A stretch of DNA of 42,308 nucleotides from Gammaproteobacteria bacterium. GTDB taxonomy: Bacteria; Pseudomonadota; Gammaproteobacteria; S012-40. This document shows positions 1-42,308 of the stretch, in pieces (within the stretch, counting starts at the first letter, position 1; the number at the start of each line of letters is the position of its first letter). The DNA lies in the NCBI GenBank assembly GCA_027021445.1, contig JALUUH010000079.1:1-42308 (forward strand), given 5' to 3'. A program made the position numbers and the translations under genes. Below the pieces are notes generated by a model. That model saw nothing but the letters and a program-made list of their open reading frames with translations. It did not search any database and had not been told where the DNA came from.

Positions 1-95
1 AGTACCGGCTTGCACCGTTTTTTGCCCAGACGCGGTTTTTCGCTTAGCGTTTTAGCTTGGTCAAAGATGGGTATGTGTTTTAGAGCGGCAGACAT
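1..95 (-). CDS. 5' end of an unidentified gene cut by the window edge
   Basis: An open minus-strand frame starts with ATG at 93-95 and runs off the left edge; it begins MSAALKHIPIFDQAKTL. An AAAGG ribosome-binding sequence lies just upstream of the ATG, which is why I consider it a real start. Only about 31 residues are visible, rich in Lys and Arg near the edge. I do not recognise the family. It lies downstream of the ParDE pair on the same strand. Confidence 0.35.
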   Translation of the reverse strand, partial: MSAALKHIPIFDQAKTLSEKPRLGKKRCKPV

Positions 96-160
96 GAAGA
101 CCTTTTTCCACTATCTGCAGGCCTGAGTCAAGAGACTGGTGGGCAATAGAGGCAAGAAGA

Positions 161-448
161 TCAGAACACCCGGTTTGTATCCCGTGAACCGTGTAACACA
201 TGGACTAACTCGATCCCGTTGGTATTGGCCCGGTAATACAAAATATATCGATCGACCGGAAAGCTTTTCAGATCGGGAGCTAGCTCCGGCCTATCGATAC
301 CGATTTCCGTGAACTCAGCAAGTTTCAAGGCTTTCTTTTCCAGCCGATCGAGGAAACGGTCAGCATTAACGGAACTGTCTTCAGCGATATACAGCCAGAT
401 ATCGAGCAGATCTTGCTCGGCTTCGGGTGAGGTGATCAGCGTTGGCAT
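161..448 (-). CDS. parE: ParE/RelE-superfamily toxin
   Basis: This 95-residue protein has the usual size and layout of ParE toxins: an N-terminal helical hairpin (EAEQDLLDIWLYIAED), a middle stretch with RPELAPDLKSFPV, and the terminal strands YILYYRA and IELVHVLHGSRD. ParE proteins usually poison DNA gyrase and are neutralised by the partner antitoxin. Its ATG overlaps the parD stop codon by one base (TAATG), so the two are translationally coupled. The target is inferred from the family only. Confidence 0.88.
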   Translation of the reverse strand: MPTLITSPEAEQDLLDIWLYIAEDSSVNADRFLDRLEKKALKLAEFTEIGIDRPELAPDLKSFPVDRYILYYRANTNGIELVHVLHGSRDTNRVF

Positions 449-711
449 TATTGACCGCTTCCAGCCAGGCGTTTACGTCCCTTGGCTTTGATCGCCTTCA
501 TATCGAGGGGCTTACCCTGGTCATTATCCAAGGACTCCAGACCTTGGCGGATGTCTTTTCGCAATGCCTCCAACTTCATCGCCTGAAGGGCGTCTCGCTC
601 TTCCAGCAACCTTAGGGCTTCACGCACAACTTCACTCACCGAGTTGTACATGCCTTTCTCAACCTTTTGTTTTATATAAGTTTCTAGTTGGGGTGTTAGG
701 GATACATTCAT
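448..711 (-). CDS. parD: ParD-type ribbon-helix-helix antitoxin
   Basis: This is an 87-residue antitoxin. The N-terminal 45 residues (NVSLTPQLETYIKQKVEKG, then SVSEVVREALRLLEERD) match the ribbon-helix-helix fold of ParD/CopG antitoxins. That fold dimerises, binds the operon promoter and represses it. The remaining charged tail, with DNDQGKPLDMKAIKAKGR, is the expected toxin-wrapping segment. It is the first gene of a two-gene operon with parE. Upstream lie a TATAAT box and two tandem 10-bp repeats that are a likely operator. Confidence 0.88.
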   Translation of the reverse strand: MNVSLTPQLETYIKQKVEKGMYNSVSEVVREALRLLEERDALQAMKLEALRKDIRQGLESLDNDQGKPLDMKAIKAKGRKRLAGSGQ

Positions 712-750
712 GGTCTTGGCCTCTATGTTCAGGATTCAGATACTGTCGTA

Positions 751-778
751 ATTATAGCAATCTTTGCTAATCTTTGTT
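751..778 (-). promoter_or_regulatory. parDE promoter -10 box with tandem operator-like repeats
   Basis: On the minus strand TATAAT (751-756) lies 40 bases before the parD start. Directly upstream are two tandem copies of a 10-bp unit, plus-strand AATCTTTGCT and AATCTTTGTT, one helical turn apart. This spacing suits side-by-side binding of ribbon-helix-helix dimers and suggests autorepression. I see no good -35 box. The operator role is inferred. Confidence 0.5.
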
Positions 779-925
779 ATCGGTCTTTTTTCCCTTATTT
801 GAAGACTTAAGTCATGAGACCACCGGGTGTTGGGGATGAGAACGAGAGAAGTCGCTTTGTCTTTCTTTTTAGTCGCTGATTTTTTCTTGAACCAGGGCAC
901 GGCTGCGCCCTGGCATCAAAGCCGG

Positions 926-1057
926 TTACCCGGCTTCGATCAGATGCATGCAATCTCTTTTGATGAGTCTGACGTAGTGTTGCCAGTTATCGAGCCGATC
1001 CCAGGCATCGATGACATCGGGGTAACTTTCGGGTAGGTAGTCCATGCGGCTGAGAAA
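926..1057 (-). pseudogene. Possible C-terminal gene fragment
   Basis: A minus-strand open stretch reads FLSRMDYLPESYPDVIDAWDRLDNWQHYVRLIKRDCMHLIEAG before a stop codon. An in-frame TAA lies just upstream and there is no ribosome-binding site, so it looks like the tail of a lost gene. The amino-acid composition looks protein-like but I do not recognise the family. The surrounding stretch from 779 to 1258 is otherwise empty apart from a small hairpin (CCAGGGC/GCCCTGG, 893-914). Confidence 0.25.
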
Positions 1058-1258
1058 TTAATAAGCTCCCATTAATGTGTACAGATTTACTTGACCACTT
1101 CATCGGTTAAGAATTTAATAGTTTCAGATTTTTTAACTATTATCGGTATCGGTTTAGGCGTTACCCATTTTTTTCTTTGTCATAAGAATCTCTTCATCTG
1201 AATCAAATTAAAATTTTTACTACAATACAGTATTGAAAATTGATAAACCTAATACTTT

Positions 1259-1405
1259 TTAGAGTATAAGGTCAATCTCTTTATACTTACTTAATCCTTC
1301 ATAACATCGTTCTATTTGAACATTACAAACATTTGAATCTAACGCTTTGCTTAAGTTTGAAACCACCATCGATTGATTAAACCCTACGCATGCAATCAAA
1401 GACAT
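1259..1405 (-). CDS. Small ORF resembling a truncated receiver domain
   Basis: This 48-residue ORF was too short for the ORF track. It starts at an ATG preceded by GGGAG at good spacing and reads MSLIACVGFNQSMVVSNLSKALDS, ending in YKEIDLIL. The pattern (beta strand, helix, then a hydrophobic strand ending in DLIL) looks like the first half of a response-regulator receiver domain, stopping just where the phospho-acceptor Asp would follow. It may be a relic or a short expressed protein. The family assignment is tentative. Confidence 0.35.
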   Translation of the reverse strand: MSLIACVGFNQSMVVSNLSKALDSNVCNVQIERCYEGLSKYKEIDLIL

Positions 1406-1860
1406 ATTTACTACTCCCAAGTTTTATTTTTTATTAAACGAAATTACCATCCCGCTACTAAATATGCGTAATCACTCCCAACGGTATCTAATAAATAATT
1501 TATATATTTTCAAGGATCTTAAGAAAAACCTATCAAAATAAGTCAAGTATAAGTAATTCGCTGCTCACAACAATAATCAAGCGTGGAAATTCACTCTAAT
1601 ATCGTTAGCTCTTGCTCGTAATTACACCCAGAAGCACAATGATGCAATATCGCGTAGATACCATCTACATTCGCCCTTGCTAAGTGATGCAAGCTAGATT
1701 CGTAAAAAACCGATGAGTTAAATACTGAGGATGAGTTATGGTCAAATAGATTTTTAGCGTAGTTAATACAATATATTTTTTTCTGCATTTTTTTAATTGA
1801 ATAAACTATATTTTTTTAATTTTTTTAATACCTAGTACTTTAGTACTAAGAGATTAACAT
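1406..1860. other. AT-rich intergenic stretch
   Basis: This stretch is very AT-rich with long T runs. The only open frame is a 65-codon minus-strand ORF (1591-1788) without a ribosome-binding site or family resemblance, which I do not accept as a gene. I see no RNA gene here. Confidence 0.4.
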
Positions 1861-2814
1861 TCAAGTACTATGCGCGCGATTCACAAACTTATCTCGATAA
1901 AACTCAATAAACGCTCGGGTTTTTGCGGGTAGATATTTGCGATTTGAATACAATACAAATATTTGATCTAGATGCAGATTTTTAACTTTTATATGATACT
2001 CCGACATGAGTGGTACAAGCTCTTCGGTTTGCAGCAAATCATTGATCAGTAGATCGGGCAATAAAGAGATACCGAGTTCTTGTTTTAGCGCTGTTAACAA
2101 CACCGTAACCACATTGGTATTGATATTCCCGGAGACTTGGATTGTTTGCATTGGAGTTGTTGGTTTAGATTCTTTTTGGTTCGGTTTTTTTTGCTCGGTA
2201 GCATAGAATTCCCATTCATCATTCGCATTGTATAGAATACAATTATGATTCAATAAATCTCGTGGTGTTTGCGGTATTCCGTGTAACGCAAGATACTTCG
2301 GTGACGCACACAAAACCATTCGAATAGATGCGAGAGGTACTGCAACATAACTGCTATCCGTGAGTGAACCCACTCGAACAACTAAATCAAGACCTTCGTC
2401 GACCACATCTTGAATGACTTCGGTGCACTGAATATCTAATTCAATTTCAGGATACAACTCAAGAAACTCCGCAAGATAAGGGGTAATTTTAAGATCAGTC
2501 CATAACAAGGGGGCGCCGATTCGCAGCAAGCCTGAGGCGGTTTCTTTAAACCCAGCGATGGACTGACTTGCGGCAGAGACATCACGCAGTATTTGCCGCG
2601 CTTTTTCACAGTATACTTGGCCTGCTTCAGTCAAGCTAAGCCGACGCGTGGTACGTTGCAATAAACGCACTCCTAGATGCTCTTCTAATGCATTCACTTG
2701 GCGAGAAACAGAGGGTTGAGACACCCCCAGTCTACGTGCACTTTCTGAAAATCCGCCACTGTCAGCGACTGAAACGAACACCTGCATACATTTAAGTAAA
2801 TGACTATTATCCAT
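1861..2814 (-). CDS. LysR-family transcriptional regulator
   Basis: This is a 317-residue LysR-type regulator. The N-terminal winged helix-turn-helix is clear (GGFSESARRLGVSQPSVSRQ, then LEEHLGVRLLQRTTRRLSLTEAG), followed by a two-lobed effector-binding domain with the typical LRIGAPL and GLDLVVRVG segments. The ORF track starts at a TTG 11 codons upstream. I prefer the internal ATG, giving MDNSHLLKCMQVF, because family members begin at this point. It is divergent from the peroxiredoxin-like gene at 3097, so that gene is a likely target. The effector cannot be read from the sequence. Confidence 0.9.
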   Translation of the reverse strand: MDNSHLLKCMQVFVSVADSGGFSESARRLGVSQPSVSRQVNALEEHLGVRLLQRTTRRLSLTEAGQVYCEKARQILRDVSAASQSIAGFKETASGLLRIGAPLLWTDLKITPYLAEFLELYPEIELDIQCTEVIQDVVDEGLDLVVRVGSLTDSSYVAVPLASIRMVLCASPKYLALHGIPQTPRDLLNHNCILYNANDEWEFYATEQKKPNQKESKPTTPMQTIQVSGNINTNVVTVLLTALKQELGISLLPDLLINDLLQTEELVPLMSEYHIKVKNLHLDQIFVLYSNRKYLPAKTRAFIEFYRDKFVNRAHST

Positions 2815-3096
2815 TTTTTTGAGAAGTCGACCCAGCTCTATTAACAATAGACTATTTATTCACCAAATGTATAAGTTCTATAAATAAAAAGACTATTGTG
2901 TCTGTTTTAATTATAAATAATAATACTCTCACTTTTTCCAACAGCCAAGGAAAAAATATGAACGCTTGATGGATTCTAATCTGCAAATAAACACATCCTG
3001 AGCATTTTAATCCACGATAAGCATGAATAAATCTACACTCTTGCCAACACCTTAAAAATACCCTCTTTTATGCTTAAGCTAATTTAGGAGATAGTC

Positions 3097-3630
3097 ATGA
3101 AAATCAATCAAACGATGCCACAAATAATATTGCCAGCAATCGACGATTCACAGTTCGATAGTCATTCATTAATAGGTAAAAATTATTTACTGACTTTTTT
3201 CCGGTTTGCCACTTGTCCGTTTTGTAATATGCGCATGTCACAGTTGGTACGGGCAAAGTCTGAACTAGGGGAGGACTTTGAAATTGTTGCTATATTTGAA
3301 TCTGAAATTGAACATTTGAAAAAACACGCAAATAAACATTTTGCAAAATTTCCGATACTTGCTGACTATGAGCGCCAATACTATCAATCATTCGGGGTAA
3401 AAAAATCGCTGACAGGTGGACTAAAAGGAATGTTATTTCGGCTGCCAACCCTAATGACAGCGATGTTCCGAGGTTATCTCCCGCGTGAGATTTCATCTCG
3501 AGCTCTTATCATGCCACTATCGCTGCTGGTCGATAAACAGGGCGTTATTCAGGCCATCTATCACGGCAAAGATGAGGGTGACCATATGCCTTTAGAGCAG
3601 GTAGTGGAATTCGCTAAAAAACAAGCTTAA
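3097..3630 (+). CDS. Peroxiredoxin-like (AhpC/TSA) thioredoxin-fold protein
   Basis: This 177-residue protein has a redoxin fold with a CPFC motif at residues 40-43 in the context FFRFATCPFCNMRM. It continues with the AhpC/TSA-like FEIVAIFESE and LLVDKQGVIQAIYHGKD strands. The family reduces peroxides or disulfides in the cytosol, and no signal peptide is present. GGAG precedes the ATG. Between the active-site half and the last strands is an insert (GGLKGMLFRLPTLMTAMFRGYLP) typical of peroxiredoxin-like proteins of this type. The divergent LysR gene suggests oxidative or redox-responsive control, which is inference. Confidence 0.82.
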   Translation: MKINQTMPQIILPAIDDSQFDSHSLIGKNYLLTFFRFATCPFCNMRMSQLVRAKSELGEDFEIVAIFESEIEHLKKHANKHFAKFPILADYERQYYQSFGVKKSLTGGLKGMLFRLPTLMTAMFRGYLPREISSRALIMPLSLLVDKQGVIQAIYHGKDEGDHMPLEQVVEFAKKQA

Positions 3631-3920
3631 AAGTTTCACCGGGATCGTCAAGCACATTCGGCATACGTATTTGCATTTTAATCAATAACATAACGAAGCT
3701 TTGAAGCGGTCAACTGAGGTTTAATGCAAGTGCCAAATCAAGCTGAGTCAGCCCCCGATTATAGTTCCTTGTCAAGCTGCCAAATCCCTAGGCGTGAATG
3801 GGTAAAACTTTCCGCACTCATCGATTATTCCAACGCTAATATTTACTTTCGATTCCACCAGTTTTATATTTTTCAACATAGAAAAACGTAGTTTTATAGT
3901 TACAAATACCAAAGACATCA
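3631..3920. other. Intergenic stretch with no recognised feature
   Basis: This 290-base gap separates convergent genes. No open frame, clear terminator or repeat was found. Ten bases (CGGTCAACTG) match the dispersed repeat at 33.9 and 40.1 kb, but the match does not extend. Confidence 0.4.
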
Positions 3921-4358
3921 TCACCATGACGTGGACAACTTAAGATTCAATACCTTCACTGAATCATCTACTTCGCTACGCATAATAAATCCCATAGCCT
4001 GAGGCTGTTGGGCCACCCATTTTTTGATCACAACATCGCGTCCAATCACTTCAGGCGGCATGCCTTTCCCAGTAAAAATTAAACGTGACCAGTAAGATTT
4101 CAACTTCGCTTCACTCCGCCCAATAATACGATCAGAAAAAAGCCTGCGACTTTCTGTTCCTGTTGGCTGGTCACCAGGAATAGCTTTTTTTCCATCAGGA
4201 AACGTTTTTTTCTTTCCCAGATACATTTTCTGCACATCATCTACAGAAATTTCAGTTAACGGATTGGAAGGATGAACTATAATCACTAGGTCTGCGTGAC
4301 TTATGCTCACATAAAAAAATGATAAAGCGATCAGAATTGACTTTGAAAATTGTTTCAT
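3921..4358 (-). CDS. Small PstS-like periplasmic binding protein
   Basis: This 145-residue protein carries an N-terminal signal peptide (residues 1-22, ending SHA) and a single PBP-like domain. Visible features are VIIVHPSNPLTEISVDDVQKMYLGK near the mature N-terminus and QQPQAMGFIMRSEV near the end, both typical of phosphate ABC transporter substrate-binding-like proteins. At half the length of a true PstS and without ABC transporter genes nearby, it is unlikely to be a classical uptake component. AAGGAT precedes the ATG. It is the last gene of a receptor-barrel-binding protein set and has a paralogue at 34949. A ligand-presenting role is inferred. Confidence 0.75.
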   Translation of the reverse strand: MKQFSKSILIALSFFYVSISHADLVIIVHPSNPLTEISVDDVQKMYLGKKKTFPDGKKAIPGDQPTGTESRRLFSDRIIGRSEAKLKSYWSRLIFTGKGMPPEVIGRDVVIKKWVAQQPQAMGFIMRSEVDDSVKVLNLKLSTSW

Positions 4359-4372
4359 TTTAAATATCCTTT

Positions 4373-5518
4373 TTAAAAAACAGTTGTCAAAGCCATTTGC
4401 AGCAATGACGCATTGTTAGCCGAATCACGTTTATTGTTATAGCGAGTGAACTCCGCTTTTAACGCAGTCGACTCACCCATTTCCCAGCGAACACCGAACG
4501 TATAAAACGCGCTTTTGTCCTCCACCATAGCAAAGGCTTCTTGTGTACCCATTACTAACTCATCCAACGGCGTGCCAGTATTTTGCGGAACGCTACTAAG
4601 AATACTACGGTCAGCGACATTTTCATCCTCACCATAGGTAAAATGAAATAATACTGGACCAAAGTGTTTACCTACGCTCACATAAAAAGAATCTTGGTCG
4701 GGTAAAATATTATTACCCGGTTGGACTCGTGTAATTTCAGCCACAAGCAAATAATTTTTAGAATCGAACGTAATGCCTAAACCAGCATAATCAGCAAGAT
4801 CATTTAAGGCTTCCAGTTTATCAGCAACGTCTTGATATGGCGTCGCACGCCAGCCATCATAAAGCGACTGCATTGGGGTAACGGGAACCGTTAAATTTGT
4901 TCTTGAATAGCTAGATCTTAGCGTTAACCATTTGTGACTAATAGACCAGGAGGCCGCGAAAAAATTGCTAAATTCAAGATTTTCTTCTAGGCCAAGATGT
5001 ATTGCTGGGTCACGATTTCGGCCGTAAGTAACGTGTAAGGTCGAATCCAATTTTCCAATCGAACTATTGTAAACTGAACCAATGCCATCAAACACATCAA
5101 ACACCAGACTATAAACCCCACTAGGTGGTTTTATCCAATGATAAGCATAAGACACATCCAGGAAATCGGAATATATATAAAAAGGTGCACGTTGACGACC
5201 AAATAATAGTCGCCAATTATCGGTTACTTCGTAACTTAAAAAAGCCCATTCCGTATCCAACTTCCAGGAATCCACACCTCGAGCAAGAAACTGAGTCGTT
5301 GCCGACCAACCTTTTCCCAGTTCACTCGACGCCTGTATACCAAAAAGTGAACTTTTATCAGCGCTTGGTTTATCATCATACCCTTCTAGCACTTGACTTT
5401 TTCCCGCAGTAAATCCTCCCGCGATCGTTGCAAATCCCGAAAGTTTAATATCACCCGCGATTAGATTCAACGGCGATAATATTGCCGCTATCACTAATAT
5501 GCTGCTAATTTGTTTCAT
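4373..5518 (-). CDS. Outer-membrane beta-barrel (porin-like) protein
   Basis: This 381-residue protein starts at an ATG preceded by GGGAG; the ORF track begins 12 codons earlier. A signal peptide (MKQISSILVIAAILSPLNLIAG) is followed by alternating hydrophobic and polar strands with many aromatic residues, and the chain ends in the aromatic MALTTVF typical of barrels inserted by the Bam machinery. Motifs such as WRLLFGRQRAPFYIYSDFLDVSY resemble small-molecule porins. It sits 14 bases upstream of the PstS-like gene and 158 bases downstream of the chemotaxis receptor, on the same strand. The substrate is unknown. Confidence 0.72.
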   Translation of the reverse strand: MKQISSILVIAAILSPLNLIAGDIKLSGFATIAGGFTAGKSQVLEGYDDKPSADKSSLFGIQASSELGKGWSATTQFLARGVDSWKLDTEWAFLSYEVTDNWRLLFGRQRAPFYIYSDFLDVSYAYHWIKPPSGVYSLVFDVFDGIGSVYNSSIGKLDSTLHVTYGRNRDPAIHLGLEENLEFSNFFAASWSISHKWLTLRSSYSRTNLTVPVTPMQSLYDGWRATPYQDVADKLEALNDLADYAGLGITFDSKNYLLVAEITRVQPGNNILPDQDSFYVSVGKHFGPVLFHFTYGEDENVADRSILSSVPQNTGTPLDELVMGTQEAFAMVEDKSAFYTFGVRWEMGESTALKAEFTRYNNKRDSANNASLLQMALTTVF

Positions 5519-5676
5519 CTGTATCTCCCATCCTTTATTAGCAAAGTTCATCAATTTTTACGTAAACATAGAAAGCCATATACGGTAAAGATATTCCTTA
5601 CTATTTACGCCTAACAATGCTTCATTACTTCGTCCACAATTCATTATTTTTTCAAACCCATCGAGAATGAAACAAC

Positions 5677-7275
5677 TTAAAACAATTCAATCACCTCTTC
5701 ATTTTCTGGTTTTAGTTGCTTAGATTTATCGGAAAACCCTCCTACCAATGCTTCGAGTTGGATGGAGTATTGTGACAAGTCACCATTATCCGATATATTC
5801 TGTTTGGCCATCGCCGCTGCTTCATACACACTTTTTTCGATTCGTATAATAGCTTCTTGAATATCTGCAGCCATCTGCCGTTGCTGGTTCGCAAGGTCTG
5901 CGCTAACCGCGCTACTGCTATGAATATCCCCAATGCTATTGGCAATGTGCTTAAAGGTCTCACCTGCCTGCCTTATTTGCTGCTGACTTTGAACCGCCTT
6001 ATTTTCGTTGTACTCCATACTGCCTACCGCCTGATCGCTACCCGATTTGATGGTTCCTATTAAACCGCGAATTTCCTTGGTAGCATCCGTAGTACGTCGC
6101 GAAAGATTACGCACTTCGTCCGCCACCACCGCAAAACCTCTACCATGCTCACCAGCACGAGCAGCCTCAATAGCCGCATTCAATGCCAGCAAATTCGTTT
6201 GCTCGGCGATGCCTACAATCATATCCAACACCTTGCTAATACTGGTATTCTTTTCTGCTAAGTCGCTAACAATGATTCTTGTCTCCGCTACATTGTTTTT
6301 TAACTCATCCATACTGCTAACCGCGATTTCTATCACCTCACGCCCCTCATCTGCTTGCTGTTGGATCTGTTTTGCCTGCTGGGCAACATTCCCCACTTCA
6401 TTGCTTACATGGGCACTCGTTTTCGCCAATTGCTCAATATTTTGGGTAAATCCGGCAATTGCAGATGCCTGGCTTTCTACCGAGGAGCTAGTGGTCTCTG
6501 TAATTTTCTGTGCTCTTATACTACTGCTGGATAGACCCTGGGAAACACTAAGAATCTGTTCCACCATGTCTTTCAGTTTTTTTACAAACTGATTAAAAGA
6601 TTGCGCAACCTGGGACACTTCGTCTTTGCCTTCTGCTGGCAAAACAACATTAAAATCCACCTCGCCCTGTACCAGACCATGCATGGTATCCTTCAGGGAA
6701 ATCAGTTGTTTCATCTGGTGATTTAGATACCAGCGATTCAAAATAGCAATCAGCATAATTCCCAACAAGCCACCCATAATCATCTCGTAAACCAGGATGT
6801 ATGCTTCTTTTTCTAGCGACCCAGCATCAATACCGAGTTCCAACCGTCCGTAACTCTCATCACCCACGATGATGTCTGAATTCACATCAAAAACACCATC
6901 GTTATGTGTACCTATGCTATTTTCATCACTTAAAAAGGGCTGCTGCAGCAAATTATTTTTGTCCTGACTTACTAGAACGTCACCCTTTTCATCCAAAATT
7001 CGTACAAATAAAATATCTTTCCCTTCCAATAAAATCGATGCGAAGGCATCTAAAATAACGATCTCACGTTTGATAATCGAAGAAGAAATAGCCGCAGCGC
7101 TTACCAAAACCAAGGTCTGGCTACGCTCCTTCATCTCTTTATGATGAGCATCAAGATAAGCCATTAGCATATAACCCAGCAGCAACACCAGTACAACGCA
7201 CATCAGCACAATATTGCCTATTAGGATTTTCCCCCCGAGAGACAAAAACGACTTCTTATGCCAAAATTTCAGCAT
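5677..7275 (-). CDS. Methyl-accepting chemotaxis protein
   Basis: This 532-residue receptor has a transmembrane segment at about residues 20-40 and a periplasmic domain at 41-160 with a Cache-like strand pair ([14 protein letters not shown]). A second transmembrane segment lies at about 161-183, HAMP at 184-236, and a long signalling coiled coil follows. The invariant hairpin tip [34 protein letters not shown] is at 356-389. It should relay ligand state to CheA/CheW. There is no C-terminal NWETF-type pentapeptide. The barrel and PstS-like genes downstream suggest that it senses a ligand crossing that barrel, which is inference. Confidence 0.93.
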
Positions 7276-7489
7276 AGAAATTTCAAGACCTCTAGTTCTT
7301 GTAGAGACATATCACCGTGATGACTAATATTTTTATCGGACATATAAATATAAAATTTACCGACATTTAGATTCATGATTGCTATACCGAAATTACCTAA
7401 TATCTTCGCGGAATATATTGCGTCACTTTAATCTCGTACGCATTGGGCATAACGGCAAAAAATATGACCATCTTTAGTTAGACAAGCAA

Positions 7490-8038
7490 TTGCGGAAAGC
7501 AAAGGGAAGAAAAAAACAGCGAATGCATTTCTGTGTGAAAATGTTCAGCAAAAATGGAAAGTTTCTGGTCATTGCTATGATCTTGGTTGAGACCACATCG
7601 AGGTATCTCACAAAAAAATCACCTGATTATCTGAGTTTTTTCGAACATGTGCACAACGTGTGTAAACGAGGTAAAGCCGTACTAACATTGATCGGCAACT
7701 TCTCAATGCACCCAGATTTGATAGACCAGGATCTGACTGCTTATTTTAATCGTCACAACCGTATTGCTATGAATGAGAATGAAAAAACATCGATTGAGTT
7801 TCCGCTTATGGGCGAATGGAAGTATTTAAGGCCTCCTGGACATCACCCTTTTGCTTTCGATTTTGTTAAAACGGATGAAAAACGGAAAAATTATTCTAAA
7901 TGAAGTAAATTAAATTATTTTTTTAGTAATATTCTCTCTGATCAATATTATTGCTGGGATCAACCTGTTTACTCACCGGTTGATGGCGTTATTCTGCAAA
8001 GGTTTTACCATTTGTGTTTAATGAATATCAGGAATTAG
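7490..8038 (+). pseudogene. Decayed M23-peptidase-like gene with in-frame stop
   Basis: A 137-codon frame ends at TGA (7901-7903) after GEWKYLRPPGHHPFAFDFVKTDEKRKNYSK. The same frame continues beyond the TGA for 44 more codons and contains YYCWDQPVYSPVDGVIL before a TAG. The segment QPVYSPVDG with a preceding Trp resembles the M23 (LytM) metallopeptidase-like fold, and the GEW...AFDF block is found just ahead of it in related proteins. After VDGVIL the frame loses similarity. I therefore read this as one gene broken by a nonsense codon and a later lesion. The ORF-track start is TTG; an ATG lies at 7523. The family call is from memory. Confidence 0.5.
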
Positions 8039-8156
8039 GTAATGACGGAAAAATGGAAAGTTAAAAAATTAAATGTACCAAAGGTCAAATCATTTGTAAG
8101 ACTGTGTTAACAGTGACAAGAAAAATAGTCCGAGAAGGCATACACATAAATCGAGT

Positions 8157-8182
8157 AGCCGGGAGTTTTTCTCTCCCAGCCA
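8157..8182 (-). repeat. Hairpin resembling a group II intron segment
   Basis: The minus strand reads GCTGGGAG, a 7-base loop AGAAAAA, then CTCCCGGC, followed by TACTCGAT. Stems of this form followed by CTACTCGA occur in group II introns just after the conserved GAGCCGGATG...CACGT segment. That companion segment is present on the same strand at 8981-9042. No T run follows on either side, so this is not a convincing terminator. The intron assignment is tentative. Confidence 0.35.
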
Positions 8183-8208
8183 CCATATCGTGCAAATTCG
8201 CAATTTTT

Positions 8209-8664
8209 TTAGTTTATTGATATACAAATATCTATGTCAGTTTGATTTTTATAATATTCGTAATCTGTTTTATAAGCTCTTTTATATTCTGAATTTTCAT
8301 CGCCAAAGTATTGCCAGACTTTTCCCCAAGTTTCTATAACTGCCTGAACTCTTGCATTGTCATCTTGTGTTTTTGCTTTGGCTTCAAAGATTAAGTATTT
8401 CCCTTTTTGAATGATGGCTTTATCAAGCGCGTTGTTATTTTTTTCGCATCCTGCTAACACATCAAATTCACCATTTGCATCTGATTCATAATTGTAATAA
8501 ACACCATAAACTTTTTCACCATTTTGATAATCAACAGTGACTTCATTATCAAATTTTTGCCAAGTTTTACCTATTTTGGCAGTTTCTGAATTCATTTCAT
8601 TTGCATTAGTTGTCCTTATTGATATCCCATATATAATTTTTTCTTCAACTTCTACTATTTTCAT
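8209..8664 (-). CDS. GyrI-like effector-binding domain protein
   Basis: This 151-residue protein starts at ATG 8664, where AAAGGA gives a clear ribosome-binding site; the track extends 13 codons to a GTG. The pattern KIVEVEEKIIYGISIRTTN near the start, VYGVYYNYESDANGEFDVLAGCE in the middle, and WQYFGDENSEYKRAYKTDYEYY with DIDICISI at the end fit a stand-alone GyrI-like small-molecule-binding domain. This domain occurs in AraC/MerR-type activators and in integron cassette proteins. There is no DNA-binding part. The Lys- and Asn-rich composition and flanking mobile debris suggest acquisition by transfer. The ligand is unknown. Confidence 0.72.
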   Translation of the reverse strand: MKIVEVEEKIIYGISIRTTNANEMNSETAKIGKTWQKFDNEVTVDYQNGEKVYGVYYNYESDANGEFDVLAGCEKNNNALDKAIIQKGKYLIFEAKAKTQDDNARVQAVIETWGKVWQYFGDENSEYKRAYKTDYEYYKNQTDIDICISIN

Positions 8665-8738
8665 AATTTTCCTTTGTACTGATTTGTTTAATGATAAAAC
8701 CACTATTTACAACATCGACTCTTGCAACTAATGGCTTA

Positions 8739-8851
8739 TTCGACTAAATGAGGCGAATCGAATATTGAACATATTTAACGAATTTAATCGGAAAATCTGA
8801 TCACCATGGATTGATCGCAGTAGGTCAGTCTGTTCTCGGACAGGCTCCTAG
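8739..8851. repeat. Truncated copy of the MITE-like element
   Basis: From TTCGACTAAATGAGGCGAAT to CTGTTCTCGGACAGGCTCCTAG this stretch matches the right half of the element at 24059-24214. It includes the shared core ATTTAACGAATTTAATCGGAAAATC and GATTGATCGCAGTAGG. It carries about 14 additional bases in the middle. The left terminal repeat is missing; the left break lies upstream of the GyrI-like gene. Confidence 0.75.
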
Positions 8852-8940
8852 GGCGGTTTCCCCCTGCGTTCACATTCATATATTTTTCCTAAATTTACTG
8901 CGTGCCTTAAATGGTAACCATACAATTATACTCTTTGCCT

Positions 8941-8960
8941 CCTGACACCGTATTGTCAGG
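8941..8960. repeat. Small inverted repeat
   Basis: CCTGACA, a 6-base loop CCGTAT, and TGTCAGG form a perfect 7-bp stem. It lies between the truncated MITE copy and the intron-like fragment. It is followed 15 bases later by a run of eight T on the plus strand, too far for a standard terminator. Its role is unknown. Confidence 0.35.
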
Positions 8961-8980
8961 AATGCATGGATTTATTTTTT

Positions 8981-9060
8981 TGGCCCTCTTACGCTAGGAA
9001 CCTTTCCGACCCAAAGTCCCCCGCACGTGCAGTTTCCCACATCCGGCTCCTCGCTTGTAC
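8981..9060 (-). mobile_element. Fragment resembling a group II intron RNA domain
   Basis: The minus strand contains GCGAGGAGCCGGATGTGGG, then AAACTGCACGTGCGG. This closely follows the GAGCCGGATG...GAAA...CACGT.CGG hairpin common in bacterial group II introns next to the reverse-transcriptase ORF. No reverse-transcriptase frame remains in the window, so it is a relic at most. A second piece that fits the same context is at 8157-8182, and the GyrI-like gene lies between them. Confidence 0.45.
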
Positions 9061-9240
9061 TTGCTGCTGAGTCGGTTATATTTATTACAATCAACAACAT
9101 AGAAATTCTCCTTGGCACTTAACTGTGGACTAGCAGAATTGAAATATGTGAGCTAATTAATCCGGCTTTAGACGACGGGTTCAAAGAATTTTAACTAATC
9201 ATCAGTAAGATAGTAATCAGAAAACTCTTTGGTAAATCTG

Positions 9241-9591
9241 ATGATGAAAGAAAGAAGAATGGCCCACAGGGCTAGTGCAAATAATCGAGTTAGCATTTAC
9301 ACGGTGTCTGGCGAAGTCCATAAAGCAAATTTAACGAATATTTCAGCGACTGGATTGGCAATAATATTTTCTGCTCCAGCGGATGTTGGCGCTAAGCTTT
9401 TGCTTAAATTTAGCTTGTTTATTGGCAACAAGCGGAAAGAGTTTAAGATTGGGTGTGTCGTTGAACATTCTCACCTTAAAGGCAATCAGTATTATATTGG
9501 AGTTTCGTTTTTCAGCAATACTCAGGCGCAGGAAGATGATATTATTGCGTATGTTGAAGAACGGAATAATTTGCAAAGTCTTGCAGGATAG
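9241..9591 (+). CDS. PilZ-domain protein, probable c-di-GMP binder
   Basis: This 116-residue single-domain protein begins at the tandem ATG ATG; the track uses a TTG four codons earlier. The two PilZ signatures are present: an RxxxR motif (RRMAHR) near residue 5 and NISATG near residue 35, matching the D/NxSxxG consensus. Later strands (KIGCVVEHSHLKGNQYYIGVSFF) complete the barrel. PilZ proteins bind cyclic di-GMP and modulate motility, adhesion or exopolysaccharide. It is convergent with the DUF3047 gene. The GGDEF-EAL protein at 36617 could affect its ligand pool, which is inference. Confidence 0.85.
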   Translation: MMKERRMAHRASANNRVSIYTVSGEVHKANLTNISATGLAIIFSAPADVGAKLLLKFSLFIGNKRKEFKIGCVVEHSHLKGNQYYIGVSFFSNTQAQEDDIIAYVEERNNLQSLAG

Positions 9592-9621
9592 AGATCAGGG
9601 AAGTTGTTGCGTACCTATTCC

Positions 9622-10266
9622 TTACTGGCTTGAGAAAGAAATTTGTCCATAATATGCCGTTGCACTCGATTGTGTATTATCACCATCTGTCATTATAGCA
9701 ACCGCATCTATGGAAATAATATCTATACCAAATAATGTTTTGAAATCCTTTTTTACATTACGTTTTTCAAATCGCCAAATACCTTGATATTTTTTGCCCG
9801 ATTGTAACGCCATCATTTTTACATTTGATGTATAGGGGTTGTCCCATACCTTGTAGATTTTTTGTTGGCTGGCCCAAATATAGTTTATCGCCAGTGTTTG
9901 CCAGAAGAATATTCCTGTAGAAGCAATGATGGATATTCTTGCAGGGTAATCATCGCCTTCCTTTTTTGTTTCATTGTAATTCTCATAGCTATTATCAATT
10001 TTCCATGACCAATTAAGGTAAGGTGTTTTATTCAGGTCAATTTTTGTTTTATAGATAATGCCTGATGCTGTTCCATTGCTGATGGCGCGCAAGACCGTTT
10101 TTTTTTCCTGTTGAATAAGGTCGTATTGCGTTGTTCCTTTAAATTCTTGTTTTTCCCATCCAATGAGTGATCGCTGCGCAAAATCACCGATCAGAATTTC
10201 TTGCGCATAAACAGTATTCATAAAAGCGATACAGAGCAGACATAGCAGCGATTGACAGTTCAACAT
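9622..10266 (-). CDS. DUF3047 secreted protein
   Basis: This 214-residue protein has a signal peptide (ending MNTVYA, about residue 21). The body has LIGDFAQRSLIGWEKQEFKGTTQY, PYLNWSWKIDN, EGDDYPARISIIAS and a C-terminal DAVAIMTDGDNTQSSATAYYGQISF, which together are the pattern of DUF3047. The function of this family is not known; the fold resembles a jelly-roll carbohydrate-binding module. The ATG lies 21 bases after the mgtE stop codon on the same strand, so it is probably the last gene of the mgtE transcript. Confidence 0.8.
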   Translation of the reverse strand: MLNCQSLLCLLCIAFMNTVYAQEILIGDFAQRSLIGWEKQEFKGTTQYDLIQQEKKTVLRAISNGTASGIIYKTKIDLNKTPYLNWSWKIDNSYENYNETKKEGDDYPARISIIASTGIFFWQTLAINYIWASQQKIYKVWDNPYTSNVKMMALQSGKKYQGIWRFEKRNVKKDFKTLFGIDIISIDAVAIMTDGDNTQSSATAYYGQISFSSQ

Positions 10267-10287
10267 GAAGATTATATTACGTAATTT

Positions 10288-11640
10288 CTATACTAAAAAA
10301 GCGGCAGCGAGGCCAAGGAATGCAAAAAAACCTGCAACATCGGTAATGGTTGTTAACACAACACTGCCTGCTAAGGCGGGGTCTGCACCGAGTTTTCGTA
10401 AGACTAAAGGGATAGTCGCTCCAGCTATTGCCGCTATAATGAGATTAAATAAAATCGCTGCGCCTATTATAAGGCCCAATGAGGTATTGTCGAACCACAC
10501 ATAGGCAATTAGTCCGACGACGAGTGACCATAGGATGCCATTGAGGATGCCGATAAGAATTTCTTTACGTATTAAGGCTTGGCGATTAGCGGAAACTACG
10601 GTACCGGTTGCCATTCCACGAATGACCAGGGTTAAGGTTTGACTGCCCGCAATTCCACCCATGCTAGCCACAATAGGCATTAATACCGCTAGCGCGACAA
10701 GCTTTTCAATGGTTGCATCGAATTGCCCGATTACCCAGGAAGCGAGTAATGCCGTTAATAGGTTTACGCCTAACCATACAGATCGTCTGCGCGTGCTCAA
10801 TACGACAGGCGCAAACATGTCGTCTTCTTCATCTAAGCCCGCGTGGCTCAGAAAGGTGTGATCTGCTTGACCACGAATGATGTCTACGACATCATCTATG
10901 GTAATTCTCCCGAGCAACATCTCATTATCATCAGTCACCGGTGCTGAAACTAAGTCCCATTGTTGGAATATTTTTGCGACGTCGGTTGAGGATGTGTTAG
11001 CAGTAATGCTTTTGACTCCGGTGTTTAACACTTCAGCAACCGTCAATGATGGGGCATGCGTGAGTAGCGAGCTCACTGAAATAGCGCCAAGAAATTTATT
11101 ATCTCTGCCTACCACAAAAAGGTTGTCCGTCATTTCTGGCAAATTTCCGCGAAATCGGATATAGCGTAAGACCACATCTAAGGAAACATCGGGTCGTAGT
11201 GTAATAGTGTCTACATTCATCATTCCACCGGCGGTATCTTCAGGAAATTGCAGCACCGATTCCAGGCGCTGGCGATCCTGCTTATCCATTGAGCGCAATA
11301 GCTCATCGGTTACTGTTTCTGGTAGATCAGGTATGATGTCGGCAAGATCATCAGTTTCCAGGTTTTCTGCCGCAGCAATCAGTTCATCATTACCCATTGA
11401 TTCGATGAGTCCGGAACGCACATCATCATTGACGAGTAAAAGAACATTTCCCTCCGTATCTGCCGCAATTGCTTGCCAGACAATATGTCGTTGCTCAGGC
11501 GGGAGCGACTCTAAAACATGCGCTATCTCGGCCGAGTGACAGTTTGCAAGTCGATTTTTTACCTCGAGGTGGTTCTGAGCTTCGACCAAGGCGCTGATCT
11601 GCATGACTAGGTCATGGGTATGTTCATGTTGTTCCATCAT
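10288..11640 (-). CDS. mgtE: Magnesium transporter MgtE
   Basis: This 450-residue protein has the standard MgtE order. An N-terminal helical domain (LVEAQNHLEVKNRLANCHSAEIAHVLESLPPEQR) is followed by two CBS domains at roughly residues 130-250 (AGGMMNVDTITLRPDVS; DDNEMLLGRITIDDVVDII). A five-helix membrane domain with MPIVASMGGIAGSQTLTLVIRG and the late GADPALAGSVVLTTITDVAGFFAF comes last. The channel imports magnesium and is gated by magnesium bound in the cytosolic domain. It lies 50 bases downstream of the NPr gene on the same strand, an arrangement found in several gammaproteobacterial rpoN clusters. Confidence 0.96.
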   Translation of the reverse strand: MMEQHEHTHDLVMQISALVEAQNHLEVKNRLANCHSAEIAHVLESLPPEQRHIVWQAIAADTEGNVLLLVNDDVRSGLIESMGNDELIAAAENLETDDLADIIPDLPETVTDELLRSMDKQDRQRLESVLQFPEDTAGGMMNVDTITLRPDVSLDVVLRYIRFRGNLPEMTDNLFVVGRDNKFLGAISVSSLLTHAPSLTVAEVLNTGVKSITANTSSTDVAKIFQQWDLVSAPVTDDNEMLLGRITIDDVVDIIRGQADHTFLSHAGLDEEDDMFAPVVLSTRRRSVWLGVNLLTALLASWVIGQFDATIEKLVALAVLMPIVASMGGIAGSQTLTLVIRGMATGTVVSANRQALIRKEILIGILNGILWSLVVGLIAYVWFDNTSLGLIIGAAILFNLIIAAIAGATIPLVLRKLGADPALAGSVVLTTITDVAGFFAFLGLAAAFLV

Positions 11641-11690
11641 CCTAAAATCCTCAGTTGGACGACATAAAGAGTGCGCTTAACAGTAGGATT

Positions 11691-11963
11691 CTAGGATTCT
11701 TCTTCATTGAACTTATTGTCGACCAATTGCTTTATTTCTTCAAAAGCATGTTCTTCATCGGCGCCGTTTAATGTCACTCCTAGTTCAGTACCTTTGGAAG
11801 CGGCTAACATCATTATGCCCATAATGCTTTTGCCATTCACGCTACGTTCGCCGCGTATTAGCTTAATATCGCACTCGAATTTGGAAGCCAAGGTGACAAA
11901 TTTAGCAGCCGCTCGTGCGTGCAGTCCCAGTTTGTTAATGATGTGTATTTTTCGCCTGATCAT
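11691..11963 (-). CDS. ptsO: HPr-family phosphocarrier (NPr)
   Basis: This 90-residue HPr-like protein keeps the phosphorylatable His15 in GLHARAAAKF and a Ser at position 46 in NGKSIMGIMMLAA. In nitrogen PTS systems NPr passes phosphate from EI-Ntr (PtsP, not in this window) to PtsN. Ser46 is the site used by HPr kinase in other bacteria, and an hprK gene lies three genes upstream, so both modes of phosphorylation are plausible. It follows the EIIA gene by 19 bases and precedes mgtE. Confidence 0.93.
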   Translation of the reverse strand: MIRRKIHIINKLGLHARAAAKFVTLASKFECDIKLIRGERSVNGKSIMGIMMLAASKGTELGVTLNGADEEHAFEEIKQLVDNKFNEEES

Positions 11964-11982
11964 AAGTTATGTCGCTTTGTGA

Positions 11983-12387
11983 TTATTTAGCAGAAAAATG
12001 AATTTTGCAATCCATAATCCCTTCTCTCCCACCGCTAATAGCCTTTTCAACCAGCTCTTCTAAATTGAGTCGAGGATAATTAAATATTCTTATAAGCATC
12101 GGTAGATTTACCCCAGAAACAACCTCGACATAGGTCATTTTTTTCATCGCGCAGGCGATATTACTGGGCGTAGAACCAAATATGTCGGTGATAACCAAGA
12201 CGCCATCACCAGAATTTAATTGCTCAACATAACTCTGCGCATCGTTAATCTGTTTATCCGGTTCGCAGTCTCGATGGATGGATTGCACAATGACTTCTAA
12301 TGGGCAAAATCCTAGTGTAATAGTTGCGGCCTCGACTAAGGCGGATCCAACTTTTTCATGTGCAACGATTAGAATACCAACGGTCAT
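11983..12387 (-). CDS. Mannose-family PTS EIIA domain protein
   Basis: This 134-residue stand-alone EIIA-Man domain has the active His10 in MTVGILIVAHEKVG and the family segment GVLVITDIFGSTPSNIA. No IIB, IIC or IID partner is present, so a regulatory role is more likely than sugar transport. The ATG overlaps the rapZ stop codon (ATGA), indicating translational coupling. Comparable orphan EIIA genes sit beside hprK and rapZ in many beta- and some gammaproteobacteria. Confidence 0.9.
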   Translation of the reverse strand: MTVGILIVAHEKVGSALVEAATITLGFCPLEVIVQSIHRDCEPDKQINDAQSYVEQLNSGDGVLVITDIFGSTPSNIACAMKKMTYVEVVSGVNLPMLIRIFNYPRLNLEELVEKAISGGREGIMDCKIHFSAK

Positions 12388-13238
12388 GCAAGCTCTCTAT
12401 GTCGGGCGAGAACATCGTGTTCAGAATTGAAATGCGCAGCAAGTCTTTCAACCAAATACACCGAACGGTGTTGTCCACCAGTGCAGCCAATAGCAACGGT
12501 TAAATATGATCGATCAGATGCTTTAACGCTGGGTATCCAGCGCTCAAAAAAATCTTTAATGTGATCAAACATATTATTTACCATTTCATGGCCTTCCAAA
12601 AATACATGAACTTGCTTGTCGCGACCAGTGAGTGAGCGTAATTGTGGATCCCAATAAGGATTGGGCAAACATCGAACATCAAACACATAATCTGCATCAA
12701 CAGGAATACCATGCTTAAAGCCAAAAGACTGAAACATTAAAGAGAGCGTTTGTTGTTTTTTTCTGCCAACCCGTTCTCGAACTAAGTCTCGAAGATGATG
12801 AATATTGGTGTGGCTGCTATCGATGAACAGGCTTGCTTGAGAAAAAAGAGGCTCCAGTAGTTCTCGCTCTTTAGTGATGGCCTCAGATAAAGCGATGGCT
12901 CCTTTAGTTAAAGGATGTTTGCGTCGTGTTTCGTTAAAGCGTTTTATGAGTATCTGATCATCGGCATTGATAAAAATAACCGTGCAATCGAGTTCTGCAT
13001 CACGTAATCCACTTAAAATAGACGGAAAACGGCGAATGTCTTCTGATCGGTTTCGTGCATCTATTCCGACGGCCGCATTTTCATAAAATTTTTCTGGAGT
13101 ACTTAGCATCTGCGCCGCAAAATTTGCCAGCAAGCCAATCGGAAGATTGTCAATGCAAAAAAAACCCATATCTTCTAATACATGTAGTACCGAACTTTTG
13201 CCAGAACCAGATAAGCCACTTACTACGATTAGTTTCAT
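12384..13238 (-). CDS. rapZ: RNase adapter RapZ
   Basis: This 284-residue protein has an N-terminal P-loop GLSGSGKS (residues 8-15), FCIDNLPIGLL, a KHPL element, and the C-terminal GCTGGQHRSVYLVERLA signature of the RapZ (YvcJ/YhbJ) family. In E. coli RapZ guides RNase E to the small RNA GlmZ and so controls glucosamine-6-phosphate synthase, a feed for cell wall and LPS. Start and stop overlap both neighbours by four bases (ATGA), so hprK, rapZ and EIIA are tightly coupled. The GlmZ partner was not looked for and is not visible here. Confidence 0.95.
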   Translation of the reverse strand: MKLIVVSGLSGSGKSSVLHVLEDMGFFCIDNLPIGLLANFAAQMLSTPEKFYENAAVGIDARNRSEDIRRFPSILSGLRDAELDCTVIFINADDQILIKRFNETRRKHPLTKGAIALSEAITKERELLEPLFSQASLFIDSSHTNIHHLRDLVRERVGRKKQQTLSLMFQSFGFKHGIPVDADYVFDVRCLPNPYWDPQLRSLTGRDKQVHVFLEGHEMVNNMFDHIKDFFERWIPSVKASDRSYLTVAIGCTGGQHRSVYLVERLAAHFNSEHDVLARHRELA

Positions 13239-14179
13239 AGGTTAACCTTGTTTGGATGATTGATGTTCAATATGCTTTGCTTCTCTGCTGGCATTGATTT
13301 AAAACCATTCATGGGTAATTCAGATGATAATAAGCTTTCGCTGATGGCCTCAATTTTTTCCGCTAACCCCGATACGCCCGAGTGCAATTCCCACTCCGGA
13401 ATTCTAACATTAAAATAGCGTTGGCTTGATTTTTTTGAGGTAATCAACACCTCCCAGTCGTTCGCGCGTTGAGCAGGTCTCTTGAGTGAAATAACCAGCG
13501 ATATTTCAGTTTTTTTTCTTATTTTATTGGCCCCATAAATCCGCGCAGCATCGAAAAACCCTAGCCCTCGTACATGCATTATGCCTACGGAATTAGGTGG
13601 GCATTGGGCAAAAATCTTACCTGAGGAACCGACAAAAATGTCCACAATATCATCAGCAACAAGGCAATGTCCGCGCTTGAGAAGTTGTAATGTGATTGCG
13701 CTTTTGCCCATTCCTGGTTCACCAAGAATGAGTACACCACGACCCAGAATTTCTACCACATTCCCATGCACAGAGAGTTTAGAAGAAGATAGTTCAATGA
13801 GTGAGTTTTGAAAAGTATCGAGTTCAATGGGTTTGGGACTTTCCATATTGAAAACGGAAAAACTCTTTTGTTTGATAAAAGCGCTAGGGCAAGCTTGCTG
13901 GGTTAAGTTAATGATTCCAAGCCCCGTCATCGGCTTGAGTTCATTGCTTAAACGGGCTAGTTTTTCTTCGCTAAGCGATTGTAAGTAGCTGTGTGCTTGC
14001 TCGTCAATGAACTGTAATGCGTGCCACCGAATAGGGTTTAAGCAACCACAAAGTTGGCTGAGCGCGTTTGAGGATACGTATACTTGCTTGTCGCAAGGTC
14101 TCTTTCCACCCATCCATTGCAATTTAACGGGATCTTGATACCAATCGATGAGATCCTGGGTACTAAGCAGAGATGACAT
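13235..14179 (-). CDS. hprK: HPr kinase/phosphorylase
   Basis: This 314-residue protein has the catalytic HprK half at about residues 130-290. Visible are the conserved His138 (SVHGNVVEILGRGVLI), the P-loop GEPGMGKS (153-160), the LVADD acidic pair, and the HprK signature as HVRGLGFFDA. The enzyme phosphorylates or dephosphorylates Ser46 of HPr-type proteins. The P-loop and signature differ slightly from Firmicute enzymes (Ala follows KS; His begins the signature in place of Glu). HprK is absent from enteric rpoN clusters, so its place here is a useful lineage marker. Confidence 0.92.
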   Translation of the reverse strand: MSSLLSTQDLIDWYQDPVKLQWMGGKRPCDKQVYVSSNALSQLCGCLNPIRWHALQFIDEQAHSYLQSLSEEKLARLSNELKPMTGLGIINLTQQACPSAFIKQKSFSVFNMESPKPIELDTFQNSLIELSSSKLSVHGNVVEILGRGVLILGEPGMGKSAITLQLLKRGHCLVADDIVDIFVGSSGKIFAQCPPNSVGIMHVRGLGFFDAARIYGANKIRKKTEISLVISLKRPAQRANDWEVLITSKKSSQRYFNVRIPEWELHSGVSGLAEKIEAISESLLSSELPMNGFKSMPAEKQSILNINHPNKVNL

Positions 14180-14266
14180 CGGGTCGCGATTGATTTGAGT
14201 TCGTAGGCATTGCGTATAATACCATCTTCAAGTTAATCGATGATATATTGATTAAGGTCTTAAATT

Positions 14267-14725
14267 TTAGCTTGGAAGCCACGTAGTTAATAGTTCGTGT
14301 AATTTTTGCGGGTCATTTATCGTTCGTATTGTCTCACGTAATTTCTCGGTTCTGAATATTTCAGTTAGTTTTGCGAGTATTTCTAAATGCTCATCCGTTG
14401 ATTCAGCAGGCACGACTAAAGCACATAGTAGATCCACTCGCTCACCATCTGGAGCATCATAGTCGATACCATCATCGAGCTTGATGAAGGCGAGTACGGT
14501 TTCAGTACTTGATTTCAATCGGCCATGGGGAATTGCAACCCCTTTTCCAAGCCCAGTACTGCCTAATCTTTCGCGCGCCACTAAGCTGTCAAAAATTTCA
14601 TTTTGTTGTAGGCTGGAACTTTTCGACGCTATCAGTTGACTAAGGTTTTCAAGAGCGCGTTTTTTACTAGCTGCAGTAAAACCACACGCTACTCTATCGG
14701 GTGTTAATAATTCTGAAAGTTGCAC
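14267..14725 (-). CDS. ptsN: Nitrogen-regulatory EIIA (PtsN)
   Basis: This 152-residue EIIA-Ntr protein has the phosphorylated His67 in STGLGKGVAIPHGRL and the usual LCALVVPAESTDEHLEILAKL segment. It is the terminal phosphate acceptor of the nitrogen PTS and regulates potassium transport and other targets by protein contact. The start codon is GTG, preceded by an AAGAAG-type ribosome-binding site. It follows hpf by 50 bases, and 87 bases separate it from hprK. Confidence 0.94.
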   Translation of the reverse strand: MQLSELLTPDRVACGFTAASKKRALENLSQLIASKSSSLQQNEIFDSLVARERLGSTGLGKGVAIPHGRLKSSTETVLAFIKLDDGIDYDAPDGERVDLLCALVVPAESTDEHLEILAKLTEIFRTEKLRETIRTINDPQKLHELLTTWLPS

Positions 14726-14775
14726 GATATTTCTTCTTTATAAAAGAGAAGGAGGTATTATTCAAAGAACGAATG

Positions 14776-15105
14776 TCAAATTTCGTCTTTGTCGTCAATT
14801 ACTTCAGGCTTCTTGCCGCGATGATCCTTGGTTTTTTCTTTGTATTTGACAACTTGTCTATCCAATTTGTCGGTCAAGGAGTCAATGGCGGCATACATAT
14901 CCTCATTTTTTGCATCGGCAAACAATTTATTGCCTTTTAATTGAATCGTTGCTTCTGCGCGTTGAACCAGTTTCTCAACACTTAAAATAACATGGGTGTC
15001 GGTTATCTTATCTGATCGTTTATAGACGCGTCCAAATTTTTCTTCAACGTATGAACGTAAAGAGTCAGTTATCTCTACATGATGACCGGTGATGTCAATT
15101 TGCAT
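14776..15105 (-). CDS. hpf: Ribosome hibernation-promoting factor
   Basis: This 109-residue short-form HPF begins MQIDITGHHVEITDSLRSYVEEKFGRV and ends in a charged tail. It has the central RAEATIQLKGNKLFADAKNEDMYAAIDSLTDKLDRQV block of the family. It binds the 30S decoding region and helps form or stabilise inactive ribosomes in stationary phase. There is no long C-terminal dimerisation domain. An excellent AAGGAGT site precedes the ATG. It lies 24 bases after rpoN. Confidence 0.94.
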   Translation of the reverse strand: MQIDITGHHVEITDSLRSYVEEKFGRVYKRSDKITDTHVILSVEKLVQRAEATIQLKGNKLFADAKNEDMYAAIDSLTDKLDRQVVKYKEKTKDHRGKKPEVIDDKDEI

Positions 15106-15129
15106 TTAGGTACTCCTTAAATGATGTTT

Positions 15130-16620
15130 TTATGCGATGCGCTTTCTTTCGTTAGAAGGCGGAATCTTCATGCCATCGCGATATTTAGCTACAGTACGTC
15201 GAGCGACATTGATTCCTTGATCGGACAATACTTTAGCAATTTTGCTGTCGCTTAATGGTTTTCGTGGATCCTCAGCGGCAACCATTTTCTTGATTAACGC
15301 TCGAATAGCGGTGGATGAACATTCCCCACCATCAGTGGTGCTAACATGACTGGAAAAAAAATATTTCAATTCAAAAATGCCGCGCGGTGTATGCATGTAT
15401 TTTTTATTGGTAATCCGGGATATGGTTGATTCATGCATGCTAACTTCTTCAGCTACATCGTGTAGCACCAGCGCTTTCATCGCCTCTTCTCCATACTCAA
15501 AAAAATCTTTTTGTCGCTCAACAATGCATTTAGCAACCTTAAGTAAGGTTTCGTTACGACTGGTTAGGCTTTTTATCAACCATCTGGCTTCTTGTAACTG
15601 TCCTTGCATATAAGTGTTATCTGCACTTTTATCTGCGCGTTGAATCATTCCTGAATACAATGAATTAATGCTGAGTTTTGGAATGGATTCACCATTCAGT
15701 TGGACTTTCCAAATACCACTTACTTTACGTATAAAAACATCTGGCACTATGTACTCAGCCCCCGTACTTGCTATTTGCCCACCGGGTCTCGGATTTAACG
15801 AATGAATCAATTTTACAACTTGTGCTAAATTTTCCTCAGACAGTTTTAACTTGCGTTTTAGTTGGTTAAAATCACGATTTGCAAGCAAATCAAAATAAGA
15901 CTTTAATAGACTCATTGCTTCTTTATACCAAGGAGTGGCTGCATCAAATTGCTTTAATTGAATGAGTAAGCTTTCACGCAGGTTTTGTGCTGCGACACCA
16001 GGTGGGTCGAAATTTTGAATCCGGTGTAATACGGCTTCGACCTCATCAAATTCAATTTCTAGATCGTCTTTTAGTTCTTCCCATATATCGCTCAAGGGAC
16101 TTACAAGATAGCCATCTTCGTTGATTGAATCGATGATGGCGGTAGCAATAGCTATATCCACATCCGAGAACGGAGTTAAGCGCATTTGCCAAAGTAAATG
16201 TTCTTGTAGGGTATCTTCTTCAATATTTCGATTGTCGAAATCACGGTCATCACTATCGCTGTTTGGTGATGAATAGGTGGTCGCTGAAGTATCATAGGTA
16301 TCTTCCCAGTTACTGTCTGTGGGAAGGTCTTGCGGCAGTTGTTCTGTTTGTACTTGGGTGCTGGAGTCAGATTCAAAATCATTTGTTGCATTGCTGGCTT
16401 CTAACGCGGCAGTTTCTTCTCCCGTTGCTTGTTTGCTTGCAGCTTCTTTATTTTCAACATCTTCCGCAGTCTCAAGCATCGGGTTGCTTTCTAGGGCTTG
16501 TTGAATTTCAGTTTGTAATTCGATGGTAGAGAGTTGTAGCAGGCGTATCGCCTGTTGCAACTGCGGTGTCATCGTAAGATGTTGACCTAGCCTAAGCTGT
16601 AAGGATTGTTTCAAAAGCAA
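15130..16620 (-). CDS. rpoN: RNA polymerase sigma-54 factor
   Basis: This 496-residue sigma-54 has the Gln-rich activator-contact region at the N-terminus ([28 protein letters not shown]). An acidic linker (about residues 50-130) leads to the core-binding domain, and the RpoN box ARRTVAKYR lies at about 473-481. The ORF begins with TTG codons; homologues begin [11 protein letters not shown], so the third codon (TTG, 16614) may be the true start. It directs transcription from -24/-12 promoters with enhancer-binding proteins. A 136-base gap separates it from lptB. Confidence 0.96.
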
Positions 16621-16756
16621 GTTACTCTATGTGAAAGAAAAATAAAAAATTCAGATACCTGTCATTGTATGCAAATTTGAGCAAATAAAAAAGCGTGCAG
16701 AATAAATAATCATGCCGATGATGGCAATGTGTTCGATTAATCGTTTTTTGGTTGTT

Positions 16757-17506
16757 TTATAATCTAAAGTCCTGCCCCAGATAGACTTCTTTGACTAATG
16801 AGTTCTCTAATAGCTGATTTGGGCTGCCTTGGGCTATTAGCTCACCTTGGTTGATAATATACGCGCGCTCGCAAATTCCGAGTGTTTCTCTTACATTGTG
16901 GTCGGTGATCAGTACGCCGATGCCTTTGCTGCATAAATACTCAATTATTTTTCTAATATCTTTAACAGATATGGGGTCTACACCCGCAAAGGGCTCGTCT
17001 AACAACATAAATCGGGGCTCTACGGCCAAGGCGCGTGCGATTTCGACTCGCCTGCGTTCGCCACCCGACAAGCTCATGCCTAAATTGTCACGGATATGAT
17101 CGATATGTAGATCGTCTAATAATGATTGTAATTTTTCCAATCTGCGCTGTTTTGAGACACTTTTTCGTGCTTCGAGTACGGCTAAAATATTATTAGCGAC
17201 GCTCAGCTTGCGAAATACTGAAGCTTCCTGTGGCAAATAGCCTAGCCCTAATTGCGCTCTTATGTGTAAAGGAAATGGGGCGATATTGGTGCCGTCAAGC
17301 TCGACCATACCCTTGTCGGCTTTGATGAGGCCTACAATCATGTAAAAGCTTGTTGTTTTTCCAGCACCATTGGGACCGAGCAAGCCTACAATTTCGCCAG
17401 CATTGACTTCTAAGCTTACATTTTTTACAACAGCTTTTCCCGAGTAACTCTTGGCTAATCCCGCAACGCAGAGACGACTCGATAAGTGAGCAGATAGACT
17501 ACTCAT
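16757..17506 (-). CDS. lptB: LPS export ABC transporter ATPase LptB
   Basis: This 249-residue ATPase has Walker [10 protein letters not shown] (residues 44-52), the ABC signature LSGGERRR, Walker [14 protein letters not shown] and the H-loop DHNVRET. It powers LptFG extraction of LPS from the inner membrane onto the LptC-LptA bridge. The ATG overlaps the lptA stop codon by four bases. The residues before about position 10 ([10 protein letters not shown]) exceed the E. coli start slightly. Confidence 0.97.
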
Positions 17507-18045
17507 TGTGCCAACTCCAGAGCTTCAGGTTGAATGACAATTTTAACCCGTTCGCCGCTGAGCTTATTTCCCCGTGCTTGTAAAATATCGTTTCCCGTGT
17601 CATAGATCATTTTATCTCCGGAGAATGTGTTTTTACCTTGCTGAAAATGCGCTTCATGGGTAAAGGAAAGGAGTTGATCTTTAATCGTGTATTCAATATT
17701 TTGAGCGCGTCCGCGAACTGTTTGTTCATCTTGCTGGATTTGTTGTTCAAATGTTGCCGGGGTGCCCGTTGCAACGATTTTATTTAAACGCCCTTTTATC
17801 GCATGAAGCTCAACCACATCGGCAGATATTTCAATACTGCCTTGCTGGAACGTGACACTGCCTTTGTAGATGCTGATCTGATTTTTTTCATCAATTGATA
17901 CTTGATCGGCTGCAACATAAATGGCTTGCTGTTGGTCACTGGGTAATGCGCAAACCGCATTAGGAAGCAAAAATGACAGCATGAGCAATAGCGTATAAAG
18001 CCTATACTTCTTACCGCTTCCTCTTCTATAGGTTCTGTGGTTCAT
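17503..18045 (-). CDS. lptA: LPS transport periplasmic protein LptA
   Basis: This 180-residue protein has a signal peptide with a basic N-region and an Ala-x-Ala-like end (NAVCA, about residue 33). A single OstA/LptA beta-jellyroll follows, with [24 protein letters not shown] and [13 protein letters not shown] as the typical repeats. It forms the periplasmic bridge for LPS between LptC and LptD. Its start overlaps the end of lptC by 20 bases and its end overlaps lptB by four. Confidence 0.94.
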
Positions 18046-18628
18046 ACCGTCCTTTTACATTTGAGTTTAGCTCGATAGTCGCACTGTTTAGATCAAAGCT
18101 CATCCCTGTCGATGAGATGAATAGACCTTGGCCTTGCAAGCTCACCGAGCTTTTTGTTGCTCCTATTTTTTGCTCGAAATTATAGCTAAGTCTGTCCGTT
18201 TTCATTGCTAATATTTGCCGCTCACTGGTTCTCTTAATAATGACATTGCCGGTCAATAACATAACATTGGACTGATTCAGAGTAGCGTAGTCTGATTGTG
18301 CGAACCAGGTATCGCCTTCATTGATAGCTAAGTTGACTATAGGAGACTGCATTTGAATATTATCGCCTTCGTAGTGTTGTAAATAATGCGCACTGATTGA
18401 ACCCGTTTTTAAACCATTTTCATCCATGAAGGCAGAGGAAAAATCTTGCATGATAAACAAGGGTTGTGAAATGTCTTTGGGCATAACCACACGAGATACT
18501 TGGTCAGCGTTGCTAAGCCATAGCCCAAGTGAAGTTAGCGCAATGATGCTGACAATTGGCAGTGCGCTACCTAGGGTAAAAAACCCCGCTGAATAACTTA
18601 AAGTTTTACGGATAAGCAAGGGGCACAT
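18026..18628 (-). CDS. lptC: LPS export protein LptC
   Basis: This 200-residue protein has a single N-terminal transmembrane helix (about residues 20-40, IVSIIALTSLGLWL) and a periplasmic LptC jellyroll (MQDFSSAFMDENGLKTGSISAHYLQHY; WFAQSDYATLNQSNVMLLTGNV). It anchors the LPS bridge to LptBFG. I chose the ATG at 18628; the track begins four codons earlier at TTG, where AAGG is too close to the start. It follows kdsC by 22 bases. Confidence 0.9.
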   Translation of the reverse strand: MCPLLIRKTLSYSAGFFTLGSALPIVSIIALTSLGLWLSNADQVSRVVMPKDISQPLFIMQDFSSAFMDENGLKTGSISAHYLQHYEGDNIQMQSPIVNLAINEGDTWFAQSDYATLNQSNVMLLTGNVIIKRTSERQILAMKTDRLSYNFEQKIGATKSSVSLQGQGLFISSTGMSFDLNSATIELNSNVKGRYEPQNL

Positions 18629-18650
18629 ATTTGATCGCAACCTTACTCGT

Positions 18651-19172
18651 TTATAAATATTTTTCTAATTCGGTTTCAAGCACGCCATGCCCTTGCATAA
18701 TGAGTTCACATATATCGCGCCCAGCACCTTTTCCACCAATACTAGGTGTTACCCAGTGAGCATGTTTTTTTACCAGTTGATGAGCATCTTGTACAGCCAC
18801 TGATAATCCAACTTTACGCATCACGGGCAAGTCTACAATGTCATCGCCCACGTATGCTACTTGATGAGCGCTAATATTCAGTTCTGTTAAGAGTTTTTCG
18901 TATGCAATGACTTTATTATGCTGGCCTTGATAAACATGTTTAATGCCTAGCTCTTGCATGCGATGGCTAACAATATTGGATGTGCGGCCGGTGATTATTG
19001 CAATATCAACACCACTGGATTGCAGCATTTTCATACCGTGCCCATCACGAGAATTAAATGCTTTTAGCTCTTCACCTTGCTCGGTAAGATATAAACTACC
19101 ATCGGTAAGTACTCCATCAACATCAAAGATGACAAGCTTTATTTTTTCTGCCCGTGTTAATATATTTTGCAT
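18651..19172 (-). CDS. kdsC: 3-deoxy-D-manno-octulosonate 8-phosphate phosphatase KdsC
   Basis: This 173-residue HAD phosphatase has the nucleophile motif VIFDVDGVLTDG (Asp17 and Asp19), the second motif IITGR, a Lys in the third (HNKVIAYEKLL), and YVGDDIVDLPVM as motif IV. It lacks a cap domain, as KdsC does. It releases phosphate from Kdo-8-phosphate to give Kdo for LPS. It follows kdsD by 18 bases and leads into the lpt genes. Confidence 0.95.
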   Translation of the reverse strand: MQNILTRAEKIKLVIFDVDGVLTDGSLYLTEQGEELKAFNSRDGHGMKMLQSSGVDIAIITGRTSNIVSHRMQELGIKHVYQGQHNKVIAYEKLLTELNISAHQVAYVGDDIVDLPVMRKVGLSVAVQDAHQLVKKHAHWVTPSIGGKGAGRDICELIMQGHGVLETELEKYL

Positions 19173-19190
19173 TTAAAGTTCCTTGCTTGC

Positions 19191-20204
19191 TTATATGACC
19201 CCGGCTCTTAATATGTCGGACATATTTAACGCGCCAATTAATTCATTATTTTCATTAGTGACAGGAAAGGCGTTTATTTTTTTACTTTGCATAATCTGTA
19301 ATGCTTCAGCGACTAATATATTAGGTTTTATGCTCGTGCAATTAGCAATCATGGCATCCGTAATTGGGATGCCATGAATATTTTTAGGTTCCATCAATAA
19401 ACGTCTAAGGTCACCATCAGTAAAAACACCTAATACTTTGTTTTCGAAATCAACCACTACGGCGAAGCCAAGATTAATCCGTGTCATTTCTTTTAATGCT
19501 TCAGCAACGCTGGCGGTATGCGGAATAAACGGAACATTTTCGTTTTTATGCATAAGGTCTTCAACTCGAAGCAATAGCTTTCTGCCAAGTGTTCCACCAG
19601 GATGGGAATATGCAAAATCTTCTTCAGTGAAACCTTTGCTTTCGAGTAGCGCTATGGCAAGCGCGTCGCCCATCGCTAAGGTAGCCGTTGTACTTGCAGT
19701 GGGCGCAAGACCTAAGGGACAAGCCTCTTTGGCAACACTCACGTCAATATGAACATCCGCAATACGTGCAAGATTTGAAGAAGATTTGCCCGTTAATGCG
19801 ATTAATGGCACTTTGAGTCGTTTAATCAATGGCACAATGGTTAGAATTTCGTGTGTTTCACCGGAGTTTGAAATTGCAATGATGACATCGCCTTCGGTAA
19901 TCATTCCCAAATCACCGTGACTGGCTTCGCCGGGGTGGACAAAAAAAGCTGGAGTACCTGTACTGGCTAAGGTGGCCGCGATTTTTCCGCCAATATGACC
20001 GGATTTTCCCATGCCGGTGACCACAACTCGGCCTTTAGAAGCTTGCATAAAACGGCAGGCTCGGACGAAATCCTGGTCAATACGCGCAAGCAATGCATTG
20101 ACTGCATCCGCTTCAGTTTGGATGACGGCTCGCCCCATTTCAAGTAGTGCTTCATTGGTTAATGTTCGTGGCGCGGGGCTATGGATTTTTTGAGTTTCGG
20201 TCAC
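19191..20204 (-). CDS. kdsD: Arabinose-5-phosphate isomerase KdsD
   Basis: This 337-residue enzyme has an N-terminal SIS domain (GRVVVTGMGKSGHIGGKIAATLASTGTPAFFVHPGEASHGDLGM, then ISNSGET) and two C-terminal CBS domains (from VEDLMHKNENVPF to NMSDILRAGVI). It converts ribulose-5-phosphate to arabinose-5-phosphate, the first Kdo precursor. I chose the GTG at 20204 because AGAAGG lies seven bases before it; the TTG start of the track would be too close to that site. Confidence 0.95.
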   Translation of the reverse strand: MTETQKIHSPAPRTLTNEALLEMGRAVIQTEADAVNALLARIDQDFVRACRFMQASKGRVVVTGMGKSGHIGGKIAATLASTGTPAFFVHPGEASHGDLGMITEGDVIIAISNSGETHEILTIVPLIKRLKVPLIALTGKSSSNLARIADVHIDVSVAKEACPLGLAPTASTTATLAMGDALAIALLESKGFTEEDFAYSHPGGTLGRKLLLRVEDLMHKNENVPFIPHTASVAEALKEMTRINLGFAVVVDFENKVLGVFTDGDLRRLLMEPKNIHGIPITDAMIANCTSIKPNILVAEALQIMQSKKINAFPVTNENNELIGALNMSDILRAGVI

Positions 20205-20226
20205 ATGCAAACCTTCTGTTTGAATA

Positions 20227-21204
20227 TTATTTTATCGCGGTAAAATATAACAACAGCATATAAGCAAAATAGATTGTGAGCAATCCGAGTCCCTTTAGCC
20301 GTGTTACTTCACCGGCTTTTTGGTTTTTTGTTCTGAGCATAAAAAACAACAAAACGGTAATCAGAATCATTACCGGATAATCTCTGTACAGTGCAGGCGC
20401 ATCTACCACAGCGGGATTAATAACCGCTGGAATGCCAATAACACCGAGCAGATTAAACATATTGGAACCAATGAGGTTTCCAATAGCGATGTCATCTTCA
20501 CCTTTACGAGAAGCGGCAATACTTGCTGCAAGCTCCGGTAAACTCGTACCGATGGCAATCACCGTGAGTCCAATAACAAGGTCACTAACACCATAAAACG
20601 TCGCTATTTCGACGGCTCCCCAAACAATAAGTTTAGCGCCGATTAACAACAGCCCTAATCCAGTCAGCAGCCAAAATATAGATTTTCCTAGAGGCATATC
20701 TTCCGGTATTTCTTGTTCAAACTCCTGTTCCATGGGGTCTGAGGGATCTGCTCTCATACCAGCCCAGGTTAACCACGCAAAAAATGCAACCATCGAGACT
20801 AAGAGAATACATCCATCAACACGGCTTAAATAGCCGTCAATGAGCAGTATCGCTGTAAGCGCCATCAGGATAAACAAGACTGGAAACTCTCGCCGCAGAA
20901 TAGTCGAACGCACAACCATGGGAGCAAGAACAGCTGTTGCTCCGAGAACTAACGCAAGGTTGGTTATGTTAGACCCGATCGCATTGCCGATGGCAATGCC
21001 GGTATTACCATTCCATGCGGCCACTCCACCGACCAGCATTTCAGGTGCAGAAGTACCAAATCCAACCACTACGAGACCAATGATTAAGGTAGGAATGCCC
21101 AGTGATCGTGCGACCCCTGACGCACCTAATACAAATTTATCTGCGGCCCAAACGAGTAAAACAAAGCCCACTAATACCGCGGCAATTTCTAATATTCCAA
21201 ACAT
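20227..21204 (-). CDS. Calcium/sodium antiporter (YrbG/CaCA family)
   Basis: This 325-residue inner-membrane protein has about ten hydrophobic segments and the duplicated CaCA alpha-repeats: GFGTSAPEMLVGGVAAWNGN with GNAIGSNITNLALVLG, and AIGTSLPELAASIAASRKG with GNLIGSNMFNLLGVIG. An acidic loop (DPSDPMEQEFEQEIPED) lies between the halves. The family exchanges Ca2+ for Na+ or H+. It sits between ubiA and kdsD, as E. coli yrbG sits just before kdsD. Confidence 0.93.
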   Translation of the reverse strand: MFGILEIAAVLVGFVLLVWAADKFVLGASGVARSLGIPTLIIGLVVVGFGTSAPEMLVGGVAAWNGNTGIAIGNAIGSNITNLALVLGATAVLAPMVVRSTILRREFPVLFILMALTAILLIDGYLSRVDGCILLVSMVAFFAWLTWAGMRADPSDPMEQEFEQEIPEDMPLGKSIFWLLTGLGLLLIGAKLIVWGAVEIATFYGVSDLVIGLTVIAIGTSLPELAASIAASRKGEDDIAIGNLIGSNMFNLLGVIGIPAVINPAVVDAPALYRDYPVMILITVLLFFMLRTKNQKAGEVTRLKGLGLLTIYFAYMLLLYFTAIK

Positions 21205-21235
21205 AATTCTCTTAATTCTTCATTCTTAAAACGGG

Positions 21236-22117
21236 TTAATACATGAAATAATGGATAAAAATTCCGGCAAAAATAATTGCGCCAATCCAGTTATTATTTA
21301 AAAAAGCTTTAAAGCAGAGGCTACCAAGCCTGTCTTTTAGCAAAATTTGTTGGTAGAAAAACAAGCCAGCTGAGAGTAAAACGCTAATATAAAATGCCGC
21401 GCTCATTTGTAATAAAACGCCAATACCGAGCAAAGCGAGGACGACTAATGCCTGTAGCAGTCCAATAATCATTCGGTCGAATTGAGCAAACAGAATGGCG
21501 GTAGATTTTACCCCAATTTTAAGGTCGTCTTCTCTATCAACCATGCCATACATAGTATCGTAAGCCGTCGTCCACAAGACGGTAATCGTAAATAATATCC
21601 ACGCTACCAACGGAACACTGTTGGTCAACGCCGCAAATGCCATCGGGATACTCCACGCAAATGCAGCACCAAGAAACACCTGAGGCAGGTGTGTATAGCG
21701 TTTCATAAATGGATAGCAAACGGCGAGCAATACAGCAACAAAGGAAAGCACGATGGTGAGTGTATTCATGAGTAACACGAGGAAAAAAGCTGTAAATACC
21801 AATACTGCAAAGAGAGTAAGCGCTTCCTTGCTGGAAACTCTTCCAGCGGCGAGAGGACGGTTCTTAGTACGCTCAACATGAGGATCAACTTTTCTATCGG
21901 CAAAATCATTAATGACACAACCCGCTGAGCGCATTAAAAACACACCTAATGTGAACACCATTAACACACCTAAGTCGGGAAAGCCTTCGGCGGCGATCCA
22001 GAGCGCCCATAAGGTTGGCCATAACAATAAAAGCGTTCCGATGGGCTTGTCCATGCGCATCAGCAGACGATATTCGGACCAACGTGCACTCAAGCTATAG
22101 GGTTGAATAGTTGTCAT
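21236..22117 (-). CDS. ubiA: 4-hydroxybenzoate octaprenyltransferase
   Basis: This 293-residue polytopic membrane enzyme has the first Asp-rich motif [23 protein letters not shown] and the second [22 protein letters not shown], which bind the magnesium-diphosphate of the prenyl donor. It joins the polyprenyl tail to 4-hydroxybenzoate in ubiquinone synthesis. The upstream gene on the same strand encodes chorismate lyase, so substrate supply and use are clustered. Confidence 0.96.
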
Positions 22118-22257
22118 TTAGTGAAATTCATTTGATTTTTCTAGGCAAGCGATGATACGTGAAACAGTATGGCTTTTCGATGGATAATGAGATTATTGAG
22201 CCGATATTCCGTTGTTACCCGCTGAGCGATGGATAGATGTAGGTTTTTATGCTCCTT

Positions 22258-22935
22258 TTAATGGGATAAAGATTTTTCTTTGTTACCGCCAAATATTCCA
22301 CTCACGATATCCCAGAAACTAGATTTTTCAGACTTTGTTCCCGTATTTTCGGAACCCTGGGTATTGTTAGTGATATTTGGCAATAGCAGATCAGGAAGGA
22401 AAAACTCACTGACAAGAAGAGGATGTTTTCGCACGGTAAATTTCGAGCGTCGCCCCCATATTTCAGATGCCTTGCGCTGGCTAAGCTTGGTGGCAATATC
22501 AAAACATTTTTGCTGGTTAGAAACGCGAGTTAGCGCTAATGCACTACGTTGTATGTTGGGATCGCTAAACAATACAGAACCTAAGGATTTATTTCCCAAG
22601 CGTGTTAAGCCCCTTAATGGCCCATTTGCTGTTTTCACGGGTATGACTGAGCGCGCAAAAACCCAAGGCTTGCCTTTACAGATTAAATAGACTTGTCGAG
22701 CAAATACATATTCACCGTGTCGTAATCCTAATGCCATTCTTTCATTACGCTGAGGAAGGCCGCGTTTTTCAGACTCGACCTCAATGCTAAATTGCCCATC
22801 AGAGGCTTTAATCAGGCGTGAGGTTAACGAGCTTTTATCAAATAGCCATTTATCTAGATTTCCAGGGATGCTTGTTCTGCGAACGCGTGCTGCCGATTTC
22901 CAGAAAGGTTCTTTTTCGCGATTCACTAAACGCAT
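22258..22935 (-). CDS. ubiC: Chorismate lyase-like protein UbiC
   Basis: This 225-residue protein shows the UbiC pattern: LDKWLFDKSSLTSRL near the start, RQVYLICKGKPWVFARSVIPV, LTRLGNKSLGSVLFSDP, and SEFFLPDLL with the active-site Glu. UbiC cleaves chorismate to 4-hydroxybenzoate and pyruvate, the substrate of the adjacent UbiA. I chose the ATG at 22935, which has GGAG at good spacing; the track adds 19 hydrophobic codons. About 40 residues after FLPDLL (TNNTQGSENTGTKSEKSS...) exceed the usual end of the family. Confidence 0.87.
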   Translation of the reverse strand: MRLVNREKEPFWKSAARVRRTSIPGNLDKWLFDKSSLTSRLIKASDGQFSIEVESEKRGLPQRNERMALGLRHGEYVFARQVYLICKGKPWVFARSVIPVKTANGPLRGLTRLGNKSLGSVLFSDPNIQRSALALTRVSNQQKCFDIATKLSQRKASEIWGRRSKFTVRKHPLLVSEFFLPDLLLPNITNNTQGSENTGTKSEKSSFWDIVSGIFGGNKEKSLSH

Positions 22936-23114
22936 GACGTGCTCCAACAAGCTCAAAGTTAAGATGAAAAATAAGTGAGCCATAGTATACACAGCTATAC
23001 ACTGTATGTGGAATACTTCGTATTTCGCATATTCACCGGCAAGCTATTCCTTTGAATGATTTCCAAAATTAAAGAAACAAATCGAAAAGGAATTTCAACG
23101 TGGCCACGAAATGA

Positions 23115-23366
23115 AGAGGACGTACAATAACACCTAAATCTCAATCGCTACGGGTATATACTCTACTACATGGATTGAAAATGAAACGCGCCGCAACGTT
23201 GTATCCCATTATTGCACTCACTGCCTCTTTTAGAATTGGCAATATGATGTCAACAAATCCTGTCATCGATGACTTGACTTACCTCTGGCCAAAGGCAAAA
23301 AAATTTCGGCCGATCAATCAACTGAGAAAAAAATATTTTGCGGAAAATGCCACACGCCAAACTTAG
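23115..23366 (+). pseudogene. Remnant of a response-regulator receiver domain
   Basis: A frame open from 23115 reads RAATLYPIIALTASF and then DDLTYLWPKAKKFRPINQLRKKYF. The string PIIALTA is the hallmark of the fourth strand of receiver domains, and what follows resembles the DDYLxKP end of hybrid kinases in degraded form. There is no ribosome-binding site and the frame has no beginning of a receiver. I consider it a relic; the ORF track shows only its last 63 codons. Confidence 0.35.
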
Positions 23367-23499
23367 TAAAGAACCTAAAAGGGAGTTCTGGAGCATGCAG
23401 AAAAAATAATAGAAATATCGCTTAGCTGCGAGAAGGAGAAGGTCAATGGATCCATTTTAATAAACGTCAGACTGCACTTTTTTACATATCCAACACTGC

Positions 23500-23724
23500 T
23501 TATGCGGCTTCAAACTTTGCGTAGGAAGACTCATTTTTAAAATGAAATATTCGATCATCATCTAGCATTAATACCTGAGGTTGCAAATGCTTCACAGTGT
23601 CACAAAGATTTGACAAATCATCGTTCTCAATGACGATCACATCGTAACCACCGCCTTTCAAACCTTCCAATAAATACTTTGTACGCTCGGTTCCATCATC
23701 CACCACGACAATTCTTTGCTTCAT
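23500..23724 (-). CDS. Truncated receiver-domain (NasT-like) protein
   Basis: This 74-residue ORF starts at ATG 23724 with GGGAG eight bases upstream; the track adds 28 unlikely codons. It reads MKQRIVVVDDGTERTKYLLEGLKGGGYDVIVIENDDL, then HLQPQVLMLDDD. It matches the first 60 residues of a receiver like that of NasT/AmiR, with an acidic pair at the start and an Asp after the third strand. It then ends with the unrelated tail RIFHFKNESSYAKFEAA. The ANTAR output domain is missing. A short expressed protein or a truncation are both possible. Confidence 0.55.
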   Translation of the reverse strand: MKQRIVVVDDGTERTKYLLEGLKGGGYDVIVIENDDLSNLCDTVKHLQPQVLMLDDDRIFHFKNESSYAKFEAA

Positions 23725-23881
23725 AACTACTCCCTTCCTTGCATCATTTTCCATTGCACTGTTTCGAACGCTTAAAGAATATTCTTTAATATATTTCAAA
23801 CACAACAAATTTATATAAGGGGGGTATTCTCAATCATTTTGCCACTCGTACCGAAACAACTTTGGCCATAGTTTTTAAGTC

Positions 23882-23905
23882 ATTTGAATGATTACTCATT
23901 CAAAT
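23882..23905. repeat. Perfect 10-bp inverted repeat
   Basis: ATTTGAATGA, a 4-base centre TTAC, and TCATTCAAAT form a perfect palindrome-like stem. It lies in an otherwise empty AT-rich gap (23725-24058) upstream of the truncated receiver ORF. With no T run it is more like an operator or structured RNA than a terminator. Its role is unknown. Confidence 0.5.
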
Positions 23906-24058
23906 ATCACGCCGTTACACACACCATATTTTGAACAGGATCATGTACACACTAACACGCTTTTTAAGCAGTGCAAAGCTTTAGCGTGCATCACAAATTT
24001 GATTTAAAAAATATCTAGACATATGATTTCGCAGTAAAATACTAGGTTGATAGAGTGC

Positions 24059-24214
24059 TAGGAGCCTGTCCGAGAACAGCGATCGTCACGAGGGCAAACC
24101 ATTTTGAGTCAGATTTTTCGACTCAATGAGGCGAATATTTAACGAATTTAATCGGAAAATCGGGCCACAATAGATTGATCGCAGTAGGCCAATCTGTTCT
24201 CGGACAAGCTCCTA
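24059..24214. mobile_element. Complete MITE-like element with 22-bp terminal inverted repeats
   Basis: The left end CTAGGAGCCTGTCCGAGAACAG and the right end CTGTTCTCGGACAAGCTCCTAG are inverted copies with one mismatch. The 156-bp interior has no ORF. Part of the interior and the right end recur at 8739-8851. The outermost CTAG may be a palindromic target site or a 4-bp duplication. The element was presumably moved by an IS with matching ends elsewhere in the genome. Its right CTAG supplies the TAG stop codon of the srkA gene. Confidence 0.8.
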
Positions 24215-25216
24215 GGCAGCAAACAACTCCAATGGAGGCTCATCCATAATAGCAAGTTGCTCTTTGAGGATATTAATTTGCTCTTCCCAATAACGCGGGG
24301 TATTGAACCACGGAAAGTTTTGCTGAAAGGCAGGATCAACCCAGCGGCGCGCAAGCCATGCAGAATAGCTTAACAAGCGGATGCTTCGTAACGCTTCAAT
24401 GACGATCAACTCTAGGGAATCAAATTCAAAAAACTCCCTATAACCTTCAATCAATGGAACCAGCTGTGATTCCATTTCATGCCGCTCACCCGACAATAAC
24501 ATCCACAAATCCTGTATAGCCGGCCCCATTATGCAATCATCAAAATCGACAAAATGCGGGCCATTGGATGTCCATAGAATATTACCCGGATGACAATCCC
24601 CGTGAAGTCTAATCGATCGTAGATGACCCGCTATTGCAAAGATGGTTTTTACTCTTTCAATAACATGTTGCACAGTAGACGAATAAGAATCGATGACATG
24701 AGAGGGTAGAAAGTCACCATCCATAATGAATCGAAATGATTTTTCAGCATGTGAAGCTATCGTCAACTCAGCTCTAAATTTAAACTCAGACAACGCACCA
24801 ACCGCATGGATACGCGCAATAAACCGGCCTAACAGCCGCAGGTTGTCAAAATTATCTAGTTCTGGCCAACGCCCCACCTTCCGTTTATATAATGCAAAAC
24901 GGAAACCTTGGTGACAATATAAGGTTTTACCTTGCGAACTAGCATTAGGAGCAATAACAGGAATTTCTCGGTCCGCAAGCTCAATAGAAAAAGCGTGTTC
25001 TTCCAGTATTGCATCATCACTCCAGCGTTCAGGCCGATAAAATTTTGCAATAATAGGATCATTATCTTCAACACCTATTTGATAAACACGATTTTCATAG
25101 CTATTTAAAGCGAGTAACTGGCCATTACAACTTATACCTTCTGCTTCGATGGCGGCTAATACGGCATCGGGAATCAAGCGTGAATAAGGGTGCTCGTTCG
25201 CTGTTATTTCATTCAC
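24212..25216 (-). CDS. srkA: Stress response kinase A (SrkA/RdoA/YihE)
   Basis: This 334-residue APH-like protein kinase has the catalytic loop HGDCHPGNILW (residues 205-215) with Asp207 and Asn212, the metal-binding HFVDFDD (221-227), and the N-lobe IIAKFYRPERW with its Lys. SrkA protects E. coli from envelope and oxidative stress and phosphorylates proteins on Ser or Thr. The start is GTG. The stop codon TAG lies within the terminal CTAG of the MITE-like element, so the last residues (LELFAA) may not be ancestral. Confidence 0.93.
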   Translation of the reverse strand: MNEITANEHPYSRLIPDAVLAAIEAEGISCNGQLLALNSYENRVYQIGVEDNDPIIAKFYRPERWSDDAILEEHAFSIELADREIPVIAPNASSQGKTLYCHQGFRFALYKRKVGRWPELDNFDNLRLLGRFIARIHAVGALSEFKFRAELTIASHAEKSFRFIMDGDFLPSHVIDSYSSTVQHVIERVKTIFAIAGHLRSIRLHGDCHPGNILWTSNGPHFVDFDDCIMGPAIQDLWMLLSGERHEMESQLVPLIEGYREFFEFDSLELIVIEALRSIRLLSYSAWLARRWVDPAFQQNFPWFNTPRYWEEQINILKEQLAIMDEPPLELFAA

Positions 25217-25341
25217 TGTTTTTTTATGCCTTTAAGTCGAATTTCGCATTGACTATAACATAGTCCTAAAATTCACTTAGCGGTTAACTGCAAAATTTAG
25301 ATAATATACCCCCGCTGAAGCGTTAAATACTTTATCAATAA

Positions 25342-26289
25342 TTACTGGCCAAACACTACCTCAATGGTCGCGGTTATCAGAGGTTCTATTTTATAACTTT
25401 GCTCAACCGGAAAGATTAACTCGGGTCTTATCTCGAAATATGTCCATCTCTTGTAAATTCTCCAACGCACCCTTATCTGGGCAAGATATCGCTGCATATG
25501 TACATACGGCTCACTTATCGCAAACGCCCCAATTAAATGCGAAATAGCCACATCATTTGAGAGCACATGTTGAACCGAAAATGTTTGCGACAATTCAAAA
25601 TAATTAATTTCCTGTCGCCATCCAGCAATGCTGGATGCACGAAAAAAGTAATCGTTAAAAAGCTTCCGGTCGATATCTAACGAAGTGGTTTCTCCTAACT
25701 TATCCACAATAAAAAATTCAGCGGATTGCGTTATGCGGATATTAAATGTCCATAAAGGAATAAGCTTACGAATTCTTGCACGTACAAATGGGTCGACATA
25801 ACCACGATATGCAACACCGACTTTAGCATCGGCATGCCATCCATCCGTGCTTTTAATGACATATTGAAAAGCCGTACTAAAAAAAGAAGGATTTAATGAA
25901 TTTGGCTGCGAACCCTCTATATCTAACGAAGGATCGTCCGTCGGCCCTCGCTCTTCACTTTCACGAGCGGACTCAATCAATAACCGCCAACGATGAGATG
26001 TTCGTGGCAAATGCAAACGAAGTGACAATCTTGGTTTTTGCGAGAGATTTCCATTGACGTCAGATTGCACACCTATGCCAACTAAGAGCTGAGTTCGATT
26101 AGCTTCTTCTAATACACGCTCATTGCCAAAAAAACCATCAACTTGATCGGCAAATTGCTGTATCTGGTTAGAAACTACCTCATGAGCATCATCTAAAAGC
26201 GCTGATTCTGCTTCGATCACCTGCTCTTCAGCACCGAATACAGCGCTTGGGAAAAATATTATTAAAATAAATACGAATAGATTATTCAC
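25342..26289 (-). CDS. Envelope protein of unknown function, probable outer-membrane barrel
   Basis: I do not recognise this protein. It has a hydrophobic signal-like N-terminus (FVFILIIFFPSAVFGA) and a helical stretch (ESALLDDAHEVVSNQIQQFADQVDGFF). Many alternating strands rich in Arg, Trp and Tyr follow (RLSLRLHLPRTSHRWRLLIES; KVGVAYRGYVDPFVRARIRK; RWTYFEIRPELIFPV), and the chain ends IEVVFGQ. This pattern suggests a beta-barrel. I chose the GTG at 26289, which puts the hydrophobic segment at the N-terminus; the track uses a TTG 12 codons earlier. It is divergent from gltB. Confidence 0.6.
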   Translation of the reverse strand: MNNLFVFILIIFFPSAVFGAEEQVIEAESALLDDAHEVVSNQIQQFADQVDGFFGNERVLEEANRTQLLVGIGVQSDVNGNLSQKPRLSLRLHLPRTSHRWRLLIESARESEERGPTDDPSLDIEGSQPNSLNPSFFSTAFQYVIKSTDGWHADAKVGVAYRGYVDPFVRARIRKLIPLWTFNIRITQSAEFFIVDKLGETTSLDIDRKLFNDYFFRASSIAGWRQEINYFELSQTFSVQHVLSNDVAISHLIGAFAISEPYVHMQRYLAQIRVRWRIYKRWTYFEIRPELIFPVEQSYKIEPLITATIEVVFGQ

Positions 26290-26538
26290 TGAATTCGAGA
26301 CTTCGTCCTTGATAATGTCGTACAATCAACACTTTGCAATATAAGAAAAAAACGTGCCGTCATCATGCTAAACTATCGCTATGCCTTTGTTAGTAATGTT
26401 TTTTTCAGCCCAAGCCTATAGTCCCCATTACTCTCAACATCTTGCGGAGCACGCTAAAAATCACTAACTTATTAAAATAATGCCATTTAAAAGATTAAAA
26501 AAAACACCTCTTGCCTAGCTACTTGGTTACAGTCGCAT

Positions 26539-26567
26539 TTGCACGCCATTGTCGGTGAAAGTATAAT
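26539..26567 (+). promoter_or_regulatory. Sigma-70-type promoter of gltB
   Basis: TTGCAC and TATAAT are separated by 17 bases, a near-consensus sigma-70 promoter. Transcription would start near 26575 and leave a leader of about 135 bases before the gltB GTG. I see nothing else in the 26290-26538 stretch besides AT-rich sequence. Confidence 0.65.
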
Positions 26568-26591
26568 TTTCGGCCCTTTGCATAGCAGGCT

Positions 26592-26628
26592 CGATTTTAG
26601 ACCAGCGTCAAGGATGGGCAAGGTCTAA
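26592..26628 (+). promoter_or_regulatory. Inverted repeat in the gltB leader
   Basis: TTTTAGACC and GGTCTAAAA form a perfect 9-bp stem enclosing about 18 bases (AGCGTCAAGGATGGGCAA). It lies about 20 bases after the predicted transcription start. No T run follows the stem, so a terminator is unlikely. An operator or leader structure are both possible. Confidence 0.4.
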
Positions 26629-26708
26629 AAAATTTAGCGGTTCGCGTAAAAAAATTCGCATTTTTTCGTTGAGTCCAACATAAACCCCGTATTTTTTGGT
26701 AAGTATCT

Positions 26709-29700
26709 GTGAATAAAACAAGTAACGAATTACAAGGCTTATACCGCCCCGGTTTTGAACGCGAAAACTGCGGCTTTGGACTGATAGCGCATATGGATGG
26801 AATCCCCAGCCATTGGATCGTAGACACCGCGATCAATGCCCTCGCCCGACTGACACACCGAGGCGCAGTCGCTGCCGATGGAAAAACCGGTGATGGCTGC
26901 GGACTTCTCATGAAAAAGCCCGATTTGTTTCTGCGCCACGTCGCCACATCGGAAGGATTTAAAGTCGCCGAGCTTTATGCCGTAGGCATGGTATTTTTGA
27001 ATCATAGCCCTCATTTAGCCAGCAACGCTAAGAGCACACTAGAACAAGAACTAAAAGGACAAAATCTTCAGGTCTTAGGCTGGCGTCACGTTCCTATCGA
27101 TAAATCCGCATGTGGAGAGCAGGCATTAGAATCTATTCCGCAAATCGAACATGTTTTTGTCAATGCCGCCAAAGGTATGGATGAAACTACATTTGAACGA
27201 TGCTTATATATAGCACGACGTAAAACCGAAAAAATCTTAGAACCCAAAGATCCTGTTTTTTATATCCCTAGCCTTTCATCCAAAGTTTTATCCTATAAAG
27301 GCCTGGTAATGCCTGAATATCTTCCAAAATTTTACCTGGACTTGAAAGATAGCCAGCTGCAAACCTCGACCGCTGTCTTCCATCAACGCTTTTCCACCAA
27401 TACGCTGCCACAATGGCGACTCGCACAACCTTTTCGCTTTCTCGCGCATAATGGAGAAATAAATACGGTACAAGGCAATCGTAACTGGGCGCTCGCACGA
27501 GGACATAAATTCGAAACACCATTATTAGACATGGAAGCGGTAAGACCACTGGTTTCCACTACAGGCTCAGATTCAAACAGCTTGGACAATATGTTAGAAG
27601 CCCTACTCGCGGGAGGAATGGATGTTTTTCGCGCAATGCGCTACCTCATTCCACCCGCCTGGCAAAACATCGACGTAAAAGATCCCGACCTTAGGGCCTT
27701 TTATGAATATAATTCTATGCACATGGAGCCCTGGGATGGCCCCGCAGGTGTGGTGCTAACCGATGGTCGGTTTGCGGCCTGCTCATTAGACAGAAATGGG
27801 CTTCGACCGGCGCGTTATGTCATCACCAAAGATAGACATATTACGCTCGCATCAGAAATTGGCGTTTATGATTACCAGCCTTCCGATGTCGTTGCCAAGG
27901 GCCGCTTAAAACCAGGACAAATGCTCGCCGTTGATACCAGCACCGGTGAATTGCTATTCCCCGAAAACATTGACCAAATGCTTTCTACGCGCCACCCCTA
28001 TAAAAAATGGATGGATAAATACTCGAAACGACTTGAAGCCCAGCTATACGGTGATAGCATTGCTAAAAGTTCATTGAATGTAGACCAGATCAGCACTTAC
28101 CAAAAAATGTTCAACGTCACATTCGAAGAAAGAGACCAAGTATTACGTGTGCTCGCGGAAAGTGGGCAAGAGGCAATAGGATCAATGGGTGATGACACCC
28201 CCATGCCAGTACTTTCAACTAAAGTACGCTCACCTTATGATTATTTTAGACAACAGTTTGCACAAGTCACCAATCCTCCAATAGACCCCTTGCGCGAAAA
28301 CATTGTAATGTCTCTGGAAACCTGCCTTGGCCCGGAAAGAAATTTATTCGAAGAAACTTCCGAGCATGCAAACCGGTTGTTAGTTGATACTCCGGTATTA
28401 TCAAAAGGAAAATTTGATCAACTTTTAGCGATTAACGACGTTGAGTACAAGCACCAATTTATCGATTTAAATTACGCGAATAGCGATTTGGAATCCGCGA
28501 TTAAAATGGTTTGCGACGATGCGGTAGCGGCCGTACGCGATGGAAAAGTCGTTATTGTGCTGTCAGATAAAAACATTGATAAAAACAAAATACCGATTCA
28601 TGCTTTGCTTGCAACAGGCGCAGTTCATCACCGCTTAATCCACGAAGGATTACGCTGTGACGCGAACATTGTAGTTGCAACCGGTACCGCAAGAGACCCC
28701 CACCAATTCGCGGTATTAATTGGCTATGGCGCAACCGCAATCTATCCCTATCTTGCTTACGAATGCCTGGCAGATATGGCGAGAACTGGCGAAATTGTAG
28801 ATGGCGTTACACCTCGACTCGCTCAGCGTTTTCGGCGAGGAATTAATAAGGGGCTGTATAAAATATTATCCAAGATGGGGATATCCACCATTGCAAGCTA
28901 TCGAGGCTCACAGCTTTTTGAAGCCGTCGGTTTATCTCAGAAAATCGTCGACCTATGCTTTGTAGGTACCACCACTCGAATTCAGGGTACGACTTTCGCG
29001 GACTTAGAAACCGAGCAAAAAATACTAGCGAAGAACGCGTGGATCGCGCGCAAAAAAATAAATCAAGGCGGCTTGCTAAAATATGTGCATGCAGAAGAAT
29101 ACCACGCCTATAACCCTGACGTCATTCAAACACTACAGGTCGCGGTAAAAAGTGGTGATTATAATGACTACAAAAAATATGCAGATCTCGTCAATAATCG
29201 GCCAATCTCTTCGCTGCGCGATATGTTTTCATTAAAACAAACAACACCCATCAAGCTTGACGAAGTGGAATCTCTCGCAGATATTTATAAGCGTTTTGAT
29301 AGCGCGGGCATGTCATTAGGTGCATTATCTCCAGAAGCGCATGAAGCACTTGCCATCGCAATGAATCGCTTGGGAGGCCGCTCCAATTCTGGCGAGGGCG
29401 GTGAAGACCCCATACGCTTCAACAGCGAAAAATTATCCAAAATAAAACAAGTAGCATCCGGGCGTTTCGGAGTGACACCGCATTATTTAGTTAATGCTGA
29501 AGTTATTCAGATTAAAATTGCACAAGGTGCGAAGCCTGGTGAAGGCGGTCAGCTTCCCGGCGGTAAAGTCGATAAAATGATTGCTAAACTTCGTTTTGCG
29601 CGGCCAGGAGTATCTCTGATATCACCGCCACCGCATCATGACATTTACTCCATCGAAGATCTCGCACAATTAATCTTTGATCTAAAACAGGTTAACCCAA

Positions 29701-31169
29701 GTGCTTTAGTCTCCGTAAAACTGGTATCCGAAGCGGGTGTAGGCACCATTGCAGCGGGCGTCGCAAAAGCCTATGCCGACTTAATCACCATATCAGGATA
29801 CGACGGCGGCACAGGGGCAAGTCCGCTAACGTCAGTCAAATATGCGGGCATTCCCTGGGAGTTGGGACTCAGTGAAACTCACCAAGTACTACGCGCAAAT
29901 GATTTACGTGACAAAGTGAGACTGCAAACAGACGGTGGATTAAAAACCGGTCTTGACGTGATCAAAGCTGCGATCTTAGGCGCTGAAAGCTTTGGTTTTG
30001 GCACCGGGCCAATGGTCGCACTGGGATGCAAGTATTTAAGAATTTGCCACTTAAACAATTGTGCGACCGGCGTTGCAACTCAAAATAAAATTTTGCGTAA
30101 AGATCATTTTATTGGTTTACCGGAAATGGTCATGAACTACTTCAGATTCGTTGCCATCGAAACACGTGAGTTACTCGCTCGACTCGGCATTCGTTCATTA
30201 CAAGACTTAATTGGTCGAACAGATTTATTGGCAATTATTGAAGGCAAAACGAGTAAACAATCAGGTTTGGATTTAGCGCCTATCCTATCAGACGGAGGTG
30301 TATCGCCAGACAAACCTATGCATTGCTCTGAACCCAAAAACCAACCTTTTGATAAAGGCGAACTAGCAGAACAGATCGTCAAAGAAACGGCGAGCGCAGT
30401 TGCCAACATGACCGGAGGGACTTTTAACTACAATGTAACAAATACCCATCGCTCCATCGGTGCGCGCCTTTCGGGAGAAATAGCCAAGCGCTATGGCAAT
30501 CAAGGGATGGCTAAAAACCCCATTACTCTGAAACTGAAAGGCACTGCCGGCCAAAGTCTAGGAGTTTGGAATGCCGGTGGTCTACACATCCAATTAGAAG
30601 GCGATGCTAACGACTATGTAGGCAAGGGAATGACAGGCGGAGCCATCATCATCGCACCAGCAAAAGAAAGTGAATTCAAAACCAATGAAACCACTATAAT
30701 CGGTAACACTTGTTTATATGGAGCCACTGGGGGTCGTTTATACGCGGCGGGTACCGCAGGAGAACGATTTGCTGTCCGTAACTCTGGCGCACACGCTATC
30801 GTTGAAGGTATTGGCGATCATGGCTGTGAATATATGACCGGGGGAGTTGTTGTTGTTCTCGGTAAAACCGGAGTGAATTTTGGTGCCGGTATGACCGGGG
30901 GATTTGCCTATGTGCTCGATGAGCAAAATGAATTTGTCGATAATTACAACCATGAACTCATCGATATCCATCGTATAGCAACCGAATCTACTGAGGCACA
31001 TCGACACTATTTACGTACAACAGTAAAAAGATATATTGCCGCAACAGATAGTGATTGGGGAAAACATATAATCGATAATTTTTCTGACTACATTGGAAAA
31101 TTCTGGCTTGTTAAGCCCAAAGCTTCGGAACTTGAGTCATTAATGGATGCATTGAGAAGTGCAGCATAA
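26709..31169 (+). CDS. gltB: Glutamate synthase (NADPH) large subunit
   Basis: This 1486-residue protein is full length. A short propeptide ([20 protein letters not shown]) precedes the catalytic Cys21 of the class II glutaminase domain (CGFGLIAH). The central domain follows, then the FMN-binding synthase domain with [13 protein letters not shown] near residue 889. The 3Fe-4S cysteines are at about 1107, 1113 and 1118 ([12 protein letters not shown]), and the C-terminal GXGXG beta-helix ends the protein. It converts glutamine and 2-oxoglutarate to two glutamates with GltD. The start is GTG with a weak ribosome-binding site. Confidence 0.98.
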
Positions 31170-31200
31170 GCTAAAAAACAAGGTTCAAGTAGGTAGATAA

Positions 31201-32610
<1,410 letters not shown>

Positions 32611-32612
32611 AG

Positions 32613-32644
32613 CCTTTGCACGAAAACTATTTTTCGTGCAAAGG
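32613..32644 (+). terminator. Strong hairpin between gltD and hemE
   Basis: CCTTTGCACGAAAA, a 4-base loop CTAT, and TTTTCGTGCAAAGG form a perfect 14-bp stem two bases after the gltD stop codon. No T run follows (TCTCAATC), so it may instead be an RNA-stabilising or processing structure. It could separate gltBD expression from hemE. Confidence 0.5.
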
Positions 32645-32678
32645 TCTCAATCTGACCATTTAGTGAGAAATAAATATT

Positions 32679-33743
32679 ATGAGTGAATTAAAAAATGACC
32701 GCTTCTTACGCGCCTTAATGCGTGAATCCGTAGACATTACTCCGGTATGGATGATGAGACAAGCCGGTCGATATCTTCCAGAGTATAAAGCAACACGCGC
32801 AAAAGCGGGAAGCTTTATGGATTTATGCAAAAACCCTGAACTCGCATGCGAAGTAACACTTCAACCATTGGAACGCTACCCACTTGATGCAGCTATTTTA
32901 TTCTCTGATATTTTAACAATACCGGATGCAATGGGCTTAGGCTTATATTTTTCGGAAGGCGAAGGTCCTCGATTCAAAAATCCGGTGCGAACTGAAAAAG
33001 AGGTAATGAATCTTCCAATACCTGATCCCAATGATTCACTGGGCTATGTAATGGATGCCGTACGCACTATTCGCTCCGCCCTTGATGGCAGCGTTCCGTT
33101 AATTGGCTTTTCTGGAAGTCCATGGACACTTGCGACCTATATGGTAGAAGGCAGCTCAAGCAAAGAATACTCAAACATTAAAGCAATGATGTATAACCGA
33201 CCTGATTTAATGCATCACCTATTAGAAACTACCGCTCAATCAGTTATTAGTTATTTGAATGCTCAGGTTGAAGCCGGCGCACAAGCATTGATGATCTTCG
33301 ATACCTGGGGAGGCATATTATCACCACGTGACTATCAAGAATTCTCGCTCAAATACATGGACAAAATTGTAGCGGGTCTTACCCGAGAGTATGAAGGCCA
33401 GAAAATTCCCGTTGTACTATTTACCAAGGGTGGTGCAAATTGGGCAGAGGACATGGCTGATACCGGATGCGATGCACTCGGTGTTGATTGGACTGTTAAT
33501 ATTGGAGATATCAGAAAACGTGTAGGTCATCGTGTTGCACTTCAAGGAAACATGGATCCTGGCATTTTATACGCTAAGCCCGAACGAATTCGAACAGAGG
33601 TTGAAACCATCTTAGCGAGTTATGGCGAAGGCTCTGGCCACGTCTTTAATCTCGGGCATGGAATACACCAGTTCGTAAATCCGGAGCATGCAGGCGCGTT
33701 TATCGAAGCCGTACATAACCTAAGTCCTAAGTATCACAAATAA
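32679..33743 (+). CDS. hemE: Uroporphyrinogen decarboxylase
   Basis: This 354-residue enzyme of heme synthesis has the substrate-binding N-terminal [17 protein letters not shown], the catalytic Asp in [32 protein letters not shown], and the C-terminal [12 protein letters not shown] and FNLGHGI. It removes four carboxyl groups from uroporphyrinogen III in the cytosol. The order gltB-gltD-hemE is also found in Pseudomonas. The C-terminus (SPKYHK) is intact although an IS110 relic begins immediately after the stop. Confidence 0.98.
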
Positions 33744-33943
33744 TCCGAGAATCCGTTCCACCTGAAATTGCTGGAAACAGTGCATGGCATTGGTGTTATT
33801 TTACTACTGACCCTACTTTACAAGATAGGAAATATTCGCCAATTTGAAAGTGTACAGAATTTCGCTTCCTATTCCCGACGGGTAAAATGCAAAGCGGAGT
33901 CCACAGAAAAAGCGATGACACACCAGCTTGGGCGCTGTATTTA
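33744..33943 (+). pseudogene. IS110-family transposase remnant
   Basis: The frame reads PFHLKLLETVHGIGVILLLTLLYKIGNIRQFESVQNFASYSRRVKC. It matches the C-terminal transposase_20 pattern of IS110/IS1111 enzymes (lL.TvpGIG...alTll.EIGDI.RF.s...faSY). The N-terminal DEDD catalytic part is absent, and the end runs into a short dispersed repeat. It starts directly after the hemE stop in the same frame. It is a relic and cannot be active. Confidence 0.6.
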
Positions 33944-34017
33944 CTTGAACCTAGACTCCGCAGTTGACCGTTCTTACCAGGCGGTAACTCGCTGAAATAT
34001 CGAAATTAACTGCGGAT
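33944..34017. repeat. Short dispersed repeat, copy 1
   Basis: CTTGAACCTAGACTCCGCAG through AAATTAACTGCGGAT recurs with changes at 40076-40162. It has TCCGCAGTT and AACTGCGGA as inverted ends and an inner TTACC/GGTAA hairpin. Read on the plus strand it encodes LNLDSAVDRSYQAVTR and a stop, which forms the tail of the IS110 relic frame. It resembles a small non-autonomous or REP-like element. Confidence 0.65.
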
Positions 34018-34024
34018 TTTAGGA

Positions 34025-34792
34025 TTATCCAGTGTGCTTCCTTTCTGTTGTTTTTAAGACTCTTTCCCCATTATGAGTAATGAAAGACCAGATACGCTCA
34101 TCGTGTTTTTTAATCCCATCAAGTAACTCTTCTACACTCGCCATGCAAGGCTGCCGCATACCAAAACAATCCACCATCGCTCCCACTGGGGTAAATTTAA
34201 TTCCACTCCGTGCTAATAAGTTAATGAGCTGTGGCTCCATTAGCGCAAACACATGCGTTACACCTGACTCGGTTGCCATATTCATTATTGCTTTAAACAA
34301 TCCCAATGTAATTTGCGAACAATGTCTTTTCTCTCTATGCCTTTCTGTAAATGATAGATTAGGGCTAATGCCATGGGCATTATTTTTCTCCTCTATACGT
34401 CGACGAAAATCCTTTGACACGGCAAGTCTTGATATTTCACCTTTAACTCGTGACGACACCTGCCACTGCTGGTCCCTGCTTTTTCGTCGCAATATATGAA
34501 ATCGCTCAGTGGGTAAAATTTTTTCAGTGACTACATTGCTTGATTTTGGGTTAATAATGAGCCGCACAGTTGCGACGCTAATTCTTGTTTTTTTATGAGT
34601 GAGTAGAGCATGTAAAGATCTCTGATCAAATTCGTCTGATTCTTTTTCTGCTAAATAAAGAGAGGAGTCAAATATATGTTGTTCGTCACAAAATACTTGG
34701 TAACGCAAAGCTTGACACTTTTCAACAAGCCGTGCTGAATTTCCAATTTCGGTTTCAAAATAGTTATCAAATTGATTGAAGCTCATAGTCAT
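34025..34792 (-). CDS. PEP-CTERM/exosortase system-associated acyltransferase
   Basis: This 255-residue protein starts at ATG 34792, where GGTGGA precedes it; the track adds 17 codons. It has an autoinducer-synthase-like N-terminal acyltransferase fold (ARLVEKCQALRYQVFCDEQHIFD) and VATVRLIINP. It then has EISRLAVSKDFRRRIEEKN and GLFKAIMNMATESGVTHVFALMEPQLINLLARSGIKFTPVGAMVDCFGMRQP. This is the pattern of the acyltransferase found with PEP-CTERM/exosortase systems. Its substrate is unproven. No exosortase or PEP-CTERM protein is visible in the window. It is divergent from the second PstS-like module. Confidence 0.82.
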   Translation of the reverse strand: MTMSFNQFDNYFETEIGNSARLVEKCQALRYQVFCDEQHIFDSSLYLAEKESDEFDQRSLHALLTHKKTRISVATVRLIINPKSSNVVTEKILPTERFHILRRKSRDQQWQVSSRVKGEISRLAVSKDFRRRIEEKNNAHGISPNLSFTERHREKRHCSQITLGLFKAIMNMATESGVTHVFALMEPQLINLLARSGIKFTPVGAMVDCFGMRQPCMASVEELLDGIKKHDERIWSFITHNGERVLKTTERKHTG

Positions 34793-34948
34793 AAGGAATT
34801 CCACCGAAATAGATAAGCTCAGCATGTTGTCGCAACACGACAAATTAATTCAAAACATGCTGAAAGTTAATGTTTTTTCTAATTAAATTTAGTCAATTGT
34901 TTAATTCCAGCTATAATTAAATTATTCGAAATATTTTTAATTAATTGC

Positions 34949-35389
34949 ATGCATATTTTCAAGAATATTTATCACAATTTATTCAAAGGATTTCTTTTCC
35001 TAATATTATGCTTTGCTTCTACAGCTAGCCATTCCGAAATTATTATTGGAGTTCACAACAACAATTTAACTTCCATTAATAAAAGCACTTTACGCGCCGT
35101 TTTCACAATGCGGCTTAATCGCTGGGAGAACGGGCAAAAAATCACCGTACTAATGCTCGATCAAAATAGCAAAATCCACCGTGAATTTTGCGTTCAAAAA
35201 CTCGGCGTATTTCCTTATCAATTACAACGTATCCTGGATAAACGGGTTTTTTCAGGGAAAAGCCAAGCACCGATAAACGTCTCAAACATGGAAGAAATGA
35301 TTACTAAATTGCTAAATACGCCGGGCGCCATTGGCTATATTAGCGAGGAGTTTGTAAATGATATTCCAGCAGATATTACGACATTTTAA
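34949..35389 (+). CDS. Small PstS-like periplasmic binding protein (second copy)
   Basis: This 146-residue protein has a signal peptide (GFLFLILCFASTASHS) and one PBP-like domain. The pattern IIIGVHNNNLTSINKSTLRAVFTMRLNRWENGQKI parallels VIIVHPSNPLTEISVDDVQKMYLGKKKTFPDGKKA of the protein at 3921, and PGAIGYI matches its PQAMGFI. The two are distant paralogues. No ABC transporter is adjacent. It is the first gene of a set with a barrel and a GGDEF-EAL protein; five bases separate its stop from the barrel ATG. There is no obvious ribosome-binding site at this ATG. Confidence 0.72.
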   Translation: MHIFKNIYHNLFKGFLFLILCFASTASHSEIIIGVHNNNLTSINKSTLRAVFTMRLNRWENGQKITVLMLDQNSKIHREFCVQKLGVFPYQLQRILDKRVFSGKSQAPINVSNMEEMITKLLNTPGAIGYISEEFVNDIPADITTF

Positions 35390-35393
35390 AATA

Positions 35394-36593
35394 ATGAAAA
35401 CACTAATAGCACTAACTATTTACGCATTGTTTTCAAGTATGGCATTTGCAATAAACCTGTCAAAAAATATTCAACTTCATGGCTTCGCGACTCAAGGGTA
35501 TATCAAAACTGATAACTACAATTTTTTTGGTGAAACCTCGAGAGTAAAAGGCGATATCGATTTTCGTGAACTAGGGATTAACGCTTCATATCGTGCCTTT
35601 TCAAATTTTCATATTGCAACTCAACTCATTTCTCGCGAGGCAGGCGCAGTAGATAACTCAACGATCCAGATTGATTATGCGCTCGCTGACCTACAGATAA
35701 CATCTAGAAATCAGTATAACTTCGGTCTGCGCGTGGGCCGTGTAAAGAATCCTCTCGGTTTTTACAATGAAACACGAGATGTCGCTTTTACACGAAACAG
35801 TATATTTTTACCACAGTCCATTTATTTTGATCGCGTGAGAAAACTTGCCTTATCTGCTGATGGACTGCATATTTACGGGCAAAAACGCCACAAATTCGGT
35901 GACTTTGATTTTCAATTCGGCATTGGTTATCCGCGGGTTGATAATGAGACCGAGATAGCGATATTCAAAACTGATCGCGATGGCTTAATGAAGTCCAACC
36001 TAAGCTTAATAGCGCACACCAGCTATAGCTTAAATGCGGGCAATCAAAAAATAGCATTGAGCTGGGTACGATTATCCGCAGACTACATGAGTACCGGCGC
36101 GGAAAATGCTGTTGCTTCTAATCTAAAAAATGCAAACTTCTCTTTCACTCCTATTATATTGTCGGCACTTTCGACACATGGTGACTTCACTATTTCCAGT
36201 GAATATGCACTACGATTTTTTCAATTTAATAATATGGCACCATATGTGCCTGAAGACATTGCAGACCTAACAGGAGAAAGCTATTACATTCAGATGCAAT
36301 ATAGACTAACTCCTTTATTTGAAGTTTTTCTACGCTACGACATCATTTACTTAGATAGGAATGACAAGGATGGCCTTAAATACGAAGCAAAAGGATACGG
36401 GAACCGCATTGAGCAATTTGCTAAAGATGCAACAGCAGGCATTGCCTTTCACATAAATAGCGCATGGCTACTGAGAGCTGAATATCATCACATAGAAGGA
36501 ACCGCTTGGCTACCAGTCCAAGATAATCCAGAAATGTCAAATAATCAAAAAAACTGGCAGCTATTTTCAGTATTAGTATCCTATAAATTTTAA
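35394..36593 (+). CDS. Outer-membrane beta-barrel (porin-like) protein (second copy)
   Basis: This 399-residue protein begins at ATG 35394 with a clean signal peptide (MKTLIALTIYALFSSMAFA); the track begins 12 codons earlier inside the previous gene. The body has alternating strands with aromatic girdles (IQLHGFATQGYIKTDNYNFFG; YNFGLRVGRVKNPLGFYNETRDVAFTRNSIFLPQSIYFD) and ends in the Phe of FSVLVSYKF, the usual barrel-insertion signal. The GRVKNPLGFYNETRD block matches GRQRAPFYIYSDFLD of the barrel at 4373 in position. The substrate is unknown. Confidence 0.75.
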   Translation: MKTLIALTIYALFSSMAFAINLSKNIQLHGFATQGYIKTDNYNFFGETSRVKGDIDFRELGINASYRAFSNFHIATQLISREAGAVDNSTIQIDYALADLQITSRNQYNFGLRVGRVKNPLGFYNETRDVAFTRNSIFLPQSIYFDRVRKLALSADGLHIYGQKRHKFGDFDFQFGIGYPRVDNETEIAIFKTDRDGLMKSNLSLIAHTSYSLNAGNQKIALSWVRLSADYMSTGAENAVASNLKNANFSFTPIILSALSTHGDFTISSEYALRFFQFNNMAPYVPEDIADLTGESYYIQMQYRLTPLFEVFLRYDIIYLDRNDKDGLKYEAKGYGNRIEQFAKDATAGIAFHINSAWLLRAEYHHIEGTAWLPVQDNPEMSNNQKNWQLFSVLVSYKF

Positions 36594-36616
36594 TCAACAA
36601 ACAACTCGAGTTAAAC

Positions 36617-39505
36617 ATGGATTTAGGCAAATCTAAAGTTAGAACCAGATTTTTTATAAGTTTAAAATGGAAAGTTATCGGTACAATAATATTGTTTACG
36701 ATTTCTCTAAACGCGTTTTTTTACATCAATGCTGAACGAAAACACGAACAACAGTCTTTAGAAAAACGCCAGGCTATTAAACTAAAAAATGAAACCGCTT
36801 TTGTTGAGCTATCAAACTTATCTATGCTTAGGTTACAACAATATGCCGAAATGATTGTTTCTTTCAAAGAAATCAAGTCAACCATTAACCAACACAACAT
36901 TGAAGAACTTACCCAAAACTTAACGACACTTTGGCCGGTCTTAGAGTTTAACCTAGAAATGGACTTGGTTTCTTTTTTTGATAGCCAGAGCAATTTAATT
37001 TTTTCCAATAGTAGTGCATTAACTAAATCAAAAGAATGGAAAAACTTAATATTCAAAATTAGAAAGGTAAATTCCAACGGCAAACCGCAGTCCAGCGTGG
37101 TTTGTTCGGTGACCTGTCTGCATATCGTAATACTTCCTATACTTTCTGAGAACGGAGAATTTGGTGCAATTGTTCTCGGTGCTTCGATTGCAGAAACCTT
37201 GTATAGTTTCTCCCGGTCACAAACACTTGATGTTGGGATTTTAATAGACAGCGCAAACAATGCAAAAACAGATTTAAGCAACTGGAATCATGACATATCA
37301 CTAATCACCAATAATAACGAAACCTCTAAGCTATTGCGTTATTTGAATCGCAATTACCGACTCGATCAAATAATTAATTCAATCGAAAACTTCAATTTTG
37401 ATGACCGACTTTATTCGATAAATCTTCTCCCGCTCAATCGAATATCCAACAATGATAATGGCTATATTCTTATGGTGGAAGATGTCACTCAAGAACATCT
37501 TAATACTCTAAGCATTCTCAATGAAAACAGAACATTTACTTTTGTCACTACGGCCTTTACTGCATTAATTCTATTATTAATTCTCTGGCCTGCACTGCGA
37601 CGAGTAAAAAACATCACCAATGCATTACCACTCATTGCCCAGACATCTTATGAACAAGCAGATAATATTTTAACCTCAAAAAAACCCAATCGATATCACT
37701 CAGATGAAATCGACACTTTAGAGATTGTTACCGTTCAACTATCTCAACAACTCCGTACACTGTACGAAAAAATCGATAGTCGTACAAAATTACTTTTTAA
37801 AAAAATGGGAGAATTAAAAAACGAAAAGGAATTTATTCAAAAACTTTTTGACACAATGCCTTCTATTCTAATCACCTTGGACCACAACCTTAATATCACT
37901 TCTATTAATAAACACGGCCTTAGTTTATTAGAAAAAGAAGAGGGAAACATTCTTGAGACTAATTTTCAAAAAACATTCAGCTCCTTGAGTGATACCGCAG
38001 AGAAGGATGCGCTGAGAGAAATAGCATCGGGCCTGAGAGAACATTTTGTTATTGAAAAATCATTAAATAACTCCAAATCAAAACCTCGAACCTTAAACTG
38101 GATACATTCTCGTTTACATGGAAAAAATGGGCATAATGCGATTATATTGTCGGTTGGAACCGATGTCACTGCAAGAAAAGAAGCTGAAACCAAGATAACC
38201 TGGCTGGCTAATCACGACCCTCTAACCGGCTTATATAATCGTTACTATTTCGGAGAAATGTTTGAACGAACACTAAAACTTAGCCAACGATACAAAACCA
38301 AGGGCGCTTTAATGTTTTTGGATCTTGATAACTTTAAATACGTAAACGATACCCAAGGTCATTTTGCCGGCGACACCCTCATAAAATCAGTCAGCTCTGT
38401 TTTATCTTCAGTAACTCGGGAAACCGATATTGTCGCACGCATAGGGGGGGATGAATTCGCTATTGTCATACCTGATATTGATGAAACAGGCGCAACTGCG
38501 TTCGCTAGAAAAATTAATACCAAAATTGGCGCGATAAAACTCGCTGCATTTGGAGGCAATTTGCGTACAACAACGAGCATTGGTATTGCACTCTTTCCGG
38601 AACACGGCAACGACGTCGATGATTTGCTATCTAAAGCGGATATTGCAATGTATCAGGCAAAAGAAGGTGGACGTAGTGCCTGGCATTTATTTTCCTCCGA
38701 TGAAAAAGTCCGCGCAAAACTTGAAAGCCAAATCACCTGGAAAGGAAGAATTGAAGATTCATTAAAATTTGATAAATTCAAACTTCTATACCAACCAATC
38801 ATTGATATCCGAACACATACAATATCTCATTACGAAGTTTTACTTAGAATGATTGGCCCTGACAAAAAACTTATATCTCCAACCCCCTTCATCCAAGTCG
38901 CAGAAAAAACCGGGCTTATACGTGAACTCGATCAAATGGTAATCTATAAAGCAGTACAGAAACTTATTTCATTAAATGAACAGGGCCAGCACATCTCGCT
39001 TGCCATCAATTTGTCTGCCCACAGTCTAACGAATAATAATATTTATATACTGCTCAAAGAGCTATTAAACGAAGGCTCGATTGATAGCAATCAATTGATC
39101 TTTGAAATCACTGAAACGGCCATGCTCGAAAAAATTTCTGAAGCCTCGCTACTCATTGAAAACATTCAATCGTTAGGTTGTCGGTTTGCACTCGATGATT
39201 TTGGCGTAGGTTTTTCTTCATTCTATTACTTAAAGAAATTGCCTATCGAGTATATAAAAATCGATGGTGCCTTCATTCGCAACCTTGAGCACAATAAGGA
39301 TGACCAAGCGATGGTTCGCGCCATTACTGAAGTTGCCTACACCTTAGGTAAACGAACAATTGCTGAATTTGTAGAAAATGAAAACACCTTAAAACTACTA
39401 AAAGACTTTCAGGTGGACTTCGCTCAAGGCTATTATATTGGAAAACCTGAAGAAACCTTCAGCATGGAATTTGAACATTCCCCACCTAAATTAGAAATTG
39501 TCTAG
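36617..39505 (+). CDS. Transmembrane PAS-GGDEF-EAL cyclic-di-GMP enzyme
   Basis: This 962-residue protein has a transmembrane helix near residues 20-37 and a periplasmic Cache-like sensor to about 305 (DLVSFFDSQSNLIFSN; a Cys pair in VVCSVTC). A second helix lies near 308-328, and a PAS domain at about 415-525. The GGDEF at 610-614 has an RETD inhibitory site five residues before it. The phosphodiesterase domain has EVL (E740) in place of EAL and DDFGVG at 860-865, with metal-binding residues otherwise present. It may make and degrade c-di-GMP. It follows the barrel gene by 23 bases. Confidence 0.93.
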   Translation: MDLGKSKVRTRFFISLKWKVIGTIILFTISLNAFFYINAERKHEQQSLEKRQAIKLKNETAFVELSNLSMLRLQQYAEMIVSFKEIKSTINQHNIEELTQNLTTLWPVLEFNLEMDLVSFFDSQSNLIFSNSSALTKSKEWKNLIFKIRKVNSNGKPQSSVVCSVTCLHIVILPILSENGEFGAIVLGASIAETLYSFSRSQTLDVGILIDSANNAKTDLSNWNHDISLITNNNETSKLLRYLNRNYRLDQIINSIENFNFDDRLYSINLLPLNRISNNDNGYILMVEDVTQEHLNTLSILNENRTFTFVTTAFTALILLLILWPALRRVKNITNALPLIAQTSYEQADNILTSKKPNRYHSDEIDTLEIVTVQLSQQLRTLYEKIDSRTKLLFKKMGELKNEKEFIQKLFDTMPSILITLDHNLNITSINKHGLSLLEKEEGNILETNFQKTFSSLSDTAEKDALREIASGLREHFVIEKSLNNSKSKPRTLNWIHSRLHGKNGHNAIILSVGTDVTARKEAETKITWLANHDPLTGLYNRYYFGEMFERTLKLSQRYKTKGALMFLDLDNFKYVNDTQGHFAGDTLIKSVSSVLSSVTRETDIVARIGGDEFAIVIPDIDETGATAFARKINTKIGAIKLAAFGGNLRTTTSIGIALFPEHGNDVDDLLSKADIAMYQAKEGGRSAWHLFSSDEKVRAKLESQITWKGRIEDSLKFDKFKLLYQPIIDIRTHTISHYEVLLRMIGPDKKLISPTPFIQVAEKTGLIRELDQMVIYKAVQKLISLNEQGQHISLAINLSAHSLTNNNIYILLKELLNEGSIDSNQLIFEITETAMLEKISEASLLIENIQSLGCRFALDDFGVGFSSFYYLKKLPIEYIKIDGAFIRNLEHNKDDQAMVRAITEVAYTLGKRTIAEFVENENTLKLLKDFQVDFAQGYYIGKPEETFSMEFEHSPPKLEIV

Positions 39506-39569
39506 AAATCTAGTTAATTTTCACCAATAAACCCTTATAATACAGCCTCACTTACAACTCGGCTCTGAA

Positions 39570-40127
39570 ATGCCCTCGATGCTGTCTTTAATTCATAAAT
39601 ATATTCAATTTGCCACCCTAGTCAATCAAGTTATTGGTAAATCCATCCCTTGGCTATGCTTACTGATGGTATTAATAACCTTTACGGTTGTTGTGCTTAG
39701 ATATGCTTTTAATTTTGGCAATATTGCTTTGCAAGAATCTATAATCTACATGCATGCTTCGGTTTTTATGTTAGCAGCTGCTTACACATTAAATCGTGAG
39801 CAACATGTTCGCGTGGACATCTTCTATCATAAATTTACCAAACATCGAAAAGCCTGGGTTAATATTGTGGGCACACTCTTGTTCCTACTCCCGTTATCTG
39901 GATTTATTTTATGGAGCAGCTCAGAATATGTAATCACGTCTTGGACACTGCGAGAAGGCTCACGCGAAGCCGGAGGCTTGCCTTATGTCTATCTACTCAA
40001 AAGCAATATTCTCGCATTCGCAATCTTGTTAATAATTCAGGGCTTATCCGACCTTTTTAAAAACATCTTAATTATCTTAAACCTAGACTCTCCAGTTGAC
40101 CGCTCTCGCCAAGTGGTAACTCACTGA
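39570..40127 (+). CDS. dctQ: TRAP transporter small permease DctQ
   Basis: This 185-residue inner-membrane protein has four hydrophobic helices and the family motifs LRYAFNFGNIALQESIIYMHASVFMLAAAYTLNREQHVRVDIFYH and GREAGGLPYVYLLK-like SREAGGLPYVYLLKS. It pairs with DctM to import organic acids or other anions with a periplasmic DctP protein. The last residues (LNLDSPVDRSRQVVTH) are encoded by the dispersed repeat, not by ancestral dctQ sequence. A TATAAT box lies in the short gap upstream. Confidence 0.92.
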   Translation: MPSMLSLIHKYIQFATLVNQVIGKSIPWLCLLMVLITFTVVVLRYAFNFGNIALQESIIYMHASVFMLAAAYTLNREQHVRVDIFYHKFTKHRKAWVNIVGTLLFLLPLSGFILWSSSEYVITSWTLREGSREAGGLPYVYLLKSNILAFAILLIIQGLSDLFKNILIILNLDSPVDRSRQVVTH

Positions 40128-40162
40128 AATGGTAAAATTAACGATGCGTATTACTGCGGATT
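40076..40162. repeat. Short dispersed repeat, copy 2
   Basis: ACCTAGACTCTCCAGTTGAC, GGTAACTCACTGAAAT and ACTGCGGATT match the copy at 33944-34017. A 13-base insert lies near the right end and the left inverted end is degraded. It overlaps the 3' end of dctQ and supplies its TGA stop. It fills most of the 128-base gap between dctQ and dctM, genes that usually abut or overlap. Confidence 0.65.
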
Positions 40163-40255
40163 CCCGATTAAAGTTTGAAAACGATCAATGCACCACTCCA
40201 ACATCGCCACAAAATACTCCCTAAACCTTAAAATCAATCAACAGACAAAAAAGCT

Positions 40256-41644
40256 ATGCTCGAAGAATTCATGCCCCTCATTATGTTCGCCACTGTCTGT
40301 GGAGTCCTGTTACTCGGCTATCCCGTTGCCTTTACCCTAGCAGGCACGTCCCTCGCATTTGCTTGGCTTGGCTGGGAAATGGAGATATTTGACGAAGACT
40401 TTCTCTTTGCCTTACCTAGTCGTTTATACGGAATCATGGTTAACCAAATTCTAATTGCCGTACCCTTGTTTGTATTTATGGGTGTCTTGCTGGAAAAATC
40501 AAAAATTGCCGAAAATCTTCTTGAAAACATGGGCAAGCTATTCGGCAAGATGCGGGGAGGCCTAGGTATCTCGGTAACACTTGTCGGCATGTTGCTGGCC
40601 GCCAGCACCGGCATTGTTGGCGCTACTGTCGTCACGATGGGCTTACTTGCTTTGCCAACGATGTTACGGCGCGGTTATGATCCTGCTATTTCCGCCGGAA
40701 CTATTTGCGCATCTGGAACCCTAGGGCAAATTATCCCACCTTCGATTATTCTGGTATTGCTTGGCGATGTTTTGTCATCCGCTTATCAGCAAGCACAACT
40801 CGATATGGGAATTTTTTCACCAGAAACCCTATCTGTAGGCGATTTATTTACCGGAGCACTCATACCTGGCCTACTACTTGTGGCCTTATACATTACTTAT
40901 TTACTTATCATAGCCATTATCAAACCAACAGCTATGCCTGCGTTGGCGGACACTGAATATGATTCTAATAACGACTTTAAAATCTATGACTTATTAAAGG
41001 GCTTAGCCCCACCGCTACTACTGATCTTTTTCGTATTGGGGTCAATTTTAGCTGGAATAGCAACTCCCACCGAAGCCGCCTCTGTCGGAGCAATGGGCGC
41101 TCTATTGCTCACATTTATCAACAAGCAATTAACCAAAAAAATCTTAACTGAAGTCGTTCAGCAAACCACCTTAGTAAGCAGCATGGTTTTCATGATCCTA
41201 ATTGGCGCATCGGTTTTTTCTCTTGTATTTAGAGGATTCGGAGGAGATGAACTCGTTCATGAATTACTTAATGATCTTCCAGGGGAAACTTTTGGGGCCA
41301 TAGTTGTTGTCATGTTAATCATGTTTCTGCTTGGATTCGTTCTCGATTTTATTGAAATCACTTTTGTGGTAGTCCCTATTGTTGGCCCTGTTTTATTAGC
41401 GATGGGCGTAGACCCTGTGTGGTTAGGGATTATGATTGCACTGAATTTGCAAACCTCTTTTTTAACACCTCCCTTTGGCTTTGCATTATTTTATTTGCGT
41501 GGCGTTGCAAAAAAATCGTTGACGACACTGCAGATATATAAAGGCGTTACACCTTTTATCATTATTCAATTATTCGTTTTAGCAGTCATTGGATTTTGGC
41601 CTGAATTAGCAACATGGTTGCCAAGCGTGATGAACGGAGAATAA
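40256..41644 (+). CDS. dctM: TRAP transporter large permease DctM
   Basis: This 462-residue polytopic membrane protein has the DctM motifs LLLGYPVAFTLAGTSL, VPLFVFMGVLLEKSKIAENLLENMGKLFGKMRGGLGISVTLVGMLLAASTGIVGATVVTMG, GTLGQIIPPSIILVLLGD and the late LQTSFLTPPFGFALFYLRGV. It forms the transport channel with DctQ. A long cytosolic or periplasmic loop (DTEYDSNNDFKIYD) lies mid-protein. No dctP is in the window on either side, so the binding protein must be encoded elsewhere or beyond the edge. Confidence 0.96.
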   Translation: MLEEFMPLIMFATVCGVLLLGYPVAFTLAGTSLAFAWLGWEMEIFDEDFLFALPSRLYGIMVNQILIAVPLFVFMGVLLEKSKIAENLLENMGKLFGKMRGGLGISVTLVGMLLAASTGIVGATVVTMGLLALPTMLRRGYDPAISAGTICASGTLGQIIPPSIILVLLGDVLSSAYQQAQLDMGIFSPETLSVGDLFTGALIPGLLLVALYITYLLIIAIIKPTAMPALADTEYDSNNDFKIYDLLKGLAPPLLLIFFVLGSILAGIATPTEAASVGAMGALLLTFINKQLTKKILTEVVQQTTLVSSMVFMILIGASVFSLVFRGFGGDELVHELLNDLPGETFGAIVVVMLIMFLLGFVLDFIEITFVVVPIVGPVLLAMGVDPVWLGIMIALNLQTSFLTPPFGFALFYLRGVAKKSLTTLQIYKGVTPFIIIQLFVLAVIGFWPELATWLPSVMNGE

Positions 41645-41849
41645 AACTTTAACTAGTGCTAGCCCGAAAACTACGATAAAAACATAGTCGCTTCACTATC
41701 CCGCTTGTTATTTGACCGGCAAGTGACTTGTTTTTTTCCTACTATTCGAAAATACGTTTTTTTGTACAAAAAATGAATTTTGTCTCGCTGCATTTGCTAT
41801 TTCAAACACAGCTAACCCTGTCAAACTGACATCGGTCACATCAACACCG

Positions 41850-41877
41850 AACCTGAGTCAGGCTGCTTTTTTTCGAT
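41850..41877 (+). terminator. Possible terminator downstream of dctM
   Basis: CCTGAGTCAGG followed by CTGC and seven T could act as a weak rho-independent terminator about 200 bases after dctM. The stem is only four to five bp, so support is limited. Confidence 0.25.
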
Positions 41878-41897
41878 ACTCAGCTTGAATAATAATA

Positions 41898-41925
41898 GAA
41901 TAATAGGGGACGAATAATAGGGGAC
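41898..41925. repeat. Tandem duplication of a 14-bp unit at the RAYT element edge
   Basis: GAATAATAGGGGAC occurs twice head to tail. The second unit runs into the left inverted end of the RAYT element (AATAGGGGACAG). It looks like a local duplication of the element boundary. Confidence 0.7.
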
Positions 41926-42190
41926 AGACCACTATTAACACACATGATTGCTCATCAAAACATAGGCGTGAATATCACATCCACTTTTATCAGCTTGATC
42001 TTTAAGATGATCTAAATACAAGGGATAATCTTCGTCCGTGAAAAAACAAACCGCGCGATTATTCCCACGTTGGATTATATGCCAGGGTATTCCTGGTATT
42101 GAGATACGCACCCTGCGTGGTATTAATCATCTCTCACAATGCTGAAAACCCCCAGAATAATGCCTTAATCGTGACCTGTCCCCTATTTTT
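41913..42190. mobile_element. Degenerate RAYT/IS200-like element with inverted ends
   Basis: AATAGGGGACAGACC on the left and GACCTGTCCCCTATT on the right are inverted copies with two mismatches in 15. GGGGACAG borders of this type are common around REP-associated tyrosine transposase genes. The interior holds the N-terminal part of such a transposase on the minus strand. About 280 bases remain of an element usually near 1 kb. Confidence 0.65.
41935..42123 (-). pseudogene. N-terminal fragment of a REP-associated tyrosine transposase
   Basis: The minus-strand frame reads IPRRVRISIPGIPWHIIQRGNNRAVCFFTDEDYPLY and HLKDQADKSGCDIHAYVLMSNHVC, then TAA. This is the opening of a Y1/IS200-like RAYT protein. 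The expected ATG is ATA, and the frame stops right at the site where NHVH of the HUH motif and the catalytic Tyr half should follow. It is therefore dead twice over. Confidence 0.75.
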
Positions 42191-42239
42191 GTTATTGCCT
42201 ATTGACAGCGTTACGGCTCATATGTGCTAGATTTTTGCT

Positions 42240-42280
42240 ACTGGTATTCTCTCTTTAAGAATACCAGTTTTCTGTTTTTA
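42240..42280 (+). terminator. Rho-independent terminator-like hairpin near the window edge
   Basis: ACTGGTATTCT, loop CTCTTTA, AGAATACCAGT form a perfect 11-bp stem followed by TTTCTGTTTTT. About 35 bases upstream is TTGACA, with an extended -10-like TGCTAGATT after it. The hairpin could end a very short transcript, act as an attenuator of a gene beyond the edge, or be a stand-alone terminator. Confidence 0.6.
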
Positions 42281-42308
42281 GTTTTGGAACTTTTGAAAAC
42301 TCTTTCAA

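Follow-up and report, generated by a model that had tools for sequence, protein, structure and literature searches.

VpvABC of Vibrio cholerae consists of a porin, a periplasmic binding protein and a membrane diguanylate cyclase encoded in one operon (PMC12456836; PMC8754643). In the published model, the porin imports a signal that is sensed by VpvB and VpvC; vpvAB without vpvC is reported to be widespread, possibly as a free-standing sensing unit, and the terms methyl-accepting, chemoreceptor and histidine kinase are absent from the text of that paper (PMC12456836). In the same species, the NspS-MbaA pair illustrates that a binding protein can drive a GGDEF-EAL protein (PMC8079147), and in Pseudomonas aeruginosa PstS contacts the chemoreceptor CtpL in a 1:1 complex (PMC4926252).

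We analyzed a gammaproteobacterial contig of 42,308 nucleotides (the window, i.e., the whole stretch of DNA considered here), which carries a unit of the VpvABC kind at 34949-39505 and a second locus with paralogues of its small protein (SBP) and its barrel at 3921-7275. The features are the following:

34949..35389, plus strand: SBP2, an exported single-lobe PstS-like protein of 146 aa (mature about 117 aa), from the ORF and the family profile, with the fold taken from the SBP1 model
35394..36593, plus strand: barrel 2, an outer-membrane barrel, 4 bp past SBP2, given from its probable start with the signal peptide MKTLIALTIYALFSSMAFA (this replaces the listed ORF start, 35358)
36617..39505, plus strand: membrane GGDEF-EAL protein of 962 aa, 23 bp past barrel 2 (Pfam and motifs)
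36734..37525, plus strand: the part of the GGDEF-EAL gene that codes for the dCache_3 periplasmic sensor domain; 17 of 21 relatives are SBP-linked
34025..34792, minus strand: divergent acyltransferase of TIGR03694 (exosort_acyl, LuxI/FeeM-like), listed as an ORF from 34843; a conserved neighbour of the SBP2 clade
3921..4358, minus strand: SBP1, the 145-aa paralogue of SBP2 (ORF, family profiles, AlphaFold/Foldseek)
4373..5518, minus strand: barrel 1, 14 bp before SBP1, given from its probable start with the signal peptide MKQISSILVIAAILS (this replaces the listed ORF start, 5554)
5677..7275, minus strand: chemoreceptor (HAMP and MCPsignal in Pfam) upstream of barrel 1 and unlikely to be the dedicated sensor for barrel 1 and SBP1

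Our analysis confirms the unit at 34949-39505, whose genes are closely spaced and conserved; TRAP genes (DctQ/DctM) lie 64 bp 3' of its GGDEF-EAL gene (ORF list and Pfam). All six open reading frames that an earlier note on this DNA had named are present where it placed them, and its remark that neither locus contains ABC transporter genes holds in the ORF list and in Pfam. The note had also described two paralogous modules; this is correct for the SBPs and the barrels, but the sensors are unrelated both in their outputs and in their periplasmic domains.

Compared by description only, the unit resembles VpvABC in that a barrel and a small periplasmic binding protein are adjacent and a membrane c-di-GMP enzyme is in the operon. 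It differs from VpvABC in its gene order (SBP-barrel-sensor), in having a GGDEF-EAL protein with dCache_3 instead of a diguanylate cyclase, in adjoining an acyltransferase, and in that its relatives use MCPs and kinases. The idea of a barrel, a binding protein and a c-di-GMP enzyme working together is already published as the VpvABC model, and the unit in the window is of that kind, with a broader reach. New in comparison to VpvABC in the open-access literature, where other descriptions may exist, are the GGDEF-EAL form, the plugging into chemoreceptors and kinases, the half-lobe anatomy, the dedicated sensor domains and the acyltransferase link. NspS-MbaA is similar in that the binding-protein gene adjoins a membrane GGDEF-EAL gene with a periplasmic domain, and the EVL motif of MbaA is as in the window; however, NspS binds polyamines and has no barrel partner, whereas the window encodes a single lobe of the PstS (not PotD) type together with a barrel. 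PstS-CtpL shares the use of a PstS-fold protein as input to a chemoreceptor, but there the PstS binds phosphate as a complete protein and belongs to an ABC transporter.

SBP1 and SBP2 belong to one profile family: an HMM seeded with SBP2 matches SBP1 at 3.9e-36, SBP1 is among the 81 proteins that the profile grown from SBP2 collects across the fetched loci, and both proteins match the family profile at 1e-44 or better. The motifs LTxI...W/FxxGxxI and PxAxGxI, which the earlier note considered to be shared, are present in both, although the FxxGxxI part of SBP1 is FPDGKKAI and thus has one residue more. Pfam and profile alignments relate the family to PBP_like_2/PstS (PF12849, TIGR02136), the PBP_like_2 scores of the two SBPs being 18.1 and 13.7 bits, below the curated cut-off of 27. 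The fold assigned to the family is that of the AlphaFold model of SBP1 (145 aa, 62 sequences), a confident alpha/beta domain with pLDDT 90.6 (about 97 over the mature part). In a Foldseek search with this model, the best matches are PstS-type phosphate-binding proteins, roughly half of which is covered by the alignment (4gd5, 243 residues: rmsd 2.0 A over 120 columns), and profile alignments map SBP to residues 101-219 of 1twy and 110-220 of 4gd5, i.e., to the central lobe. A 279-aa Salinivibrio protein that matched was rejected as a member of this small family.

PstS-type proteins hold their ligand between two lobes. The likeness of SBP to PstS is in the central lobe; with 145 aa, about half of 4gd5, it does not form the two-lobed clamp, and it differs further in its ligand residues, which are lost, and in a stretch of its own. 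In the phosphate motif of the PstS lobe, Arg-x3-Ser-Gly-Thr, the Arg is conserved in 0 of 79 family members, the Ser in 38 and the Thr in 4, the last position being mostly V/L/I. Since SBP is a central lobe only and the Arg is absent in 79 of 79, ligand capture by SBP on its own is doubtful, and the label "PstS-like" describes the fold correctly but misleads as to function. Phosphate was dropped as a ligand because the ligand residues are not conserved. The most conserved stretch in the SBP1-type family, YWS-x3-F[ST]G-x-G-x-PP, is specific to this family in comparison to PstS and, judging from the alignment, is the best candidate for an interface.

The barrels also form one family; a profile seeded with either of them matches 78 proteins, and each barrel listed among the fetched loci was recovered by both seed profiles. 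In Pfam, Porin_4 passes for barrel 1 (1.7e-7) and Porin_O_P is under its cut-off for barrel 2. Because the barrel profile has only weak C-terminal matches to solved structures (OmpA and OprO), the substrate is not readable from the barrel.

The 962-aa protein contains dCache_3 (E 7e-23), PAS, GGDEF and EAL domains (Pfam). The catalytic motifs RxxD (RETD), GGDEF, EVL, DDFGxGFS (DDFGVGFS) and QGY are all present, so that both the GGDEF and the EAL domain look intact. Among 274 gammaproteobacterial genomes, the dCache_3 search produced 21 matches, 17 of them no more than 5 kb from an SBP; of the four remaining relatives, two are close to a contig start. The rate at which a sensor-domain match is expected to fall near an SBP by chance is about 0.2% per match. 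A comparable linkage was found for the periplasmic domain of the MCP at L136, which is related to the second locus: in the same 274 genomes, 19 of its 24 matches are within 5 kb of an SBP. This domain is carried by 25 module MCPs and by one histidine kinase adjoining an SBP; therefore, the linkage follows the periplasmic part and not the output. The domain has no match in Pfam; the AlphaFold model of a module MCP domain is a four-helix bundle (pLDDT 87.9), for which the nearest solved fold, the receptor domain of V. cholerae VC1313, is a weak match (E 5e-3). In a mirror-tree analysis that leaves species history uncontrolled, the divergences of SBP, barrel and sensor domain are correlated in the GGDEF-EAL set (rho 0.74-0.82), and the co-divergence of SBP and sensor domain in the MCP set is weak (rho 0.19, P 0.07); these correlations are suggestive only.

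The adjacency at these loci is far beyond chance. For 68 of 80 SBPs, a barrel was found within two genes in the same run. A signalling gene is within two genes in the same run for 32 of the 80 SBPs compared to 23 of 497 control genes drawn from the same loci (P 1.4e-16), with neighbours called by a mechanical longest-ORF rule that may err in GC-rich loci (L108, L112). For the majority of the SBPs, the run contains no signalling gene; thus, the pair must also use distant partners or do something else. Some loci (L054, L064, L078) have an SBP and a sensor without a barrel. The outputs at SBP loci include GGDEF-EAL, GGDEF followed by EAL, GGDEF, MCP, histidine kinase, kinase with receiver domains, and kinase followed by HD-GYP. 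The SBP clade of 31 that holds SBP2 (support 99/93) has mostly the arrangement SBP-barrel-c-di-GMP enzyme; SBP1 falls outside this clade, in the remainder, where barrel-SBP with or without an MCP prevails.

With regard to distribution, the 41-row SBP profile matches 98 of the 274 genomes (E 1e-4), which is an upper count because the weakest matches are in open frames of about 300 aa that are likely to be ordinary PstS. SBP2 alone as a query matches 48 genomes, and one genome (G115) has ten matches; one scan of genome contigs with SBP2 as the sole query gave no match. When named genomes were scanned with a single conserved peptide pattern, for which a 12-row alignment of closer SBPs was used (the 41-row alignment is too diverse), at least 573 SBP relatives were detected, with Alteromonas, Thalassolituus, Cellvibrio, Shewanella, Moritella and Teredinibacter among the best matches. 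Among annotated examples, a plasmid of Pseudomonas aeruginosa carries MCP-porin-SBP, Pseudoalteromonas has porin-SBP and a convergent MCP, Caballeronia has a protein annotated as hypothetical followed by SBP and an EAL protein, and a Vibrio has kinase-SBP-barrel. The earlier note had named a lack of conserved co-occurrence as an outcome that would refute it; we found that SBP, barrel and sensor co-occur widely and that two families of sensor domains are rarely located away from an SBP. Its proposal of different outputs on one input pair is borne out by the MCP, GGDEF-EAL, GGDEF, histidine kinase and kinase-HD-GYP loci, but not by the MCP of the window. The SBP/barrel pair looks like a reusable sensing front end located beside dedicated receptors of several kinds.

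It should be noted that the exception is within the window. The minus-strand order at the second locus is chemoreceptor (7275-5677), barrel 1 (5518-4373) and SBP1 (4358-3921), and the earlier note regarded it as a chemotaxis module in which the receptor, like the GGDEF-EAL protein, has a Cache-like domain. SBP1 and barrel 1 hold and the Cache assignment is correct for the GGDEF-EAL protein (dCache_3), but the periplasmic part of the chemoreceptor is about 120 aa long and has no match among the Cache models of Pfam, and it is neither homologous to the GGDEF-EAL sensor domain nor of the four-helix family. None of 32 relatives of this domain in the class and order samples is near an SBP, apart from the window itself. 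Around the closest full-length relative (L227/L230), which comes from a genome of the same family, neither an SBP nor a barrel was found over about 5 kb. Therefore, a chemotaxis module at 3921-7275 is unsupported by conservation. Close relatives of SBP1 (L134, L136, L137) are in barrel-SBP-MCP arrangements with the dedicated four-helix domain; a sensor domain of that type was not found elsewhere in the source genome, which is 67% complete. Conversely, the gene order and the gap of 122 bp between the chemoreceptor and the listed start of barrel 1 resemble other MCP modules, as would be expected if this chemoreceptor were the true receptor with a swapped sensor domain; given the absence of SBP linkage among the 32 relatives and the separate location of the best full-length relative, we consider such a swap unlikely. 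No terminator was detected between the chemoreceptor and barrel 1 in a scan, and promoter-like matches at this locus are not considered to be evidence. We conclude that 3921-5518 is a second copy of the SBP/barrel front end and that the adjoining chemoreceptor is probably not its receptor.

The divergent acyltransferase (34025-34843 as listed), absent from the earlier note, belongs to the conserved neighbourhood of the operon. Its listed ORF is 106 bp from SBP2, and it passes TIGR03694 (195.5 bits versus a cut-off of 111.95), with weak matches to the FeeM and autoinducer-synthase models of Pfam; in these respects it is like the exosortase-linked acyltransferases and FeeM. A TIGR03694 gene is within 600 bp of the SBP at 10 of 30 SBP2-clade loci (the window included; mostly divergent, at least four taxonomic families), and at two further loci of the clade it is located at a distance of about 4 kb; 20 of the 30 have none within 600 bp. 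Beyond this list, such a neighbour was found only at L065, the locus of another SBP match (G206). In the 274 genomes, 8 of 44 TIGR03694 relatives are within 5 kb of an SBP and 36 are not; thus, the enzyme also works elsewhere. No exosortase was found among ten scanned window proteins. The family is tied to N-acyl amino acid synthases by Craig et al. 2011, as relayed in PMC4897644 and PMC7293339, and what exosortase-linked N-acyl amino acids do has been called unclear, with a messenger role proposed (PMC4897644). The publications consulted on TIGR03694/FeeM enzymes report no link to a receptor-like module. In view of this neighbour, an N-acyl amino acid made by the cell itself is a reasonable candidate, and the best one, for the signal of the SBP2 clade; this is a tentative lead, with the odds against it, drawn from gene neighbourhood.

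On balance, we slightly favour the interpretation that 34949-39505 is a transenvelope sensing operon of the VpvABC kind, in which a solute input would be relayed by docking of SBP on the sensor. The barrel would pass a small molecule across the outer membrane or position SBP beneath it; SBP, a single PstS lobe, would dock on the dCache_3 domain of the GGDEF-EAL protein and thereby report the state of this input, and this docking may shift the balance between making and breaking c-di-GMP. SBP may carry a ligand, complete a site on the sensor or on the barrel, or report on the barrel itself. The dedicated sensor domains would be the receivers of this input with a swappable output, and the pair would be an exchangeable front end; at other loci it would serve chemoreceptors with the four-helix domain, histidine kinases or other c-di-GMP enzymes. 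Contact between SBP and sensor, entry of a solute and the ligand are the parts that we infer.

Several other explanations have to be weighed against this one. The earlier note proposed that SBP itself captures a ligand admitted by the barrel and that the sensor reads the loaded protein, as Tar does MBP; the fold, a lobe of a phosphate-binding protein in Foldseek, fits that proposal, and PstS does so for CtpL (PMC4926252) and NspS for MbaA (PMC8079147), but the single central lobe, the missing phosphate-ligating Arg and the mostly aliphatic residues at the Thr position make it improbable. Alternatively, the barrel and SBP may be a pair for uptake, export or barrel gating, and the sensor may be merely co-transcribed, sensing the solute via its own dCache_3. 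Many loci do hold SBP and barrel without a sensor gene, and dCache domains commonly bind ligands directly; however, with the sensor-domain families nearly confined to SBP neighbourhoods, and with some loci having SBP and sensor and no barrel, we regard this alternative as unlikely too. Finally, SBP could watch the outer membrane, reporting the state or assembly of the barrel to the sensor with no solute involved. Such a role is consistent with barrel and SBP being the most constant partners and with the incomplete ligand site of SBP; nevertheless, no lipobox was seen in SBP1 or SBP2 on inspection by eye, and we consider this role highly improbable.

The docking interpretation and the acyltransferase neighbour can be combined in an autocrine circuit, in which the enzyme would make an N-acyl amino acid that is exported, perceived via barrel, half-PstS and dCache_3, and used to set c-di-GMP, the half-PstS/barrel pair being an exchangeable half-receptor, coupled to the outer membrane, that was plugged many times into chemotaxis, phosphorelay and c-di-GMP signalling. 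We consider this complete circuit unlikely; if it is true, exosortase-linked acyl amino acids gain a receptor. We know of no input for most c-di-GMP enzymes and chemoreceptors. If the genomic position of the pair marks its receptors, many orphan sensors of Gammaproteobacteria would acquire an input route, including receptors with a domain absent from Pfam. The acyltransferase neighbour makes the question of the ligand directly testable by experiment, and the unit offers a test case for how an inner-membrane sensor is reached by a signal that starts at the outer membrane.

A chemoreceptor/kinase sensor domain of about 155 aa, encoded at 6636-7121 of locus L136 (a relative of the chemoreceptor locus at 3921-7275 of the window) and shared by its relatives, is predicted from modelling to form a four-helix bundle. 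This domain matched no Pfam family, and it occurs almost exclusively beside gene pairs encoding a small single-lobe PstS-like periplasmic protein (SBP) and an outer-membrane barrel.

The 3' part of the window contains the following features:

36617-39505 (+), membrane GGDEF-EAL protein with dCache_3
39570-41644 (+), DctQ and DctM, TRAP transporter genes
41935-42111 (-), short ORF close to the contig end, with a product that resembles the N-terminal part of a tyrosine transposase of the REP-associated kind

The TRAP genes lie 64 bp behind the GGDEF-EAL gene; no DctP gene was found in the remainder of the contig, and no TRAP genes of this type were seen downstream of the sensor genes in relatives.

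Two related genomes (L086 and L090) have a tandem pair of SBP genes without a barrel, and a chemoreceptor (MCP) domain of the four-helix type with a third SBP some 13-15 kb away. Two closely similar SBP-barrel pairs stand in direct tandem at L113, probably the result of recent duplication.

SBP genes were also observed on plasmids. At L234, on a mobilizable 181-kb Vibrio plasmid (NZ_CP045341.1), the SBP gene adjoins a gene for a 318-aa hypothetical protein, with gmtX nearby. Because a 437-kb plasmid of a P. aeruginosa river isolate (L216, NZ_CP093017.1) bears an MCP-porin-SBP operon, the chemotaxis form of the unit moves with accessory replicons.

Follow-up and report, generated by a model that had tools for sequence, protein, structure and literature searches.

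The window, 42,308 nucleotides of a gammaproteobacterial contig, carries adjacent genes for the small (dctQ) and large (dctM) subunits of a TRAP transporter, and the 3' end of dctQ runs into a short repeat that provides the last ~15 residues and the stop codon of the protein (Table 1). The dctQ frame reads ...LNLDSPVDRSRQVVTH-stop, with the stop at 40125-40127 inside the repeat; the first L of this tail and part of its N codon are host sequence. A second copy of the repeat lies behind a reading frame of IS110 type, which reads ...LNLDSAVDRSYQAVTR-stop and likewise ends inside the repeat, at 33993-33995. Within the genome's own sequence, 33939-34010 and 40071-40142 are 79% identical (E = 5.5e-12). 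The original prediction that one repeat ends both frames in a single register and supplies both stops is borne out, with the limits of the copies corrected from 40076-40162 to 40082-40167 and from 33944-34017 to 33950-34023. It had also taken the two as unrelated reading frames with the same tail. Both do read into the repeat; the IS110 frame, however, in which the Transposase_20 match covers only profile positions 2-55 of 87, is a transposase remnant and no gene. This remnant begins directly after the hemE stop codon, in frame with it, and is open from there without a start of its own.

Table 1. Coordinates of the dctQ-dctM locus and of the repeat copies in the window
Feature	Position	Strand	Basis or remark
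dctQ, small TRAP-transporter subunit	39570..40127	+	PF04290 E = 2.1e-17, residues 33-164
86-bp MITE copy in dctQ 3' end	40082-40167	+	TIR scan, genome-wide matches, alignment A1
Left TIR of dctQ copy, CCTAGACTCTCCAGTTGA	40082..40099	+	3 mismatches vs consensus
Right TIR remnant of dctQ copy, ACTGCGGATTCCCGA	40153..40167	-	sequence
Left TTAAA of dctQ copy	40077..40081	.	target copy or element-borne
Right TTAAA of dctQ copy	40168..40172	.	target-site duplication, exactly at expected element end
Displaced original dctQ 3' end (fossil tail)	40173..40224	+	joined-flank translation
dctM, large TRAP subunit	40256..41644	+	PF06808 E = 4e-81
74-bp MITE copy, both TIRs well preserved	33950-34023	+	TIR pairing; RNA hairpin
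IS110-family transposase remnant running into second MITE copy	33744..33949	+	PF02371 E = 1.8e-7, partial; NF033542 E = 1.1e-5, below its cut-off
Third element, same TIR type, 55 bp	11641-11695	.	sequence; TIR match

The repeat is dispersed, as first noted: the 94-bp unit has 48 matches within its own genome (G000, a 2.65-Mb assembly that is 67% complete), about eight of which share internal sequence while the remainder match at the ends only. The two ends are inverted relative to one another and define a terminal inverted repeat (TIR) of ~18 bp with the consensus CCTARAWTCCGCAGTTGA. At up to 3 mismatches, the consensus finds 98 matches in the 2.65 Mb, compared with 4 for a reversed control, and the 288 kb around the matches contain 22 inverted pairs spanning 36-322 bp. 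Exact 5-bp target duplications flank 6 of 17 well-paired elements, where 1.1 are expected on shuffling and six were reached in 0 of 2000 shuffles. The duplicated flanks include ATAAT, TTAAA, ATTAT, ATCAT and TTCAA, and the flanks of the 17 well-matched pairs give an AT-rich target consensus, WTNAW. With 18-bp TIRs, target duplications at the level of the family and dozens of small copies (36-322 bp) that carry no transposase, the repeat is a family of miniature inverted-repeat elements (MITEs). The earlier note had described the element without recognizing that it is a MITE bounded by TIRs. These TIRs are also present in the same-family genomes G002 (104 matches), G005 and G011, and have a patchy distribution in the rest of the class; a similarity search of plasmids gave no match.

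At individual copies, the duplication evidence is uneven. The copy at 33950-34023 is flanked by TTGAA and ATTAT and thus has no target duplication. The dctQ copy lies between two TTAAA pentamers, a motif found at 0.25% of window positions, but the left TTRAA is present in all eight subfamily copies of alignment A1, including that of dctQ, so the pair is weaker evidence for duplication than it looks. In this short subfamily, TTRAA precedes CCTA in 8/8 copies although the targets of the wider family are varied WTNAW sites, and the constant motif reflects either element-borne sequence or a stricter choice of target.

The TIRs point to the IS1380 family as the source of mobility. In genome G062 (locus L210), the same TIR type flanks an IS1380-family transposase in an element of ~1.7 kb (478 aa; PF13701 above cut-off; NF033539 E = 7e-36, below that model's cut-off), and in G011 (L211) it flanks another, with ATCAA on both sides. 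Both transposases are of ordinary length, and the MITEs therefore share their TIRs with autonomous IS1380 elements. In the 67%-complete genome of the window itself, no intact IS1380 bounded by such TIRs was found; the PF13701 matches there lack them. ISEcp1, which has the inverted repeats CCTAGATTCTACGT / ACGTGGAATTTAGG and makes a 5-bp duplication (PMC7864471), resembles the present family in its ends (CCTAGATTC.. / CCTAAATTC..) and in the 5-bp duplications (PMC7864471). It differs in being autonomous with a transposase, whereas the paired elements here span 36-322 bp and have none. We infer that the MITE family is a non-autonomous IS1380-type element that was moved in the past, in trans, by an IS1380-family transposase.

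The sequence around the dctQ copy retains what appears to be the earlier gene end. When the flanks are joined without the element (40065-40081 + 40173-40224), the site would read ...ATCTTAAAGTTTGAAAACGATCAATGC..., giving an open frame ...FKNILIILKFENDQCTTPTSPQNTP-stop that ends in ...KFENDQCTTPTSPQNTP-stop at 40222-40224, 31 bp before dctM. The restored tail is 20 aa after FKNIL, a typical length, and the fact that the frame is open once the element is removed argues that the present tail was acquired. A search of this fossil tail against the DctQ tails of relatives gave no significant similarity, those tails being themselves variable.

Comparison with relatives leads to the same conclusion. 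The original prediction took an identical tail in DctQ homologues as the sign of an ancestral end. Among 60 other DctQ sequences, ranging from same-family genomes to named Halomonadaceae (33 are from named genomes such as those of Onishia, Halomonas and Vreelandella), none has LNLD or VDRS in its tail, and the dctQ genes of G002, G005 and G011 end free of an element although the TIR family is present in all three genomes; together these observations indicate acquisition. It is thus extremely improbable that LNLDSPVDRS is the native C-terminus of DctQ and the other copy a captured gene end. In keeping with that explanation, the tail forms an open frame and has an ordinary length, with 18 aa after FKNIL compared with mostly 6-22 in relatives, but it is missing from all of the compared sequences and recurs elsewhere in the genome together with TIRs, and the explanation is refuted. 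The dctQ-dctM gap is also enlarged, as predicted. It is 128 bp here, while the two genes normally overlap (median -4 bp in 51 relatives with >40% identity), and only 2 of the 51 have a gap above 11 bp (50 and 139 bp).

We therefore favor, with a probability of about 0.88, the insertion of an IS1380-type MITE near the 3' end of dctQ, where it now supplies the tail and the stop. In this history, a MITE copy, presumably mobilized in trans by a transposase of the IS1380 family, would have entered a TTAAA ~17 codons short of the dctQ 3' end. The gene would then run into the element in its open register, with ~15 codons translated up to an internal TGA, and the former final codons with their stop (to 40224) would remain downstream, untranslated. 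The separation of dctQ and dctM by 128 bp may have cost the pair its translational coupling. The change was probably neutral and became fixed, since the DctQ domain ends upstream of the inserted element and conservation of the tail across the family is poor. The locus would thus be a clear example of how a mini-transposon can rewrite the C-terminus of a conserved protein while the apparent old end stays readable next to it. It illustrates that an unusual C-terminus in a single genome may consist of mobile DNA and need not reflect function.

The reading frame itself has no special standing. Read from the left TIR, one register of the element stops at once (CC TAG), one stops after six codons (..RS-stop), and the third is open for ~15 codons. 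A NadB-like flavoprotein (..SRIRS-stop) and a Rossmann protein with a weak Pfam match (..PKTRS-stop) end inside a TIR in register 0, and a LuxR-like regulator (..GLT-stop) does so in register 1; dctQ, unlike these three, uses register 2. Because genes that end inside TIRs use all registers, the register shared by the two first-noticed copies is unremarkable, and the claim that it is a property of the element fails. For the same reason, we consider it very unlikely that the element was selected as a coding module that donates a functional peptide tail in one frame, as has been considered for the palindromic elements (RPEs) of Rickettsia. Such a module would account for the common register of the first two copies and for the frame open over ~15 codons, but most elements are intergenic, three other genes end inside TIRs in other frames, and the IS110 frame, one of the first two cases, is what remains of a transposase. 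With registers 0, 0, 1 and 2 represented, there is no preferential insertion into genes in one register of the kind expected of an RPE-like element.

Gene ends are nevertheless overrepresented at the insertion sites. The stop of a gene falls within the target 5-mer or immediately ahead of it at 10 of 98 TIR ends, compared with ~2.4 expected if non-genic WTNAW sites are used at random (binomial tail 1.5e-4). This excess is suggestive only, since each element contributes two ends that are not independent and the genes were called by longest-ORF selection, which replaced a codon-usage score too weak at 41% GC and makes gene-end counts approximate. The excess likely arises because the WTNAW targets frequently include a TAA or TGA, and insertions there are tolerated. 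It is conceivable, if doubtful, that these IS1380-type elements favor stop codons because targets such as TTAAA, TTTAA and TTGAA hold TAA or TGA, and that they have hence repeatedly reset gene 3' ends; the stop lies within the target flank or immediately ahead of it in about 10 genes and in the TIR or element in at least 5 (dctQ and the HPr-like, nadB-like, luxR-like and Rossmann genes). Such a bias would give mini-elements a means, open to testing, of changing protein tails and the spacing of genes in operons.

The enrichment at gene ends would also be consistent with a role in RNA, in which a hairpin in the dctQ-dctM interval would adjust the Q:M ratio or the stability of the mRNA and be retained for that purpose. 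The TIRs of the 33950 copy form a strong hairpin (z = -5.4), whereas the fold predicted for the dctQ copy is no better than those of shuffled sequences (z = +0.25), and an Rfam scan of the window gave no match. A hairpin at 33950 and none at dctQ speaks for an old insertion in decay at dctQ and against an RNA function kept up there, and we regard the regulatory role as very unlikely. With its right TIR worn from TAGG to CCGA and no structure beyond chance, the dctQ copy looks like an old, tolerated insertion.

C-termini supplied by small mobile elements are already known from Coxiella, Erwinia and Rickettsia, and what is new here is the element family. In Coxiella burnetii Dugway, QMITE2 at the 3' end of enhC gives the last 33 residues of EnhC, with the stop just downstream, and other QMITEs overlap several genes at their C-termini, by 1-50 bp (PMC5896051). 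The likeness to dctQ lies in a MITE at a gene 3' end that supplies C-terminal residues, but QMITEs are another element family, of 150-190 bp with 7-11 nt repeats, and IS1380 is not mentioned in that report (PMC5896051). RU-1 lies at the 3' end of the gene for the Erwinia amidase ECA3499, where it eliminates the native stop and extends the C-terminus past the conserved domain (PMC2759123). There too, a small mobile repeat replaces a native stop and adds a tail; RU-1 is a 127-bp enterobacterial RU element and is described as a different family (PMC2759123). The RPEs lie in frame inside many genes and, like the repeat described here, are translated in frame in unrelated genes (review PMC10969869), whereas the present elements are mostly intergenic and their frame is arbitrary.

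The remaining copies add some detail. A 272-aa ORF (34025-34843, minus strand) has its TAA stop within the ATTAT flank of the 33950-34023 element, which places that element between the IS110 remnant and a gene end. An 82-bp direct repeat at 8771-8852 and 24135-24216 (90% identical) is unmatched by the MITE TIR pattern. The third element in the window has the flanks ATCAT and ATTCT, an inexact duplication, and the HPr-like gene beside it (PF00381; 11691-11963, minus strand) ends in ..NEEES-stop, with the TAG taken from the right TIR. Finally, the 104 TIR matches in G002 have at most 1 mismatch and include several regularly spaced inverted pairs (for instance ~160 and ~240 bp), which suggests recent amplification of the TIR family in that genome.
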